Both the position numbers and the translations under genes were made by a program. From Methylocystis sp. ATCC 49242 (GTDB lineage Bacteria; Pseudomonadota; Alphaproteobacteria; Rhizobiales; Beijerinckiaceae): a DNA stretch of 64,000 nucleotides. Under the pieces are notes generated by a model. It saw only the letters and a program-made list of their open reading frames with translations. It was not told the DNA's origin and searched no databases. The DNA lies in contig NZ_KE124774.1 in the NCBI RefSeq assembly GCF_000188155.2, forward strand, positions 3,428,356 to 3,492,355, given 5' to 3'. Positions 1 to 64,000 of this stretch are shown here, in pieces; position 1 is the first letter of the stretch, and each line of letters starts with the position of its first letter.

Positions 1-618
1 GCTGTTAGCGATGGCCTTCACGAGCTTGGGATGCGAGCGCAGCTTCTGCCACACCGCAAAGCCCATCGTGACCGTGTTCGGCCGATAGATGAGCGTCGAG
101 TCGAGCGCGGCGTTGATGACGCCGATCGGGTCGCTGTTCGCATAGTCCTCGAAGCGGGCAGTTCCCGTGAGCGCGGTGATGCGCGCCGGGGCGTAATTGG
201 CCGTATTCTGCATCATGGCCGCGACGCGGACCTCGCGGTCGAGCATGAGCAGATTGGTGAGCCAGTTCACGGCATGCGCGCGCGGGTCATAGCTGGAGAT
301 GCCGGCGCGGCGCTGCGCCTCGGCTGCCTTGATGTCGGAATTGGGGATCACGTCGCCGAGGCCATAGCTGTCGACGGCGCCATTCTGCTCGATCGCGCTG
401 AATTCGACGAGCGGAACGCGGCCCTTGCGTCCGACCTTGGTGTCGGGGAGCGAGAAGCCTTCGGCCAGAGGGTATTCAAGCCATTTGAAGCTTTCGCCAG
501 CGACCGGCACGCGCGGCAGCACCTGGTCGGCGATGAGCGTGAGGTCGGGGTTGGAATAGCCGATCGCATAGCCGGTGAGCACCGGGTTGACGACGAAGGG
601 GCGAGCAGGAGCAGCCAT
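1..618 (-). CDS. Phage major capsid protein (partial, C-terminus off the window)
   Basis: An open frame runs from the ATG at 618 to the window edge without a stop, giving 206 residues that begin MAAPARPFVVNPVLTGYAIG. It follows a protease/scaffold gene and a decoration-protein gene, which is where Mu-like phages keep the major head subunit. The N-terminus (PDLTLIADQVLPRVPVAGES, then VGRKGRVPLVEF) resembles head subunits of Mu-like prophages in Alphaproteobacteria. A weak GAGG lies about 6 nt before the ATG. The rest of the gene is outside the window. The capsid call rests mainly on gene order. Confidence 0.75.
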   Translation of the reverse strand, partial: MAAPARPFVVNPVLTGYAIGYSNPDLTLIADQVLPRVPVAGESFKWLEYPLAEGFSLPDTKVGRKGRVPLVEFSAIEQNGAVDSYGLGDVIPNSDIKAAEAQRRAGISSYDPRAHAVNWLTNLLMLDREVRVAAMMQNTANYAPARITALTGTARFEDYANSDPIGVINAALDSTLIYRPNTVTMGFAVWQKLRSHPKLVKAIANS

Positions 619-653
619 GATTGCCTCGATTGCGAAAGAGGGGCGTCAGCCGG

Positions 654-1028
654 TCAGCCGGCGATGACGCCCTTGGAGACCTGGAAGGGGATGACGTCAC
701 CGGCGACGCCCGAAACGAGCGCGAAGCCGATGACGTGCTTCATCTGGCCGGAGGTGAAGGTCGCCGCGACAGCCTTGCTGTTGGCGTCCGACGTGAGCGG
801 GTCGCCGGCGGCGACCGTGCCGCCCAGCGTGACCTCGTGGACGTCGTCGATGGCGACGTCGACCATCTGTCCGGCCCCGGTCGCGCCCATGTCGATGACG
901 CCCGCGATCTTGTCGGTCGCCGCCGTCGCCGGCGCGACCTCGCCGCGGTTCGATGTGTATTTGACGATCGTCTTCGCCGCTGCGGCGGCGGTGATCGAGA
1001 AGCTCTTGAAGCAGGGGCTGGCGCTCAT
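654..1028 (-). CDS. Capsid decoration protein, DUF2190-like
   Basis: This 124-residue protein is rich in Ala, Gly, Val and Thr. It has the beta-rich pattern of DUF2190 capsid cement proteins, with segments such as GVIDMGATGAGQMVDVAIDD and PLTSDANSKAVAATFTSG and a C-terminal IPFQVSKGVIAG. Such proteins bind the outside of the head and stabilise it. It sits between the protease/scaffold gene and the capsid gene, where Mu-like phages usually have it. An AGGA lies 8 nt upstream of the ATG. Confidence 0.75.
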   Translation of the reverse strand: MSASPCFKSFSITAAAAAKTIVKYTSNRGEVAPATAATDKIAGVIDMGATGAGQMVDVAIDDVHEVTLGGTVAAGDPLTSDANSKAVAATFTSGQMKHVIGFALVSGVAGDVIPFQVSKGVIAG

Positions 1029-1054
1029 CGCTTAAGTCCTGTCGTTAGCGGAGG

Positions 1055-1528
1055 TCAGGCCGTGGCCTGATATTTGGCTTCGAGGGCCGCCATGGCGGAC
1101 ATGAAGTCGGGAGCCTTGCCGGCGGAGACGAGGCCGCGCGCTTCAGCGGCGAGCTGCGCGCCGGTCGGGACGCCGCCGCCCTCCGGCGGCTTCTTGTCGT
1201 CGAGGCCGGAGCCGGAGAGCACGGGCGTCTTCGCCGAGAGCAGCGCCTTCACCGTCTCCAGGCCGGCGTCGGTGGCGCAGAGCCGCGCATAATGCTCGCG
1301 CTCGGCGGGAACGATCTTCTTTCCCTTCACCGCGTCCTCGAGCAGCGCGTCGACCTGCGCCTTGCGGCCCGCGGCCTTGATGTCGGAAAGCTCCTTCGAC
1401 GTCGCGGCGAGCTGCGCCAGCGTTTCGTCGTGAACCTTCTTCTCCACGAAGCCGGCTTCGAGAGCCGTCAGCATGGCGGCCTCATTGGCGCCGGCCGTGA
1501 CGCCGAGCGCGCTGGCGAGTTTGTCCAT
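1055..1528 (-). CDS. Nested scaffold protein (Mu gpZ-like), internal start of the gpI gene
   Basis: Two consecutive in-frame ATG codons (1531-1529 and 1528-1526) lie within the protease gene. They are preceded by AGGAG at 1539-1535, giving 3 and 6 nt of spacing, so the second ATG is favoured. Translation would start MDKLASALGVTAGANEAAML and yield a 157-residue helical, charged protein. Mu makes its scaffold Z from exactly such an internal start in gene I. The ribosome site is visible; use of the start is inference. Confidence 0.6.
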   Translation of the reverse strand: MDKLASALGVTAGANEAAMLTALEAGFVEKKVHDETLAQLAATSKELSDIKAAGRKAQVDALLEDAVKGKKIVPAEREHYARLCATDAGLETVKALLSAKTPVLSGSGLDDKKPPEGGGVPTGAQLAAEARGLVSAGKAPDFMSAMAALEAKYQATA

Positions 1529-2053
1529 CATGTTCTCCTGGGAGGATGCGGCGGCGAGCGCCTTCTGATTGCCGAGCGCCGGGGCCGTGACGAGCGCGAC
1601 CGATCGCAGCCATGTCGGCCTGCGCTCCGGCGTGTGGAAAAAGTCGGGGGAGACGAAGCGGTATTTCCGCGCCGCGAGCAGCGCCTTGCCTTCGTCGAGC
1701 CATTCGACGCGGCCCTGCAACGCGCCGCCGTCGACGCGAAGCTCCCTGATCCAGCCGATCGCGTCGGCGCGGGAGCCGGTGAGCGCGGCGTGATGCGTGG
1801 CGTGATTGACGTCGACCGGCAGGTCGACGCCGTCCGCATTGAAGCGGGAGACGAGCAGCTCGGGGTCTACATCGAAAGACCTCCCGTCACGGGTGTCGAC
1901 GCGACCGCGCTTTGCGAAGATCGTGATCCACTCCGGCGGCGCGTCGCTTTCGGGAAGCACGGCGGCCAGAGCGTGAAATGCGAAATCGGCTTGCGAAGCG
2001 GTCTGCATGTCGGCAAGATGCAATTGCCGGCCGGGAGCAATGGCCCCGAACAT
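1055..2053 (-). CDS. Mu gpI-like prohead protease/scaffold fusion
   Basis: The 332-residue protein resembles Mu protein I. The N-terminal half carries the protease region (PPEWITIFAKRGRVDTRDGR, VDVNHATHH, then RKYRFVSPDFFHTPE). The C-terminal half is charged and helical, as expected for a scaffold. The protease should mature the prohead by cutting the scaffold. The start is uncertain: 2053 has a G-rich sequence upstream, while an in-frame Met at 2005 would give a more typical family length. A 140-bp gap separates it from the upstream gene. A second internal start is annotated separately. Confidence 0.85.
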   Translation of the reverse strand: MFGAIAPGRQLHLADMQTASQADFAFHALAAVLPESDAPPEWITIFAKRGRVDTRDGRSFDVDPELLVSRFNADGVDLPVDVNHATHHAALTGSRADAIGWIRELRVDGGALQGRVEWLDEGKALLAARKYRFVSPDFFHTPERRPTWLRSVALVTAPALGNQKALAAASSQENMMDKLASALGVTAGANEAAMLTALEAGFVEKKVHDETLAQLAATSKELSDIKAAGRKAQVDALLEDAVKGKKIVPAEREHYARLCATDAGLETVKALLSAKTPVLSGSGLDDKKPPEGGGVPTGAQLAAEARGLVSAGKAPDFMSAMAALEAKYQATA

Positions 2054-2193
2054 GTTCGGCCCGCCCCGAGAGGCGCAAGCGCGAACCGCGCGCGACCCCT
2101 TCAGATAAAATCGACGTTAAAAGGGTATTGAAAGCCCTGGACGCGCGTTTTCAGCCACAATGGCCGAAGACAGCGGAAATCGCATTCGACGCA

Positions 2194-2490
2194 TCAGCGG
2201 CCGTTTCTGCGGCCCGCGCCTTTCCTCTCTGGCAGGCGCTCCAGAACGAGTTTCGAATAGCCCGCGTCGTCGCGCCAGTGCTCCAGCTCGGCGAAGTCGC
2301 CGCAGAGCAGCCGCGCGAGCTTCGTGGCCTTGAGATCGAGCGCGCTGCGCATCGTCGGCGGCATGCGCTCCCAGTTGGGCGCGCCGCGCATAAGCTCCTT
2401 GAGCGACTGCTCCAGCTCCGCGACCGCGCCGAAGTCGCCATGCGTCGTCTCGCGCGCGGCGAGCAGCGGATCACGCGGGGTCTTTCGCAT
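2194..2490 (-). CDS. DUF6378-like / MazG-fold small phage protein
   Basis: This 98-residue protein contains RETTHGDFGAVAELEQSLKE, then APNWERMPPTMRSALDLKATKLARLLCG and a C-terminal HWRDDAGYSKLVLE. That layout (R-x-x-THGDF, a W-x-x-M helix, K-x-AR-x-L-x-G, W-x-D-x-AGY) matches DUF6378, an all-alpha family related to MazG nucleotide pyrophosphohydrolases. It overlaps the end of the MuF gene by 20 nt, so it is translated with the head genes. A nucleotide-hydrolysing role is inference from the fold. Confidence 0.6.
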   Translation of the reverse strand: MRKTPRDPLLAARETTHGDFGAVAELEQSLKELMRGAPNWERMPPTMRSALDLKATKLARLLCGDFAELEHWRDDAGYSKLVLERLPERKGAGRRNGR

Positions 2491-3589
2491 CGTCTTTCCC
2501 GAAGCTCAAAATCTGCAGCAGGCGCGACAGCGACAGCCGCCAGCGCGTCCTGGCAATCAGCGCGCGCAGCGTGAAGCCGCGCGGCTTCTCGCCCGCCTCG
2601 CGCTTCGCGGCCTCGTCGATCACGCGCTGCACGAGCGGAAGATCCTGCGCGCGCACGCGCGGCCTCTTGCCCGTGAGCGCGCCGCTCGGCGCGGTGACGA
2701 TCCTGCCGTCCATCACGGCGGCGGGAATGTCGAAGCTCGCGCCGGGGATCGTCGCGAGGAAGCGCGGCGCGGGCGAGGCGACGAATTCCGCGATCGACTT
2801 GCGTGCGGCCTCTTCGCCCGCGTCCGCGAGCCGCGCCGAGAAATTCTCGACGAGCGTCCGGGCGCGGGCGAGGCCGGGGTTCGTCTGCCAGCCGGGGTCG
2901 ATCCCGACGGGCACCTGCGTCACCTCGCCGGTGCGGTTATTGACGAAGGTCGTCGTCTCCATGGACGGCCGGTCGGTCGTGTAGCCGTCCTGTCCGTCGA
3001 GCCGCTGGAATTCGAATTTCGTGATCTGCCGCACGGCGCATTTGCAGCCCCAGCCGTTGGGCGGGAAATGCGTCTTCCAGAAATCGTCGTCCACGGGCAG
3101 GATCACGCCCGCCCAGACGAGATGCTCGGGCCGCGGCTCGACGCTCGCCGTGCGCACATAGAGCAGATAGGGCAGGCCGCGCTTGGTGCGCTGGATGCGC
3201 TCCCACTGCCCGGCGGCGCGCGCGGCGCGGACATTGTGCCAGAAGATCGTCTGCAGCCGCGCGGGCTTCGAGAAGTCGACGATCTTCGACTTCCACCGCC
3301 CCTCGGGATCCGCGACCTTGCGGCGGCCATACCAGCCGAGCCGCTGCAGCTCGGGAACGATCCCCTGCCGCCACGTCTCGAAGCCCTGACCGTTTTCGAG
3401 CGCCTTTTGAATGGAGCTTTTGAAGAGGTTCAAAAGCTCGAGATCGACGGCCTTGGCGACGGTGAAGGCGTGGGCGTGCTCCTCGCCGTAAACATCCTTC
3501 CACGAGAAGGAGGGCTTCAACCCCTTGTCGGCGAAATAGCGGATGACCTCCGGCGGCGTCTGGAAACCGCGCTGGGCGGGCGGCTTCAC
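2471..3589 (-). CDS. Phage head morphogenesis protein, MuF / Mu gp30-like
   Basis: The 372-residue protein carries the MuF signature near the middle (THFPPNGWGCKCAVRQIT, equivalent to the HPNCRC-type motif). The N-terminal part (QRGFQTPPEVIRYFADKGLK) is typical of Mu gp30-type proteins. MuF proteins join the portal and capsid during head assembly and may enter the head. The start is a GTG at 3589, directly after the portal stop. An 11-bp perfect inverted repeat lies inside the gene at 3414-3439. Confidence 0.9.
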   Translation of the reverse strand: MKPPAQRGFQTPPEVIRYFADKGLKPSFSWKDVYGEEHAHAFTVAKAVDLELLNLFKSSIQKALENGQGFETWRQGIVPELQRLGWYGRRKVADPEGRWKSKIVDFSKPARLQTIFWHNVRAARAAGQWERIQRTKRGLPYLLYVRTASVEPRPEHLVWAGVILPVDDDFWKTHFPPNGWGCKCAVRQITKFEFQRLDGQDGYTTDRPSMETTTFVNNRTGEVTQVPVGIDPGWQTNPGLARARTLVENFSARLADAGEEAARKSIAEFVASPAPRFLATIPGASFDIPAAVMDGRIVTAPSGALTGKRPRVRAQDLPLVQRVIDEAAKREAGEKPRGFTLRALIARTRWRLSLSRLLQILSFGKDDAKDPA

Positions 3590-3590
3590 G

Positions 3591-5288
3591 TCAGTCTCTC
3601 ACGTCGCCGAGGCCGCGCGATTTCGCGGTCGCCTTCGCCAGCGCGTCGACGAGTGGGCCGCTGTCGATCTGCGCCGCGGCGAGCTTCGCCAGCGCGTCCT
3701 CGAAGGACGTCGCCTCGCCGATCGCCGAGAGCAGGCCCGCGAGCAGCGGGTCTCGGATTTCGCGCCAGTCGGAGAGCGCATCGTCCGTGATCGCGTCCGT
3801 GTCGTCGAGCGCCGTGAAGCCCTGCGCCGGATCGTCGGCGGCGAGGCGGGCGGTTCGCGTCTCGCCGCAATTCGGGCATGTGCAGCCGAAGGCGGCGAGA
3901 TTGGCCTGGTCGCTCCCCGGCTTCTCGTTCTTGGCGCGCGCCGCCCCCTTGTCGCCGTCCTTCGGCTGCTCCGCCGCATTCGTTTCGTCGCCAGCGGCGC
4001 TGTCTTCCCCGCCGCTCGAAACATCTGCGGCGGGCTTCTCGCCCATAAGCTCGTCGTCTTCGTCCGGCTCCGGAATCGAGGCGCGCTTGCGCACATATTT
4101 CTGGCCGACCTGAAGACCGAGCGGGATCGTCTTTTCGAGGAAGGTCGCGAGCGCCGCGAGGTCTTCGTTCTCCGCCAGCTCCATCTCGACGATCGGATAG
4201 ACGTCCTGCGGGCCGAAGTTCATGGCCACGGCCGGGCGCACCAGGTCGCGATTGATCGTCGCCGCCGACTGGCGCAGGTCCGCGCGGGTGATGTCGGTGC
4301 GGACATTCTCCTGCACCTTCGCCTGGGCGAGCGAGCCGCCCGACGACGAGACCTCCGACGTCATCGTCTGGCCGAGAATGATGAGCGACACCTTGCGGTC
4401 GAGATAGTCGATGAAATTGCCGAACACCGCCTCGCCGCGCGAGCCATTGACCTCGTGGAATTCGATCTGCGTCGCCTCGGGAATGATGGCGGCCGCGTCA
4501 TTGGCGATCGAGCGCACCGCGCGCAGCAATGTCGCCTTGTCCCGGTCGGTCGCGGAGGCGTGATATTTGCCGACGCGAAACGGAAGGCCATAGACCTCGC
4601 AGAAGGCCGCCCAGTCCTGCAGCGCGAAGGTCTGCATGACGAAGGCCCATGCGGCCGAGCGGGCGTAGCCGCGCCGCACCGGCGAGCCCGCGCGCAGGAA
4701 GGGCTCGTGCCGGATGAAATAGGGCGCCGTGATCTCGGCGCCGGGAAGCCCCGAGTCCTCCAGCAGGCAGAGCGTGTCGAGCCCCGTCTCGTCGTAGCGG
4801 AACCAGCGCGCGTCGCGGTGCTTGTATTTCACCGGCCGCAGCGCCTTCTGCTGATATTCCCAGATCGGCTCGACGACGGAATAGCCCTTGCCGACGCCGT
4901 CCTGCAGGGCCGAGACCATGTCGGGGAACATCGGGTCCGCGATGAGGCTCTCGACGAAATCGACGGCCTCCGGCTTCACACCCTTGGGCGCGGAGACCGA
5001 GACCGTCGCGCCGTCGAGCGCGAGGCGGCGGGTCTGCAATTGCGAGGCGTAATGGAGGTAGCGCTCCTCCATGTCGATCGCGAGCGTGAGATAGGGCTTG
5101 GCGTGCCCGAGGTTCGCGCCCTTCATGATCTCGGCGAGGCGCTGCGGCGTGAGGCCGGAGGCCTCGGAATAATAGACCAGCGCCCGCGCGCCCTGCTTCT
5201 CGGGGCTCGCGATCTCGCCGGTGAGCAGCGGGACTTCGATCGGGCGGCCGTCGGGGCCGAGGATCGAGGATCGGCGGGTCGCTACCAT
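3591..5288 (-). CDS. Phage portal protein, DUF935 / Mu gp29-like
   Basis: The 565-residue product begins with the DUF935 pattern (TPQRLAEIMKGANLGHAKPY, MEERYLHYASQLQTRR). It continues with FEVYGLPFRVGKY-type and TLLRAVRSIANDAAAIIPE segments typical of Mu-like portals. It would form the ring at the head vertex through which DNA enters. The C-terminal 150 residues are acidic, low complexity and contain a CxxC pair (CTCPNCGE). The start overlaps the terminase stop by 7 nt. Confidence 0.9.
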   Translation of the reverse strand: MVATRRSSILGPDGRPIEVPLLTGEIASPEKQGARALVYYSEASGLTPQRLAEIMKGANLGHAKPYLTLAIDMEERYLHYASQLQTRRLALDGATVSVSAPKGVKPEAVDFVESLIADPMFPDMVSALQDGVGKGYSVVEPIWEYQQKALRPVKYKHRDARWFRYDETGLDTLCLLEDSGLPGAEITAPYFIRHEPFLRAGSPVRRGYARSAAWAFVMQTFALQDWAAFCEVYGLPFRVGKYHASATDRDKATLLRAVRSIANDAAAIIPEATQIEFHEVNGSRGEAVFGNFIDYLDRKVSLIILGQTMTSEVSSSGGSLAQAKVQENVRTDITRADLRQSAATINRDLVRPAVAMNFGPQDVYPIVEMELAENEDLAALATFLEKTIPLGLQVGQKYVRKRASIPEPDEDDELMGEKPAADVSSGGEDSAAGDETNAAEQPKDGDKGAARAKNEKPGSDQANLAAFGCTCPNCGETRTARLAADDPAQGFTALDDTDAITDDALSDWREIRDPLLAGLLSAIGEATSFEDALAKLAAAQIDSGPLVDALAKATAKSRGLGDVRD

Positions 5289-6868
5289 AGGGCGCGCTCA
5301 TGGCTGGAGGATTCGGGAAAGAGCCAGTCGCCCGGCTCGTCGCGCCCTTTCGACGCGGGGGTGTAATCGATCTCGACGACGCCTGTCCGCGTCGCCGCAT
5401 AGGCCAGCATCAGGGCGACGGCGGCGTCGCCGTGGCGGTCCTTCTTGACGCCGCTCTTGAGCGCCGGCACCTGCGGCACGCCGTTCTTCACGACCAGCAG
5501 GCGCAGGTCGGAGGCGATGTCGGCGTCGGCGGGGATCTCGATCCAGTCGTCTTCAAAGGCCGTTTTCAGCGGCTGCGCGTTCTCGCGATACCAAGGCACA
5601 TTGAGCATCACGGCCTCGGTCCGCAGCTCGCCATAGGTCTGCACGGCGAATTCGGCCGTCGACATGCCGAGGCCGGTGGCGTCGTGCTTCGACGCCGAGA
5701 AGCGCGGCAGGCGGTCGCAGATGAATTTGAGCACCTGCCGCTGCTGGTCGAAGGGCATGTTGCGCATCTCGACGACGAAGGGCGTCACGCGCTTGAGCGT
5801 CTGCGTCACGGCCAGCGGCCAGAGCACGGTGAGGTCGGAGACGCGGCCATAGTCGCCGCCGAGATAATGCGCGCGGGACTTGTCGAGCGTCGCGAGCAGC
5901 GGCGCCAGCTCCGCCTCGCACCATTCGCGCACGTCGCGCTCGCGCAGCTCCGCGCGCCAGTGCGTGAAATCATTGGGCCGCGAGAGGCGCAGCACGGGGA
6001 CGCCCTGCCGCGCGCGCGCCTCGATGAGCGGCGCGGGCAGGAAGGCGCCGTCGCCCTCCGAGGGGATGCAGAAAAGCTCCTCGTCCGCTGCGTCGCCATA
6101 GAAGGCGATGACGTCGTCGCGCCATTTCGCCTCGCCCTCGGGGCTCCACGCCTCGCCGCTCTTGAGCATGATGCGGCGCGCGAGCCCGTCGTCGAGCGCC
6201 TCATCGAGATCGACGCGCAGCAGCGCATATGGCTTGTCGCCGCCGCGCGCCGCGCAGCTCCTGATCAGGCGGTTATAGGCGTTGTCGACGCCATTATGCG
6301 TCGAGATGACCAGCACGCGGCCGCCCCACATCAGCAGCGCGAAAGCCGCTTTCAAAAGCTCTTCAAGGTCGTCGTGAAAGGCCGCCTCGTCGACGCAGAC
6401 GAAGCCCTGCATGCCGCGCAGAGAGCGGGCGCGCGAGGGCAGCGCGACGATGTGATGGCCCGAGGCGAAGGTGATGCGAAACGCCTTGATGGCCTTGTCG
6501 GCCTCATCGTCGAAAAGGAACTCCTCCACCGCGCTCGCGGCCTGGTCGAAGTGTTTCGCCCATTCGGCGCAGGTGTCGATCGCCTCGCGCGCCATTTCGA
6601 GATTGTAGCCGATGTAGAAGCAGTCCATGCCGCCCGCCGCGGCGGCGGAAATGAGCACCATGGCCGCGCAGCCCGCCCAGGTGACGCCGGTGCGGCGGCT
6701 CTTCTCGACGACCGTCACCTTCTCGCTCATCGCGAGTTCCACGAGCCGCTTCTGATAGGGCAGCAGCACGTCCGGCGTCGCGCCCTCGTCCGGCAGCGGA
6801 TGCGCGCGGCGATGCGCGATCCATTCGTCGCGGGTGATGAGACGGGGGCTTTTGGCCTCGTCGGTCAT
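5282..6868 (-). CDS. Terminase large subunit, Mu gp28-like
   Basis: The 528-residue protein has a Walker-A-like VEKSRRTGVTW at residues 54-64 and a Walker B FVCVDEAAFHDD with D160/E161. These mark the terminase ATPase motor that packages DNA. The C-terminal nuclease part includes HYLGGDYGRVSDLTVLWPLA and KHDATGLGMSTAEFAVQTYG. I chose the ATG at 6868, which lies at the stop of the preceding small gene, over the upstream in-frame Met at 6892. Flanking gp27-like and portal genes support the call. Confidence 0.92.
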   Translation of the reverse strand: MTDEAKSPRLITRDEWIAHRRAHPLPDEGATPDVLLPYQKRLVELAMSEKVTVVEKSRRTGVTWAGCAAMVLISAAAAGGMDCFYIGYNLEMAREAIDTCAEWAKHFDQAASAVEEFLFDDEADKAIKAFRITFASGHHIVALPSRARSLRGMQGFVCVDEAAFHDDLEELLKAAFALLMWGGRVLVISTHNGVDNAYNRLIRSCAARGGDKPYALLRVDLDEALDDGLARRIMLKSGEAWSPEGEAKWRDDVIAFYGDAADEELFCIPSEGDGAFLPAPLIEARARQGVPVLRLSRPNDFTHWRAELRERDVREWCEAELAPLLATLDKSRAHYLGGDYGRVSDLTVLWPLAVTQTLKRVTPFVVEMRNMPFDQQRQVLKFICDRLPRFSASKHDATGLGMSTAEFAVQTYGELRTEAVMLNVPWYRENAQPLKTAFEDDWIEIPADADIASDLRLLVVKNGVPQVPALKSGVKKDRHGDAAVALMLAYAATRTGVVEIDYTPASKGRDEPGDWLFPESSSHERALW

Positions 6869-7098
6869 GCGTCGCCCTCTATGTTGGCGCACACGTCACG
6901 GGGATCGCCGCCGGCGGCTTTGAAGCCTTGGCAATAGGCGGCGATGTAGGAATAGTCCGCCTCGCCGCCGCAATTCGCGCAGCGATATTTCGCGATCCAG
7001 TTCGCTTCGAGCGACGGGAAGCGATGTTCGACGCAGGAGCCGAGCCTGCGCCTGTTCTCGCTGATTTCAGCGACGATCCTTTGCGTGTCGGGCGTCAC
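6865..7098 (-). CDS. Small zinc-finger-like phage protein
   Basis: A GTG at 7098 overlaps the preceding gene's stop in a GTGA arrangement and opens a 77-residue protein. It has CVEHRFP and a later CANCGGE, so four Cys/His residues could bind zinc, plus a Cys pair near the C-terminus. A longer in-frame ORF extends upstream, but that part only shadows the neighbouring gene. I do not recognise a family. It lies between the small and large terminase genes. Confidence 0.6.
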   Translation of the reverse strand: MTPDTQRIVAEISENRRRLGSCVEHRFPSLEANWIAKYRCANCGGEADYSYIAAYCQGFKAAGGDPRDVCANIEGDA

Positions 7099-7385
7099 GC
7101 CGTCGCCTCGAATCCGAACGCCTTGAGCGAGCCCTCGGGGATGTCGTGGCCCGGCCCGACGCGGAAGACCTTCTCGCCCGTGTTGCGCACATAGGAGACC
7201 GGCCACGGGCCGCGGCGGTTCACGCCGCCGCCTTGCTCCACGGCCTCGCGCGAGAGCTGGATGCAATGGCGCGCATAGCCGAGGCGATCCCTCCCCGCGC
7301 CGACATTGGCGATGATCTCCTCATCGCTCATGCCCGCTTTCACCATCCTCTCGACTCTTTCCCGCAGCGTGTAGTGATGGCTCAT
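7095..7385 (-). CDS. Hypothetical phage protein with HTH-like N-terminus
   Basis: This 96-residue protein begins MSHHYTLRERVERMVKAGMS. The following DEEIIANVGAGRDRLGYARH segment reads like a helix-turn-helix. The C-terminal half (GEKVFRVGPGHDIPEGSLKA) is probably beta-rich. Its start overlaps the gp27-like stop by 4 nt (ATGA), so it belongs to the packaging operon. Function unknown. Confidence 0.65.
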   Translation of the reverse strand: MSHHYTLRERVERMVKAGMSDEEIIANVGAGRDRLGYARHCIQLSREAVEQGGGVNRRGPWPVSYVRNTGEKVFRVGPGHDIPEGSLKAFGFEATA

Positions 7386-7948
7386 TTCTTGATCCCCAAA
7401 ATCTGCGCCTTCAATTCGTCGACCATCTCCGGCTTCAGGCCGCGCGACTTCGCCACGGCGTCGACCGCCACGGCGGCCTTGCTCTGGAACTCCGCGACGA
7501 GCTTCGCGCGGTGCTCGCTCGATTTCTTCTGGCCCTCGATCGCCGCCTTGTAGCCGCTGGCCAGCTCCATCGCGCCCTTGGGCGAAATCCTGCCCGCGCC
7601 GGCCGAGATGATCTCGGTGATGAGCGTCTTGATGAATTCGCCGAGCACGATGTTGCCCTCGTCGATCGACTCGGGCGTGAACTGGTCGGCGATGCCGGCG
7701 AAGAGCGCGCGCTGCTCGGCGATGCGCTGGCTCGCGGCGTAGGAGCGCACCGCGCGGCGGTTGAAGGCGCTCTTCGAGATCGGCGCAATGCCCTTCGCCG
7801 CGAGGCGGTCGTTCAGCTCGAAGAGAATGTCCGCCTGCGTGCGCTGGCGCCGGTTGAGTTCGTCCATCGCCCAGCAGACGTCGTCCTGCCCCTCCTCGGG
7901 GATCAGGTCGATCGACGACAGCCGGCCGCGGCTCTGGCGATCCTCCAC
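7382..7948 (-). CDS. Terminase small subunit, DUF3486 / Mu gp27-like
   Basis: The 188-residue protein has the DUF3486 layout: an N-terminal RLSSIDLIPEEGQDDVCWAM, a recognition-helix region KGIAPISKSAFNRRAVRSYA, and a long helical C-terminus. In Mu-like phages this protein sits directly before the large terminase and recognises the packaging site. Gene order here agrees, with two small genes inserted between the subunits. Confidence 0.88.
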   Translation of the reverse strand: MEDRQSRGRLSSIDLIPEEGQDDVCWAMDELNRRQRTQADILFELNDRLAAKGIAPISKSAFNRRAVRSYAASQRIAEQRALFAGIADQFTPESIDEGNIVLGEFIKTLITEIISAGAGRISPKGAMELASGYKAAIEGQKKSSEHRAKLVAEFQSKAAVAVDAVAKSRGLKPEMVDELKAQILGIKK

Positions 7949-7949
7949 G

Positions 7950-8249
7950 TCACGCCTCCGGGCTGGGGCGCTTAACGCCGGTGATGATCATGCGGCGCTC
8001 GACGTGATCGAGGCCCTTGGTCGTCAGCGAGGCGATGAGCACGCTCGATCTTTCGATGATCGTGACGGCGCCCATGGTCTCCAGCCAGCGCAATTCGTCA
8101 TGCACCCATTCGCGCGGCCTGTTGATCGCCCAGCGCAATTCGAGGTCTTCGCGCAGCGCCTCGCTGTTCCATCGCCGGTCGGGCTGTTCGGCCAGGTCGC
8201 GCAGGATGATGAGGCGGGCGTGTTCGCGGATGATGTCGGTCATGCTCAT
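7950..8249 (-). CDS. Mu gp26-like protein, VpaChn25_0724 family
   Basis: The 99-residue protein starts MSMTDIIREHARLIILRDLA and contains REWVHDELRWLETMGAVTII, the pattern of the VpaChn25_0724 (gp26-like) family, which looks like a winged helix. I chose the ATG at 8249 because it forms an ATGA overlap with the upstream stop; the longer open frame is a shadow of that gene. It is placed between gp25-like and gp27-like genes, as in many Mu-like prophages. Its exact role is not established. Confidence 0.8.
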   Translation of the reverse strand: MSMTDIIREHARLIILRDLAEQPDRRWNSEALREDLELRWAINRPREWVHDELRWLETMGAVTIIERSSVLIASLTTKGLDHVERRMIITGVKRPSPEA

Positions 8250-8752
8250 TTCCGGTCTTCCCTTTCGGCCAGACGGTCCTGCGCGCGTTCGTTCTGCGAG
8301 ATCAGCGTGTCGATCTGCCGCGACAGCGACTCGAACCGCGCTTCGAGCGTCGCGGCGATGCCGGTGATCTTCACGTCGATGCGATGCACCTCCTCGCGAG
8401 TCGGGAGATGCTTGATCTCCGTCTCGACGGTCGCCATGCGCTGCTCGACCTTGTCGACGCGCTCGAAGAGGCGGGCGTCGTCCTTGCGCAATTCGTCGAT
8501 GTCGTCCCTGATCGCGCTGAGCGTCGCTTCGTCGCGCCGCGAGAAGGCCGCCCACAACGCAATGAGCAGCGCCGCAGCCGACGATACCCATGGTGCGACC
8601 CATTGCGCGATCGAGCCCCATTCGACGCCGCCGTGATCACTCACCAGAACCTCCCCTCGAAAAAAAAACGCCATGAGCGCGAGGATCGCGGGCGCGGCCG
8701 CGATTGCGCTGATGACGGCGACGCCGAGCGCGTCCTTCGTTTTCCTATGCAT
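8246..8752 (-). CDS. Membrane-anchored coiled-coil protein, DUF2730 / Mu gp25-like
   Basis: The 168-residue protein has two hydrophobic segments (about residues 10-31 and 49-69). A long charged coiled coil follows, with heptad-like RDDIDELRKDDARLFERVDK. That matches DUF2730, a Mu-like family found just before gp26 and gp27. The first hydrophobic segment is unusual if the family start is the shorter form, so the true start may be internal. Confidence 0.75.
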   Translation of the reverse strand: MHRKTKDALGVAVISAIAAAPAILALMAFFFRGEVLVSDHGGVEWGSIAQWVAPWVSSAAALLIALWAAFSRRDEATLSAIRDDIDELRKDDARLFERVDKVEQRMATVETEIKHLPTREEVHRIDVKITGIAATLEARFESLSRQIDTLISQNERAQDRLAEREDRK

Positions 8753-8822
8753 GGCGCCGCGCCTTCAGCTTCCAGAGCCATGCGGTGAGCGCCACGGCGC
8801 GCATCAGCGTGCGGGCGATCAT
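8745..8822 (-). CDS. Possible 25-residue hydrophobic peptide
   Basis: An ATG at 8822 overlaps the upstream stop as ATGA. It opens a 25-residue frame (MIARTLMRAVALTAWLWKLK and five more residues, ARRHA) that ends inside the start of the DUF2730 gene. It fills the gap between two genes exactly. It could be a coupled membrane peptide or just spacer sequence. Confidence 0.3.
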   Translation of the reverse strand: MIARTLMRAVALTAWLWKLKARRHA

Positions 8823-9079
8823 TGCGCGCCCCCGCATTTGCGCCTGTAGTTCTCATTGTTCGCGGCCACGTCGCGGATGAAGGGCGCGAGGTCGGCGCAG
8901 ATCGTGTTCGCGCTGGCCTCGCCCTTCGGGCACTGGCTCTTGAGCCATTGCTTCAGCGCCGGGCTGGCCTTCGCCGCGCGCATCGTCTCGCAGGTCGAAT
9001 CGACATAGACGGGCCCGCCCATGGCGAGCGCCTCAGAGCCGATCGACAGCGTCGTCAAAATCACCGCGATCGATCTCAT
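8819..9079 (-). CDS. Secreted four-cysteine phage protein
   Basis: The 86-residue protein has a signal peptide (MRSIAVILTTLSIGSEALA) and four cysteines (30, 50, 61, 82) that could form two disulfides in the periplasm. It starts inside the preceding membrane/coiled-coil gene in another frame, an overlap of 47 nt, which recalls Rz/Rz1 spanin genes. No lipobox cysteine follows the signal peptide, so it is not a normal Rz1 lipoprotein. Confidence 0.65.
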   Translation of the reverse strand: MRSIAVILTTLSIGSEALAMGGPVYVDSTCETMRAAKASPALKQWLKSQCPKGEASANTICADLAPFIRDVAANNENYRRKCGGAQ

Positions 9080-9248
9080 GGCGCGTCTCCGCTGATCTGG
9101 CTGCGTCCGTCGCCCGGTCGCGCGCGGCTTGCAGGTCTTTTTCGAGCTGTTCGGCCTTCGTGGCCTTGGCGACGGTCTTGCCGTAGCGCGCGAGCAATGC
9201 TCCGCCGGCGACGACGATGGCGAGGGCGATGAGGGTGAAGATCGGCAT
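9033..9248 (-). CDS. Small membrane coiled-coil protein, Rz (i-spanin) candidate
   Basis: The 71-residue protein has one N-terminal membrane span (residues 3-21). A charged helix follows (KATKAEQLEKDLQAARDRAT) that would sit in the periplasm. This is the shape of an inner-membrane spanin. The overlap with the following secreted gene supports a lysis role. No homology claim is made beyond topology. Confidence 0.55.
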   Translation of the reverse strand: MPIFTLIALAIVVAGGALLARYGKTVAKATKAEQLEKDLQAARDRATDAARSAETRHEIDRGDFDDAVDRL

Positions 9249-9250
9249 GG

Positions 9251-9526
9251 TCAGACGCCCTTGGTCGGAACATAAGGATCGTCGACCAGCCCCTTCGTGA
9301 TCACGTCATAGTCGCCCGACCAGGCGTCGAGCGTCGCGATCATGTCGCGGCCCGAGTCGTCCCAGTCCTCATAGACGCCGTCCTCCGCCGCCTGGGCGAT
9401 GCGCGCGGCGTAATGCTCCAGGCGCCGATTTGCTGCGGCCAATTCGCCTCGCAGCACGAGGAGCTGCAGGCCGATCAGCCCGACCGAGAAGGCGATGAAG
9501 GCGAGAAGGATTTCGATATTCGTCAA
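9251..9526 (-). CDS. Hypothetical membrane protein of the phage lysis region
   Basis: I place the start at a TTG (9526), 6 nt after AGGAG. The open frame extends upstream, but without a ribosome site and through the neighbouring gene's end. The 91-residue product has one N-terminal span (IEILLAFIAFSVGLIGLQLL), a short coiled coil and an acidic tail. It is the first of a run of small membrane genes. Function unknown. Confidence 0.55.
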   Translation of the reverse strand: MTNIEILLAFIAFSVGLIGLQLLVLRGELAAANRRLEHYAARIAQAAEDGVYEDWDDSGRDMIATLDAWSGDYDVITKGLVDDPYVPTKGV

Positions 9527-9531
9527 TGTGC

Positions 9532-9550
9532 GCTCCTGATGATCGAGGGG
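9532..9550 (-). repeat. 19-bp leader repeat, copy 1
   Basis: Read on the minus strand this is CCCCTCGATCATCAGGAGC, identical to the copy at 9795-9813. Each copy includes the AGGAG ribosome site of the following small gene. A shorter relative, CCCCTCAATCATCA, lies at 18776-18763 before the MuB-like gene. Confidence 0.8.
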
Positions 9551-9552
9551 GC

Positions 9553-9789
9553 TCACGCGGCCAAAGCGCGCTGACGGCGGCGTGCGCATTCCCGCGCCTG
9601 TCCGCGAGCGCGTATCTCACGCAGGGCCGCGCCGTCGTAGCGTGAGCGCTTTGGCGCATAGTCTCGCCGCGCGGTTCCATGCGCGACACGGTGCAGATCG
9701 CGGGTCGCGAGGAGAGCGCTCATCATCGTGTTTCTCATCGACAACGCTGCAAAGGCCGAGGCCATGAGAGAAAAACGCCCAGAAAACAT
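9553..9789 (-). CDS. Hypothetical small basic phage protein
   Basis: The ATG at 9789 follows AGGAG with 6 nt spacing inside a 19-bp sequence that recurs before the next gene. The 78-residue product is Ala-, Arg- and Met-rich with a moderately hydrophobic N-terminus (FSLMASAFAALSMRNTMMSA) and a basic tail. I do not recognise it. The good ribosome site is the main support. Confidence 0.5.
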   Translation of the reverse strand: MFSGRFSLMASAFAALSMRNTMMSALLATRDLHRVAHGTARRDYAPKRSRYDGAALREIRARGQARECARRRQRALAA

Positions 9790-9794
9790 TTGTT

Positions 9795-9813
9795 GCTCCT
9801 GATGATCGAGGGG
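9795..9813 (-). repeat. 19-bp leader repeat, copy 2
   Basis: Identical to 9532-9550. It precedes the gene starting at 9789 and supplies its ribosome-binding site. Confidence 0.8.
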
Positions 9814-9816
9814 AAC

Positions 9817-9839
9817 GCCGGCCGCGTGTTGCGGCCGGC
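9817..9839. terminator. Strong GC hairpin between lysis genes
   Basis: Nine-base perfect arms (GCCGGCCGC and GCGGCCGGC) are separated by a 5-nt loop. It lies just after the stop of the 9852-10028 gene on the minus strand. There is no T-tract, so it may be a processing or weak termination site rather than a classic terminator. Confidence 0.45.
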
Positions 9840-9851
9840 TTGAAAGCGGCT

Positions 9852-10028
9852 TTAAACGCCGACCTTGTTGATGGCGCTGCGCGCAGCGCCGACGCCCGCT
9901 CCGGCGATCATGGTCATCACCCAGCTCGGCACCTCGTAGCCCAGCGCCTGAAGGCCGCCGACGACGAAAGTCGCGAGCATCACGAGATAGGTCTTCTTGC
10001 CGTCGAGCACGGCCATCCAGTCTTTCAT
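9852..10028 (-). CDS. Small two-span membrane protein, holin candidate
   Basis: This short frame encodes 58 residues beginning MKDWMAVLDGKKTYLVMLAT. It has two hydrophobic stretches, about residues 14-31 and 35-52. A short cytoplasmic start followed by two spans fits a small holin, and it lies four small genes after the endolysin and RlpA genes. The role is inferred from topology and place. Confidence 0.55.
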   Translation of the reverse strand: MKDWMAVLDGKKTYLVMLATFVVGGLQALGYEVPSWVMTMIAGAGVGAARSAINKVGV

Positions 10029-10065
10029 TGCTTTCTTCCCTGTCTGCCCGCGAGGCGGGCCTTGC

Positions 10066-10191
10066 TTACTGGGCGAGTTCCCAGCGCATTTCCTCCGCGA
10101 CGGAGAGCCCGACGCGAATGATGAGGTTCGCGCCCATCGCGACGACGGCCGCCGTCATGAGCGCGTAAATGAAGCCGCGAGGATCGATCAT
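10066..10191 (-). CDS. Small single-span membrane protein of the lysis block
   Basis: A 41-residue frame begins MIDPRGFIYALMTAAVVAMG. It has one membrane span followed by a charged tail. It lies between a small lipoprotein and the holin candidate. It could be a holin partner or antiholin; nothing in the sequence decides this. Confidence 0.45.
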   Translation of the reverse strand: MIDPRGFIYALMTAAVVAMGANLIIRVGLSVAEEMRWELAQ

Positions 10192-10194
10192 GGC

Positions 10195-10332
10195 TCACCG
10201 TCCCGTTCGCGGATTGACGATTTTCTTGACGACGTAGCCGCCGATCATCAGCGCGTCGCGCGGCCCCTCCGGGCTGGCGCAGCCGGAGAGCGCGAGGGCG
10301 ACGATCGCGAGGGCGAGCGCGGCGCGTCTCAT
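10195..10332 (-). CDS. Small lipoprotein, Rz1-like o-spanin candidate
   Basis: The ATG at 10332 lies at the end of the endolysin gene. It opens a 45-residue protein with a signal peptide and a clear lipobox (ALSGC), leaving a mature lipoprotein of about 28 residues. A tiny outer-membrane lipoprotein right after an endolysin is the usual picture of Rz1. A longer open frame upstream is a shadow of the endolysin gene. Confidence 0.6.
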   Translation of the reverse strand: MRRAALALAIVALALSGCASPEGPRDALMIGGYVVKKIVNPRTGR

Positions 10333-10709
10333 GCCGGATACTTCGCCCAGGGCAGCTGGAAATGCGGGCCGTCCTTGAGGCTGCGCCAGTCGCCGCCCCA
10401 TTCGATCGGCACGCCGACGGCGGCGGCGGCCTTTTTCATGTCCGCCGCGAGACGGGCGTAGAGCGGCCAGTCCCAACGCACCTTTCCGCCCACCTTCACG
10501 GCGAGGTCGATGGCGTGGCCGGTGAGATGGCGGGACTTCAGCGTCTTCGACGCGCCGGCGGCGACGAGCGCCTTCTGCCGCTCCATCGTGCGCCGGCCCT
10601 CGGTCACGATGAATTCGATCTTCGAGTCCTTCGCGCATCGCCGCACGACCTTTGCAAGATCGGCGTGCACGCCGTTGAGACGGGATTCGCTGCGGGTGTC
10701 CATGGGCAT
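10329..10709 (-). CDS. Endolysin, M15-family peptidase
   Basis: The 126-residue enzyme carries the M15 zinc-peptidase pattern: SRHLTGHAIDLAV (H61, D68), IEWGGDW, and DGPHFQL (H116). Such phage enzymes cut the L-Ala-D-Glu or D-Ala bonds of peptidoglycan peptides at lysis. I chose the ATG at 10709 because GGAGG lies 5 nt upstream; an in-frame Met sits 12 nt further out. It has no signal peptide, so it would need a holin. Confidence 0.88.
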   Translation of the reverse strand: MPMDTRSESRLNGVHADLAKVVRRCAKDSKIEFIVTEGRRTMERQKALVAAGASKTLKSRHLTGHAIDLAVKVGGKVRWDWPLYARLAADMKKAAAAVGVPIEWGGDWRSLKDGPHFQLPWAKYPA

Positions 10710-10710
10710 G

Positions 10711-11205
10711 TCAGCCTCCAATCCTGACCGACACGCGGGCGACGCCCGCGCCGATCATGCCGATGCGGGCGGCGGCGCCGCGCGCGAGGTCGAGGGAGCG
10801 GCCGGTCCAGGCGGCGGGGCCGCGATCATTGACGCGCACCGTCACGCAGCCATGCAGGCAGACGGTGAGGCGCGTGCCGAAAGGCAGGCTGCGATGCGCG
10901 GCGGTGTAGCCGCCGGCATTGAAGCGCTCGCCGGTCGCGGTGTGGGCGTTGAGGCGCTCGCCGCCGCCGTAGTAGCTCGCGACCATGCTGCGCGCGCCCT
11001 CTGGCGTGACGAAATGCGCGCGCTCGATCTGGCGGCGCAGATGCGGGCGGCGCCAGCCGGTGTTGGAGGGATGCAGCGCGGCTTCCTGCGCGCCGAATAT
11101 CTCGTCGAGAAAGCCCGCATGGGCGGGCGCGAGCCACAGCAGCGCGAGCGCGAAAGAAAGCGCCGCGATGAAGGAGCCGATGATTTCGAGTGATGATTTG
11201 CTCAT
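10711..11205 (-). CDS. RlpA-like double-psi beta-barrel protein
   Basis: The 164-residue product has a signal/anchor segment (about residues 8-30). An RlpA-type DPBB domain follows: ASYYGGGERLNAHTATGERF, HRSLPFGTRLTV, VRVNDRGPAAWTGRSLDL. RlpA-family proteins are lytic transglycosylases or bind denuded glycan. In a prophage it may help open the wall at lysis, next to the M15 endolysin. The start at 11205 puts the signal peptide at the N-terminus. Confidence 0.85.
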   Translation of the reverse strand: MSKSSLEIIGSFIAALSFALALLWLAPAHAGFLDEIFGAQEAALHPSNTGWRRPHLRRQIERAHFVTPEGARSMVASYYGGGERLNAHTATGERFNAGGYTAAHRSLPFGTRLTVCLHGCVTVRVNDRGPAAWTGRSLDLARGAAARIGMIGAGVARVSVRIGG

Positions 11206-11299
11206 GCCCCGCAGGCTATGAGCAGGGCCGTCCCGCAATAGGCCCGAACGCGTTCGGGCGGGCGCTTCGCCGTCGATTCAATATGCCGCCGAACGCGGC
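11206..11299. other. Gap between the Mor-like and RlpA-like genes
   Basis: About 95 bp without a gene. Because it follows the Mor-type activator gene and precedes the lysis and head genes, it is the likeliest place for a Mor-dependent middle/late promoter. I see no clear promoter motif by eye. Confidence 0.3.
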
Positions 11300-11722
11300 T
11301 TAAAACAAGTTGCCCTGCCGATTGTCGCGCAGGCGCAGCCGCTGGCGCAATTTCTCGATCGTGCGCAGATGCAGGCCGGAGGCGCGCGCGGCAGCCGGGT
11401 TGCTCGCGCCCGAAAGCAGCATGTCGACCGCGCGGCGGCGCGCCTTCGCGACGACGCTGGTGACGCCGAGCGGGATGACGATCTTGAGGCCGTGATGCGA
11501 GGGCTCGGCGTCGCTCGGCATGTAGCAGGCGTAATGCCGGCAGATGGCGTCGGCGGCGGTGCGCCCCACGCATTGCACGAGCCAGTGGCCCTCCGGCGCC
11601 CGCGCGGGGATATAGACCGCCTGCCCGCCGCGCGCCTCGGCGAGCTTCAGCGCCGCGTCGAGACCCGCGACCTCCGCGATCTCGGCGAGCTGCTGCGGGA
11701 GATAGGCGAAGTCGTCGCTCAT
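11300..11722 (-). CDS. Mor-type transcription activator
   Basis: The 140-residue protein matches the Mor/C family: a dimerisation part (LAEIAEVAGLDAALKLAEAR, GGQAVYIPA) and a C-terminal helix-turn-helix (SNPAAARASGLHLRTIEKLR). In Mu, Mor switches on the middle promoter after replication starts. Its place between early genes and the lysis/head genes fits that job. The ATG at 11722 overlaps the upstream gene; the longer frame upstream is a shadow. Confidence 0.8.
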   Translation of the reverse strand: MSDDFAYLPQQLAEIAEVAGLDAALKLAEARGGQAVYIPARAPEGHWLVQCVGRTAADAICRHYACYMPSDAEPSHHGLKIVIPLGVTSVVAKARRRAVDMLLSGASNPAAARASGLHLRTIEKLRQRLRLRDNRQGNLF

Positions 11723-11940
11723 GATTCCCTCGGGGAGAGCACCGTGACGACGTTGAAGCCGACGACGCGGTAACGCACGCCCTCGGCGTTGATCACATAG
11801 GAGCCGCCGCCGATCCCCTCCGCCGCGTCGGCCGCGCGCAGCAGCCGCTGGCGCATGTCCTCGCGCAGCCGCTCGATGTCGACGCCGTGGATCCGTTCGA
11901 TGTAACGCAGCACGGCGTGGTCGGTGACGTGGAGCGTCAT
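11719..11940 (-). CDS. Hypothetical phage protein
   Basis: A 73-residue protein begins MTLHVTDHAVLRYIERIHGV, with an acidic/basic helix and a beta-rich end (GGSYVINAEG, RYRVVGFNVVTVL). It is coupled to the genes on both sides by 4-nt overlaps. The H-x-x-x-R-x-x-ER start recalls small toxin-like folds, but I cannot assign it. Confidence 0.6.
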   Translation of the reverse strand: MTLHVTDHAVLRYIERIHGVDIERLREDMRQRLLRAADAAEGIGGGSYVINAEGVRYRVVGFNVVTVLSPRES

Positions 11941-12113
11941 TTGCCGTTCGCCTCCTTCGCGCGGCGCTTTTCCTGCGCCGCGATGATGCGGTCCATGATC
12001 GCCTCGATGTGCTTCTCGAACAGCTCACGCTGCGACGGCGTGAGGCGCACCCGGCCATGGGCGAGATCGATGGCGGTGCGCAGCGCGGAGAGCTGGCTCT
12101 GGTCGCTGATCAT
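11937..12113 (-). CDS. Hypothetical helical phage protein
   Basis: The ATG at 12113 follows GGAGG by 5 nt and shares a base with the preceding stop (TGATG). The 58-residue product is helical and charged (LTPSQRELFEKHIEAIMDRI). No family recognised. Confidence 0.6.
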   Translation of the reverse strand: MISDQSQLSALRTAIDLAHGRVRLTPSQRELFEKHIEAIMDRIIAAQEKRRAKEANGK

Positions 12114-12661
12114 CAGCGCCTCCACATGGTTTCAAAGGCCGTTTCAAAGCGCGTGACAGCCGGCTTGCAGCGCAGCGCGATGAGCGAATTGTCCTGCCGC
12201 GTGAGGCCCGAATGGGAGAAATTGCCGGCGCCCTCGCGCAGCAGTTCGCCGTCGATGGCGTAGGCCTTCAGATGCATGAAAGGGGCGGGCTCGGCCTTGT
12301 AGCGGATCTCGACATTCATGCGCGCGGCGAGCCGGTCATAGGGCGCGGCGAGCGCGCGCGGCATGGGCTGGTCCGCGCCGTCGCGATAAAGCCGAACGGC
12401 GACGCCGCGCGCGGCCGCCGCGTCCAGCGCCTCCACGACGCGAATATTGGTGAGCACATAGGCCGCGAAGTCGATACGGCGGCGCGCCTGGCCGATGAGC
12501 GCGACGTCGATCGCCTCCAGATTGTCGGCGGGCGCATAGGCGAGCCGCTCGACGCGGCAGCTCGCGGGAAAGGGCGGCTCGTCGACGGCGCCCAGGGCGA
12601 GCGCGCCCGCGCCGAGCGCGGCGGTGAGATAGGCGACGAAAGCAGTTTTCGCGGCGGTCAT
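12113..12661 (-). CDS. Secreted PLD-superfamily nuclease-like protein
   Basis: The 182-residue protein has a signal peptide (about residues 1-25) and one phospholipase-D motif: H130-x-K132 with D137 (MHLKAYAIDG), then GAGNFSHSG with N147. One HKD motif and this length match the Nuc-like bacterial endonucleases, which act as dimers in the periplasm. An exported nuclease in a Mu-like early/middle operon is unexpected. The ATG at 12661 overlaps the upstream stop. Confidence 0.8.
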   Translation of the reverse strand: MTAAKTAFVAYLTAALGAGALALGAVDEPPFPASCRVERLAYAPADNLEAIDVALIGQARRRIDFAAYVLTNIRVVEALDAAAARGVAVRLYRDGADQPMPRALAAPYDRLAARMNVEIRYKAEPAPFMHLKAYAIDGELLREGAGNFSHSGLTRQDNSLIALRCKPAVTRFETAFETMWRR

Positions 12662-12873
12662 CTGGCGGCTCTCTTTTTGTTGCATTTCACGCAGGGCGGG
12701 CCGTCGGCGCGGTCCTCGGGCTCGCAGCGGATCATGCCGCTCTTGAGCCCGCATTGATGACACTCGAACCAGGCGACCGACTCGCCCCGCACATTCCAGC
12801 CGGCGTCGACGAAGCTCATCCTGATCTCGCGCGGCTTCGAGACGCGCTTGAAGAAATCGAGCTGCAGGGTCAT
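12658..12873 (-). CDS. Small zinc-ribbon phage protein
   Basis: The 71-residue product contains two CxxC knuckles (CHQC and CVKC) about 25 residues apart, a zinc-ribbon pattern. It starts MTLQLDFFKRVSKPREIRMS and overlaps the upstream HTH gene by 4 nt. A nucleic-acid-binding role is likely but not shown. Confidence 0.65.
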   Translation of the reverse strand: MTLQLDFFKRVSKPREIRMSFVDAGWNVRGESVAWFECHQCGLKSGMIRCEPEDRADGPPCVKCNKKRAAR

Positions 12874-13250
12874 GCGGCCGGCTCCTCCCGCGCATCGCGA
12901 CGCGCGAGAGTCATCAGCCTGCCCGCTATCGAATTGGGAGCGCGGCCGAGGGTCCGCCCGATCTCGGAATAAGATGCGCCCTCGGCCTCCAGTTTCAGCA
13001 GCAGGGAATCTTCGACGGGCGTGAATCGGCGAACGACATGATTCCCCCTGACCATGGAGGCCGGCCCTTTCACACTCGACCAGCATTTGGCGACGACCGG
13101 CGGCTCGACGCCCATCTTCAGACAGTAGTAGGAGATTGAATTCCCGCTTATCCCGAAGCGCTGGCCAATGCGGGCGTATGTCCATCCGGCTTCCCGCAAT
13201 TCCGCGATTTCCTGCATGTCGCGATCAGAGAATCGACGCCTCCTCGTCAT
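12870..13250 (-). CDS. Two-domain helix-turn-helix phage regulator
   Basis: The 126-residue protein has two HTH-like parts. The first is DMQEIAELREAGWTYARIGQ with RFGISGNSISYY; the second, SANT-like, is FTPVEDSLLLKLEAEGASYS with LGRAPNSIAGRL. It lies downstream of gemA and upstream of the Mor-like gene. It may be a second regulator of the middle genes, or a terminase-like DNA binder. Confidence 0.65.
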   Translation of the reverse strand: MTRRRRFSDRDMQEIAELREAGWTYARIGQRFGISGNSISYYCLKMGVEPPVVAKCWSSVKGPASMVRGNHVVRRFTPVEDSLLLKLEAEGASYSEIGRTLGRAPNSIAGRLMTLARRDAREEPAA

Positions 13251-13262
13251 GCGCCCCTCCTC

Positions 13263-13619
13263 TCAAACCCGATAGACGCCGTCCGCGCCCTTGCGGGCGT
13301 CGATGGCGCCGCCGTAATGCGGCAAGGCGGCGGGGGCGGCCGTGCGGCGGATGGCCTCGCGCGCGGCGCGTTTCACGGCGGTCACGGCGCGGGCGGCGAG
13401 GTCAGCGGCGCGGTCAACGTCCACGCCATAGCGACGCAGGGCCGCGCGGGCGCCGGAGGGCTGCGCCTTCACGGCGACGGTCGCCACGGCCTTCGCGGCC
13501 TTCGCCTCACGCCACGCCTCGCTGATCGCCGCGCCGAATTCCATGCCGCCGGCGCGCAGCTCATGGGCGCGGCGCATCACGGCCGCGCGGTCATAGTTCG
13601 ATTTACGTTGCTTCTTCAT
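13263..13619 (-). CDS. Hypothetical basic phage protein
   Basis: The ATG at 13619 follows AGGAG. The 118-residue product begins MKKQRKSNYDRAAVMRRAHE and is Ala- and Arg-rich (AVTAVKRAAREAIRRTAAPA). The N-terminal HELRAGGMEFGAAISEAWRE stretch is a short-helix pattern seen in many small phage ORFs. Function unknown. The longer frame upstream is a shadow of gemA. Confidence 0.6.
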   Translation of the reverse strand: MKKQRKSNYDRAAVMRRAHELRAGGMEFGAAISEAWREAKAAKAVATVAVKAQPSGARAALRRYGVDVDRAADLAARAVTAVKRAAREAIRRTAAPAALPHYGGAIDARKGADGVYRV

Positions 13620-13645
13620 CGTTTCTCTCCTTTGCAAAATGGCCG

Positions 13646-14329
13646 TCACGCGGCCTCCTTCTTCATCGCTTCGAGCCGCACGCGCAGGCGCTTGCCGAGC
13701 GCGCTCGCGAGCTTGTCCCAATGCTCGCCGGTGTAGAATTCGAAGCTCGCCGGATTGCCGACCGCATAGCCATAGCGTTCGAGATTGGCGTCGACGGTGT
13801 TGTTCTGGCCCTCGCGAATGAATGGCCTGAAGCAGCCCGTCTCGATGCAGCGCGCCGCGACCGCCATGGCGACCGCCTTCTTGATGTCGGCGGGCGAATC
13901 CGTCTCCGGCCAGTCGATCTTCGCGCCGCGCGAGACCATGGATTTGAGCGCCTCGATCGCCTTCATCGCGTCGGCGGGCTCGGTGAGGAAGCGCGTGTGC
14001 GAGAGCTTCGTCTGCCGCTCGACGAAGGCGATGAGCGCCTTGTCGTCGCGCGAGCGCACCAGGCCCAAATTCCACGCGCTGATCCACAGCGCGCGCAGCT
14101 TGCCGGCATAGGGGCCGGAGGCCGTGTCGCTGGCGCGGCGCACGCGGGCGTGACTGCCCGCGAGAACCTTCAGCATGTCGATGAGTTTCGCGGCCTGCCG
14201 TTCCGAGAGCAGCGACGAGGACGAGACGGAGAAATTGTCGCGCAGCAGGGCGCGATAGTCGTCATCCGTGAAATGCGCGACCTGCTTGCGCAGCGAATGA
14301 ATGGCGCGGGTTTGCGCGGCGGTGGTCAT
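13646..14329 (-). CDS. gemA: GemA / Mu gp16-like regulatory protein
   Basis: The 227-residue protein carries the DUF1018 (GemA) N-terminus: SLRKQVAHFTDDDYRALLRD, then LLSERQAAKLIDMLKVLAG. In Mu, GemA alters host gene expression and DNA supercoiling. The C-terminal part has a second conserved-looking region (ALWISAWNLGLVRSRDDKAL). The ATG at 14329 fits the family start. Confidence 0.82.
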   Translation of the reverse strand: MTTAAQTRAIHSLRKQVAHFTDDDYRALLRDNFSVSSSSLLSERQAAKLIDMLKVLAGSHARVRRASDTASGPYAGKLRALWISAWNLGLVRSRDDKALIAFVERQTKLSHTRFLTEPADAMKAIEALKSMVSRGAKIDWPETDSPADIKKAVAMAVAARCIETGCFRPFIREGQNNTVDANLERYGYAVGNPASFEFYTGEHWDKLASALGKRLRVRLEAMKKEAA

Positions 14330-14331
14330 GA

Positions 14332-14529
14332 TCAGCCTCCCCTGTGTCCGGAGCCGCCGCGGCAGGCGCAGCCAAAGGCGATGAGCAGCGCGACGCCGCC
14401 ATGGCCGATGAGCGCGAAAAGCGCCGCGAAGCCCAGTGATCCGCGCCACAGGCAGAAGCCGGCGCCCGCATAGGTCGCGAGCATGAACATGCCGAGGGCG
14501 ATGAGAAAGATGCGCTCTGTCGGTTTCAT
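14332..14529 (-). CDS. Small two-span membrane protein
   Basis: The 65-residue product begins MKPTERIFLIALGMFMLATY. It has two membrane spans, at about residues 7-27 and 32-52, and a Cys/Gly-rich tail. It overlaps the upstream gene by ATGA. Function unknown. Confidence 0.6.
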   Translation of the reverse strand: MKPTERIFLIALGMFMLATYAGAGFCLWRGSLGFAALFALIGHGGVALLIAFGCACRGGSGHRGG

Positions 14530-14765
14530 GCGGCCTTCTCCAGTCTGTAGCGACGCGCCATCTGCCGCCTGAAGGCTTCGGCGTTCGAGAAATTGTGAAA
14601 GGTGAGAACGTCCTTCCCCTTGGCGAAGGCGAGCCAGCTTTCGCCGACGCGGGCTTCGACGACGAAGACCAGGTCGACGAATTGCGTGTCGACGGCTTCG
14701 CCCTCGCAGAGAAAGCGGACGCCGCGCGTGCGCAGCTCGGTGACTCTCGGGTCGACCCTTTTCAT
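14526..14765 (-). CDS. Hypothetical phage protein
   Basis: A 79-residue protein starts MKRVDPRVTELRTRGVRFLC and ends with a helix (NAEAFRRQMARRYRLEKAA). It overlaps both neighbours by 4 nt, so it is translated with the Gam-GemA block. No family recognised. Confidence 0.6.
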   Translation of the reverse strand: MKRVDPRVTELRTRGVRFLCEGEAVDTQFVDLVFVVEARVGESWLAFAKGKDVLTFHNFSNAEAFRRQMARRYRLEKAA

Positions 14766-14953
14766 GCCGCCTGCTCCATCTGCTCCGGCCGATGCAGCGC
14801 ATCGACGTCGACCGAGAAGGTCATGCGATTGGCGGCGCGCACCAGCGCGCGGCCATCGACGACGGCTTCGAGCGTGGCGAGGACATGCGCCTCGCCGTCG
14901 CTTGTCTCGACGGCGAAGGCCACCGTCTCTCCGATCTGAAGGGACTCGCGCAT
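14762..14953 (-). CDS. Hypothetical small beta-rich phage protein
   Basis: The ATG at 14953 shares a base with the Gam stop (TGATG). The 63-residue product (MRESLQIGETVAFAVETSDG) is predicted beta-rich. It is coupled to gam. Function unknown. Confidence 0.55.
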   Translation of the reverse strand: MRESLQIGETVAFAVETSDGEAHVLATLEAVVDGRALVRAANRMTFSVDVDALHRPEQMEQAA

Positions 14954-15486
14954 CACTCCGCCCCCGTCAGTTCGGCCTCGAAGGGCTCGACCGAGAAATT
15001 CTCGCCGGCCGTGCCGATGGTGACGCCGGCGATGAGGCGGGCCTTGTCGGGCTCGCGCAGCATGGCTTCCTTGTCGATCTCGGTCTTCTCGCGCAGGAAC
15101 AGCAAGAGGCCGAGCGTGCGGATGCGCGCGATGACCTCGTCCACGCCCTTGATCGTCACGCGCGGCGGCGCGAAGCGCCATTCGATGCGGCCCGTGCCCA
15201 GCTCCGCGTGCTTGCGCTTGCCATTGTCAGTGAGGCTCACGCGGTTCGCCTCCGCCCAGGTGCGCAGGCCGTCCGTCAGCTCCTCGATGCGCGAGCGATA
15301 GGGCAGCGCATTCGCCTCCGCCGTCTTCTTGGCGAGGGCAATCTCGTCGTTCATGTCGGCCTCGATGCGCGCGATCGCGCGCTGCGCCTCGCCGATGTCG
15401 TGGATGAAGCGCGCCGCCTCCTCGCGGCTTTGCGGCACCGGAACATTCGAGCCGCGGGTCTTCGCCTTCGTTGCAGCCTTAGCCAT
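14953..15486 (-). CDS. gam: Host-nuclease inhibitor Gam
   Basis: The 177-residue protein matches the Mu Gam family. A long N-terminal coiled coil (AARFIHDIGEAQRAIARIEA) is followed by LTDNGKRKHAELGTGRIEWR and FAPPRVTIKG. Gam binds the ends of linear phage DNA and blocks RecBCD-type exonucleases. Its position downstream of MuA and MuB fits the early operon. Confidence 0.88.
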   Translation of the reverse strand: MAKAATKAKTRGSNVPVPQSREEAARFIHDIGEAQRAIARIEADMNDEIALAKKTAEANALPYRSRIEELTDGLRTWAEANRVSLTDNGKRKHAELGTGRIEWRFAPPRVTIKGVDEVIARIRTLGLLLFLREKTEIDKEAMLREPDKARLIAGVTIGTAGENFSVEPFEAELTGAE

Positions 15487-16267
15487 TGGTTTCTTGCTCC
15501 TTGCGAGCGTTGTCCGGAAATCTCTTTGAAAGCACGTTCACGGCGCGCTGGTAGCGCGCCTGCGCATCGCGTTCGGCGGCGGTGTATTCGGCCCGCCGCA
15601 AGATGTCGGCGGCCACGACGAGCGCGCGAATGTCGTCGTCGTCGACGCGATCCCGCAGACTGTCGATCGCGCGGTCGCGCAGCTCCCGCAGATTGATCGA
15701 GGGGCTGCGCCGGTAGCCCGCCTCCAGCGCGAGGAAGTCTCTGACGAGCGTCGACAGCGCGACCGGCGGGGCCGGGACAAGGACCGGCGCCGGCGCACCG
15801 TTCTCTGTCTCGAAGTCATGCGCGCTGATCAGCGCCTCGCACAGTTCGAGCACATGGTCGGGGGAGACGCGCATCGCCGCGCGTCGCCCCCCCGCCATGA
15901 TGCGCCGCGCGAGATCGTGCGGGACGATCGGCTCGACGGGCGCGGGCAGGACGCCCCGCCCGCGCATCATCGAAAGCGAGACGCAGGCAAGCTCCAGCGC
16001 ATAGACATGCTCCGCGAAGGTCGCGTCCTCCGCGACCCGCGCGGCGATCCTGTCGCGGCCATGCAGCACGCTCGTATGATCGCGCCGCATGAGGAGCCCG
16101 ATCTGCGGCAGGCTTTTGTCAGTCAGTTTCGCCGCCAGATAGGCGGCGATGTGCCGCGGCTCGACGAGCCTGCCCGTGCGCCGCGCCGACCGGATGTCGG
16201 TCTGCGTCACCCGATACTGCTCGCAGACAACCTCGATGATGTCGGAGATATGGACGGGGGCGCTCAT
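15479..16267 (-). CDS. Orphan DnaA domain-IV-like DNA-binding protein
   Basis: The first 80 residues look like the C-terminal DNA-binding domain of DnaA: ISDIIEVVCEQYRVTQTDIR, VEPRHIAAYLAAKLTDKSLP, then the signature RRDHTSVLHGRDRI (R62-H69). The AAA+ domain of DnaA is absent. The remaining 180 residues are helical and unlike DnaA. It could bind DnaA boxes or a phage site. The DNA-binding call is solid; the role is not. Confidence 0.75.
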   Translation of the reverse strand: MSAPVHISDIIEVVCEQYRVTQTDIRSARRTGRLVEPRHIAAYLAAKLTDKSLPQIGLLMRRDHTSVLHGRDRIAARVAEDATFAEHVYALELACVSLSMMRGRGVLPAPVEPIVPHDLARRIMAGGRRAAMRVSPDHVLELCEALISAHDFETENGAPAPVLVPAPPVALSTLVRDFLALEAGYRRSPSINLRELRDRAIDSLRDRVDDDDIRALVVAADILRRAEYTAAERDAQARYQRAVNVLSKRFPDNARKEQETNG

Positions 16268-16527
16268 GCGTCACCTCGCATGACGGAACACCGCGAAAAC
16301 CCGTTCCCGAGGTTCGTCATCAGGGCAGACAACGCATTGGCGCGATGCTCCGGCGCCAACATAGCGATGAAGGACATGATGGTCGCGTGGACGTTCGCCT
16401 CGATGGCTATGCTCAGATCATCGACCGTCGCGCCGCACGCCGCCTTGAGAACATAGAAGCGATGCACATCGTCGAAGGTGACTGCGGCCATCTCTTCGGT
16501 GAGGTCGGTCTTGGTGGAGGTCGTCAT
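16264..16527 (-). CDS. Hypothetical phage protein
   Basis: The ATG at 16527 overlaps the upstream stop (ATGA). The 87-residue product starts MTTSTKTDLTEEMAAVTFDD and is mostly helical. Upstream in-frame sequence is a shadow. Function unknown. Confidence 0.6.
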   Translation of the reverse strand: MTTSTKTDLTEEMAAVTFDDVHRFYVLKAACGATVDDLSIAIEANVHATIMSFIAMLAPEHRANALSALMTNLGNGFSRCSVMRGDA

Positions 16528-16925
16528 GCGGCGTCTCCCGGGTCGCGGTCGGCTTCGATCTGCGCGGCGATGTCGGCGGCAAGCGCGTCGGCCATGTTTT
16601 CCTGCATCTCGCGGGCGAAGACGCCGCGCAGGTCGATGACCTTGCCCGCGCATTCGGCCTCATGGATCGCGATATTGCGCAGCGCCTCGCCGACGTGATC
16701 CGTCGATTTCAGCGCCGCGATGCGCGCATCGGCGGCGGCGAGATGCGTGGTCGCGCGCCGCAGCCCGTCTTCGAGCATGCGCGCCTCGCTGGCGAGCAGA
16801 TCGAGCGAGCGCGCGAGGTCGATCGCGCTGGCCCGCGTGAACTCGCAATTCTGATCGACGATCATGCGCACCCAGCCGGCGAGCGCCGATATGTCGCGCG
16901 AAAGGAAGGGGGGATGATCAGACAT
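16524..16925 (-). CDS. Hypothetical helical phage protein
   Basis: A 133-residue protein with long helices (LARSLDLLASEARMLEDGLR, AADARIAALKST) that may form a coiled coil. It is coupled to the genes before and after. No family recognised. Confidence 0.6.
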   Translation of the reverse strand: MSDHPPFLSRDISALAGWVRMIVDQNCEFTRASAIDLARSLDLLASEARMLEDGLRRATTHLAAADARIAALKSTDHVGEALRNIAIHEAECAGKVIDLRGVFAREMQENMADALAADIAAQIEADRDPGDAA

Positions 16926-17322
16926 CCGCGCCTCCCTCGTTGCGGATGCGGGAATGCGGGCAGCCGTTGCGGCATTCGTGATAGAGCGCCGTGCGCGCGG
17001 CCGATGAGCCCACGAACTTCTTGCCCTGCTCCTGCAGGCACTGGTCGCGGCCGATCTCGCCCAGGACGGGGCAGATCACCATGGCGCCCATCAGCGCGCC
17101 GCGCACCGAGCCTTCGACGGAGGCGATGTCGCCCGCATATTTGCCTCGGCAGATGCTGGTGACGACGCTCGACGAATAGCCGATGCGCTTCGCGGCCTGC
17201 ACGCCGGAGGTCTGCGAGGCGTATTTCGCCAGCTCCTCCACCCAGTCCGGCAGCGCGTCGCCATAGGCCTCGCGCGCCGTTGCGAGATAGTCGGTCTTCA
17301 ATTGTGTTTTGACGGCGGTCAT
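16918..17322 (-). CDS. Phage protein with HTH and cysteine cluster
   Basis: The ATG at 17322 overlaps the upstream stop as ATGA. The 134-residue product has a helix-turn-helix-like part (QAAKRIGYSSSVVTSICRGK). A Cys cluster follows (CPVLG, DQCLQ, CRNGC) that could bind zinc or an Fe-S cluster. A regulatory role is likely but unproven. Confidence 0.6.
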   Translation of the reverse strand: MTAVKTQLKTDYLATAREAYGDALPDWVEELAKYASQTSGVQAAKRIGYSSSVVTSICRGKYAGDIASVEGSVRGALMGAMVICPVLGEIGRDQCLQEQGKKFVGSSAARTALYHECRNGCPHSRIRNEGGADV

Positions 17323-17960
17323 TGACGCGCCTCCGTGACGATGGCCGCGCCGAGGACGCGGGAAGAGTTGGGATCGAAGACGAAGCCGGCGTTGCAGACC
17401 TTGGGCGCCTGCGGGCCGGTGTTGGCGGTCTTGAGCAGGCGATAGACGCCCGCCGTCGCGCCCTGCGGCGCGCCCGAGGCGCTCTTGCCGCTGGCCCGCG
17501 CGGGCGCCGTCACCACCTGCAGCACGCCCGCCTGGACGAGCTTCTGCACATAAAGCTCCGCCGCGCGCAGCGAGACCGGGCGCTCCTCCGTCGCGGCCGC
17601 AACGGCAAGCTCCCGCGCCGTGAACTGCGACAGCGTGCGGATGGCGTTCCACATGGCGTCGCGCGCGGTGAGCGGGCGCGACGCCGGGTCCGGCCGCTCG
17701 ATCGGCGCCTTCGTCTGCCGCTTCTTCACGGCGTAGACGTTCTGCGTGGCGTAGCCGTCGAGCTTCTTGCCGATCTTCAGGACATAGCCCTGCTTTTCGA
17801 GAAACCAGACGTAGCGCTTGACCGTGTCATAGGCGACGCCCTCGGAGGCGAGCGCGATGGCGCGGATGGTGAAGCCCTTCGCGCCAGCGGAGAGCATCGC
17901 CTTCCAGTAATGCGCCGGGCCCGAGGGCATGGCGACTTCGATGTGGATGGGCTTTCTCAC
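17319..17960 (-). CDS. Winged-helix phage protein
   Basis: The 213-residue protein has an N-terminal winged-helix-like part (GFTIRAIALASEGVAYDTVK, RYVWFLEKQGYVLKIGKKL) and a second similar one (FTARELAVAAATEERPVSLR, YVQKLVQAGVLQVV). It lies directly downstream of MuB and overlaps its stop. It may regulate early genes. Confidence 0.6.
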   Translation of the reverse strand: MRKPIHIEVAMPSGPAHYWKAMLSAGAKGFTIRAIALASEGVAYDTVKRYVWFLEKQGYVLKIGKKLDGYATQNVYAVKKRQTKAPIERPDPASRPLTARDAMWNAIRTLSQFTARELAVAAATEERPVSLRAAELYVQKLVQAGVLQVVTAPARASGKSASGAPQGATAGVYRLLKTANTGPQAPKVCNAGFVFDPNSSRVLGAAIVTEARQ

Positions 17961-18745
17961 GCAGCCCTCCCGCCATTCGCCTTTGCGGCGTTGATGCGGA
18001 TGGAGCGCGCGCGGGGCGGCTCGCCGGTGTAGATCGCGCCCGTGTAGCTCTCGCGCGTGACGGTCTTCGCGCCGTTGTTCTTGGCCCAGTTGGCGACGCC
18101 GTCGAGCGAGGTGGCGATGCGGCGCGCGCGGCCTTCGCCCTTCACGCGGATGTCGTCGAGCAGATCATCGCTGATCGCGACCGGCGCGAGCAGCAGATCG
18201 GCGAGCGCGCGCGCGTCTTCGAGATCGCAGGGCTCGGCGCCATACCAGTCGAGAATGCGGTTATGCACGCGCTCGACGCGGGAGAGCTTTTGCGGCAGCA
18301 GCTCCTCGCCGATGAGCAGCACGGGCACATTGGAGCCCATGGCGATCTCGCGCACGAGTTCGATATAGCCCTTGTCGCAAATCTTGTCGGCTTCATCGAT
18401 GAACAGGGGGCGCTTCAGCTCGCTCGCCAGCTCCGCGATCACCTGCTGCGACAGCTCCGAGATCGAGCCCTGCGGCCGCACGACGCCGCATTCCTGCAGG
18501 ATCGCGGTGAGCAGCGTCTTGCGCGTCCAGGTGTCGCCGACTTCGACGCGGATCGCGCGCGTCCTGTTCTGCGCATAGATCGAGGCATAGGTCTTGCCGT
18601 AGCCGGAGTGCCCGTACATCACGCCGATATTCGGCAGGCTCGGCGCGCGGTCGCGCACGCGGAAAACCAGCTCCAGAAAGGCGGAGACGTTCTTGAGCGC
18701 GCCGATCGTGCCGCGCGGTTTGACGGGAGGTTGTATCTCTGTCAT
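17957..18745 (-). CDS. MuB-like AAA ATPase
   Basis: The 262-residue protein has a Walker A GHSGYGKT (residues 45-52) and Walker B LFIDEAD (D117, E118). MuB-type ATPases bind target DNA, activate the transposase and give target immunity. It follows the transposase gene directly. The ATG at 18745 has GAGGG 5 nt upstream; the in-frame Met at 18790 lacks this and would run through the leader. Confidence 0.92.
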   Translation of the reverse strand: MTEIQPPVKPRGTIGALKNVSAFLELVFRVRDRAPSLPNIGVMYGHSGYGKTYASIYAQNRTRAIRVEVGDTWTRKTLLTAILQECGVVRPQGSISELSQQVIAELASELKRPLFIDEADKICDKGYIELVREIAMGSNVPVLLIGEELLPQKLSRVERVHNRILDWYGAEPCDLEDARALADLLLAPVAISDDLLDDIRVKGEGRARRIATSLDGVANWAKNNGAKTVTRESYTGAIYTGEPPRARSIRINAAKANGGRAA

Positions 18746-18762
18746 TATTCCCTCGTGCTTTT

Positions 18763-18776
18763 TGATGATTGAGGGG
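18763..18776 (-). repeat. Shorter relative of the 19-bp leader repeat
   Basis: On the minus strand CCCCTCAATCATCA lies 17 nt before the MuB-like start. It matches 13 of the first 14 bases of the repeats at 9532 and 9795. Here the ribosome site follows separately. Confidence 0.5.
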
Positions 18777-18821
18777 CGCGTCCGTTGCACCGGGCGCGCC
18801 TCTCGCCTTTTCGGGCGACGG

Positions 18822-20939
18822 CTATTTGAGCGCCGCCTCCCCGAATTCCTCGAACATCTCCTTCATCGCGAGATATTCAGCGCCGGTCTGGTAGCCGACG
18901 AGCCAGCGCATCTCCTCCATGTCGATGCGCTCATTGTTCGCGAGCCGCGCCTCCAGTTCGCGCGCGCGCCGATAGCGCTGCTGGCGCGTCTCGGGCAGGC
19001 GATGGACATGCGTCTCGATGGCCGTTGCAGCCGGTTTGGCGGGCGCTTCAACGGGCGTTGAAGCGTCGCTCACGGCCGCCTTCGCGGCCTCCAGCCCCGG
19101 CGTCGTGTAGCTCTCGACGGGCTTCGGGAACTCGACCAGCTTGCCCGCGTCGCGCGCCGCGTTGCGCACGATCACGTCGACCATGTCGCGCGGCTTGATC
19201 TTCTTCATGTCGGCGCGCAGCCGAGCGGCGTTTTCGTCGAGCAGCCGTTTCTGCTGCACGCGCGCCTCGGCCACGGCGGCGGCCGGATCGACGCCCGCCA
19301 GCTCGGGACAGATCGCCTCGCCGAGGAACTCCGCGCCGTCGTCCGAAAACAGCCAGGCGCGGCCCATGTCCTCGGGGTCCATGCGCACGAAGACGCGCGT
19401 CTCGGGCAGCACATTCGGCGCGAGATAATAGGAGCCGTCGATGCGGACGCCGCGCTTGGTGACGATACGCGTGCCGTCCCCGGCCGCGATCGGCGCGAGC
19501 AGCAGATCGAGCGCGCGAATATCGTCGATGCGGCGCACGACGCCGGCAAAGGCCGCCGCGGCCTGAAAGGGCGTCGCGCCATTGATCCCGGCGTGCGGGC
19601 GGTTGGCATAGCGGCCCGCCGCCCAGTCGTCGCAGATGGACTGCAATTCCTTGGCCGTGAGTTCGGCCTTGAAGGCGCCCGCGTCGTCAATCCCGAGCCG
19701 CTGCGCAAAGGCGCGGCGCTCCTCGATGACCTTGCGGTCCTTGACATTGTGCCCGATGAAGCCCGGCAGCAGCGGCGTGAGATCGTGCTGGAACGTCTTC
19801 ACCGCGCGCTCGATGTGGCCCTTCTCCTCTGGCGAGAAGGACGCGGAGGCCTCGACCTCTATGCCGAGCGCGGCGAAGAGCCGCTGCGTGCTCTTGGCCT
19901 TGAAGTCCGAGCCATTGTCGGTCTTGACGCGCTCCGGAACGCCCCAGGCGACGATGGCGCGGCGCATGAGCAGCTGCACGGCCTGCGCGCGCGGCGTCTT
20001 CGACACATAGACGATGAGCCGCCGCGAGAAGATGTCGACGCAGAGATAGACCGAATGACGGCCGTCGACGCAGAGCGCGTCGACTGGCGAGGCGTCGATC
20101 ATCCAAAGCTCATTGAGCCGCGAGACGGGGTGCGAATTCGTGCCCGACAGGCGGTATTTGCTCTTGTAGGCGTCGGGGTTGGTGACGCGCGTGAGGAGCA
20201 CCTTCTCCTCGCGCTCGATCTTGGCGCGCATGCGCTGGAAGCTGCGCGGCGACACATCAGCGAGCGATGGGAATTGCGCGATCGTCAGCAGGCGCAGATG
20301 ATCACTGGAGAGATGCGGCTGTTGGGCGATGGCGGCGAGGAGGAACGCTCTTACCTTTCCCTCCTCGCCGGACTCGAGCCTACCCTTACCGCGACGCGCG
20401 GCGCCCTTGTCGACGCCGAGCCTTGAAATTCCTTCGGTCGATTTCAGCGCCCGCCAGCGCGCCAGCGTGCGCGGCGAGAGCTTTCTGACCGCCGCCCGCA
20501 CCCATCCTTCGACCTCGATGCGGCCCATGTTGTAGAGCCCGGCGAACATGCGGTCGGCGTTGACGCGAGAGAGCCCGCCGTCGCGCGCCAGCCGGTCGGC
20601 GGCGGCGATGATGGAGAGACGCGCGTCGCGCGCCTCCTGCGCCGTGATGGTCTGCGCATCGTCGAGCGCGGCCTCCTCTGCGTCGGCGACGGGCAGATCG
20701 ACGCGCCCGACATGCTTCGCGACATAGGCCGCGAGCGTCGCGGGCGGCAGCAGGTCGATGTGATATTGCAGGCGGCCGCCGCCCACGCCCTTCACGACGC
20801 GCACCAGCGGGCGCCCGTTGGCGTCCCGGCGCTCCAGCCAGCCCTCGCGCTCGGCATAGTCTGTCCATCCCCGCTTGGTGGCGGGGAGGCCCGGCAGGCC
20901 GAGACCGGCGAGGTCGGAGGCGGAGAGCCAGTCGCGCAT
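18822..20939 (-). CDS. MuA-type DDE transposase
   Basis: The 705-residue protein matches MuA. Residues 1-40 form the Mu-type winged DNA-binding start (ASDLAGLGLPGLPATKRGWT). The catalytic core has D282 (LWMIDASP), D341 (KTDNGSD) and E377 (PEEKGHIER). A beta-barrel domain follows (GSYYLAPNVLPETRVFVRMD), then a charged C-terminus for MuB contact. It integrates and replicates the phage by transposition. All catalytic residues are intact. Confidence 0.95.
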   Translation of the reverse strand: MRDWLSASDLAGLGLPGLPATKRGWTDYAEREGWLERRDANGRPLVRVVKGVGGGRLQYHIDLLPPATLAAYVAKHVGRVDLPVADAEEAALDDAQTITAQEARDARLSIIAAADRLARDGGLSRVNADRMFAGLYNMGRIEVEGWVRAAVRKLSPRTLARWRALKSTEGISRLGVDKGAARRGKGRLESGEEGKVRAFLLAAIAQQPHLSSDHLRLLTIAQFPSLADVSPRSFQRMRAKIEREEKVLLTRVTNPDAYKSKYRLSGTNSHPVSRLNELWMIDASPVDALCVDGRHSVYLCVDIFSRRLIVYVSKTPRAQAVQLLMRRAIVAWGVPERVKTDNGSDFKAKSTQRLFAALGIEVEASASFSPEEKGHIERAVKTFQHDLTPLLPGFIGHNVKDRKVIEERRAFAQRLGIDDAGAFKAELTAKELQSICDDWAAGRYANRPHAGINGATPFQAAAAFAGVVRRIDDIRALDLLLAPIAAGDGTRIVTKRGVRIDGSYYLAPNVLPETRVFVRMDPEDMGRAWLFSDDGAEFLGEAICPELAGVDPAAAVAEARVQQKRLLDENAARLRADMKKIKPRDMVDVIVRNAARDAGKLVEFPKPVESYTTPGLEAAKAAVSDASTPVEAPAKPAATAIETHVHRLPETRQQRYRRARELEARLANNERIDMEEMRWLVGYQTGAEYLAMKEMFEEFGEAALK

Positions 20940-20941
20940 GG

Positions 20942-21193
20942 TCAGGCGCCCTCGCCGAGACGTTCGAAGCGATAGGCCGCCGGGAGGTCGGCGTCGCGCC
21001 AGTCGAAAGAGTCGGCTGGGACGCCGATGTGGCGCAGAAAATCGCGCCGCCGGGCGGCGTCGAGCCGGCGGAATAGCCAGACAATCTGTACGCCGAGCAG
21101 AGCCTGATAGAGGCTTTCAACGTCGGCCGAGGTCAGATGATCGAAGTTTTTGCGCACATAGCGCAGCAGCGCGTCGGCGTCAGTCTTTGACAT
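20942..21193 (-). CDS. Hypothetical early phage protein
   Basis: An 83-residue helical protein (MSKTDADALLRYVRKNFDHL) that overlaps the ParB-like stop by 14 nt and ends just before the transposase. Function unknown. Confidence 0.6.
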   Translation of the reverse strand: MSKTDADALLRYVRKNFDHLTSADVESLYQALLGVQIVWLFRRLDAARRRDFLRHIGVPADSFDWRDADLPAAYRFERLGEGA

Positions 21194-22040
21194 GTTCCAG
21201 CACCAGCTTCTTGAGTTCCGACCCCAGCGTCTGGACGATCGTGATGCGCGTCAGCTTGCTGCTGCGCCCCCAGGCATCGAGGACGGTCGCGCAGTAGCGC
21301 GCCTGCGGGTCGTCGGTTTTTTGCTTGTCGAGCCCGATCACGACGCGGGCCTGAGCGATGTTTTTCGCCTCACCGCGCTTGATGGCGGCGGCGGCCTCGC
21401 GGCGCTTCCCGGCGGGCATATCAACGAGCTGCTTCAGCTCATTCTGATTGTCCGCGACCATAGTGCCGCGGATTTCGTCCACGGCGTCCGCCTCGATCAG
21501 CCGCTCAGCAATTTGCTTGGCCAGCTTCACTTGCGTTTTGGACAAGCCGACGCGCTCTGCGGCGGCGTCGGTGAAACGCTCGGAGGAAAAAAGGCCGAAC
21601 TCCGGCTCTTTTTTATCCTCTTGAAGCTGCTCGATTTTCGATTTACGACCGCGCGTCTCGCCTTTCTTCGCCCGATAGGCTTTCCATGCGTCATAGATGA
21701 ACAGCGAGCGATCGAGCTGCGTGAGACCGGCGTTGGCGAGGTTCTCGAAAAGCTCGTCCTCGAACGCCGCCTGGTCATCCATCTCCTTCACATTGACTTC
21801 GACGCCGACGCTCAGCGTCTCGAAGCCGATTTCCTTGAGCATGGCGAGGCGATGGCCGCCTGTGACGAGCTTGTAGCCGCCATCGATGGGGCGCACCGTG
21901 ATGGCCTGGATGAGCGGGCTCCACCCCTCAGCGATGCGCTGCTCGGCGATGGCCGCATAGGCGGCGACGGTGTCGGGGTCGATCGGGCGCTTGCGGTTTT
22001 CAGCGTCGATGTTGGAAATCTTGATGGTCTTCTCGGTCAT
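21180..22040 (-). CDS. ParB-like nuclease-domain protein
   Basis: The 286-residue protein has an N-terminal ParB/Srx fold: ISNIDAENRKRPIDPDTVAA, ITVRPIDGGYKLVTGGHRLA. An HTH-like region (DAAAERVGLSKTQVKLAKQI) and a helical C-terminus follow. It sits between Ner and the transposase in the early operon. ParB-fold phage proteins can be nucleases, CTP-binding clamps or regulators; which applies here is open. Confidence 0.8.
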   Translation of the reverse strand: MTEKTIKISNIDAENRKRPIDPDTVAAYAAIAEQRIAEGWSPLIQAITVRPIDGGYKLVTGGHRLAMLKEIGFETLSVGVEVNVKEMDDQAAFEDELFENLANAGLTQLDRSLFIYDAWKAYRAKKGETRGRKSKIEQLQEDKKEPEFGLFSSERFTDAAAERVGLSKTQVKLAKQIAERLIEADAVDEIRGTMVADNQNELKQLVDMPAGKRREAAAAIKRGEAKNIAQARVVIGLDKQKTDDPQARYCATVLDAWGRSSKLTRITIVQTLGSELKKLVLEHVKD

Positions 22041-22226
22041 TTAGGCGCTCGTCTGAGGATGGGGGAAACAGGGGATGGCGCGCGGCGCTGGCTGAAAGAG
22101 CGGCGGCGGGTCGTCGCCGGCGTCGGCGTCCTTCAGCGCCGCGCGCAGGCGGGTGCGAAAGGCGTCGTAATCGTCGCCATGGGCGAGGGCCTCGATGAGC
22201 AGGCGGCGGATCGTCTCGGCGGTCAT
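22041..22226 (-). CDS. Hypothetical small early phage protein
   Basis: A 61-residue protein (MTAETIRRLLIEALAHGDDY) with a helical start and a Pro-rich end. It ends directly before the ParB-like start. Function unknown. Confidence 0.5.
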   Translation of the reverse strand: MTAETIRRLLIEALAHGDDYDAFRTRLRAALKDADAGDDPPPLFQPAPRAIPCFPHPQTSA

Positions 22227-22245
22227 TGAAAAGCCTCACAAGGAA

Positions 22246-22296
22246 GAAAAAGCGCTGCGGCCGGAGGAGCCTGGGAGGCCGGGAACACGGCCGCAG
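22246..22296 (-). terminator. Terminator-like hairpin downstream of ner
   Basis: On the minus strand, 9-bp arms CTGCGGCCG and CGGCCGCAG enclose a 24-nt loop and are followed by CGCTTTTTC. It lies in the 117-bp gap between ner and the rest of the early operon, so it could attenuate early transcription. Confidence 0.45.
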
Positions 22297-22343
22297 TGCG
22301 AGTTGGGGCGGGGAGTGATGTCGAGGCCCGCCCGGATTCGGGG

Positions 22344-22661
22344 TTACGCCGCCAAGTTGCGCGGTCTGGACGGTTGAAACCGCCGCGCGGTAAGGTCGCG
22401 CGCTGGCTTGGGGATCGGTCGCGTGGAGATGATTTTCCCGTCCACGTCGTACCACTGCGGCCACAGCAGGTGCACAGGAACGCCAATGACATTGGCGATG
22501 GCCATATTCGCCTTGGGGTTCGGCTTGGAAAAAAGCGCCCAATACATCGTCTGCCGTCGCAGGCCGATGCTCTCGCCGATCCGGGCGAGATTGGTCCCGG
22601 CCTTGCGGACAGCCGCGTGGATGTCCGCCCGATGCCAACCGTCCGTGGTGGCAAAATCCAT
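22344..22661 (-). CDS. ner: Ner-like early regulator
   Basis: The 105-residue protein matches the Ner/Nlp family: GWHRADIHAAVRKAGTNLAR, then IGLRRQTMYWALFSKPNPKA and VPVHLLWPQWYD. In Mu, Ner shuts down the early and repressor promoters after infection. It is divergent from the repressor across a shared operator. The ATG at 22661 lies 8 nt after GAGG; Met codons at 22667 and 22685 are alternatives. Confidence 0.88.
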   Translation of the reverse strand: MDFATTDGWHRADIHAAVRKAGTNLARIGESIGLRRQTMYWALFSKPNPKANMAIANVIGVPVHLLWPQWYDVDGKIISTRPIPKPARDLTARRFQPSRPRNLAA

Positions 22662-22686
22662 CTGCATCGCCTCACCTAACTGCAAA

Positions 22687-22740
22687 TCACCATTGATGGT
22701 GAATTTACAACCAAGGTTGGCGCTCGGTCAACCATGGTTG
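22687..22740. promoter_or_regulatory. Operator region with three palindromes
   Basis: Between ner and the repressor lie TCACCATtgATGGTGA (22687-22702, 7-bp arms), AACCaaGGTT (22709-22718) and the perfect 12-bp palindrome CAACCATGGTTG (22729-22740). They surround the predicted early promoter. Two share the AACC..GGTT core and so may be sites of one protein; the first probably serves the other regulator. Confidence 0.75.
22703..22731 (-). promoter_or_regulatory. Predicted early promoter
   Basis: On the minus strand TTGACC (22731-22726) and GTAAAT (22708-22703) are 17 nt apart. That puts the start about 35 nt before the ner ATG. The -35 overlaps one AACC..GGTT palindrome and the spacer holds another, as expected of a repressor-controlled lytic promoter. 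Confidence 0.6.
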
Positions 22741-22750
22741 GTGAGGCGCG

Positions 22751-23476
22751 ATGACAAAAATGCGTCGTAAGGTCCCGCCCGAGCACCTGGCCGAGTTCGC
22801 TCGCCGCGTCTGCGAGCTGACTGACCCGCTCGGGTCAGTCGCTAACGCCGCGAGAATATTGGGTGTTCCGGACAACACGCTGCGCCGCGCGCGAGCCGGA
22901 GAAAATGAGCCGCAGGCGCCTCTGCTTCTCGCGCTCTCTGAAAAACTCGGCGTCTCGATGAGTTATCTGCTGGGCGTCGACGATGATCCGACGCCTCAAA
23001 TCGCCACGCATGGTGAAAAGCGGGCGCCGGAGACGCAGTTCGCCGTCGTGCCGCATCTCGACGTGCGCGCCGCTGCCGGCCCCGGCTCCGTCAATCACAT
23101 CGTCGCGGTCAAGGAGCGGCTGGCCTTCCCGGCATGGATGCTTCACAAGCTCGGCGCGGCGAAGGCGAAGCTCGCTTTCATGCGCGCTTCGGGCGACTCG
23201 ATGCTGCCGACGATCGCAGACGGGGCGCTTTTGCTGGTCAATGAGAGCGAGACCGATCTGCCGCCGCGCCCGCCCCCACGGAAGTCGGATTGGGACCATC
23301 CCGACATTTACGTCTTTGGTGATGAGCCCCGCGTGAAGCGCCTGCGCCGGAACGGCAAGGGCGAGATCGTCGTGATCAGCGACAATCTCGCCTACGACCC
23401 CGAAATCCTGCGCGGCCCAGAGCTGAAGCGCTGCATTATCCACGGCCGGGTGATATGGTGGGACAACCGGCTTTGA
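22751..23476 (+). CDS. CI-like repressor, HTH plus S24 peptidase
   Basis: The 241-residue protein has an XRE-type HTH (SVANAARILGVPDNTLRRAR), then a LexA/S24 domain with a cleavage site A109-G110, catalytic S150 (RASGDSMLPTI) and K196 (RVKRLRR). It should hold the prophage silent and be inactivated by RecA-stimulated self-cleavage after DNA damage. That differs from phage Mu, whose repressor is not LexA-like. It is divergent from ner. Confidence 0.92.
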   Translation: MTKMRRKVPPEHLAEFARRVCELTDPLGSVANAARILGVPDNTLRRARAGENEPQAPLLLALSEKLGVSMSYLLGVDDDPTPQIATHGEKRAPETQFAVVPHLDVRAAAGPGSVNHIVAVKERLAFPAWMLHKLGAAKAKLAFMRASGDSMLPTIADGALLLVNESETDLPPRPPPRKSDWDHPDIYVFGDEPRVKRLRRNGKGEIVVISDNLAYDPEILRGPELKRCIIHGRVIWWDNRL

Positions 23477-23488
23477 GGGAGGATTTCG

Positions 23489-23836
23489 ATGCGTCGTTTT
23501 CTGGTGGCCATGGCTGTTTTCGCGCCGCTCGGCGCGTCGGCGTTGACGACCGAGCAGGGGAATTTCGCCAAAAACTTGGCCATTCTTCTATATGCCGAGA
23601 AGCGATGCCCCGAACTGCGCATGAATATGCTGGTGATCGTCCAGGCGATGCGCGAATTCGGCCTCCCGAAAGACGCGCTCGAGCCGGGCGGCGAGATTGC
23701 CCAGACGGCGCGCGCCGAAATGGACAGGATCGACGCAACCTTCGGCTCGCAGGACAAGGCGACCCTTTGCTCGTGGATGGAAGACGGCTTCGGCCCCAGA
23801 GGATCGATCGCCTCGGGCTTTCTGAAACGGCGTTGA
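23489..23836 (+). CDS. Exported protein in the repressor transcript
   Basis: The gene starts 12 bp after the repressor stop with a strong GGGAGG site. The 115-residue product has a signal peptide (MRRFLVAMAVFAPLGASA) and two cysteines (RCPEL and TLCSW). It would be made in lysogens, since it follows the repressor. A lysogenic-conversion or superinfection-exclusion role is inference. Confidence 0.7.
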   Translation: MRRFLVAMAVFAPLGASALTTEQGNFAKNLAILLYAEKRCPELRMNMLVIVQAMREFGLPKDALEPGGEIAQTARAEMDRIDATFGSQDKATLCSWMEDGFGPRGSIASGFLKRR

Positions 23837-23991
23837 AAGCCGCTTGAAACGGCCTCCCCGGTTCCCTCTTTACAATTTTGGTAGACTATTCGCTATCGGC
23901 CGCAACGCCAAGGAAACCGGGGAGTTATGAATTTTTTGAATTTTTGACGATCGGGCGCTTCCAGTTCCCACTCCGCCAGATCGGCAAAATG

Positions 23992-24016
23992 AAAAAGCCC
24001 GTAAATCCGGGCGTTT
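23992..24016. terminator. Intrinsic terminator near the phage end
   Basis: GCCCG and CGGGC arms enclose a 6-nt loop, with AAAAA before and GTTT after, so it could work in both directions. It would end repressor-operon transcription before the host junction. Confidence 0.55.
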
Positions 24017-24049
24017 CGGCGAGGCGTCGGCCGGATCGGCCTCGGCAAA

Positions 24050-24068
24050 TGTGCCATTTGATTTGTCG
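24050..24068. repeat. Phage-end repeat, inner copy
   Basis: TGTGCCATTTGATTTGTCG matches the copy at 24167-24185 at 17 of 19 positions, 117 bp away in the same orientation. The spacing is like that of the MuA sites L1 and L2 in Mu, so it is a candidate transposase-binding site. Confidence 0.55.
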
Positions 24069-24166
24069 CGCCGCGCAGCCCGCTCGGCCCCGCGCAGTTT
24101 GCCCTAAAGCCCGGTTTTCAAAGCCCTTCGCCCACGAAATCCCGCCAACCCCCGCCTACGCCCGCC

Positions 24167-24192
24167 TGTGCCATATGATCTGTCGGGTCACA
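24167..24192. repeat. Phage-end repeat, outer copy, and likely left terminus
   Basis: TGTGCCATATGATCTGTCG (24167-24185) is the second copy. Read from the other strand, the sequence starting at 24192 is TGTGACC followed by this site, the Mu-type layout of a 5'-TG terminus with the first transposase site about 7 bp inside. Host DNA would then begin at 24193. The exact terminus needs the other phage end. Confidence 0.45.
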
Positions 24193-24231
24193 ATGCCGGC
24201 GCTCGAAAGCAGAAAGTCGGCGCAAGAGGTC

Positions 24232-24260
24232 TGGACAAGTCGCCGCCCGCTTTCTATAAG
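24232..24260 (+). promoter_or_regulatory. tRNA-Phe promoter
   Basis: TGGACA (24232-24237) and TATAAG (24255-24260) are 17 nt apart, 24 nt before the tRNA start. It lies about 40 bp from the predicted phage end, so the insertion would leave it intact. Confidence 0.6.
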
Positions 24261-24284
24261 CCCCCTCAACGCGCTGCGGCGCGG

Positions 24285-24360
24285 GCCCAGGTAGCTCAGT
24301 TGGTAGAGCATGCGACTGAAAATCGCAGTGTCGGTGGTTCGATTCCGCCCCTGGGCACCA
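24285..24360 (+). tRNA. tRNA-Phe (GAA)
   Basis: A full 76-nt cloverleaf: acceptor arms GCCCAGG and CCTGGGC, D-loop AGCTCAGTTGGTAGAGCA, anticodon stem TGCGA/TCGCA with loop CTGAAAA (anticodon GAA), T-arm GGTTCGATTCC, and an encoded CCA end. Confidence 0.97.
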
Positions 24361-24634
24361 CTCCCCCGTTAATAGCAATTTCCTGCGATCAAAACTGCGC
24401 CAGCGGCGCAGGGTGGCCTTTGCGGGTCGAAGGCGCGCAGATCTCCGGGATGCTGAACGCCCGGGCGGCATATGACGAAAACACATTTCGTGTTGTAGTC
24501 GCCCGCGCCGGCGAGAGCTTGCGCCCTCGATTTCGCGATTTCGCGCGACGTTCTATACCCGGCGGCAAACCGCGCTGCGCAGGCGTAACCGGCCGCGCGC
24601 CCCGCGCGACAGCCGCTGCTCGAGGACGGATGAC

Positions 24635-25759
24635 ATGCAAATCAGGGAATTCGGGGTCGAACGCTGGATGTATCTCTACGAGAACGATTGCCAGCTGAAT
24701 CTCGCCGAGACCTGCGTCGAATCGCTGACGGTCGGCGAGCTTTTGAAGATCGCGGGCAAGGAGGACGCTTTCCTCGGCGAGATTTTGCCGATGAAGCTCA
24801 CATATGGCGCGATCGACGGCACGGAGCGTCTGCGCGGCGCCGTCGCGTCGCTATACGAGAATCAGGGCGCCGAGAATGTGCTGATTACGCATGGCGCGAT
24901 CAGCGCGAACGCGCTCGTCTACGAGACGCTCATCGAGCCGGGCGATCATGTGATATCGGTCTTGCCGACCTATCAGCAGCATTATTCGATTCCCGAGAGC
25001 TACGGCGCAAAAGTCGACGTTTTGCGACTGCGCGAGGAAAATGCGTTCCTGCCCGACCTCGACGAACTGAAACGAATGATCACGCCGGCGACGCGCGTGA
25101 TCGTCATCAACAATCCGAACAATCCGACCGGCTCGCTGATGGAGCGCGCGTTTCTGGAGCAGATTGCGCAGCTTGCGCGTTCATGCGGCGCTCATGTCTT
25201 GTGCGACGAGGTGTATCGCGGCGCGGATCAGCATGGCGACGGTTTCACGGCGTCGATGGCGGACCTCTACGAGAAAGGGATCAGCACGGGCAGCATGTCG
25301 AAGACATGGTCGCTCGCGGGCCTGCGCGTCGGCTGGATCGTCGCGCCCGCCGAGGTGATTGGCCGCGTGCAGATCCATCGCGACTACAATACGATCAGCG
25401 TCGGCATGCTGAACGATCTGCTCGCGTCGATCGCCCTCGAAAATCGCGGCGCGATCCTGAAGCGCAATCATTGTATTCTGCGCACGAACCTCGCGCTGCT
25501 CGACGAATGGATCGCCGGAGAAGCACGCCTCTCCTATGTGAAGCCTAGGTCGGGCACGACGGCCTGGGTGCGCATCGACACGCGGATGACCTCGCGCGAA
25601 TTTTGCGTCGCGCTGCTCGAAAAGACAGGCGTGATGTTCACGCCCGGCAGCGCGATGGACAGCGAAGGCTATGTGCGGATCGGCTATGCGAACAACCGTG
25701 ACGTGCTCAGGGCGGGGCTGGCGAGAGTGTCGGATTTCATGCGTCACATCGCGCGATAG
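24635..25759 (+). CDS. PLP-dependent class I/II aminotransferase
   Basis: The 374-residue protein has the fold-type I marks: NNPNNPTGS, the Asp of CDEVYRG, the PLP lysine in STGSMSKTWSLAG, and a C-terminal Arg in YVRIGYANNRD. It resembles the branch that includes capreomycidine synthase and other aspartate-aminotransferase-like enzymes. The substrate cannot be read from sequence. It stands alone after tRNA-Phe; no biosynthetic partner genes lie beside it. Confidence 0.85.
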   Translation: MQIREFGVERWMYLYENDCQLNLAETCVESLTVGELLKIAGKEDAFLGEILPMKLTYGAIDGTERLRGAVASLYENQGAENVLITHGAISANALVYETLIEPGDHVISVLPTYQQHYSIPESYGAKVDVLRLREENAFLPDLDELKRMITPATRVIVINNPNNPTGSLMERAFLEQIAQLARSCGAHVLCDEVYRGADQHGDGFTASMADLYEKGISTGSMSKTWSLAGLRVGWIVAPAEVIGRVQIHRDYNTISVGMLNDLLASIALENRGAILKRNHCILRTNLALLDEWIAGEARLSYVKPRSGTTAWVRIDTRMTSREFCVALLEKTGVMFTPGSAMDSEGYVRIGYANNRDVLRAGLARVSDFMRHIAR

Positions 25760-26110
25760 GACGCCGGCCGAGCCTCCGCCGGGAAATTGCCGGCGAACCC
25801 GGCGCGCCCGTTAAGCTCGACCGTTCGGCGTCAAACGGGGGGTCGTGAATGTTCGCCCGGGCTTCGGGAAAAGGCGAAGCGTCGCCGTTCGGATTCCGCT
25901 GTCCTGAGGGGGAACATGTTGCAAGCACGACACCAGTGCGGGCGCGGCGGTTTGCGAGTTTCTTTGCATTGCAAAGTCGCGCGCCAAATTGTGACATATC
26001 GGCAACAGATATGAGTAAAAGCTGAAAAGCGCTTACCGAGCCTATAGCCCTTTCCGTCCCTATCGGTCAATTTGCAGCAACAAGGTCCGTTTGATCCGGG
26101 GACGATCAAA
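25760..26110. other. Intergenic region before the TonB receptor
   Basis: About 350 bp with no gene that I can support. It holds one notable perfect palindrome (25962-25976) and should carry the receptor promoter. I looked for a small peptide gene of methanobactin type and saw none. Confidence 0.5.
25962..25976. promoter_or_regulatory. Palindromic operator candidate
   Basis: CTTTGCATTGCAAAG is a perfect 7-bp inverted repeat around one base, about 135 bp before the TonB-receptor start. The TGCAA half-sites recall Fur/Mur-type boxes of Alphaproteobacteria. That link is inference. Confidence 0.45.
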
Positions 26111-28636
26111 ATGCGCATTAAACAATCGGCCGCCACCTCCGTTCTCGCACTTCTCGCCGCCGGCTGTTTCAGCGAAGCCTTCGCTCATACAGTATCGCTG
26201 CCGACGATCGACGTCGGCGGCCATCGCAGAATGGTCTCGGTGCCGCACGAACATGCGCGCGCCGCGAGGCAGCCGGTGACAGCCGCCCGACCGTCGTCCC
26301 CGATCATCGCCGCGGCGCCTGCTCCCGCTCCCGACAAGAATGATTCTTTCGGCTCCTCCGCGCAGCAGAACACGGCGCTTGGCCCGAGGATCAACTATCC
26401 GGCGCCGCCGAAGGAAATGCCTTCCTCGAGCGAGCGTTTCTTCACCGGCGGACAGGTCAACACCATCCCCGCATTCAGACCCGGCGAAGCGCTGGAGATC
26501 GTTCCGGGTCTCGCGGTCACGCAGCACAGCGGCGAGGGCAAGGCCAATCAATATTATCTGCGTGGCTTCGATCTCGATCATGGCACGGATCTGGCGCTCT
26601 ATCTCGACTCCATGCCGCTCAACATGCGCACCCATGGTCATGGCCAGGGATACGCGGACGCCAATTTCGTCATTCCCGAAATGCTGGCCTATATCGACGC
26701 GCGCAAGGGGCCCTATAACGTCGAAGACGGCGATTTTTCCAACGCCGGCACGATCCGGATGCAATATCTGCAGAAAGTTCCGGAGGGCGTCTTCTCGTCG
26801 ACGGCCGGAGCCTTCGGCTACGGTCGCCAGTTCGGCATGAAGTCCTGGGAATACGCCGGCGGCGACATTCTCGGCGGCGGCGAAATCTCCACCTATCAGG
26901 GGCCGTGGATTTCCCCGAACAACGCGCGCAAGATCAACACCGTCCTGCGCTGGTCGCGCGGCGAGGAAAACAACGGCATGTCGATAACCGGCATGGCCTA
27001 TGCGAATCGCTGGAACTCGACCGACCAGATCCCGATGCGCGCGATCGACACCAACCAGATGTCGCGCTGGGGCACGCTGAACCCGACGGACGGGGGCGAC
27101 ACGACACGCTTCAGCCTTTCCGGCCGCTGGGCGGAGGAGACGGAGAATTACAGAACGAAGGTCGAAGCCTTCGCGATGCATTCGACGCTCAATCTCTACA
27201 ACAACTTCACCTATTACCTCGTCAATCCCGTGCTGGGCGATCAGTTCCGCCAGTTCGACCGGCGCACGATGGTCGGCGGCAACGCCTATCACACGCGGAA
27301 ATTTACACTTCTGGACAAGGAGTCCGAACTGAAGTTCGGCTTCCAGTCGCGCTACGACGATATTCGAATCGGTCTGCAGGACACGTTCCTTCGCAGCCCC
27401 TACGACACGATCCGGAACGATCATGTCAGCGAGGGCAATATTTCGCTGCTGACGGAACTCAAGACCAAATGGTCGCCGTGGCTGAGAACGATCGTCGGCA
27501 CGCGCTGGGATTATTTCTGGGGCAGCAATTACGGGCTCCAGACCTATTTGCAGGCGCCTATCGCCGGAATCGGTCTGGACCCTGGCGCCAATCTGTTCCA
27601 GAACGCCTTCCGCGTGTGGACGGGGCCTTTCAATAACGGGGCGTCGAACGCCCAGCTGATCAGCCCGAAAGCCTCGGTCGTCATCAATCCCTGGGATGAC
27701 AAGACCGATTTCTACATGAACTTCGGACGCGGCTTCCATTCGAACGACTTCCGCGCGACGACGCAGCGCTTCAACGCTTCCGAAGTCACCGAGGAATTCG
27801 GCTATGTGCCCGTCCAGAGACAGGGGCTTCTCTCGGCTTCGACCGGCGCGGAAATCGGCGTCAAGACGAGGGCGATCGACAAGCTCGAAAGCGCCGCGAC
27901 GCTGTTCTTCATCCGGACGAATCAGGAAAACATCTTCGCCGGCGACTCGGGCAATACGGAAATCGCGCGCGGCGCCAATCGCGTCGGCATCGAATTCACC
28001 AACCACTACCGCCCGCTGTCATGGATGGCCTTCGAGGGCGACGTGACGGCGACCTACGCCCGGTTCAGAGGGTATAATCAGGATCAGGCCGATCTCTATT
28101 GGGCGCTCCTGCAGCCCGGCGCATTCGAATGGGGCGCCTGGGCGGGCAACGCCCCCGGCAATTATCTGGTCAATGCGACGCCGATCGTCGCGACCGGCGC
28201 GATCGAACTGGGCGAGGCGACCGGATGGTTCGCCAACGCCAAATATCGTTATATCGCGCCGCGCGCCCTGACCGAGGACGGCTACTTCAAGAGCCCGGCG
28301 ATCGGCACGGTGAACCTGCGCGTCGGCTATCGCTGGAAGGAAGGCTGGAAGCTTCAGCTCGATGTCTTCAACATGTTCAACTCGCGTTCGCAGCAGATCG
28401 CATACGCCTATGGATCATTCCTGCCGACCGACCCGCTCTTCAGGGCGTGTAACGGCCTTTCCGGCCTCCCGACGACGCCGGATGTCTGCGGCGTCGGTCA
28501 GATGGGCGTTGTCGGCCACCCGGTCGAGCCGCCGTCATGGCGTCTGACCTTTGGCGGACCGATCGAGTTCGATCCGTCAATCAAGAAGGGTCCCGACCTG
28601 ACGGAGCCATTCCAGTTGGTGAAGTTCTGGGAGTGA
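26111..28636 (+). CDS. TonB-dependent outer-membrane receptor
   Basis: The 841-residue protein has a signal peptide (MRIKQSAATSVLALLAAGCF and on to AFA), a plug domain (GEALEIVPGLAVTQHSGEGK, YYLRGFDLDHGTDLALYLDS) and a long beta-barrel. The plug carries a His/Gly motif, MRTHGHGQGYADANF, characteristic of a TonB-receptor subgroup whose ligand I cannot name. I chose the start at 26111 because it gives a clean signal peptide; the frame opens at 26072. A terminator follows. Confidence 0.88.
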   Translation: MRIKQSAATSVLALLAAGCFSEAFAHTVSLPTIDVGGHRRMVSVPHEHARAARQPVTAARPSSPIIAAAPAPAPDKNDSFGSSAQQNTALGPRINYPAPPKEMPSSSERFFTGGQVNTIPAFRPGEALEIVPGLAVTQHSGEGKANQYYLRGFDLDHGTDLALYLDSMPLNMRTHGHGQGYADANFVIPEMLAYIDARKGPYNVEDGDFSNAGTIRMQYLQKVPEGVFSSTAGAFGYGRQFGMKSWEYAGGDILGGGEISTYQGPWISPNNARKINTVLRWSRGEENNGMSITGMAYANRWNSTDQIPMRAIDTNQMSRWGTLNPTDGGDTTRFSLSGRWAEETENYRTKVEAFAMHSTLNLYNNFTYYLVNPVLGDQFRQFDRRTMVGGNAYHTRKFTLLDKESELKFGFQSRYDDIRIGLQDTFLRSPYDTIRNDHVSEGNISLLTELKTKWSPWLRTIVGTRWDYFWGSNYGLQTYLQAPIAGIGLDPGANLFQNAFRVWTGPFNNGASNAQLISPKASVVINPWDDKTDFYMNFGRGFHSNDFRATTQRFNASEVTEEFGYVPVQRQGLLSASTGAEIGVKTRAIDKLESAATLFFIRTNQENIFAGDSGNTEIARGANRVGIEFTNHYRPLSWMAFEGDVTATYARFRGYNQDQADLYWALLQPGAFEWGAWAGNAPGNYLVNATPIVATGAIELGEATGWFANAKYRYIAPRALTEDGYFKSPAIGTVNLRVGYRWKEGWKLQLDVFNMFNSRSQQIAYAYGSFLPTDPLFRACNGLSGLPTTPDVCGVGQMGVVGHPVEPPSWRLTFGGPIEFDPSIKKGPDLTEPFQLVKFWE

Positions 28637-28675
28637 CGAAGAACGACGGCCGGAAATCGGTTTACGGCAAGCAGG

Positions 28676-28707
28676 GGACCGCTACGTTGGACGTAGCGGT
28701 CCTTTCC
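28676..28707 (+). terminator. Intrinsic terminator after the TonB receptor
   Basis: Twelve-base perfect arms (GGACCGCTACGT and ACGTAGCGGTCC) enclose a 3-nt loop followed by TTTCC. It ends the receptor transcript. Confidence 0.8.
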
Positions 28708-29066
28708 ATTTCTGCGCCGGCTTTCGTTTCGACAGGCGCCGCGCCGGAGGCCCTGTGATTTCTCGCCGCTGGTTGCGGAACGGCGCGCGGCCGGGCGGCG
28801 CCGGCAAGATCGCCGGGATGCGGCGACGCTCGCGCCCGATCCGGAATCGGGCCCGCGGCGCAATGACGGCGGATCCATGAGGGTCCGAACGACGCCCGTC
28901 TTCGCGCGTCCCTCCCGCAAACAACCGGGTTCTGTCCCCAGCGTCCAAATGACGCCGACGCCTTTGCCGAAGCGGGCTTCTTGAAAGAGGCGCGAAGGGG
29001 TTAGATTTGGTTGGGAGACAGGAAGCGACCATTCTCGCCGCAAGGGGACGCTTGCGCCGGCGGATC
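28708..29066. other. Intergenic region before feoA
   Basis: About 360 bp without a supported gene. It should contain the feo promoter. I see no clear Fur, Irr or RirA box by eye. Confidence 0.4.
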
Positions 29067-29315
29067 ATGACGATGTCAGACGTTAAATACCCTTCCCTCG
29101 ACCAGATCAGGGCCGGCGCCCATGTGGTCGTGCGCGAGCTGCGGGCCGATCGGGAGCTCAACGGGCGATTCATGCTGCTGGGGCTCGCGGTCGGCACGGC
29201 GGCGGAGGTTCTGCAAAACCCTTTCCGGGGGCCGATGCTTATACGCGCGCGCAACACTCTCCTCGCTATCGGCCGCGATGAAGCCCGCCAGATTATCGTG
29301 GAGGTCTCCCAGTGA
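29067..29315 (+). CDS. feoA: FeoA, ferrous iron transport
   Basis: The 82-residue protein has the FeoA SH3-like pattern: VVVRELRADRELNGRFMLLG, a G-rich turn, and RNTLLAIGRDEARQIIVEV. FeoA is a small cytoplasmic partner of FeoB. The ATG at 29067 is chosen over an upstream in-frame Met at 29007 that lacks a ribosome site. Its stop overlaps the feoB GTG. Confidence 0.9.
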   Translation: MTMSDVKYPSLDQIRAGAHVVVRELRADRELNGRFMLLGLAVGTAAEVLQNPFRGPMLIRARNTLLAIGRDEARQIIVEVSQ

Positions 29316-31318
29316 GCGCAAGCGACCCCAATCGCGCGATGACGATCGCGCTCGCCGGTCAGCCGAACGTCGGGAAATCGACGATCTTCAACATGCTGAC
29401 CGGTCTCAGCCAGCATGTCGGCAATTGGCCCGGCAAGACCGTGGAGCGCAAGGAAGGCGTGTTCATGCATGGCGGGCGGGAGATCCGTATCCTCGATCTC
29501 CCCGGCGCCTATGGCCTCACCGCAAGTTCGGAGGAGGAGAGAATTGCGAGAGACTTTATCATAAGGGAGCAGCCGGACGTCGTGATCATGGTGGCGAACG
29601 CCGCGGCGATCGAGCGCAATCTTTATCTTCTCGCCGAATTGCTCGCGCTGCCCGCGCCGGTCGTGCTCGGGCTGAACATGATCGACGTCGCGGCGGATGA
29701 GGGCGTTCATATCGAGCCGGCGATGCTGGAGGCCGCTCTCGGCGTGCCCGTCGCGCCGATCGTCGCCACCCGTAATGAGGGCGTGGCCGAAGTCGTCGAA
29801 GCGGCGATCCGTCTGGCGGACGATCCTCGCTCGTTCCATCCCGTGCGTCCGCAGATCGGCGCCGGCCACAAGCGCGCGCTCGCCGATTTGCGCGCGTTGA
29901 TAGGCGATCACGCGCCGCGCCCCTATCAGGCGGAATGGGTCGCCACCAAGTTGCTCGAAGGCGATCGCGAAATAAGCGCGCTGGCGCAAGGCTGGCTCCC
30001 GGAGAAAAGCTGGGAAAAGGTCATGACGCTTCTGGCGCAGCATGAGGACGCCGTCCTCGACGTAGCCGGCGGCCGCTACGAATGGGTCGGCCGCATGGTC
30101 TCGGCGGCGGTGGAGCGGCCCCGGCTCGAGGCTGTCAACGTCACCGAACGGATCGACCGGATCGCGCTGCATCCGCTGTTCGGCATGGCGATGCTCATCT
30201 GCGTGCTGGGCCTGACTTTCTGGCTGACTTTCGCGATCGCCTGGCCGCTTCAGCGGATGCTCGAAACCGGCGTCATCGCGCCGTTGCGGGAATGGGCCGG
30301 AACGGCGCTCACAGGCGCGCCAGCGGCGTTTTCACATTTTCTGACGGACGGCGTGCTGGGCGGCGTCGGTCTCGTGATGACCTTCGTTCCGCTGCTTCTC
30401 GTCTTCTACGCGATTTTCGGCCTGCTCGAAGACACGGGCTATCTCGCGCGCGTCGCCTATCTCACGGACCGCTTCATGCATCTCATCGGTCTGCACGGCA
30501 AAAGCTTCCTGCCTTTTTGCCTCGGCTTCGGCTGCAACGTGCCGGCGATCATGGGCGCGCGCGTGATCGAGTCGGCGAGCGGACGCCTGCTCACCATCCT
30601 TCTGGCGCCGCTCGTGCCGTGCAGCGCGCGTTTCGCGGTCCTCGCCTTTCTCGCCCCCGTGTTCTTCGGCCAATATGCGGTCTGGGTCTCCTGGGGGCTC
30701 GTCATGCTGAACATCGCCGTTCTGGCTGTCGTGGGCGCCGTCCTCAATCACACGCTCTTTCGGGGCGAGCGCGTGGCGTTCATCATGGAGCTGCCGCTGT
30801 ATCATCGGCCCAATATGCGCTCCATCGGGCTGTTCATGTGGAATCATACATGGTCGTTCCTGCGCCGGGCGAGCACGATGATTCTCGCCGTGGCGACCGC
30901 GGTGTGGACGCTCGGCTATTTTCCCACCGGCGATATCGAGCAAAGCTATCTGGCGCAGCTTGGACGCGTGATCGAGCCGCTCGGGGGTCTTCTGGGCTTC
31001 GATTGGCGCCTTACGGTCGCCCTTCTGACGAGCTTCGTCGCCAAGGAGAACGCCATTTCGACTCTCGGCATCCTCTACAAGGCCGAAGGCGGCTCGCTCG
31101 CCGACGCGCTTTCGACCTCGGTGACGATGGCGTCGGGCCTTTCGTTTCTCGTCACCACAATGCTCTTCATTCCCTGCGCTGCGACGGTCGCCGCGATGAA
31201 GCAGGAGACGCGCAGCTGGGCGTGGACGCTTTTCAGCGTCGCGCTGCTCTTCGTCATAGCGGTCCTCGGCGGCGCGCTCGCCTATCACTCGGCGAGCTGG
31301 TTCACAAAGGCGGCGTAG
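29312..31318 (+). CDS. feoB: FeoB, ferrous iron transporter with GTPase domain
   Basis: The 668-residue protein starts with a GTPase domain: G1 AGQPNVGKST, G3 DLPGAYGL, G4 LNMID. The membrane part has two Gate motifs (LPFCLGFGCNVPAIMGARVI, PCSARFAVLAFL). It imports Fe(II) across the inner membrane. It is somewhat shorter than the E. coli protein. The start is a GTG overlapping feoA (GTGA). Confidence 0.95.
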   Translation: MSASDPNRAMTIALAGQPNVGKSTIFNMLTGLSQHVGNWPGKTVERKEGVFMHGGREIRILDLPGAYGLTASSEEERIARDFIIREQPDVVIMVANAAAIERNLYLLAELLALPAPVVLGLNMIDVAADEGVHIEPAMLEAALGVPVAPIVATRNEGVAEVVEAAIRLADDPRSFHPVRPQIGAGHKRALADLRALIGDHAPRPYQAEWVATKLLEGDREISALAQGWLPEKSWEKVMTLLAQHEDAVLDVAGGRYEWVGRMVSAAVERPRLEAVNVTERIDRIALHPLFGMAMLICVLGLTFWLTFAIAWPLQRMLETGVIAPLREWAGTALTGAPAAFSHFLTDGVLGGVGLVMTFVPLLLVFYAIFGLLEDTGYLARVAYLTDRFMHLIGLHGKSFLPFCLGFGCNVPAIMGARVIESASGRLLTILLAPLVPCSARFAVLAFLAPVFFGQYAVWVSWGLVMLNIAVLAVVGAVLNHTLFRGERVAFIMELPLYHRPNMRSIGLFMWNHTWSFLRRASTMILAVATAVWTLGYFPTGDIEQSYLAQLGRVIEPLGGLLGFDWRLTVALLTSFVAKENAISTLGILYKAEGGSLADALSTSVTMASGLSFLVTTMLFIPCAATVAAMKQETRSWAWTLFSVALLFVIAVLGGALAYHSASWFTKAA

Positions 31319-31320
31319 AC

Positions 31321-31620
31321 ATGCTCGACAATGTCCTTCGTCTTGCGGCGGACAAGGGCGCGTTGACGATCGACGCGCTCGCGCGCGAGATGGCGGTAAG
31401 CCCGGCCGTGGCGGAGCAGCTTTTCGAGGAGCTCGTGCGCCTGGGCTATCTGGCGGCGGTCGCGTCGCAATGCGCGGCTCCCTGCGGGCATTGCCCGGTG
31501 AAGGAGAGATGCCGTTTCATTCGCCAACCCCGTCTTTGGGTGATCACCGAAAAGGGCGACCGCGCGTTCCGTCGCCTGTCCGGCCGCGACGGCGGCGCCT
31601 GCCAAGGCCAGGAGGTGTGA
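31321..31620 (+). CDS. feoC: FeoC-like winged-helix protein with Fe-S cysteines
   Basis: The ATG at 31321 lies 2 nt after feoB. The 99-residue product has a winged helix (ALAREMAVSPAVAEQLFEEL) and a four-cysteine wing (CAAPCGHCPVKERC) typical of FeoC proteins that bind an Fe-S cluster. It may sense iron or oxygen and control FeoB. A longer frame upstream only shadows feoB. Confidence 0.85.
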   Translation: MLDNVLRLAADKGALTIDALAREMAVSPAVAEQLFEELVRLGYLAAVASQCAAPCGHCPVKERCRFIRQPRLWVITEKGDRAFRRLSGRDGGACQGQEV

Positions 31621-31694
31621 TCCCCTGATCGCTCTTTCGCCCGCGCGCCGCATGGCGTAAGGGCGAGGCAGTCTCCCCCGGTTCCCGTGAGCAC

Positions 31695-33338
31695 ATGATT
31701 CGCCTCGAAAACATCAGCAAACAGAACGGCCACCAGATCCTCTACATCGAGGCTTCCGCGACGCTCCTGAAAGGCGAGAAGGTCGGCCTCGTCGGGCCCA
31801 ACGGCGCCGGCAAGACGACGCTCTTCCGGATGATCACGGGGCAGGACCAGCCGGACGAGGGGCAGGTCGCCGTCGATCGCGGCGTCACCATCGGCTACTT
31901 CAATCAGGACGTGGGCGAGATGTCGGGCCGCAGCGCGGTCTCCGAGGCAATGGACGGCGCCGGCCCGGTGAGCGCCGTGGCGGCCGAGCTGAGGGAGCTG
32001 GAGCAGGCCATGGTCGATCCCGACCGGGCGGACGAAATGGACGAGATCATCGAACGCTATGGCGAGGTCCAGGCGCGCTTCGAGGAACTGGACGGCTACG
32101 CGCTGGAGGGACGGGCGCGCGAAGTGCTGGCGGGCCTGAACTTCACGCAGGAGATGATGGACGGCGACGTGGGCGCGCTGTCAGGGGGCTGGAAGATGCG
32201 CGTAGCGCTCGCGCGCATCCTCCTCATGCGCCCCGACGCCATGCTGCTCGACGAGCCGAGTAACCATCTGGACCTCGAAAGCCTCATCTGGCTGGAGGGG
32301 TTCCTCAAGGGTTACGAGGGCGCGTTGCTGATGACCTCGCACGACCGCGAGTTCATGAATCGCATCGTCACGAAGATCGTGGAGATCGACGCCGGCGCGT
32401 TGACGACCTATTCGGGCGACTACGAGTTTTATGAGCAGCAACGCGCGCAGAGCGAGAAGCAGGCGCAGGCCCAGTACGAGCGTCAGCAGGCGATGCTCGC
32501 CAAGGAGATCAAGTTCATCGAGCGCTTCAAGGCGCGCGCCTCGCACGCCGCGCAGGTGCAAAGCCGTGTGAAGAAGCTGGAGAAGATCGAAAAGGTGGAG
32601 CCCCCCAGGCGCCGCCAGACGATCTTGTTCGAGTTCCCGCCGGCGCCGCGGTCCGGCGAGGACGTGGCGACGCTGAAGAACGTGAGCAAGCGCTATGGCT
32701 CCCGCAGCATCTATGAGAGGCTCGACTTCCAGGTTCGCCGCAAGGAACGCTGGTGCGTCATGGGAGTCAATGGCGCCGGCAAGTCCACGCTGCTGAAGCT
32801 GGTGGCCGGCGCCACTGCGCCGGACGACGGCGCGGTCGATCTCGGCGCCAGCGTGAAGATGGGCTATTTCGCGCAACACGCCATGGACCTGCTCGACGGA
32901 GAGCGGACGGTTTTCGAGTCGCTGGAGGATTCTTTCCCGCAGGCGGGGCAGGGCTCGCTGCGCACGCTGGCCGGCTGTTTCGGTTTTTCCGGCGACGACG
33001 TCGAGAAGAAATGCCGTGTGCTCTCGGGCGGCGAGAAGGCGCGGCTCGTGATGGCGAAAATGCTCTACGACCCGCCGAACTTCCTCGTGCTGGACGAGCC
33101 CACGAACCATCTGGATCTCGCGACGAAGGAAATGCTCATCACCGCGCTGTCGAATTACGAGGGCGCAATGCTTTTCGTTTCGCACGACCGGCATTTCCTG
33201 GCTGCGCTGTCCAATCGTGTGCTGGAGCTGACGCCCGAGGGCGTTCATCAGTATGGCGGCGGCTATACGGAATATGTGGCGCGCACGGGCCACGAGGCTC
33301 CCGGCCTGCATGGCTGTATGAAGCGGACAGGCGCCTGA
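31695..33338 (+). CDS. ABC-F family ATPase
   Basis: The 547-residue protein has two ABC modules without membrane spans: Walker A GPNGAGKT and GVNGAGKS, signatures LSGGWKMR and LSGGEKAR, Walker B LLDEPSNHLD and VLDEPTNHLD. The linker between them is long and charged, as in the ribosome-binding ABC-F factors (EttA, Uup, YbiT, YheS). The subfamily cannot be fixed by eye. Its role is probably in translation. Confidence 0.93.
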   Translation: MIRLENISKQNGHQILYIEASATLLKGEKVGLVGPNGAGKTTLFRMITGQDQPDEGQVAVDRGVTIGYFNQDVGEMSGRSAVSEAMDGAGPVSAVAAELRELEQAMVDPDRADEMDEIIERYGEVQARFEELDGYALEGRAREVLAGLNFTQEMMDGDVGALSGGWKMRVALARILLMRPDAMLLDEPSNHLDLESLIWLEGFLKGYEGALLMTSHDREFMNRIVTKIVEIDAGALTTYSGDYEFYEQQRAQSEKQAQAQYERQQAMLAKEIKFIERFKARASHAAQVQSRVKKLEKIEKVEPPRRRQTILFEFPPAPRSGEDVATLKNVSKRYGSRSIYERLDFQVRRKERWCVMGVNGAGKSTLLKLVAGATAPDDGAVDLGASVKMGYFAQHAMDLLDGERTVFESLEDSFPQAGQGSLRTLAGCFGFSGDDVEKKCRVLSGGEKARLVMAKMLYDPPNFLVLDEPTNHLDLATKEMLITALSNYEGAMLFVSHDRHFLAALSNRVLELTPEGVHQYGGGYTEYVARTGHEAPGLHGCMKRTGA

Positions 33339-33728
33339 CCGCTTCACGCAATCGTCGGCGCCCCCAGCGACAAAGAGAGCGCGCGGCGATCGCAATGCAG
33401 TGCGAGATCTCGGACGGGCGCCCGCTCATCCCTGTGACGTGATTTGATGACTTCGCAGGAATAGTTGCGACAAGAGCATCTGTTTGTCGTCGCCTTCTCA
33501 GGCTGGCGAAAGATACGCGCGCCGCTACTGTAAATCGTTAGTGCGATGACATCACGCGAATTTGCAGCCGATGTCCAGCGGAACAAGCTGCGGAATCGCA
33601 AGAAAATACATAAAAAATGTAAAATGCGCACATTCTAATGTAATGTAATTATCTTTCAATGGCAACGCTTGCACTGGCGAGCGCATTAAATATGAATAAC
33701 TACATCTACACATTCAGGGGCGGGCTAA
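33339..33728. other. AT-rich region upstream of the SCPU chaperone-usher operon
   Basis: About 390 bp without a gene. The segment 33600-33660 is strikingly AT-rich for this genome and contains repeated AATGTAA (TAATGTAATGTAATTA). It should carry the operon promoter and may be a target for a silencer such as MucR; that is inference. Confidence 0.5.
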
Positions 33729-34226
33729 ATGCGATATCGTGCGATAACGCTGCGGATGGCGGCTGCGGCGTTCGGGTTCTTCGCCTGCACGGCCTACGCC
33801 GCGACAGAGACAACAACCTTCAACGTCCAGATCGTCATACAGAGCGCCTGCACATTATCGGCGACGACTCTGGACTTTGGCTCGTCCGGCGTTCTCTCGG
33901 CCAATGTCGACTCGACGAACACCATCACCGTCACCTGCAACAACGGTCTTCCCTGGAGCATCAGCCTGAATGAAGGCACGGGCTCCGGCGCGACGCTGGC
34001 TGTGCGCAAGATGACGGGACCGGCGTCGGCCACCGTCGATTATACGATCTACAGGGACCCGTCCCGCACGGAGGTCTGGGGCGATGGCGTTTCCTCGACC
34101 TTCACCGTGAGCGGAACCGGGACCGGCACGGGGCAGGCTCAGACAGGCTATGGCCGCGTTCCTTCGCAATCGACGCCCGCCGCCGGCACATACACCGACA
34201 CCATCACGGCTACGGTCACATTTTAG
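33729..34226 (+). CDS. Spore coat U (SCPU) domain pilin-like protein
   Basis: The 165-residue protein has a signal peptide (about residues 1-24) and one SCPU domain: SACTLSATTLDFGSSGVL, VRKMTGP, DYTIYRDPSRTEVWGDG, GYGRVPSQSTPAAGTYTDT. SCPU proteins are pilin-like subunits secreted by a dedicated chaperone-usher pair. It is the first gene of an operon with that pair. It is very like the last domain of the gene at 37391. Confidence 0.9.
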   Translation: MRYRAITLRMAAAAFGFFACTAYAATETTTFNVQIVIQSACTLSATTLDFGSSGVLSANVDSTNTITVTCNNGLPWSISLNEGTGSGATLAVRKMTGPASATVDYTIYRDPSRTEVWGDGVSSTFTVSGTGTGTGQAQTGYGRVPSQSTPAAGTYTDTITATVTF

Positions 34227-34237
34227 GGAGGGCGGGC

Positions 34238-34960
34238 TTGCGTTCGCGCTTGTTGATCGCCGTCGCCGCAGCTTTGCTGGGCCAAGCCGCCGCACAGGCC
34301 GCGTCGCTCCGGGCCGCTCCGGCGAGGCTTGATCTCATCGCTCCCGACGCCGCCGCGACGCTCAGTCTGCGCAATGAGGACTCCAGGCCCCTCAATGTCC
34401 AGATCCGCGTCTTCCGGTGGTCGCAGGAGGGAGGGGAAGAGATTCTCGAACCGACGGGCGACGTCGTCGCCAGTCCGCCGTTGACGACGCTTCCGCCGGG
34501 CGCCGATTATCTGGTTCGCGTCGTTCGTGTGACGAGATCTCAGGTCGAAGGGGAGGAGAGCTATCGATTACTCGTGGACGAACTGCCGGACGACTCGCGA
34601 CGCGTTCCCGGCGCCGTCACCGTCGTCGTTCGCTATTCGATCCCGATATTCATCACGAGTCGCGACGCCGAGCCGCCGCAGGTCGTGTGGACCGCGGAGC
34701 CGTCCAAGGCCGGAATCGAGCTGAGCGCGAAAAACAATGGCTCCCGTCATTTGCGCGTCTCCGATCTGAAACTGTCGGACGGCGGCAAGACCGTCGCCGT
34801 CCGAAACGGACTGGTGGGCTATGTGCTGCCGGGCGCCGTCATGCGCTGGTCGATTCCGCGCATGAAGGGCGGCGCTATCTTACGCCGTCCGCTCACGCTC
34901 TCCGCCAAAGGCGATTCGGGAGCGATCAATGCGACGGTCGCGGTTTCTTCCGGCCGCTAG
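34238..34960 (+). CDS. Periplasmic pilus chaperone, PapD-like
   Basis: The 240-residue protein has a signal peptide and the two-domain chaperone pattern: ARLDLIAPDAAATLSLRNED, then VTVVVRYSIPIFITSR and a C-terminal domain (GIELSAKNNGSRHLRVSDLK). It should hold SCPU subunits by donor-strand complementation. The start is TTG (34238) after an AGGGAGG site. It overlaps the usher by 32 nt. Confidence 0.88.
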   Translation: MRSRLLIAVAAALLGQAAAQAASLRAAPARLDLIAPDAAATLSLRNEDSRPLNVQIRVFRWSQEGGEEILEPTGDVVASPPLTTLPPGADYLVRVVRVTRSQVEGEESYRLLVDELPDDSRRVPGAVTVVVRYSIPIFITSRDAEPPQVVWTAEPSKAGIELSAKNNGSRHLRVSDLKLSDGGKTVAVRNGLVGYVLPGAVMRWSIPRMKGGAILRRPLTLSAKGDSGAINATVAVSSGR

Positions 34961-37400
34961 CTGGCTCCTGCTCGTGGGCGTGTCCGTCGTCACTCCCTGC
35001 GCGGCGCGCGCTCAACAAGTCCCTGATGCGAGCGGCTTGTCGAATGGAGTCGCGATCACGGCCCGCGAACTTCAGCTCGAAGTTTTCATCGACGGGGCTC
35101 CCATTGGCCTCATCGGCGCCTTCAGGCAGCTCACCGACGGCTCTCTCGCGGCGACGCGGGAAGAAACGCGGGCGATCGGTCTCGAGCCAAGACGCGAAGC
35201 CATCGGGACCGACAAGCTCGTCCACATCGATCGCCTCGCGGGCGTGCAATATCGAATCGACGAGGCGTCGCAGCGGATTTTCTTTACCGTCGCGGAAACC
35301 GCGCGCGCGCCGCGCGTCATCGACCTCAGTCCGAGGCGGACCGCGGAAAATCCGATTCCGCTGACGAGCTTCGGCGGCGTGCTCAATTACACGCTCTTTG
35401 CAAATTCCGACGGAACATTCTTTCGCTATCCGCTGAATCTGCGCGGCGTATCGGGGAATTTCGACGCGCGCGTCTTCAGCCCCTATGGAACATTGAGTCA
35501 GTCCTTCCTCGCGAATTCCGCGGTTCGCCAGCTCGGCTTCGTGCGCCTCGACACGCGATGGACCTATTCCGACCCGGAAAGGCTGATAACCTATCGCGTC
35601 GGCGACACTATTTCCGGCGGTCTTGCCTGGACTCGGCCCGTGCGCATGTCCGGCGTTCAGGTCCAGCGCAATTTTGCGCTTCGGCCGGATCTCGTCACCT
35701 TGCCGCTTCCGGTTCTGTCCGGCAGCGCGGCCGTGCCCTCCACCATCGACGTCTATGCGCAGAACGTGAAGACATATTCCGGCGCGGTGCCGTCCGGGCC
35801 GTTCGAGATCACGCATATGCCGGTTGCTAGCGGCGCAGGCACGGCGCAAGTCGTGCTGCATGATTCTCTCGGGCGTGAGACGGTCGCCACTTTGCCGTTC
35901 TATGTGTCGAGCAAGCAGCTTGCGGAAGGGCTCTATGATTTTTCCATGGAAGCCGGTTTCGCGCGACGCTTCAGTGGAATCGAATCCAATAATTATGATC
36001 GCCGGCCGATCGGATCCGCCAGCGCCCGCTACGGTCTCACGAACTGGCTTACGCTCGAGGGGCATGGGGAGGGCGGCGGCGGCGGATTGATCAACGCCGG
36101 GGCGGGCGCGGCCTTCACGCTCGGCTCCTGGGGCGCCGCCTCCCTGGCTTTGGCTGGCAGTCGTTTCGGAGGATTGACCGGCGGGCTTTTCAACGCGAGC
36201 TTCGAGACCAATATCCGCGGCGTCTCGATTTATGCGCGCAGCCAGCGCACATTCGGCAATTATCTCGATATTGCCGCGGTCACCGCCAATTGCACCTTCC
36301 TGACCGGAAATGTCTGCGCGGTTCCCCAATGGGGAACGCCGGCATTTCCGCCTTCCATTCTCGGCGGTTTCGCGGTGACGAATATTCTGCCGCCCAGAGC
36401 CATCGACCAGTTCGGCCTCGGAGTCCCGATCCCTTTCGATTCCTCGAGCTTGAGCGTCAATTTCACGCAATTGCAGAATGCGCTGGGGAACCGGACGCGC
36501 GTTCTGGGGTTCTCCTACAGCCGGCCGATCATCTTTGGCGGCTCGGCGTTTCTGTCCGCCTTCAAGGATCTCGCAAATGAACGCAATTTCGGCTTTTTTG
36601 CCGGACTGTCGTTCCCCTTCGGCAATGACATTACCCTGTCCACCGGCGCCGAGCGCGCGCCCGACGGCGTGAGATTCATTACGAGCGCGGTGAAGGCGGA
36701 AAAACGCGAGGAGGGCAGTTACGGCTGGCGCCTGCGCAATGGCGAAGGCTATCGCACGGACAGATTTGCTGGCGCCAGCTACCGCGCGTCATTTGCGCGC
36801 GTCGAAGCGAATGTTCAGCAATACGCCAATCAAACGCGCGCGACCGGCCAGGCCGAGGGCTCCATTGCAGTCGCAGGCGGCGGCGTTTTCTTCGGAAACC
36901 GGATCGACGACGCTTTCGCCGTCGTCGACGCGGGCGCGCCCGATGTCGAGGTGCAATATGAGAATCGTCCCATCGGGCGAACGAACCGCCAGGGCAAGCT
37001 GCTGGTGCCTTATCTGAATTCCTATCAGAAAAACAAGCTGTCGATCGATCCGAAAAGTGTGCCGGTCGACGCGGATGTGACGACGACGAATGAAATTGTC
37101 GTCCCTGCCGACCGCAATGGCGTCGTCGTAAAATTCGGCGTGTCGCAAACGCCGAAGGCGGCGCTCGTCGCATTCGTGGACAGCGCGGGCAAGCCATTGC
37201 GCGTCGGCGTCAGGGGAAGGCTGGAGAGCGATGGCCAGCCCTTCGTCATCGGCTACGACGGGCAGGCCTATATTCGCAATCTGTCCGATCAGAACGCCGT
37301 GCGCATCGACGTTTCCGAAGAAGGCTCTTGCGTTGCGGAATTCGAATATGCCCCGCGCGCGGGGGAGCAGACGGTCATAAGGGGCGTCATATGTCGATGA
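34929..37400 (+). CDS. Outer-membrane usher
   Basis: The 823-residue protein has a signal peptide, an N-terminal domain (LQLEVFIDGAPIGLIGAFRQ), a barrel and plug region (VSGNFDARVFSPYGTLSQSF), and C-terminal beta domains. Its end, GSCVAEFEYAPRAGEQTVIR, carries a conserved cysteine. It is the FimD/SCPU-type usher through which pilin-like subunits leave the cell. It overlaps the genes on both sides. Confidence 0.92.
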   Translation: MRRSRFLPAASWLLLVGVSVVTPCAARAQQVPDASGLSNGVAITARELQLEVFIDGAPIGLIGAFRQLTDGSLAATREETRAIGLEPRREAIGTDKLVHIDRLAGVQYRIDEASQRIFFTVAETARAPRVIDLSPRRTAENPIPLTSFGGVLNYTLFANSDGTFFRYPLNLRGVSGNFDARVFSPYGTLSQSFLANSAVRQLGFVRLDTRWTYSDPERLITYRVGDTISGGLAWTRPVRMSGVQVQRNFALRPDLVTLPLPVLSGSAAVPSTIDVYAQNVKTYSGAVPSGPFEITHMPVASGAGTAQVVLHDSLGRETVATLPFYVSSKQLAEGLYDFSMEAGFARRFSGIESNNYDRRPIGSASARYGLTNWLTLEGHGEGGGGGLINAGAGAAFTLGSWGAASLALAGSRFGGLTGGLFNASFETNIRGVSIYARSQRTFGNYLDIAAVTANCTFLTGNVCAVPQWGTPAFPPSILGGFAVTNILPPRAIDQFGLGVPIPFDSSSLSVNFTQLQNALGNRTRVLGFSYSRPIIFGGSAFLSAFKDLANERNFGFFAGLSFPFGNDITLSTGAERAPDGVRFITSAVKAEKREEGSYGWRLRNGEGYRTDRFAGASYRASFARVEANVQQYANQTRATGQAEGSIAVAGGGVFFGNRIDDAFAVVDAGAPDVEVQYENRPIGRTNRQGKLLVPYLNSYQKNKLSIDPKSVPVDADVTTTNEIVVPADRNGVVVKFGVSQTPKAALVAFVDSAGKPLRVGVRGRLESDGQPFVIGYDGQAYIRNLSDQNAVRIDVSEEGSCVAEFEYAPRAGEQTVIRGVICR

Positions 37401-38377
37401 TGCGACGTTCGCGATATTTGTGCGGGTGGATATTCGCCTTCCTGGCGTCGCTCATCGCCACGAACGCCCTTGCGCAGCACGCCTGCAGCTGGAGCGTGGA
37501 TAATGTGGCCTTTGGCGTGGCCGATGTCCTCGGAGGCGGCGCCGTCGACGTCACATCGACGGTGAACATCGATTGCAGCGGTGGGCTTGCAAGTCTCGTT
37601 GTTCGCGCTTGCCCGAATATCGGGGCCGGCTCCGGCGGAGCCACGTCGTCGACGCGACACATGAGCAATGGCTCGAATCTGCTCAATTACCAGCTGTATC
37701 AGGACGCCGCCCGCACAACGGTCTGGGGCTCCAGTTTGTGGGGTTTCGCCGACCCGCCGCCGACTCTGACGGTTCCACTCGGACTATTGGGCAGCGGCTC
37801 GCTGACGACGACGCTATACGCGAGACTTCCGGGCGGGCAGTCGACGGCGCCGGCGCTCTCCTATCTTTCGTCCTTTTCGGGCGTCAACGCGCGGCTCAAC
37901 TGGACCTTTTGCCTTCTCGTCATTTGTCCTGCGTGCAGCAGCTCAATGGAGGGCTCCAGCGATACGACCTTCACCGTCAGCGCGACAGTCGCGTCCAATT
38001 GTCTCGTCTCCGCCACGACTCTCGATTTCGGGTCGACTGGCGTGCTGAACGCCAATGTCGACTCTACGAACACGATCTCCGTCACCTGCACGAACGGCAC
38101 GCCCTGGAACGCCAGCCTCAGCGCGGGAAGCGGCGTCGGCGGAACTGTCGCGCTGCGCAAGATGACCGGGCCCGGCGGAGCGACGATCGATTACACCATC
38201 TATCGCAATGCCGGTCGCACGGAGGTCTGGGGGGATGGAACTTCCGGCACTTTCACGCTGAGCGGGACGGGCACGGGGCTCGCGCAGGCGCAAACGGGCT
38301 ATGGCCGCGTGCCGGCGCAATCGACGCCTGCGGCAGCGACTTATACGGACACGGTGGTTGTGACGATTACTTACTGA
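37391..38377 (+). CDS. Tandem SCPU-domain protein
   Basis: The ATG at 37391 overlaps the usher stop by 10 nt. The 328-residue product has a signal peptide and two SCPU domains: a divergent first one (residues about 34-180, Cys-rich, LNYQLYQDAARTTVWGSSLW) and a second (about 200-328) close to the single-domain protein at 33729. It is probably the tip subunit or adhesin of the SCPU fibre. Confidence 0.88.
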   Translation: MSMMRRSRYLCGWIFAFLASLIATNALAQHACSWSVDNVAFGVADVLGGGAVDVTSTVNIDCSGGLASLVVRACPNIGAGSGGATSSTRHMSNGSNLLNYQLYQDAARTTVWGSSLWGFADPPPTLTVPLGLLGSGSLTTTLYARLPGGQSTAPALSYLSSFSGVNARLNWTFCLLVICPACSSSMEGSSDTTFTVSATVASNCLVSATTLDFGSTGVLNANVDSTNTISVTCTNGTPWNASLSAGSGVGGTVALRKMTGPGGATIDYTIYRNAGRTEVWGDGTSGTFTLSGTGTGLAQAQTGYGRVPAQSTPAAATYTDTVVVTITY

Positions 38378-38550
38378 ACGGCCTGATCCGGAAGGCGTCA
38401 TTGAAAGCGGGAGCCAAAGGCGCAGATAGAGAAGGCGCCCGGGCCGGGATGGCTTGCAAGATGGCTTGGCGGGAGGGCGCGTCGGGCGTAATTCGAAGCG
38501 GATAGGGAAAAATCGGGCGCCGGGGCGGCGCGAAAAAGTGGCGGTGAGAC

Positions 38551-39699
38551 ATGATCGCCGAAGACCATGAGGAGCGAGCGCCGCAGGGCCGCCCGTCCGG
38601 AGGGGATCCTCCGCGCCAATTCCAGACGCCGCCTCACCGCAAGATCATTCATGTCGACATGGACGCGTTCTTCGCCTCCGTCGAGCAGCGCGATAATCCC
38701 GATCTGCGCGGAAAGGCCGTCGCTGTCGGCGGGTCGAGCGAGCGTGGCGTCGTGGCCGCCGCAAGCTATGAGGCGCGGAAATTCGGCGTGCATTCGGCGA
38801 TGCCGTCCGTGACGGCGCGACGCAAATGTCCCGATCTCATCTTCGTGAAGCCGCGGTTCGACGTCTACAAGGCGGTGTCGACGCAGATCCGCGAGATCTT
38901 CGCGGAATATACCGCGATCATCGAACCTCTGTCGCTCGACGAGGCCTATCTCGACGTCACCACAAATCTCAAGGGAATCGAAACGGCGACGGAAATTGCG
39001 CAGGAGATCAGGGCGGCGATCCGATCGAAAATCGGCCTGACAGCCTCGGCCGGCGTATCCTACAACAAATTCCTCGCAAAACTCGCCTCCGACCATCGCA
39101 AGCCCGACGGTATGTTCGTCATCACGCCGAGGATGGGTCCGGCCTTTGTCGAGGGCATGGCTGTCGAAAAATTCCACGGCGTGGGGCCTGCGACAAAAGC
39201 GAAAATGAACCGGCTCGGCATTCACACCGGACGCGATCTTCGATCACAGGCGCTTCCATTCCTCATCGAGAATTTCGGAAAAGCGGGCGGCCACTTTTAC
39301 TGGATCTCGCGCGGGGTCGACCACAGACCCGTGCGCGCCGATCGAATACGCAAGTCAGTTGGAGCAGAGCAGACATTCGCTCTGGACATGACTGATCTGG
39401 CGGCGATGCGTGAAGCGCTGGAGCCTGTCATCGACAAGGTATGGCGCCATTGCGAAACGACCGGCGTGCGTGGGCGAACCGTGACCCTGAAGGTGAAATT
39501 CTCCGATTTCGATCTCATCACCCGCAGTCGGACCTTGCCGCACGCCATCGACACGCGCGCAGAACTTGCGCGGAATGTGTTTGAAACCCTCACCGGAGCG
39601 TTTCCGTTCAGGAAGCCGGTTCGCCTGCTCGGCGTATCGATCTCCTCGCTCGGCGCGGCTCAGGCTGGCGATCAAGATCAGTTGACGCTCGGGCTTTGA
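38551..39699 (+). CDS. dinB: DNA polymerase IV
   Basis: The 382-residue protein is a Y-family polymerase: VDMDAFFASVEQRDNPDLRG, the catalytic SLDEAYLDVT, helix-hairpin-helix VEKFHGVGPATKAKMNRLGI, and a C-terminal clamp-binding motif QLTLGL. It copies across damaged DNA. It may be SOS-regulated, but I see no clear box in the 170-bp gap before it. Confidence 0.95.
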   Translation: MIAEDHEERAPQGRPSGGDPPRQFQTPPHRKIIHVDMDAFFASVEQRDNPDLRGKAVAVGGSSERGVVAAASYEARKFGVHSAMPSVTARRKCPDLIFVKPRFDVYKAVSTQIREIFAEYTAIIEPLSLDEAYLDVTTNLKGIETATEIAQEIRAAIRSKIGLTASAGVSYNKFLAKLASDHRKPDGMFVITPRMGPAFVEGMAVEKFHGVGPATKAKMNRLGIHTGRDLRSQALPFLIENFGKAGGHFYWISRGVDHRPVRADRIRKSVGAEQTFALDMTDLAAMREALEPVIDKVWRHCETTGVRGRTVTLKVKFSDFDLITRSRTLPHAIDTRAELARNVFETLTGAFPFRKPVRLLGVSISSLGAAQAGDQDQLTLGL

Positions 39700-39742
39700 A
39701 TTGGAGCGCGGTTCGGGCGAAACCGGCGCATTGCTCACCGAC

Positions 39743-40216
39743 CTAGTCGGCCATTTTTGTGTGTCTGGGGAATTGGTTCAAATCCGGCGCCGAGTAGTGG
39801 AATGTCGCGTAACGGATGACGAGCACGGCAAGAGCGAGAATCAGGGTGCCTCCTGCGAGGATCAACACGCCGAAGTCCGGCACGCTGTCCGTTTGCACAT
39901 AGACGATGAGATGACGGGTGAGCGCGGTGATGCCGACGTAGAGCAGAAATCGCACCGGCATGTGGTTGGTTCTGAAATATATGCCGACCATGGAGCCGAT
40001 TTCGAGATAGATGAACAGGAGCAGCAGGTCTTCGATCGACGCATGCCCCTTTTCGGACATTGCGATGAAAGCCTTTACCGCCGACCAGACGGTCGCTCCT
40101 CCAATCGCAAAGAGGCCAAGAAAGTGAAACGCCTCGGAAAGGAAGTGGCCGACCGGGTCAACAAGAGCGCGCATGCGTCTTGCGCTTTCTTCTTCGATAA
40201 TGGTCTTGTCGCCCAT
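39743..40216 (-). CDS. PsiE-like membrane protein
   Basis: The 157-residue protein starts MGDKTIIEEESARRMRALVD and has four membrane spans (for example FHFLGLFAIGGATVWSAVKA and ILAGGTLILALAVLVI). The loop EIGSMVGIYFRTNHMPVRFL is typical of the phosphate-starvation-inducible PsiE family. Function unknown in detail. The start at 40216 is preferred over a longer frame. Confidence 0.8.
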   Translation of the reverse strand: MGDKTIIEEESARRMRALVDPVGHFLSEAFHFLGLFAIGGATVWSAVKAFIAMSEKGHASIEDLLLLFIYLEIGSMVGIYFRTNHMPVRFLLYVGITALTRHLIVYVQTDSVPDFGVLILAGGTLILALAVLVIRYATFHYSAPDLNQFPRHTKMAD

Positions 40217-40795
40217 GCGAGGCCCCGTTTCGTTCGTTGACCGGAATAAAAGGCCCCGCGCCGCCGGGCAGGTCAATCGAAATCTGCTTTATCGTCTTGG
40301 CGAAGCGGGCGATCGAATGCAGCCATGATGAGACGAATTATCGTCATGCTTTACCCGAAATCATTGAGCGACAAGGATCAGGCGATGATTCAGAGGCCCC
40401 GTTTCGCCGGCCCTCCTTCGACCCGCGCGAGCGAGCCGAACTCCTCGACCAAATTGGCGAGGTTCGGGCCGGTGATGGACTGACCGAACTTGGTCTTGAT
40501 CCGCAACCCGTCGGCGAACTTCCCGGCTTGGTAGAGGTCGCAGGCTCCCGTGCCCCGGCGCATGTATCCGGTTCCATTCTGAACCTCAATTCGACGCAGC
40601 CAGAGCTGCTTCGTGCGATTTTCGAGCTGATGGAGGATGACCTTTTCGGCGTGGAAGGACTGCTGATGATTGGCTGTGGAGGTCGCCAAGGGGCGATTCC
40701 GCCTCCCGGTCAGGCGATATGACTGTATTGCCGCCTGAACGAGAACGTCGCGCCGAGGACAAATTCGTAAGTCTTTGAAATTTAAAGGCAAAAAA
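40217..40795. other. Region without a confident gene
   Basis: About 580 bp. Frames exist on both strands (40237-40722 plus, 40390-40806 minus), but the minus frame runs into the tRNA gene and neither has a ribosome site or a recognisable family. It could hold a decayed gene. Confidence 0.4.
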
Positions 40796-40870
<75 letters not shown>

Positions 40871-41205
40871 ATTGGTTCCTGCGCCACCACTCGCCGTGGT
40901 CGCCGCGAAACGAGGGCCTTGTGCCACAGCGCGACGCGAGTCGCAAGCGGGAGGTGCGGCGAGTTTTGCGTGGCCGTTTGGCGAAATATGAAGGTCAATT
41001 CGGCTCGCGGCAAATTTCAGGCGAAATGTGGACAGGTTGTATTGCAAAAATATACAACCAAAGGTAGTGTCTATCCAAGCGTTGCGCGAGACGTCGCGGC
41101 GCCTTCGTGAAATTTTTAGTGAATCGGCGAAGCGTTCGCAGACCGAGAGCGCTTCCGAATCTCCGATCACCACGAAAGGCGTCAGCATCGCGCAGAACGC
41201 TCGAG
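40871..41205. other. Gap between tRNA-Thr and the IS remnant
   Basis: About 335 bp without a supported gene. An upstream in-frame Met for the transposase fragment lies at 41107. I do not see terminal inverted repeats by eye. Confidence 0.4.
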
Positions 41206-41586
41206 ATGGAGGCTGGCTTGACCGACAGATATATCTCCGACGAGCTCTGGACGGCCCTTGCGCCGGTATTGCCCGGAAAAGAGGGCGATCCCGGGTGCAC
41301 GGGGCGCGACAATCGTCTGTTCCTGGAAGCGGTGTTCTGGATCGCAAAGACCGGATCGCCCTGGCGCAATCTGCCGGGTGAGTTCGGCAAGTGGTATACA
41401 ACCTATACGCGATTCAACCGCTGGGCGAAAAAAGGCGTCTGGCCGAACGTTATCGCCGCCATGGAGGAGCAGGGAGTCACCGACTTCTCGTTCGATCACA
41501 GTGGCTTGCACTGGACGCCCTTCCGCGGCGCGCCGGCGCGGGATCAGGTTATGGAGGCGAGCGGCGACCACGCCGCGGCGGCCTGA
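41206..41586 (+). pseudogene. Orphan IS5-type OrfA (DUF4096) fragment
   Basis: The 126-residue product carries the DUF4096 N-terminal part of IS402-group transposases: YISDELWTALAPVLPGKEGD, FLEAVFWIAKTGSPWRNLPG, YTRFNRWAKKGVW. The OrfB half with the DDE residues is missing; a terminator and an opposing gene follow at once. It is probably a remnant, though the OrfA frame itself is intact. Confidence 0.75.
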
Positions 41587-41598
41587 ATTGCCGATTTA

Positions 41599-41629
41599 CG
41601 CCCCGCGCGTCTCACGCGGGGCGTTTTTT
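41599..41629. terminator. Intrinsic terminator
   Basis: Nine-base arms CGCCCCGCG and CGCGGGGCG with a 7-nt loop and TTTTTT. It ends the OrfA transcript on the plus strand and abuts the end of the transglutaminase gene from the other side. Confidence 0.85.
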
Positions 41630-42462
41630 CATGATTGCGTCTGAACCTGCGCCTGAGCATTGGTCGGCGCGACCCGCACCCTGACTTCCATGGTTTCGCC
41701 AGCGCCGCCGATCCGCGCCCCGCGGATGGGGGCGGCGCCGAGATAATCCAGCGCGGCGGCGAGACGCACATGACGCTCACCCGGCGATACGCCATGCGCC
41801 GGATCGAACCCGACCCAGCCGAGACCCTCGACATGGGCCTCCGCCCATGCGTGACCCGCCACCTGATCGTCGCTGTCGCTCCGCAAGTAATAGCCGCTCA
41901 CATATCGCGCCGGCGCGCCGATCGCGCGCGCGCAGGCGATAAAGAGATGGGCGAAATCCTGGCAGACGCCCTTCTTGTGTGCGAAGGCCTCTACCGCGGT
42001 CGTCGCAGCATGGGACGCATCGGTGTCGAAGCTCATCGTCTCGTAAAGCGCGCCGAGCAGCGCGTGCAGTCGGCCGAGCGCTCCATTCTCGCCCGCTGTT
42101 GTCGCGCGAGCGAAATCGACAATCGCGCGGCTCGACGCGGTGAGCGGCGTCTGGCGGAAATACAGCGCGGTCGGGAAGCGCTCGACCGCGCCTGACGCGA
42201 CGCCGGCGGTGTCGAAGGTAGTGACCTCGCCTTCGACCATCGTCGAGATCGATTCGAGCGGCCCGTCGGCCGTGAAGCGGTTCACGATATTGCCGAAGGC
42301 GTCTTCCGACTGGCTCAGGCGGCAGTCGCGATCGACGTCGATGCGCCAATGCGCGACATGCTGGCCATCGTAGTTGCGCGGCGTCAGCCGCAGCGACTGG
42401 ATCGCCGATCGCGCCGGTTCGCTGTAGCGGTAGATCGTCTCGTGGCGGATGCGAATGCGCAT
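41629..42462 (-). CDS. Transglutaminase-like protein
   Basis: The 277-residue protein has the bacterial transglutaminase N-terminal region (RIRHETIYRYSEPARSAIQS) and the catalytic core: Cys in KKGVCQDFAHLFIAC, His in VAGHAWAEAHVEG, Asp in VGFDPAHG. It is the third gene of the conserved ATP-grasp / alpha-E / transglutaminase set. It may be a peptidase or an amide-forming enzyme. The substrate is unknown. Confidence 0.88.
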   Translation of the reverse strand: MRIRIRHETIYRYSEPARSAIQSLRLTPRNYDGQHVAHWRIDVDRDCRLSQSEDAFGNIVNRFTADGPLESISTMVEGEVTTFDTAGVASGAVERFPTALYFRQTPLTASSRAIVDFARATTAGENGALGRLHALLGALYETMSFDTDASHAATTAVEAFAHKKGVCQDFAHLFIACARAIGAPARYVSGYYLRSDSDDQVAGHAWAEAHVEGLGWVGFDPAHGVSPGERHVRLAAALDYLGAAPIRGARIGGAGETMEVRVRVAPTNAQAQVQTQS

Positions 42463-42471
42463 GTTTTCCCG

Positions 42472-43419
42472 TCAGAACAGATATTGTTCGGAGATCAGCG
42501 TCCCAAGCTGATTGTTCTCGCCGATGAAGCCCTGCACGAATTCATGCAGGCCGCCCTGAAAGACGCTCTCCATCGTCAGATTTTCCAGCTTGCCATAGAC
42601 GCTGCGCGCCTGCCGCTGGGCCGCGCCCTGACGCCCATGCGCGCGGGCGAGATAATCGAGATTGCGCACGATGCTCTCGTAGCAGGAAATGAGCGAACGC
42701 GGCATCTCGGGGCGCAGGATGAGCAGGTCGGCGACGAGCCACGGTTTCATGCTGGTGCGATAGACCCAGTGATAGGCGGTGTGCGCCGAGACCGCGCGAA
42801 GGATCGCGGCCCATTGGAAATAGTCGAGCGAGCCGCCGACGACCTCCTTCTCCGGCAGCAGCACGTGGTATTTAACGTCGAGCAGGCGCGCGGTGTTGTC
42901 GGCGCGCTCGACGAAGAGACCGACGCGCGAGAACCAGTAGGCGTCATTGCGCAGCATCGTGCGATAGGCGCCGCCGTCATATGTGAGGGACGTCTGTTTC
43001 ACGAATTCGAGAAAGCGCGCCAATTCGTCGGCGGAATGGGCGCCGCGGCGCGCTTCGAGCGCTTTCATTTCGAGATAGGCGCCGTTGATCGCCTCCCACA
43101 TCTCGACCGTGAGCGCGGTGCGCACGGCGCGCGCGTTGGCGCGGGCGTATTCGATGCAGTTGCGGATCGACCCCGGATTGTCGGGCGCGAAGGTGAGGAA
43201 CTCCACCACATTCGCTTCGTCGAGCGGACGCCCGGAATCCTCGAACGCCTCAGATGCGCCCGACGAGAGAAGCACGCTTTCCCATTCCGATTCGGCGCCG
43301 CCGTAGGTCTTGGGCAGCGAGGCGAGACGACGCGACGCTTCTATCGCGCGCGCGAGAAAGTCGGCGCGCTCCATGTAGCGGGCGAGCCAATAGAGGTTGT
43401 CGGCGGTGCGTGAAAGCAT
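42472..43419 (-). CDS. Alpha-E domain protein (DUF403)
   Basis: The protein begins MLSRTADNLYWLARYMERAD, the classic alpha-E start, and is helical throughout (315 residues). An in-frame Met at 43560 would add 47 residues and couple to the ATP-grasp stop (TGATG), so the start is not certain. It always travels with the ATP-grasp and transglutaminase genes and is thought to work with them, probably in making a peptide-like product. Confidence 0.85.
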   Translation of the reverse strand: MLSRTADNLYWLARYMERADFLARAIEASRRLASLPKTYGGAESEWESVLLSSGASEAFEDSGRPLDEANVVEFLTFAPDNPGSIRNCIEYARANARAVRTALTVEMWEAINGAYLEMKALEARRGAHSADELARFLEFVKQTSLTYDGGAYRTMLRNDAYWFSRVGLFVERADNTARLLDVKYHVLLPEKEVVGGSLDYFQWAAILRAVSAHTAYHWVYRTSMKPWLVADLLILRPEMPRSLISCYESIVRNLDYLARAHGRQGAAQRQARSVYGKLENLTMESVFQGGLHEFVQGFIGENNQLGTLISEQYLF

Positions 43420-43559
43420 GTGACGTTCCGGTTGCGCGCGCTCGCGCCTGAATTTGTCTGCGGCCTTTGCGAGGGGAACGACGGGATCGGGAACGGCGAA
43501 AGCCTCTTCCGGATGCGCGATTCCGTGATGTTCCTCGAACGATTGGAAGCTATCGAGCA

Positions 43560-45005
43560 TCAGGCCTGCCCCATGAGCGCGTCATCGATGATCCAGGTGT
43601 CCTTGGTGCCGCCGCCCTGACTCGAATTCACGACCAGCGACTTCTCTGTCATGGCGACGCGGGTGAGTCCGCCCGGAACGACGCGCACGCCATTCGCGCC
43701 CTGAAGCACGAAGGGCCGCAGGTCGACATGGCGCGGCGCGACGCCCTGCGCGACGGAGACGGGGCAGGTGGAAAGGGCGAGGGTTGGCTGGGCGATGAAA
43801 TTGTCGGGATGGGCTTTGAGCTTGGCGCGGAATTCCTCGATCTGGGCCCTGGTCGCATGGGGGCCGACGAGCATCCCGTAGCCGCCCGAGCCATTGACCT
43901 CCTTGACCACCAGCTCGTCGAGATTGTCGAGCACATAGGACAGCGCCTCCGGCTCGCGACAGCGATGGGTGGGGACGTTTTGCAGGAGCGGCTCCTCGCC
44001 GAGATAGAAACGGATGATGTCGGGCATGTAGGTGTATGTCGCCTTGTCGTCGGCGACGCCTGTTCCGACTGCATTGGCGAGCGTCACATTGCCTGCATGA
44101 TAGGCGCCCATGAGTCCCGCGACGCCGAGCGCCGAATCCGGCCGGAACGCCAGCGGATCTAGGAAATCGTCGTCGATACGGCGATAGATGACGTCGACGC
44201 GGCGCGGGCCTTCCGTCGTGCGCATGTAGACCACGTCGTCCTTCACGAAGAGATCGCGGCCTTCGACCAATTCCACGCCGAGCTTGTCGGCGAGAAACGA
44301 GTGCTCGTAAAAGGCGGAATTATATTGGCCCGGCGTCATCAGCGCGATAGTCGGATCGCTCGACGCGCGCGGCGGCGCGACGGAGCGCAGCGTCGCGAGC
44401 AGTTCGTCGGGATAATCCTCGATCGGCGCGACGCGATGCATCGCGAAAAGCTCGGGAAAGAGCCGCATCATCACTTCGCGGTTCTCGAGCATGTAGGAGA
44501 CGCCCGACGGCGTGCGCGCGTTGTCCTCCAGCACATAGAAACCATGGTCGTCCGTGCGCACGATATCGACGCCGGCGATGTGGACATAGATGTCGTGCGG
44601 AACGCGGCGGCCCGCCATTTCCGGGCAATAGCCGGGATTGCGATAGACGAGATCGGCGGGAATGATCCCGGCCTTCAGCGCCTCGCCGCCGTTATAGAGA
44701 TCCTTGAGAAACATGTTCAGCGCGGTGACGCGCTGCACGAGGCCGCGCTCCAGCGCCGCCCATTCGCTGCGCGCGATGATGCGCGGCAGAATGTCGAAGG
44801 GAATGAGCCGTTCGGTGGCGTCCTGAGCGCCATAGACGGCGAAGGTGATGCCGATGCGCCGGAACAGCAACTCTGCCTGCTCACGCCGCGAGGCGAGAAG
44901 GTCGGGGGTCGTGCCCGCCAGCCATTGCGAAAGCTTTTCGTATGGCGCGCGCGTCGCCCCGTTCACGCCGCCCATTTCATCGAATTGCGTCACACGCAGA
45001 TCCAC
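43560..45005 (-). CDS. Circularly permuted ATP-grasp protein (DUF404/407)
   Basis: The 481-residue protein starts with FDEMGGVNGATRAPYEKLSQ and has the family's ATP-grasp marks: DIYVHIAGVDIVRTDDHGFY, LEDNARTPSGVSYMLENREV, LDELVVKEVNGSGGYGML, SSQGGGTKDTWII. It likely forms a peptide bond. I chose the GTG at 45005, which has GAGGAG about 8 nt upstream, over a longer frame that reaches 45374. Confidence 0.88.
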   Translation of the reverse strand: MDLRVTQFDEMGGVNGATRAPYEKLSQWLAGTTPDLLASRREQAELLFRRIGITFAVYGAQDATERLIPFDILPRIIARSEWAALERGLVQRVTALNMFLKDLYNGGEALKAGIIPADLVYRNPGYCPEMAGRRVPHDIYVHIAGVDIVRTDDHGFYVLEDNARTPSGVSYMLENREVMMRLFPELFAMHRVAPIEDYPDELLATLRSVAPPRASSDPTIALMTPGQYNSAFYEHSFLADKLGVELVEGRDLFVKDDVVYMRTTEGPRRVDVIYRRIDDDFLDPLAFRPDSALGVAGLMGAYHAGNVTLANAVGTGVADDKATYTYMPDIIRFYLGEEPLLQNVPTHRCREPEALSYVLDNLDELVVKEVNGSGGYGMLVGPHATRAQIEEFRAKLKAHPDNFIAQPTLALSTCPVSVAQGVAPRHVDLRPFVLQGANGVRVVPGGLTRVAMTEKSLVVNSSQGGGTKDTWIIDDALMGQA

Positions 45006-45195
45006 TGTCGGCGCTCCTCGTATTTTCGGGCCGAGCCTGTATTCACAGGGGTTCCGGCCTTTGAGACTGCGGTCGGGAAGAGCTTCGCAAGAACTGCGCC
45101 AGAAGTTCGAAAAAATTGTCATATTGTCTCTGTAGGACTCTGCCGGGCTGGCGTAACCTGCGCTTGCCGACATATGATTCATCGGGTTTTCGGTT

Positions 45196-47391
45196 TTGCC
45201 GACGCGTCGCGAATATGTGAGAGAGGCGCGAGATGGCGCGCGCCTGCGACATGCGCTTTCGAGCCCCGCCAGTTCCCGGCGAATGGGCGCAACCGGGTTT
45301 GCCTTGCTTTCGCTTCTCGCCGCGCCGGCGGCCCGCGCGGAAGCGCCGCCGCCGGTGTTCAACTGGGTCGGCATGTATCTCGGAGCGAGTCTCGGCGCTG
45401 CCTTTCCGCTTCACGGCGGCGAGCGGTTGCAGGCGGGGAGCGGCTTCGGCTCGCCCGTTTACGATCTCTACCCCGCAGGCGCGACACGGCCGGGCGTCAC
45501 GGTTGGCGCGCAAGTCGGCTACAACTGGCAGGACGGGCCCTGGGTCTGGGGCTTCGAGACGGATTTGAGCCTGCTCGACGGCCGCCGCGGCCCGAACGGA
45601 CTATTCGCGTCTTCGGACGCCTATGCGCCGGGACTACCCGTTTACACATTGCATCCCGGTTCGAGCGCAAATTATTTCGCCAGCATTCGCGGCCGCGTCG
45701 GCTTCGCCTACGACCGCGCGCTCCTCTATCTGACCGGCGGCGTAGCGGCGGGCGGCGCGCGCGGACCTGAAACGCTTACGCTCGGCGCCGACGGCCCCGA
45801 TGCGATTTTCGAGGCGCCCTGGTCGCAATCCTCGCGGATGAAATATGTTTTCGGCGCCGGTTTCGAATACGCCTTCGCAGATAATTGGTCGGCGCGCGCG
45901 GAATATCTTTTTCTGAACCAGTCGCTGAACACGCAGACTTTCGACAATGGCGCGGGCTATCTCTACGCCTCGCGCATCCGAAATGAAAACCAGATCCTGC
46001 GCTTCGGGCTGAATTATCATTTCGGCGCCAAGAACGAGATCGTCGCTCCGTTGCAATACGGCGGAATAAACGGCCACGGCGGAAATGGCGCGAGTGGCGA
46101 GAGCGGCGAAAACGCGCCGGAGTTTTATAGCGTGCACGCCCAGACCACCAATGTCGTGCAGGGCTATCCGCGATTTCGCGCGGCCTATGACGGACCCAAC
46201 AGCTTTCCTTCCGGCGGAAAGGCGAATTTCGGATCGACGACGAACATCTTCCTTGGCCTGCGCCTGTGGGAAGGCGGCGCGGTCTATCTCAACCCCGAGA
46301 TCGATCAGGGCTACGGACTCGCCAATTCGGTTGGAGCCGCCTCTTACGTCAACGGCGCGGTCGCCAAGGTCGGCGCCAGCGCGCCCTACATGCGCTTTCA
46401 GCGTTATTTCCTGCGCCAGATCATCGGGCTCGGCGGCGGCGACCGCGGGCATGATCCAGACCAGGGCTCGCGCAGTGAAGTGCTCGAATCGACGCAGAAC
46501 CAGATCTCCGGCAAGGTCGATCGCGACCGCATCATCATCACGCTGGGCAAATTCGCCGTGGGAGACGTCTTCGACGACAACGTCTACGCGCACGATCCGA
46601 CGACAGGCTTCATGAATTTCGCCTTCAACACCATGGGCGCCTTCGATTACGCGGCCGACTCATGGGGCTACACGCATGGCCTGGCCGTGGAATGGAAACA
46701 GAACTGGTGGACGGCGCGCGGCGGCGTGTTTCAGCTCTCGACCGTGCCGAACGGGCTCGAGATCGAGCCAGAATTATTCCGTCAATATATGGCCGTCGCA
46801 GAGTTCGAGGGCCGCTACGACCTTTTCGGCCAGCCGGGAGCAATCAAGTTTCTCGGCTATGGCGACAATGGCAATCTGAGCAAGATGGACGATGTGGTGC
46901 GCTACGCCTATCTGACAGGCGAGTTCCCGCCGCGCGTCGACTCCTTCCGCAAGCGCGCCGTCAAGATGGGCGGGGGAATCAATGTAAAGCAACAGCTGGC
47001 GCCGAATCTCGGGTTCTTCCTGCGCGCGAGCATGGCGGACGGTCGCTATGAGACAGTGGATTACACTGACGTCGACCGGTCCGTGTCGTTCGGACTTGTC
47101 GGCGGCGGCGCCTTGTGGGGGCGCGATCACGACGAGATCGGCGTTGCGGCCGCCTTCAGCGGACTTCATGGCTCACGCGTGCGCTATTTCGCGCTTGGCG
47201 GAACGAGCGTCTATATCGGCGACGGCGCGCTCTCCTATGATGGCGAGAAGAATCTGGAGGCCTATTACAAGGTCGGCTTCGGCAGGAATTTCGACGCCAC
47301 TTTAGATTATCAGCTGCTCGTCGATCCCGGGCACAACAGCGCGCGCGGGCCGATCAATGTCTTCGGCCTGCGGCTGCGCGGCGCGTTCTGA
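45196..47391 (+). CDS. Composite outer-membrane porin, Omp25-like plus OprB-like
   Basis: The protein has up to 731 residues. A signal peptide (ending LLAAPAARA) is followed by an eight-strand Omp25-like barrel (FNWVGMYLGASLGAAFPLHG, YFASIRGRVGFAYDRALLYL, FGLNYHFGAKNE). After a Gly-rich linker comes an OprB-type carbohydrate porin (IITLGKFAVGDVFDDNVYAH, EAYYKVGFGRNFDATLDYQL) ending GLRLRGAF. The start is uncertain: 45196, a GTG at 45217 or 45283. It is divergent from the ATP-grasp gene. Confidence 0.82.
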   Translation: MPTRREYVREARDGARLRHALSSPASSRRMGATGFALLSLLAAPAARAEAPPPVFNWVGMYLGASLGAAFPLHGGERLQAGSGFGSPVYDLYPAGATRPGVTVGAQVGYNWQDGPWVWGFETDLSLLDGRRGPNGLFASSDAYAPGLPVYTLHPGSSANYFASIRGRVGFAYDRALLYLTGGVAAGGARGPETLTLGADGPDAIFEAPWSQSSRMKYVFGAGFEYAFADNWSARAEYLFLNQSLNTQTFDNGAGYLYASRIRNENQILRFGLNYHFGAKNEIVAPLQYGGINGHGGNGASGESGENAPEFYSVHAQTTNVVQGYPRFRAAYDGPNSFPSGGKANFGSTTNIFLGLRLWEGGAVYLNPEIDQGYGLANSVGAASYVNGAVAKVGASAPYMRFQRYFLRQIIGLGGGDRGHDPDQGSRSEVLESTQNQISGKVDRDRIIITLGKFAVGDVFDDNVYAHDPTTGFMNFAFNTMGAFDYAADSWGYTHGLAVEWKQNWWTARGGVFQLSTVPNGLEIEPELFRQYMAVAEFEGRYDLFGQPGAIKFLGYGDNGNLSKMDDVVRYAYLTGEFPPRVDSFRKRAVKMGGGINVKQQLAPNLGFFLRASMADGRYETVDYTDVDRSVSFGLVGGGALWGRDHDEIGVAAAFSGLHGSRVRYFALGGTSVYIGDGALSYDGEKNLEAYYKVGFGRNFDATLDYQLLVDPGHNSARGPINVFGLRLRGAF

Positions 47392-47396
47392 CGTGA

Positions 47397-47678
47397 TCAG
47401 AAATAGGCCGGCAGCGTCTTCTCGAAGTCGGGAAAATAGCGCGAGATGACGCTGACGTCGAAACGCGGGAGGATCATTTCCTTCGGCTCGCGGTCGAGGA
47501 GGAAGCGGAAGGAGGCTTCGATCATCGCCTCCGCATTCGCTTCGCCGGCGAGGCGGGCAAGGTCATCTTGCGAAAGCGTTACGCGATGGCGTGTTTCGCC
47601 ATTCGCTTCCCGAACCGTCACGTCGAAGGACATCGGATCGCCCCCGCTCACGCGCAAGACGCTTATCGTCGCGCTCAC
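47397..47678 (-). CDS. Conserved hypothetical protein
   Basis: A 93-residue protein (MSATISVLRVSGGDPMSFDV) with an acidic helix (EANAEAMIEASFRFLLDREP) and an aromatic C-terminus. It overlaps the glutathione peroxidase gene by ATGA. I do not recognise the family. Confidence 0.7.
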   Translation of the reverse strand: MSATISVLRVSGGDPMSFDVTVREANGETRHRVTLSQDDLARLAGEANAEAMIEASFRFLLDREPKEMILPRFDVSVISRYFPDFEKTLPAYF

Positions 47679-48154
47679 AGAAGCGCCTCGATGTCTCTCT
47701 CGATCGCCTGCGGCGTATCGGTCGGCGCATATCGCTTCACGACAGCGCCATTGCGATCAACGAGAAATTTCGTGAAATTCCATTTGATGGCCTCGGAGCC
47801 GAGCAGTCCCGGCGCCGCATGTTTCAACAGGCGATAAAGCGGATGCGCCTTTTCGCCATTCACGTCGATCTTGGCGAACATCGGAAAGGTCACGTCGTAA
47901 TTCGTCGAGCAAAAGGCGGCAATCTCGCTTTCCGAACCCGGCTCCTGCGCGCCGAACTGGTTGCAGGGAAAGCCGAGAATGACAAACCCCCTGTCCGCGA
48001 ATTTGCGATAGAGCGCCTCGAGCCCCTTGTATTGGGGGGTGAAGCCGCAGCGGCTCGCGACATTGACGACGAGGAGCGCCTTGCCCGCGTAATCGCGCAA
48101 GGATCTGGTTGCGCCGTCGATCGTCGTGGCCTCGATATCATAGAGCGTCGTCAT
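47675..48154 (-). CDS. Glutathione peroxidase
   Basis: The 159-residue enzyme has the catalytic set of the family: C36 in NVASRCGFTPQY, Q66 in GFPCNQFGAQEPG, W125/N126 in KWNFTKFLVD. It uses cysteine, not selenocysteine. It reduces peroxides, probably with thioredoxin or glutathione. The following small gene is translationally coupled. Confidence 0.93.
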   Translation of the reverse strand: MTTLYDIEATTIDGATRSLRDYAGKALLVVNVASRCGFTPQYKGLEALYRKFADRGFVILGFPCNQFGAQEPGSESEIAAFCSTNYDVTFPMFAKIDVNGEKAHPLYRLLKHAAPGLLGSEAIKWNFTKFLVDRNGAVVKRYAPTDTPQAIERDIEALL

Positions 48155-48194
48155 GCGCGCCTCCTTTTACAATAGGCTCGCATAAATTTCTCTC

Positions 48195-49697
48195 TCACGC
48201 CACCAGGCTGTCGGAGGGCTTGGCCTCGGATTCAGCGCCTTCGTCGAGGCCATATTCCTTCATCTTGCGATAAAGCGTCGAACGGCCGATGCCGAGCCGT
48301 CGCGCAATCTCCGACATCTGGCCACGATAATGCGTCAGCGCGAAACGGATCGTCTCCGCCTCCAGATCCTGGAGCTTGCGCATCTCGCCATTGGCGCCGA
48401 GCATGGAAATGACGTTGGGATCGCGGATTTCGACATGCACGATCTCGCGCTGACGCGGCGCGTCGGCCGCGGGCGCGAGCGCCGGCGCGGGCGGCACACG
48501 CACGTCATATCCGTCGACATGGGCGGCGATCTGCGGAAATTCGGCGACCGTCAGTTCATCGCCGTCCGCGAGCACCACGGCGCGAAACACGGCGTTTTCA
48601 AGCTGCCGCACATTGCCGGGCCAGTCATAGGTCGTCAGCAGCGACAGCGCTTCGGCCGTGACCCCGCGAATGTTGCGGCCCTCTTCGGCCGCGAAACGCG
48701 CCGCGAAACGCCGCGCGAGATCGGCGATGTCCTGACGGCGCGCGCGCAGCGGCGGAATGCTGATCGGAAAGACGTTGAGACGGTAGAACAGGTCCTCGCG
48801 AAACTGCCCGCGCTTCACGAGTTCGATGAGATTCTGGTTCGTCGCGGAGATCAGGCGGATATCGACGCGCACCGGCCGCCTCGCGCCGACGGGGTCGATC
48901 TCGCCCTCCTGCAGCGCGCGCAAGAGCTTCACCTGAATGTCGAGGGGCAGTTCGCCGATTTCATCGAGGAAAAGCGTGCCGCCATTGGCTTCGAGAAACT
49001 TGCCCGAATGCTTTTCGGTCGCGCCGGTGAAGGCGCCTTTCTCGTGGCCGAAGAGTATCGACTCCACCAGATTGGCGGGGAGCGCCCCACAGTTCACAGT
49101 AACGAAGGGCTTGCCCCTGCGATCGGAGCCGCCCTGAATGGCGCGGGCGACCAGCTCCTTGCCGACGCCGGATTCGCCCTCGATCAGCACGGGTATGGAC
49201 GAATGCGCGGCGCGTTCGCCGAGACGAATCACGCGCGCCATGTCATCGCTGCGCGAGACGAGATCCCGGAAGGTGAGCGCGCCCGAGGCGCGGCGGCTGA
49301 TGCGGCGGATTTCGCCGGCGAGCGCGTCCGCCGACAGGGCGTTCTTGATGGAGATCTGCAGCCGCTCGGCGCCGACCGGCTTCACGACAAAGTCGTGCGC
49401 GCCCGCGCGCATCGCCGAAATCACGGCCTCGATCGAGCCATGCGCGGTCTGCACGATGACGGGCGTCGCGATCTTCGTGTCGCGCATGCGCGTGAGCACG
49501 CCCATGCCGTCGAGATCGGGCATCACGAGATCGAGAATGAGCAGCGCGATCGGCGGCGCGCCGGGCTGCGTCAGCCGCGCAAGGGCCTGTTCGCCGCCCT
49601 CCACGGTCTCGGCTTCGTAACCGAATCGCCGCACCATGGCCTCGAGCAGGCGGCGTTGCACCGGATCGTCGTCAGCAATGAGAATTATGGAAGTCAT
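48195..49697 (-). CDS. Sigma-54-dependent response regulator
   Basis: The 500-residue protein has a receiver domain (ADDDPVQRRL, phospho-Asp in LLILDLVMPD), an AAA+ domain (Walker A GESGVGKE, the GAFTGA motif in HEKGAFTGATE, Walker B LFLDEIGE) and a C-terminal Fis-type HTH (IARRLGIGRSTLYRKMKEYG). It activates sigma-54 promoters. No kinase gene is beside it, so its signal is unknown. The start at 49697 has an AAGGGG site. Confidence 0.93.
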   Translation of the reverse strand: MTSIILIADDDPVQRRLLEAMVRRFGYEAETVEGGEQALARLTQPGAPPIALLILDLVMPDLDGMGVLTRMRDTKIATPVIVQTAHGSIEAVISAMRAGAHDFVVKPVGAERLQISIKNALSADALAGEIRRISRRASGALTFRDLVSRSDDMARVIRLGERAAHSSIPVLIEGESGVGKELVARAIQGGSDRRGKPFVTVNCGALPANLVESILFGHEKGAFTGATEKHSGKFLEANGGTLFLDEIGELPLDIQVKLLRALQEGEIDPVGARRPVRVDIRLISATNQNLIELVKRGQFREDLFYRLNVFPISIPPLRARRQDIADLARRFAARFAAEEGRNIRGVTAEALSLLTTYDWPGNVRQLENAVFRAVVLADGDELTVAEFPQIAAHVDGYDVRVPPAPALAPAADAPRQREIVHVEIRDPNVISMLGANGEMRKLQDLEAETIRFALTHYRGQMSEIARRLGIGRSTLYRKMKEYGLDEGAESEAKPSDSLVA

Positions 49698-49988
49698 CAC
49701 GCCCCTTTGTCCCGCCCCGCAGCCTGCGGCCGCACCCTCGTCGCATCTGCGCCGGGACTGTTTGTCGGCGCGCCCATCGTTGCGAAACAGGGTAAAGGGC
49801 GGGTTAATCCGGCGCGGGGGAAGGCGCAACGGCGCGTTGTAAATATGCGCGAAAAATCGAAAATTCGAATTCGCGCCCCCAATTCCCGGCGATTGTCGAC
49901 GTCGCGGATCGGGTTGATCGCGCTTGGGCTTTGCCCATATGTTTGACCATTCGCCTCGCGGCGTCCGCAACTCGAAACGGTTTTCGCC
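49698..49988. other. Divergent promoter region
   Basis: About 290 bp between the response regulator and the oligopeptidase. The regulator's frame extends through it on the minus strand but is not protein-like there. No clear motif seen. Confidence 0.4.
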
Positions 49989-51824
49989 ATGCTCTTCACA
50001 ACGCGCTCCACCCGCGCCACGGCCGAGGCCGCGGCGGGTGCTTCCGAATCGCTGCCCGAATGGAACCTCGCCGACCTTTATCCGGGAACCGATTCGCCGC
50101 AGTTGAAGAGCGATCTGGCCAGAGCGGCGACGGAGGTTGCGCAATTCGGCAAGGACTATCGCGGCCGCCTCGCTGAGATGGCGACGGGCGCGGACGCGAG
50201 CGTCGCGCTCGGAAAGGCGCTCGCACGCTACGAGGCGCTGCAGGATCTGCTCGGGCGCCTCATGTCATTCGCCGGGCTGCTTTACAGCGGCGACACCACC
50301 GACCCGGCGCGCGCGAAATTCTACGGCGACGTACAGGAAAAGGTGACCAACGCCTCGGCGCAGCTCCTCTTTTTCCAGCTCGAACTCAATCGCCTCGACG
50401 ACGAGACGCTGATGGCGGCGGCCGGCAAGGAGCCGCTCCTGCGCTGGAGGCCCTGGCTCGAGGACATTCGCAAGGAGAAGCCCTACGAACTCGAGGACAA
50501 GCTCGAGGAGCTTTTCCACGAGAAATACATCTCGGGCGCCGCGGCGTGGAACCGCCTTTTCGACGAGACCATCGCCTCGCTGCGCTTCAAGGTCGGCGGC
50601 GAAGAGCTCGCGATCGAGCCTGTACTGAATCTGATGCAGGACCCCAACGAGGCGAAGCGCAAGGAGGCGGCGCTGGCGATCGGCGCGACGCTGAAGGCCA
50701 ATCAGCGCGTCTTCTCGCTCATCACCAACACCCTCGCCAAGGACAAGGAAATCTCGGACCGCTGGCGCGGCTTCGAGGACGTCGCCGATTCGCGCCATCT
50801 CTCCAACCGCGTCGAGCGTGAGGTGGTGGAGGCGCTGGCCAAGGCGGTGGAGGACGCGCATCCGCGCCTCTCGCACCGCTATTACAGGCTCAAGGCCAAA
50901 TGGTTCGGCAAGGACGCGCTCGACTACTGGGACCGCAGCGCGCCGCTGCCGGCGACGCCGAGCAAGCTCTACACCTGGCCGGAGGCGCGCGCGATCGTGC
51001 TCGGCGCATATAAAGGCTTTGCGCCGCGCATGGCGCAGATCGCCGGGGACTTCTTCGACAAGAAATGGATCGACGCGCCGGTGCGGCCGGGCAAGGCGCC
51101 GGGCGCCTTTTCACATCCGACCGTTCCTTCGGCGCATCCCTATGTGCTGCTCAATTTCCAGGGCAAGACGCGCGACGTCATGACGCTCGCGCATGAGCTC
51201 GGCCATGGCGTGCATCAGGTGCTCGCCGCGCGTCAGGGGGCGCTGATGGCGCCGACGCCGCTGACGCTCGCCGAGACGGCCTCGGTCTTCGGCGAGATGC
51301 TGACCTTCCGCGCGCTGCTCGCGCAGGCGACCGACAAGAACCAGCGCCGCGCGCTGCTCGCCTCCAAGGTCGAGGACATGATCAACACGGTGGTGCGACA
51401 GATGGCCTTTTACGCCTTCGAGCGAAAGGTTCACACCGAGCGGCGCAACGGCGAACTCACCGCCGACCAGATCTGCGACCTGTGGATGAGCGTGCAGGCG
51501 GAGAGTCTCGGGCCGTCCATCCGGCTCGGGCCGGGATATGAATGCTTCTGGGCCTATATCCCGCACTTCATCCATTCGCCCTTCTATGTCTACGCCTACG
51601 CTTTCGGCGATTGTCTCGTCAATTCGCTCTATGGCGTCTACCAGAAGGCGCACGAAGGTTTTGCGGAACGCTATTTCGCGCTGCTCGAGGCCGGCGGCGC
51701 GAAGCCCTACAACGAGCTGCTGAAGCCCTTCGGGCTGGATGCGCGCGATCCGGCGTTCTGGAACATCGGTCTTGAAATGATCGAGGGGCTGATCGCGGAG
51801 CTGGAGGCGATGGAGGAGGCCTGA
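49989..51824 (+). CDS. M3-family oligoendopeptidase F
   Basis: The 611-residue enzyme has the zinc motif HELGH at H402-H406 with the third ligand in ETASVFGEM, and the family pattern LPEWNLADLYPG near the N-terminus. It has no signal peptide. It digests short peptides in the cytoplasm. A terminator follows. Confidence 0.92.
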   Translation: MLFTTRSTRATAEAAAGASESLPEWNLADLYPGTDSPQLKSDLARAATEVAQFGKDYRGRLAEMATGADASVALGKALARYEALQDLLGRLMSFAGLLYSGDTTDPARAKFYGDVQEKVTNASAQLLFFQLELNRLDDETLMAAAGKEPLLRWRPWLEDIRKEKPYELEDKLEELFHEKYISGAAAWNRLFDETIASLRFKVGGEELAIEPVLNLMQDPNEAKRKEAALAIGATLKANQRVFSLITNTLAKDKEISDRWRGFEDVADSRHLSNRVEREVVEALAKAVEDAHPRLSHRYYRLKAKWFGKDALDYWDRSAPLPATPSKLYTWPEARAIVLGAYKGFAPRMAQIAGDFFDKKWIDAPVRPGKAPGAFSHPTVPSAHPYVLLNFQGKTRDVMTLAHELGHGVHQVLAARQGALMAPTPLTLAETASVFGEMLTFRALLAQATDKNQRRALLASKVEDMINTVVRQMAFYAFERKVHTERRNGELTADQICDLWMSVQAESLGPSIRLGPGYECFWAYIPHFIHSPFYVYAYAFGDCLVNSLYGVYQKAHEGFAERYFALLEAGGAKPYNELLKPFGLDARDPAFWNIGLEMIEGLIAELEAMEEA

Positions 51825-51846
51825 CGGATCTGCTCCCGAAAATTAG

Positions 51847-51871
51847 AACGCCGGCCAGAGGCCGGCGTTTC
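51847..51871. terminator. Bidirectional intrinsic terminator
   Basis: Ten-base arms AACGCCGGCC and GGCCGGCGTT with a 3-nt loop lie between the convergent oligopeptidase gene and the small secreted protein gene. Confidence 0.8.
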
Positions 51872-51892
51872 GATGCTCGGTTTGCGAAGCGC

Positions 51893-52261
51893 TTACTGGA
51901 CGCCCGCGCGGATCAGGAACTTCTCGCTGCCGCAAACGACTTCGCCGTTGTAGACCTTGCCGTTTTCATTCGGCTTGCCGGTCCAGACGCAGTCCTTCTT
52001 GCCGTCGGTGCGGTCGGTGAGGTTGAGCGTCATGACGCCGCCTTCGACCTTGCCGTCGAGCTTGTAGGTGACGACCGAGCCGTTATCGAGCTGCATGTCG
52101 GCCTTGCCGCTCACCTTGTCGCCTTCGGTGTTGAGCGTCCAGGTGCCGTTGGCGCGCTTGATGCCCGACGAGGCGATCTCGGTGACGCTATAGCCGGCGG
52201 CGAAAGCTGAGGCGCTGAAAGCGACGACGGCGACGGCCGTGGTCAAAGTGAGCTTGATCAT
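51893..52261 (-). CDS. Small secreted protein of unknown function
   Basis: The 122-residue protein has a signal peptide (MIKLTLTTAVAVVAFSASAF) and a beta-rich mature part (GTWTLNTEGDKVSGKADMQL, VVTYKLDGKVEGGVMTLNLT) with two cysteines that may pair. It looks like a small lipocalin-type or domain-of-unknown-function barrel. The start at 52261 has GGGAG upstream; a Met at 52276 is possible. Confidence 0.7.
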   Translation of the reverse strand: MIKLTLTTAVAVVAFSASAFAAGYSVTEIASSGIKRANGTWTLNTEGDKVSGKADMQLDNGSVVTYKLDGKVEGGVMTLNLTDRTDGKKDCVWTGKPNENGKVYNGEVVCGSEKFLIRAGVQ

Positions 52262-52465
52262 TCGTTTCACTCCCATAATTTTCGGCTGAAAGGCGGCATT
52301 GTCGGCCGCAGGGAACTGGGGCTTGAGACAATGCGGCCATCAAGCCTTCCCTGTTCCGCTCCCTCTTCCGAGCGGGAACTGCGGCACTTCGCACGAAGAA
52401 TCGCTTGAGGTCAAATAGTTTCGAATGTCGGCTCGGCAAGCGCCGGCCGATCCGGAGGCGGTCTG

Positions 52466-53128
52466 ATGATAAAACAATGGCAAGCGGTCGACGATTATAT
52501 CGCGGGCCGGCTGATTGCTCGGCCCGAGCAGCAGCACGAGACCCTGGACGCGAACAGGCGATCGGGTCTGCCGGCCATCGACGTCTCGGCCCCGCAGGGG
52601 AAGCTCCTCCACATTCTCTCGCGAGCGCTTCGCGCGCGCCGTATTCTCGAAATCGGGACTCTCGGCGGTTTTTCGACGATCTGGCTGGCGCGCGCGCTCG
52701 AACCCGGCGGCAAGGTCGTCACCGTGGAATTCGACCCCCGTCACGCGGAGGTCGCGCGCGCCAACATTGCCCGCGAGGGCTTGACCGACCGGGTCGATCT
52801 GCGGGTCGGCGCGGCGCTCGATATCCTGCCGAAGATTGAGGCGGAAGGGGCGGGACCTTTCGACCTTTCCTTTATCGACGCGGACAAGACGAACAACGCC
52901 GCCTATTTCAACTGGGCGCTGAAAATGTCGCGGCCCGGCGCGCTGATCATCGTCGATAATGTCGTCCGGGACGGCGCGGTGGCCGATCCCTCGACCAAAG
53001 AGGACAGCGCGCTCGGCGCTCGCGCCTTGTTCGACGCAGTCGCCGACGAATCGCGTGTGACGGCGACCGCCATCCAGACCGTCGGATCCAAGGGGTGGGA
53101 TGGCTTCCTGATCGCCATGGTGAAATAG
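52466..53128 (+). CDS. O-methyltransferase, class I SAM-dependent
   Basis: The 220-residue protein has the family-3 (CCoAOMT-like) motifs: RILEIGTLGGFSTIWLARAL, VVTVEFDPRHAEVARANI, LSFIDADKTNNAAYFNWAL, IIVDNVVRDG. It methylates small molecules, probably catechols. The substrate is unknown. Confidence 0.9.
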   Translation: MIKQWQAVDDYIAGRLIARPEQQHETLDANRRSGLPAIDVSAPQGKLLHILSRALRARRILEIGTLGGFSTIWLARALEPGGKVVTVEFDPRHAEVARANIAREGLTDRVDLRVGAALDILPKIEAEGAGPFDLSFIDADKTNNAAYFNWALKMSRPGALIIVDNVVRDGAVADPSTKEDSALGARALFDAVADESRVTATAIQTVGSKGWDGFLIAMVK

Positions 53129-53212
53129 CGCGGGCTGGACTGCGCCGCAGCCGGCTCGCGCGTGGCAATCGCTTCGAAGCGCGACGAGCCGCCGCGCTGA
53201 TGGCGCCGCACA

Positions 53213-53254
53213 CAAAAAAAAGACGCGAGCGAATTTCTCGCGCGCGTCTTTTTG
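53213..53254. terminator. Intrinsic terminator, bidirectional
   Basis: AAAAAGACGCG and CGCGTCTTTTT arms flank a GC-rich loop between the convergent O-methyltransferase gene and the repeat-protein gene. Confidence 0.8.
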
Positions 53255-53282
53255 TCTGGCGCTGCCAGCGCCGCTTTTCAGC

Positions 53283-53723
53283 TCAGGCGCCTTCCAGCTG
53301 CCGCTTGCGGTTTCCCGCGGGGCTCGAGATCAGCGCGCCATCCGCGCCGAAGAGGGAGGCCTCCACGCGTCTGCCGCTGTCGTCGTAGCGCCAGGCGATG
53401 CGGGCGGCCCCGAGATCCTTGCGAACCGTGGGCTTGCCCTCGGCGTTGAAATAGGCCTCCTCGACCTGGTTTCCCTGAGCGTCATAGGCGCGCGCGACGC
53501 GCGCTGCGCCGAGACTCTTGCGCTTGATTGGCCGCCCCTCCGCGTCGAAATAGGCCTCGACGACTTCGACCCGGCCTTTCTCCGGCGCCGGCTCGGGTTT
53601 GATCCGAATGGCGCCGTCAAGCGCCGCGGTTAAAGTCCCGTTCTGCGAACAGCGTCGCTCCCGGGAGGAGATGCGCGCAACCGTCTTGATCGGCTTTCGC
53701 GTCCTTTGAGGTTTCTGTTCCAT
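53283..53723 (-). CDS. Protein with YD-like tandem repeats
   Basis: The 146-residue protein has a basic N-terminus. Two near-identical repeats of about 30 residues and a partial third follow: EAYFDAEGRPIKRKSLGAAR, then EAYFNAEGKPTVRKDLGAAR, each continuing with a Y/D-rich part (YDAQGNQ, YDDSGRR). There is no signal peptide. Similar repeats occur in uncharacterised surface or binding proteins. Function unknown. Confidence 0.65.
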   Translation of the reverse strand: MEQKPQRTRKPIKTVARISSRERRCSQNGTLTAALDGAIRIKPEPAPEKGRVEVVEAYFDAEGRPIKRKSLGAARVARAYDAQGNQVEEAYFNAEGKPTVRKDLGAARIAWRYDDSGRRVEASLFGADGALISSPAGNRKRQLEGA

Positions 53724-53904
53724 GATCCGAAGTCACTGAACGCGGTCCAGTCGGATGGCTGATCGATCCTCGGCGCAGCGGCGTCAAAGCCCTGTGCAAT
53801 CGAAGGTTTTTTCAAGGGTCAACTTCCGATGGAAACGCGAATCTGAACCGGTCTCGGCTCGCGAGGGCGAGCCGGACGACATGCGCCGCTGGCCGCGGCG
53901 GGCT

Positions 53905-54297
53905 TCAGATCAGGGCAGGGGGCGCTCGGGAGCCGAGCGGCGGAGTGGCGGCGTCCGAGCGAAGCTGCGTCCCATCGAAGGCGAGCTTGATCTCGATATA
54001 GGACAGCGACGGCGGAGGTTCGCCCACGAAGGGCGAGGGCGTCGCCGCGCCGCCCAGCGACACGCTGTGAAATACGCAGCAGCCGTCATGCCGGGAATGC
54101 CGCGCCGGGGCCGCCGGATTATTGTCGAGGGGGCCGGAACTCTTGCTCAGGCAGATCGCGTCGGCGAACAGACCGGCACCCCGAACCCCCGATGACACGC
54201 CGACCGCAAGGCCTTGAAGGACAAGCAGATAGGCGACGAGCAGCGTAACTGCCGTCGGTCCAAACTGCCAGCTTCTCGCCTCGCTCCGCGGGTTCAT
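53905..54297 (-). CDS. DUF2946-like membrane/secreted protein
   Basis: The 130-residue protein has one N-terminal span (TAVTLLVAYLLVLQGLAVGV), then a Cys/His cluster (ICLSKSS, RHSRHDGCCVFH). This is the layout of DUF2946 proteins, which are often found with copper or TonB-linked genes. It is divergent from the fusion gene at 54476, with only about 180 bp between starts. Confidence 0.6.
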   Translation of the reverse strand: MNPRSEARSWQFGPTAVTLLVAYLLVLQGLAVGVSSGVRGAGLFADAICLSKSSGPLDNNPAAPARHSRHDGCCVFHSVSLGGAATPSPFVGEPPPSLSYIEIKLAFDGTQLRSDAATPPLGSRAPPALI

Positions 54298-54475
54298 AAC
54301 TCTCGAAGCTAGTCATTACGGGCGGCAAGGTCAATGGCGCAGCCGTAAGCGATCGGGTCTGGGACATCGGCGCTGTACGCTTTTTTGAAACAGTTTTGCT
54401 GGCCCGCCGCTTGCGCCCGAGGCCCCACGAAGCTGCAACATGGCAGTTTTCGAGACCGTGCCTGATGGGGGGCGT
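54298..54475. promoter_or_regulatory. Shared divergent promoter region
   Basis: About 180 bp between the DUF2946-like gene and the SCPU-peroxidase gene. It should hold both promoters. I see no clear copper-box palindrome by eye. Confidence 0.35.
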
Positions 54476-56926
54476 ATGAGTAAACTCTTGAGAAGTCTGT
54501 GTCATGCGGGGCGCTTGCGCTCCGCGTCGCTTTTTTTGCCGGCCGTAGCGGCGATCTCGCGGAAAGCGCTTCACGCGCGGGGCGCTTTGAGAGCGTTGCT
54601 GACAGTCGGCGGCCTTTGCGGAATGACGCTTACGGCGCAGGCCACCTGTTCCATTTCGGGAACGGGTGGGGTCTCTTTCGGCGTCAGGACCGATTTGACC
54701 GCCAACAATACGGCGACAGGCTCGATGACGGCAAACGTCCTGTCGCTGTTGTCTTCGTGCCGCATAACCTTGAGTTATGGCGCCAGCGGATCGGGAACGA
54801 GACGCTTCTTGACGGGTCCGGGCGGCTACAAACTGGAATATAATCTTTATCAGGATTCCGGTTTTTCGAAAATCTGGGGCAATAGCCTCGGCGTAGATTC
54901 TGTCTCCGTCGGTCTCGGATTCAGCAACAGGACCGTATATGCAAAGCTGATAGACAAAACGGCTCCGGTCAACGGTACATATACGGATACGATTACTGCA
55001 AGCATATTCTACGGCAGCTTGCGGATGAAAAGCATTACGTGGCAGGTTTCCGTTACGACTGGCGAACCGCCGCCCAGGCCTGAAGGCCTGAAGGGCGTCG
55101 CCATTCCCACGCCGTCCAATCTTTACGACTTTGTCGCGAACAGGGAAGCCGCGATCGGTCTCGGCAAGGCGCTGTTCTGGGACATGCAGGTCGGCAGCGA
55201 CGCCGTGCAGGCTTGCGCCTCCTGCCATTTCCACGCCGGCGCGGACAATCGCAGCAAGAACTCGGTCAATCCGGGTCTTGCCCGCGCGTCTTCTCCCACG
55301 GTGGCGTGGCCGGATACGACTTTCCAGATCGGCGGACCGAACCATCAGTTCGTCGCCAGCGACTTCCCCTTCTTCCAGCGGCAAAACCCGGATGACCCGA
55401 ATTCGTCGGTCACCCGGGACTTCAATGACGTCGCCAGTTCGCAGGGCGTGTTCAATTCCCGTTTCGCTTCGGGGCCGCCCGGCCAGTCCTGGGACAATTT
55501 CTATTTGAGCTCCGACCTCATCTTCAAGGTCGGCTCGCTCAACACCCGCCGCGTCGAACCCCGGAATACGCCCACGACGATCAACGCGGTCTTCAACTTC
55601 CGCAACTTCTGGGACGGGCGCGCGCAATTTATCTTCAACGGGGTCAATCCCTTCGGCGCACGTGACGAGAGCGCCCGGGTGTTCAAGAACGTGGGCGGGA
55701 CCGTGACGCCGGTGCAGGTGCGCATCGACAACGCCAGCCTCGCGTCGCAGGCCGTCGGGCCGCCGTCGAGCAATTTCGAGATGAGCGCCGACGGCCGCAC
55801 GCTGATGGACATCGGCAAGCGGCTTCTGACCGCGCGTCCGCTCGCCCTCCAGAGGGTCGCGCCGGACGACAGCGTGCTCGGACCCTATGCGAGCCTCTCG
55901 GGCAAGGGCCTGACTGTCGAGAGCTACGCCCAGGCGATCCAGGTCGCGTTCAAGCCCGAGTGGTGGAACGGCTCCCAGGCCGTTCAGGTCGACGCGGCCG
56001 GAAACAAGACGGTGATCGCCATGCCCGGCTCGCTGGCGGCGAACCAGTACACGCAGATGCAGGCCAATTTCAGCCTGTTCTTCGGTCTGGCGATTCAACT
56101 CTACGAGTCGACGCTGGTCTCCGACGACTCGCCCTTCGACCGCTACATGGCGGGCAACAAGTCGGCGATGACGTCCTCGCAGACGGCCGGCATGAACCTG
56201 TTCTTCGGAAAAGGCAAATGCGCCAACTGCCATGGCGGCGCCGAATTCACCAACGCCAGCGTGCGCAAGACCCTCAAGGAGCCTCTGCAGCGCATGGTGA
56301 TGGGCAACGGCGGCGTCGCGGTCTATGACGAGGGCTTCTACAACATCGCCGTCACCAGGACGTCGGAGGATTTGCTCAATGGCGGCCGAGACGCCTTTGG
56401 CAAGCCCCTGTCGAACACGGCGATCGCGCAGCAGTTCGGATCGTCCGGCTTCCAGCAGATGATCGGCATTTCGCCGAATATCTCTGTGGCGCCGGGCGAA
56501 CGCATCGCCGTGATGGGCGCGGCCAAGACTCCGACCGTCCGCAACGCAGAACTCACGCAGCCCTTCTTCCATAATGGCGGCGTGTTGAATCTGCGGCAGC
56601 TGGTGGAGTTCTACAACCGCGGCGGAAACCACAAGTCATTCAACATCAATGACTTCGATGCTGATATCGAGCGGCTTGGCTTAAGCTCTGCCGAAAAGGC
56701 CCAGCTGATCGATTTCGTGAAGTCGCTGACCGACGATCGCGTGCGGCGTGACGCGGCGCCGTTCGATCACCCGGAACTCCTGGTCCCGAACGGGCATGTC
56801 GGCGATACGATCAGCGTGCAGCAGGAGGACGGTCACGCCAAGGACGCCTTCATCCAGCTGCCGGCGGTCGGCAGGAACGGCGTCGCCGGCGCCGCGCGGC
56901 CGAACTTCCTGGGGGTTGTCGAATAG
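54476..56926 (+). CDS. SCPU pilin-like domain fused to diheme cytochrome c peroxidase
   Basis: One uninterrupted frame of 816 residues. A long signal region ends LTAQA (about 56). Residues 58-180 are an SCPU domain: TCSISGTGGVSFGV, TRRFLTGPGGYKLEYNLYQD, NRTVYAKL, NGTYTDTITASIFY. After a Pro-rich linker a MauG/BCCP-like peroxidase follows, with heme motifs CASCH (C247-H251) and CANCH (C582-H586) about 335 residues apart. That spacing is wider than in classic BCCP and recalls the surface-associated cytochrome c peroxidases of methanotrophs. The start at 54476 follows a G-rich site; a Met at 54440 is possible. Confidence 0.88.
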   Translation: MSKLLRSLCHAGRLRSASLFLPAVAAISRKALHARGALRALLTVGGLCGMTLTAQATCSISGTGGVSFGVRTDLTANNTATGSMTANVLSLLSSCRITLSYGASGSGTRRFLTGPGGYKLEYNLYQDSGFSKIWGNSLGVDSVSVGLGFSNRTVYAKLIDKTAPVNGTYTDTITASIFYGSLRMKSITWQVSVTTGEPPPRPEGLKGVAIPTPSNLYDFVANREAAIGLGKALFWDMQVGSDAVQACASCHFHAGADNRSKNSVNPGLARASSPTVAWPDTTFQIGGPNHQFVASDFPFFQRQNPDDPNSSVTRDFNDVASSQGVFNSRFASGPPGQSWDNFYLSSDLIFKVGSLNTRRVEPRNTPTTINAVFNFRNFWDGRAQFIFNGVNPFGARDESARVFKNVGGTVTPVQVRIDNASLASQAVGPPSSNFEMSADGRTLMDIGKRLLTARPLALQRVAPDDSVLGPYASLSGKGLTVESYAQAIQVAFKPEWWNGSQAVQVDAAGNKTVIAMPGSLAANQYTQMQANFSLFFGLAIQLYESTLVSDDSPFDRYMAGNKSAMTSSQTAGMNLFFGKGKCANCHGGAEFTNASVRKTLKEPLQRMVMGNGGVAVYDEGFYNIAVTRTSEDLLNGGRDAFGKPLSNTAIAQQFGSSGFQQMIGISPNISVAPGERIAVMGAAKTPTVRNAELTQPFFHNGGVLNLRQLVEFYNRGGNHKSFNINDFDADIERLGLSSAEKAQLIDFVKSLTDDRVRRDAAPFDHPELLVPNGHVGDTISVQQEDGHAKDAFIQLPAVGRNGVAGAARPNFLGVVE

Positions 56927-56952
56927 CGTCCCGCGCCTGACGGAAAGACGAG

Positions 56953-56982
56953 ACCGGGGGTCGGGAGATCCCCGGTTTTTTT
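56953..56982 (+). terminator. Intrinsic terminator after the fusion gene
   Basis: ACCGGGG and CCCCGGT arms with a 10-nt loop and seven Ts. Confidence 0.88.
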
Positions 56983-57010
56983 CACCGGCGTATGACAGCG
57001 TTTGCGCCGA

Positions 57011-57901
57011 TCATTTCGATAGCCGCGCGACGGTCTTCGCGGCCACGCCCGTCGCGCATTTCATGGTGTAGACGAAATCGACGAAGTTTCCGTCGCCGCC
57101 GTCTTCCCAATTGTAGGTCGCGCCCGCATCGTCTGTACAGAGACCGCTCTGTCTCATGAAGGTGGAGGCGTTGGCGGCGTCGCTCCACAATTCGACCGGA
57201 TTGACGAGGGCCCCCGAATATTTTTGCCAGTCCTGATAGACGACCATGCCGACGCCGAAAGTCGAATATAACGGCACGGTGAACGTCAGGCTCCATGAGC
57301 CGATCGCTGGCGTGGTGACCTTGCTCCCGTTCGACGAGTTGTAACGATAGGTGAGCACTGTTTGCCTTGAAACGACCGTGCCGGCGGCGTTCTTCGTCCA
57401 GATGAAAATGTCCTTCGAATAGGCGCCCTGGGCACTGGTCGGCTTGAAGGTCGCCGTCACGATCTGGGCCGGCAGGGTCGCTTCCGAGTGGGAGTGCAGT
57501 TTTATGGCGCCGAGGCCGGCCATCTTCAGGAAGTTCGTCGCGACCGAAAAATCGGCGTCGCCGACGAAAGTCACCGCTCCCCCTGTCGCAACAGACCTGG
57601 TCAGGGTGACATTCGTCGCCGCGCCGCCGGGCGACATATTCGAGTTCAGATATCTGGCGAGCTGCCCGGAATCCGGATTGCCGCCCTTCACCGCGGCGGA
57701 GAGCACGCCGGCGTCCAGCGCTTGTTGGAGATTCGATCTGGCGCCGATCGCGCGCGAGTAATCGACCGCTCCGCCGATGAGAAGGACCATTGGCAGAGTG
57801 GCGAAGGCGAAGATCACCGCCACGGCGCCGTTGCGGTCTCGCAAAAGCGTCCGCAATCGGTCGCCCGCGGCGGGCTGCGAGTTTTCCCAAAGACGTGACA
57901 T
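57011..57901 (-). CDS. TadG-like pilus-assembly protein
   Basis: The protein starts MSRLWENSQPAAGDRLRTLL and has the TadE/TadG N-terminus: DRNGAVAVIFAFATLPMVLL with one span, then AVDYSRAIGARSNLQQALDA. The remaining 220 residues are beta-rich and probably periplasmic. Tad proteins help to make Flp pili, but no other tad gene is in the window. The start at 57901 is chosen from a longer frame. Confidence 0.8.
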   Translation of the reverse strand: MSRLWENSQPAAGDRLRTLLRDRNGAVAVIFAFATLPMVLLIGGAVDYSRAIGARSNLQQALDAGVLSAAVKGGNPDSGQLARYLNSNMSPGGAATNVTLTRSVATGGAVTFVGDADFSVATNFLKMAGLGAIKLHSHSEATLPAQIVTATFKPTSAQGAYSKDIFIWTKNAAGTVVSRQTVLTYRYNSSNGSKVTTPAIGSWSLTFTVPLYSTFGVGMVVYQDWQKYSGALVNPVELWSDAANASTFMRQSGLCTDDAGATYNWEDGGDGNFVDFVYTMKCATGVAAKTVARLSK

Positions 57902-58175
57902 TGGCCTGTCCTTGCGCAAGGGGTTTCCTTCAGGGCTCGCATCGAAGCCGCCTCGAAGTCCCGTCATTGCACGGACATTGGGTCCAGGCCTTGCAAAAAA
58001 ATGTTAAGGCGCTGGAATTGCTTTTGTTTTCATTTACGCTCGCTTGTCGAAATTCAATAATCCCGCGGATTTTTCCGCTTCTCCCGCAGTAGTTATCAAC
58101 ATCTTCGCTCGCGGAGAGACGAACGGACCCCCGATGAAGGGCCCGGCGGACTCCATTAATGCCGTGGAAGCTGCC
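57902..58175. other. Gap between the TadG-like gene and obgE
   Basis: About 270 bp without a supported gene; it holds the TadG-gene promoter and the end of the obgE transcript. Confidence 0.4.
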
Positions 58176-59847
<1,672 letters not shown>

Positions 59848-60044
59848 CGAAAGCTCCAAGCGAAAGACCGAATTTGGCCCCGGATCGAAAAAAGGGGAAG
59901 CGGCGCCCGCTTCCCCTATCGACCCAGTTGGGCCTTTTCCGGACATTTCGCTCAATCGGAGCTTTCTGCTCCTCGCGCTGGTCGAAACGACCATTGTCCG
60001 CCGGGGAATGGGGCCGGCGGAGGGTCGTTACCGATCCGACCGCC

Positions 60045-60311
60045 TTACTCTGCGGCTACCGCCGCCGGCACGACGGATACGCTTGCGCGCCCGCCGCTGG
60101 ATTTAAACAATACGACGCCGTCGACGAGCGCGAAGAGCGTGTGGTCCTTGCCCATGCCGACATTGCGGCCGGGATGCCACTTCGTGCCGCGCTGACGCAC
60201 GATGATGTTGCCGCCGACGACCGATTCGCCGCCGAATTTCTTGACGCCGAGACGGCGGCCGTCCGAGTCGCGGCCGTTGCGCGACGAGCCGCCCGCTTTC
60301 TTGTGAGCCAT
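60045..60311 (-). CDS. rpmA: Ribosomal protein L27
   Basis: The 88-residue protein begins [20 protein letters not shown] and has [20 protein letters not shown], the L27 signature. It is part of the large subunit near the peptidyl-transferase centre. It lies downstream of rplU. Confidence 0.97.
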
Positions 60312-60437
60312 TGTCCTGCTCCGACTTTACTTTCCTGCGACGCTCACGCGCCGCGTTGAAATCTGGTTGGCGCTCGACGCCTATCGAAATGATAACGCGC
60401 GGCGCCCGGTTTCACCAAGCCTTTTGGCGCGAGAGGC

Positions 60438-60746
60438 TCAGCCCTCGATCGCCGTGATCTTGACGAGCGTCAGATCCTGGCGATGACCGCGCTTGCGCTT
60501 GGAGTTCTGGCGGCGGCGCTTCTTGAAGGAGATCGACTTGGCGCTGCGCGTCTGCTCGGCGATCTCGCCCGAAACCTTGGCGCCGGCGACCGTCGGGGCG
60601 CCGATCTTCGGCGTATCGCCGCCGACCATCAGCACTTCGTCGAAGGTGATCTTGTCGCCCGGCGCGCCGTCGAGCGCCATGACGGTGATAATGTCTCCGG
60701 CGGACACGCTATACTGCTTGCCGCCGGTTTTGATGACTGCGAACAT
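60438..60746 (-). CDS. rplU: Ribosomal protein L21
   Basis: The 102-residue protein begins [20 protein letters not shown] and ends with the [17 protein letters not shown] region typical of L21. It is the first gene of the rplU-rpmA operon. Confidence 0.97.
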
Positions 60747-60842
60747 CGTTTTTTCCTGTGTTCGTCCCGACTCTGGCGTTTCCGCCGGCCGGCTTTTTGA
60801 CAGTTGAACCGGTTGCGCTTCGCTCTCCTGCGCGGTTGGCGC

Positions 60843-60870
60843 AAAAGAAAAACGCGGCGAAACCGCCGCG
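60843..60870 (-). terminator. Intrinsic terminator before rplU
   Basis: On the minus strand CGCGGCG and CGCCGCG arms with a 4-nt loop are followed by TTTTTCTTTT. It ends the transcript of the small secreted gene upstream. Confidence 0.85.
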
Positions 60871-60937
60871 CCGAAGCGAAGGACGACCTAAACCGCGCGA
60901 GACGCTTTTGTCAATGCTCGCTGCGCCGAATGGCCGC

Positions 60938-61276
60938 TTACTGCGTGCAGCCGCTGGCCTGCATCTGCGCCAGCCAGATGGCGCAATTGGCCTGGGCGCG
61001 CGCCGCGCGTCGCTGCTGCCGGTAGACGCGATACTGATAGTCGTCGTCGTAATCCCCGCCGTTCCAGCCGCCGCCCCCATAGCCGCCATAGGACCCCGGA
61101 CCTGCGTTGTTCCAGCCGTGGCGCCCGCCGCCGCGCTGAAACTGGCGCATGCAGTTGTTGTAATTATTGGCTATCGCGAAACACAGCGGCACATTGGGCG
61201 CGGCCTGCGCCGAGGGAGCCGGCGCCAGCGCTCCGACGATGGCGGCGAGGGTGAGATAATGAACAATTCGCCGCAT
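60938..61276 (-). CDS. Small secreted Gly/Tyr-rich protein
   Basis: The 112-residue protein has a signal peptide (MRRIVHYLTLAAIVGALAPA and on to AQA). The mature part has four cysteines and a Gly-rich middle (GPGSYGGYGGGGWNGGDYDD). The start at 61276 is preferred over a Met at 61324. Function unknown. Confidence 0.7.
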   Translation of the reverse strand: MRRIVHYLTLAAIVGALAPAPSAQAAPNVPLCFAIANNYNNCMRQFQRGGGRHGWNNAGPGSYGGYGGGGWNGGDYDDDYQYRVYRQQRRAARAQANCAIWLAQMQASGCTQ

Positions 61277-61359
61277 TGCGGCCTCTCCCGGTTTCGGCGC
61301 GGCGGCGCCGCGCGACTGATTCAATCTCGCCGATCAGAGCTGAAGCTTGTGTGAACGGC

Positions 61360-62850
61360 TCACCAGCCGGCGACGCGGCGGCAGGACGCGCCGCCGCCGT
61401 CGAACTCGTAATGGTCGCCGCAGGCAAAGGCGACGGGCGGCTCTCCGGTGCGCTCGAACAGATCATAGCCCTGTTTCAGATTTTTCCAGAAGCTGGTCCA
61501 CTGCGCATAATTGCCGCCGCCGCCGACGAAGGCGAGCCAGCCGCCGCCCGTCTCGCGGGCGATCGCCGCGTCCGTCATGCGGAAGGGAAAGATGTGGACC
61601 GCGATTTCCTTCTGCCCGGCGCGCAACGCCGCCTCCACGAATCCGTAGATTTCCTCGATGCCGCGGTCTGTCATGGCGAAGCAGCCGACGGACTTGCAGG
61701 CGCCATGGACCATGACGAGCCCGCCGGTCCGTCCGTTTTGCCGGTCGAAGGCGTTCGGATAGCCGACGTTGAAGGCGCGGTGGTAGTTGGAGTGCGGGTT
61801 CAGTTGGCGCGCCGAGACGCTGTAGAAACCTTCGGGCGACTGGTAATCGGCCTCCTTGATCTTCGGCCCGAGGCGCCCCGACCATTTGCAGATCGGAAAT
61901 GTCTTGTAGAGGTTGAACCGGCCATTTTTCCTCAGCCAGAGTTCGAGCTGCCCCTCCTGCTTGAAGATGCGCACAAAGACCTGGTCGCCCATGCCGAATT
62001 TCGGCGGCGGCTGCTGGAAGGCGTCCTCGGGCGCGGGCCGCAAGGCCGGCTCCGGCAGGCGGGCGACCTGCGTCGTCGGCGCGGCGGCCGCCGGCGGAGC
62101 CGGCGCCGCGGCGGCGGGTTGAGCGGGCGTCGCCTGATCGGCCGGCGCGGCGGCGACCCGCGTCGAAGCCGCGACGCCGGCGAGTTCGCGGGGCCGGGTC
62201 GGCGGGAGGGGAGCGTCCGGCGCGGGCGTCCGCTCGGGGGTCTGCGCCGCCTCGCTCGCGGGCGGGACGGGTGCGACGGAGGGCGATTCAGGCGCCGGCG
62301 CCGAGGCGGCCGGGGGCGCTTCGGGCGGGGGCGCGGTCACTGCGGCAAGCCGGTCCAGATCGCCCGGGCGGCTCGGCGGCAGGGGCGTCTGGGCCGCGAT
62401 TTTCGCCAGATCGGCCGGCCGGCTCGGCGGCAAAGGCGGCGCGGCGGGTTGCGGCGGGAAGGAGACATCGCCTTCCACATCCGGATTTTCAGCTGCAGGT
62501 GAAGCTTCCGGCGCGACAGCGGTGGGGAAGGGCGGCGTTTGCGGCGGCTCCTGCGCTGCCGTCGCGACCGGGGCCGCGGGCGCGAGGGCGGGGATCGTGA
62601 CCGGCGCAGGCGTCTCGGCAGGCGCAGCGACTGGCGAGGTCGCTTCTGGCGGAACTCCGCGGCGCAGGCCGGGCAACATCGCGCCGCCGATCGGGCCAAC
62701 GGCCGGCTTCGCCGCCATTGCGGTCTGTTGCGCCGGAGAAGCGCCGCGCTGCGGCGCGACGCCCGGCAGGAAGCGCAGGATGGCGACCCCTCCGCCAAGC
62801 GCGGCGAGGGCGAGAGACGCCAGCAGCAGATGTGTGAGTCGCGGCTTCAT
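61360..62850 (-). CDS. L,D-transpeptidase (YkuD/YafK-like) with Pro-rich linker
   Basis: The 496-residue protein has an N-terminal membrane anchor (LTHLLLASLALAALGGGVAI), a long Ala/Pro-rich region, and a C-terminal catalytic domain with the Cys motif HGACKSVGCFAMTD near residue 390. It cross-links or anchors peptidoglycan. The linker contains three copies of a PLPPSRPxDLxxxAA-type repeat. The linker could span the periplasm. Confidence 0.9.
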   Translation of the reverse strand: MKPRLTHLLLASLALAALGGGVAILRFLPGVAPQRGASPAQQTAMAAKPAVGPIGGAMLPGLRRGVPPEATSPVAAPAETPAPVTIPALAPAAPVATAAQEPPQTPPFPTAVAPEASPAAENPDVEGDVSFPPQPAAPPLPPSRPADLAKIAAQTPLPPSRPGDLDRLAAVTAPPPEAPPAASAPAPESPSVAPVPPASEAAQTPERTPAPDAPLPPTRPRELAGVAASTRVAAAPADQATPAQPAAAAPAPPAAAAPTTQVARLPEPALRPAPEDAFQQPPPKFGMGDQVFVRIFKQEGQLELWLRKNGRFNLYKTFPICKWSGRLGPKIKEADYQSPEGFYSVSARQLNPHSNYHRAFNVGYPNAFDRQNGRTGGLVMVHGACKSVGCFAMTDRGIEEIYGFVEAALRAGQKEIAVHIFPFRMTDAAIARETGGGWLAFVGGGGNYAQWTSFWKNLKQGYDLFERTGEPPVAFACGDHYEFDGGGASCRRVAGW

Positions 62851-62928
62851 CCGGAGCGTTTTGAACTTCCTGACTGCAAATCCTACCGATAGAGCCGCAA
62901 CGTGGCAAACATATCGTAAGCTTGACCG

Positions 62929-63456
62929 TCAATGACCCTCGAAGGCGACGAGACTGCGCACGGGCACGCCGAGCGCCTCGATCTTTTTCGCGCCGCCGAG
63001 ATCGGGAAGGTCGATGACGAAACAGGCGGCGACGACCTCTGCGCCCATCTTCTGCAGAAGCCGGATCGCCCCCTCGGCCGTGCCGCCGGTCGCGATCAGG
63101 TCGTCGACGAGAATCACCCGCTCCCCCGCCGACACGGCGTCGACATGCATCTCCATCTCGTCGGTTCCGTATTCGAGCGCATAGGACATCGAGACAGTCT
63201 TGTGAGGCAATTTGCCTTTTTTGCGAATGGGGATGAAGCCGGCCGAGAGCTGATGCGCCACCGCGCCGCCGAGAATGAAGCCGCGCGCCTCCATTCCCGC
63301 CACCTTGTCGATCTTCGTGCCGGCCCAGGGCTGCACGAGCTCGTCCACCGCCCTGCGGAACGCCCTGGCGTCGCCGAGAAGCGTCGTGATGTCGCGAAAG
63401 AGAATGCCCTTTTTCGGATAGTCCGGAATGGTGCGGATGGAGGATGCGAGGGGCAT
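62929..63456 (-). CDS. apt: Adenine phosphoribosyltransferase
   Basis: The 175-residue enzyme has the PRPP-binding motif [14 protein letters not shown] and the adenine-binding [14 protein letters not shown] region. It salvages adenine to AMP. It lies downstream of mtnP, whose product releases adenine, so the two act in one route. Confidence 0.96.
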
Positions 63457-63575
63457 GGAAGACCTTTTTTCTCTCGTGATGATTCAGGTTTGTTCAACTA
63501 AAGGTTGAGTTCAGGCTGGAGCATGCGTCGCGAGTCATTACACTCGGACGTCACGACCTCCAAGGATTTCAGCCC

Positions 63576-63863
63576 ATGTCCAGCTTCGCGCGCGTCGCCT
63601 GCCTTCTGGCCGCGTCCTTTCTCCTCGCCGCCGAGGCGCGAGCCGCCGGCGGGCGGGGCTTCGGCGGCGCCCCCGGCTATCCGCCGCCGCCGAACGTCGG
63701 GCGCCGGCCTTACCCGCCGCCCTATCCGGGGCCTGTTCCCGTTCCCGTCCCTGTCCCGGTTCCCGACAGCGCCGACTATTACGGCGGCGGGCCGTCGGCG
63801 CCTCCGCCCCCGCCGGCGCCGCGCCGGGAGGGAGAGTCGATCAACGGGCAGTGGTATTACTGA
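63576..63863 (+). CDS. Small secreted Pro/Gly-rich protein
   Basis: The 95-residue protein has a signal peptide (MSSFARVACLLAASFLLAAE) and a mature part rich in Pro, Gly and Tyr (PPPYPGPVPVPVPVPVPDS). It is divergent from apt, and its 3' end overlaps the end of the opposing mtnP gene by 7 bp. Function unknown. Confidence 0.6.
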   Translation: MSSFARVACLLAASFLLAAEARAAGGRGFGGAPGYPPPPNVGRRPYPPPYPGPVPVPVPVPVPDSADYYGGGPSAPPPPPAPRREGESINGQWYY

Positions 63864-64000
63864 CCTGCGCCAATGAGTCGCGCCATCACCGCGTCGAGCT
63901 TCTTCATCACTTCCGGATCGCGCGCCTCGGGCGGCGTCAGTATGGCGTTGTCGAGCGCGCGGTCCGAGCCGACGGGGCAGGGTTCGTGCTCGGCCGGGAA
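63857..64000 (-). CDS. mtnP: S-methyl-5'-thioadenosine phosphorylase, C-terminus only
   Basis: The frame enters from the window edge and ends at a TAA (63859-63857), giving 47 residues: CPVGSDRALDNAILTPPEAR, then DPEVMKKLDAVMARL. This matches the C-terminus of MTA phosphorylases (C-P-x-G-x-DxALDxA). It cleaves methylthioadenosine to adenine, which Apt downstream can use. Confidence 0.75.
   Translation of the reverse strand, partial: FPAEHEPCPVGSDRALDNAILTPPEARDPEVMKKLDAVMARLIGAGQ

Follow-up and report, generated by a model that had tools for sequence, protein, structure and literature searches.

The window, which is the whole 64,000-nucleotide stretch of Methylocystis DNA analyzed here, carries a gene that joins a pilin-type SCPU domain to a diheme enzyme and, approximately 16 kb from it, a complete archaic chaperone-usher operon with its own rod and tip subunits. 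The features are as follows.

54476–56926, + strand: whole fusion gene, 816 residues, ATG start at 54476, frame without a stop
54476–54643, + strand: long signal peptide (residues 1–56), a hydrophobic stretch followed by AQA/TCSIS; cleavage after AQA placed by eye
54644–55012, + strand: SCPU core of the archaic pilin type (residues 57–179), from Pfam PF05229, alignment with other SCPU domains and AlphaFold
55019–55060, + strand: extra strand LRMKSITWQVSVTT (residues 182–195), a predicted donor-strand-like cis G strand, from AlphaFold and a pattern kept in the relative P0002
55061–55087, + strand: proline-rich linker and junction GEPPPRPEG (residues 196–204), largely common to P0002
55088–56923, + strand: long diheme CCP/MauG-type enzyme domain (residues 205–816), from PF03150 and structure matches
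55214–55228, + strand: heme motif 1, CASCH (residues 247–251)
56219–56233, + strand: heme motif 2, CANCH (residues 582–586)
56612–56614, + strand: Tyr713, from alignment with MauG position 294
33729–38377, + strand: archaic chaperone-usher operon, separate from the fusion, from Pfam matches
33729–34226, + strand: major SCPU pilin (Pfam match)
34238–34960, + strand: chaperone (Pfam match)
34929–37400, + strand: usher (Pfam match)
37394–38377, + strand: two-domain SCPU tip (Pfam match)

A G run lies 5' of the ATG at 54476, and an alternative in-frame ATG at 54440 could give a product of 828 residues. A search near the fusion gene gave no sigma-70-like promoter. An 11-pair inverted repeat at 54642–54669 coincides with the boundary between the signal peptide and the SCPU domain and is possibly due to chance or a scar of the domain join. 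The fusion gene is adjoined on the opposite strand by a gene for a TadE/TadG-like protein (57011–57967). Besides weaker matches, copies of this protein with 58–59% identity are limited to 2 of 39 genus genomes; the other window genes that were tested have no match in the 14-kb stretches around these two copies.

The sequence-only reading had proposed that a single frame unites an SCPU domain with a diheme CCP/MauG enzyme bearing CASCH and CANCH motifs. The motifs were located as listed, the frame is open throughout, and both domains exceed their Pfam cut-offs: SCPU (PF05229) matches residues 50–175 (E 2.4e-20; 73.8 bits vs a cut-off of 22.4), and CCP_MauG (PF03150) matches from residue 225 onward (E 2.4e-23; 83.8 bits vs 25.6). 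The PF03150 score and the two CXXCH motifs place the enzyme in the diheme CCP/MauG family, and its structure matches are 6e1c and the BCCPs. The scores for MauG proper (TIGR03791; 91.7 vs a cut-off of 443.85) and for MbnH (TIGR04039; 114.2 vs 362.85) are below the respective cut-offs, and the SCPU domain at the N-terminus further distinguishes the fusion from both families. At about 610 residues with large insertions, the enzyme part differs from MauG (3l4m), the MauG-like copper-homeostasis protein (6e1c) and bacterial diheme CCPs. Tyr713, which is invariant in 26 aligned rows, aligns with position 294 of the MauG chain, where the Nitrosomonas CCP (1iqc) has Met. In MauG, the tyrosine at position 294 serves as a heme ligand. 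Judged from the alignment at residue 713, the enzyme is MauG-like (Tyr-type) and not a classical BCCP (Met-type). Among methanotroph proteins of the MauG family, the diheme protein SACCP (MCA2590) of Methylococcus capsulatus is described as surface-located (PMC4831470, PMC3621798); it is set apart from the fusion by that description only, in which no SCPU domain is mentioned.

The reality of the join was assessed with P0002, the best relative, whose sequence is distinct from that of the window protein and 76% identical to it over 81% of the query. P0002 lies on a 2966-base contig, and its visible part begins inside the SCPU domain and runs unbroken from the SCPU tail into EPPPxPEGLKG, the same junction as in the window protein. 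Only this tail of approximately 42 residues is visible, which is too short to be matched by the SCPU HMM. Its alignment with the corresponding tail of the window protein scores 55, as against a mean of −13.8 (s.d. 8.7, maximum 25) for 2000 shuffles. Since the join recurs in two distinct sequences, an assembly error at the junction, which the sequence-only reading had marked for checking, is very unlikely. On the sequences compared, the domain fusion is real and rare.

The rarity was evaluated from both sides of the junction. Enzyme matches elsewhere start no earlier than query residue 182 in 39 genus, 385 class and 369 other-class genomes (up to two candidates scored per genome in the last two sets, where the only earlier match is the window's own), indicating that an N-terminal SCPU domain is not a normal part of this peroxidase family. 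Enzyme searches in these three sets and in 199 further-searched genomes, the latter with up to five candidates scored per genome, gave no further fusion. Within the genus, the enzyme occurs in 3 of 39 genomes, in one of which the contig stops short of its N-terminus, and SCPU occurs in 6 of 39; the fusion was seen only in the genome of the window. SCPU is present in 26 of the 397 order genomes and in 57 of the 398 phylum genomes searched, and the SCPU searches in the 39, 397 and 398 genomes, for the last among the matches listed, revealed no further fusion. Among the matches listed for the 398 genomes, ten frames of more than 500 residues, besides that of the window, and one shorter frame all end 3–6 residues past the SCPU match (11 of 11). 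Two SCPU frames of 646 and 832 residues from the 397 order genomes were rejected as fusions, both being two-domain tips. The locus L094, with an apparent match from residue 60, was also rejected, but on the ground that no SCPU domain was found in it.

Searches among protein relatives gave the same picture. The SCPU HMM built here recognized the window protein and had no match in the best 120 of 7863 relatives. SCPU was likewise found in none of 79 proteins with an N-terminal stretch of at least 20 residues among the best 80 of 517 confirmed loci in named genomes. An exact-word search with residues 48–204 returned no new fusion and did not return P0002 either, while one with a 166-residue SCPU query returned no fusion beyond P0002. 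None of 58 matching plasmid records (20 of the 58 among the matches listed) covers 80% of the query. As the sequence-only reading had stated, no report of SCPU joined to a cytochrome c peroxidase or MauG was found in the literature, judged by titles.

The eleven closest relatives carry diverse sequences in the N-terminal slot. P0002 has the SCPU tail, P0003 and P0005–P0010 have a Cys-rich domain, and P0004, P0011 and P0012, the last from Methylocystis echinoides, have just a signal plus linker, about 30–95 residues long. The Cys-rich domain occupies the N-terminal ~170 residues with repeated 'CPxNTxVKSISGR...I...C'-like motifs; it has no Pfam match in a scan that took in ten relatives, with P0004 left out, and that of P0003 has no credible match in the PDB (one match, E 0.042). 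According to precomputed Pfam annotation, the best 120 of the 7863 relatives include ricin-type (43), F5/8 (2) and PA14 (1) domains. The lectin-like modules are C-terminal in all eight relatives scanned, whereas SCPU is N-terminal in the fusion. In the enzyme tree, the window fusion (P0001) stands beside P0003, and P0002 stands beside P0006/P0009; P0001 and P0002 are united in 0% of 200 bootstrap trees. This mixing of SCPU and Cys-domain proteins suggests domain exchange. A single P0001/P0002 clade is not rejected by the AU test (p 0.0615), and two separate swaps are therefore not established.

In the SCPU trees, the domain of the fusion falls on a long branch among the rod pilins, beside the pilin of one other genome, away from the window's own major pilin and tip and with no close known parent. 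A recent origin from the local operon or from the first domain of a two-domain tip was dropped on this placement, although long-branch placement is weak. The operon's major pilin and the second domain of its tip are close sisters in the tree, a kinship that suggests recent duplication or conversion. GC3 is 0.63 in the SCPU part vs 0.855 in the enzyme, with a composition step at the junction. The low value is consistent with a foreign origin without proving it, is not extreme (equally low values occur in 2 of 152 sequence windows taken from ORFs of the 64-kb window that were picked mechanically), and may partly reflect the composition of the SCPU domain.

The anatomy of the SCPU domain was compared with 59 other SCPU domains from 21 genomes, comprising rod pilins and tip second domains (n=40) and tip first domains (n=19). 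L118_89422, which is truncated by the end of its contig, and L129_2823430, whose domain match is cut short with the frame running into the next gene, were kept in the counts of domain ends and left out of the trees. One mixed alignment that misaligned the SCPU rows was excluded from use. Ahead of their first Cys, rod pilins and tip second domains bear a donor strand with alternating hydrophobic residues; 12–14 residues separate the domain start from this Cys in 19 major pilins. Of the 40 domains, 37 end 3–4 residues past the domain match; among the other three, one is truncated by its contig and two extend 11 and 79 residues past the match. The 19 tip first domains have no donor strand, and a pilin domain comes after each. 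In eleven single-domain SCPU proteins picked for a late domain start, the chain ends 0–4 residues past the match. The SCPU domain of the fusion lacks the N-terminal donor strand seen in rod pilins, its mature start being AQA/TCSIS by the cleavage placed by eye. It also lacks the free C-terminus of pilin subunits, with 641 residues after the SCPU match. The core ends at ASIFYG and is followed by SLRMKSITWQVSVTTGE, an alternating, donor-strand-like segment that is kept in P0002 as T-[WM]-Q-[VI]-S-[VL]-T.

The AlphaFold model of the domain, built from 55 rows of which almost none have residues in the extra strand, places a strand at 126–139 after strand F with pLDDT blocks of 93–94, and aligns with the self-complemented CsuA/B structure (6fm5) over model range 1–141. 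That the extra strand pairs with strand F was deduced from the list of strands and from the ranges that align. A full-length model, built from 39 rows without one for SCPU by itself, gives pLDDT values of 24–47 for blocks 1–110, though strands 111–123 and 126–139 reappear in it with block means of about 61–63. The SCPU part alone has no phmmer match in the PDB. On the domain model, the SCPU groove is predicted to be filled in cis by the extra strand.

The fusion shares the SCPU fold with CsuA/B, other archaic SCPU pilins and the engineered 6fm5, and its two cysteines lie at or close to the conserved positions, as in CsuA/B-type pilins and 6fm5. In archaic pilins, the next subunit supplies its N-terminal donor strand, whereas the fusion is predicted to use its own later strand. 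In 6fm5, the groove is filled by a C-terminally joined strand, as predicted for the fusion; that arrangement was engineered, while the one described here is natural and has an enzyme next to it. The first domain of CsuE-type two-domain tip adhesins resembles the fusion in having no N-terminal donor strand, but their second domain is a pilin domain instead of an enzyme, and the SCPU of the fusion groups with pilins and not with these first domains. Monomeric self-complemented FimA (PMC6615685) is described as a natural case of a pilin occupying its own groove. By that description, the strand that FimA inserts is its N-terminal one, turned to the opposite orientation, and FimA remains able to polymerize; the fusion is predicted to use a dedicated later strand instead.

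We favor, with a probability of roughly 0.6, an interpretation in which a self-complemented, non-polymerizing SCPU domain is an attachment module that holds a MauG/CCP-like enzyme at the surface or matrix. It starts from features read directly in the sequence, namely the fusion itself, the lack of a donor strand, the additional strand-like segment, the absence of a free C-terminus and the position of the tyrosine. The protein would be exported by the Sec route, and the enzyme would mature with two c-type hemes into a MauG/CCP-like diheme oxidoreductase. The SCPU domain would have shed its N-terminal donor strand and acquired, past strand F, a new one that occupies its own groove; it would then fold alone with no need of chaperone or usher, unable to join a pilus. 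As a portable binding or attachment module, it could anchor the enzyme to the cell surface or matrix, a role that lectin-like domains probably play in the relatives. Completion of the fold by the added segment is a model prediction; independence from the chaperone, the surface location, the binding target and the substrate of the enzyme are inferences.

Uptake of the fusion by the chaperone-usher system of its own genome, at the tip of or within a pilus, would instead yield a fibre that carries a peroxidase. This first hypothesis finds some support in the complete archaic operon 16 kb away and in the tip subunits, which likewise have no N-terminal donor strand, and was dropped on the SCPU anatomy. 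A domain with no donor strand, a filled groove and an enzyme on its C-terminus should not polymerize by donor-strand exchange. The archaic chaperone CsuC is described as anchoring the C-terminal carboxylate of the pilin (PMC4654587), and the fusion presents no free C-terminus to such an anchor. Moreover, it has no second pilin domain, unlike the two-domain tips, and its 610-residue heme enzyme would presumably have to cross the usher. Such uptake appears very improbable, and fibre display of the enzyme, judged from the anatomy and the model, is unlikely. The sequence-only reading had also cast SCPU as an export or attachment module. Export by the usher is disfavored by the same anatomy and by the distance of the gene from the operon, while attachment fits the lectin-like modules on many relatives and the surface MauG-family proteins of Methylococcus.

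The self-complemented SCPU domain could also be a periplasmic spacer or docking domain that binds a partner or forms a dimer, with the protein staying in the periplasm. Classical diheme CCPs are periplasmic, and no export signal was noticed beyond the signal peptide. The MauG-like enzyme CorB, from a different methanotroph, is described as mainly periplasmic (PMC3912023). Many long relatives, however, carry lectin-like modules, which are more typical of outer-surface proteins, and MCA2590 and MCA1906 are reported in the Methylococcus surface fraction (PMC4831470); a periplasmic location is a tentative alternative that we regard as rather unlikely. A young non-functional chimera or an assembly error, with SCPU joined by accident and serving no role, would account for the low GC3, the composition step at the junction and the single full-length example. 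With the frame uninterrupted and the same join and strand pattern present independently in P0002, this explanation seems most improbable.

Under the favored attachment interpretation, a pilin domain whose donor strand moved naturally to its C-terminus may have become a stable monomeric binding module that places a heme enzyme on a surface or target, a proposal that we hold at about even odds. If true, nature would have made the same strand move as the laboratory design of structural biologists, and a fibre-forming SCPU domain would have left pilus assembly by a simple change of strand position to become an accessory module of an enzyme. Pilin domains would then serve, beyond being fibre bricks, as exchangeable affinity modules of secreted enzymes, and the fusion would exemplify how redox enzymes of methanotroph-like bacteria gain surface modules by domain exchange. 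The 140-residue domain would likewise provide a small, direct test system for SCPU binding targets. Other domain arrangements were observed in the same searches. Single-domain SCPU proteins without a donor strand (L181–L184, L177–L180, L131, L132 and L176) form their own tree branch and are perhaps one-domain tip subunits. In two Verrucomicrobia genomes (L036 and L041), the enzyme frame stays open upstream for approximately 1340 residues, as far as the locus edge, and perhaps encodes a giant adhesin-like protein ending in a peroxidase.
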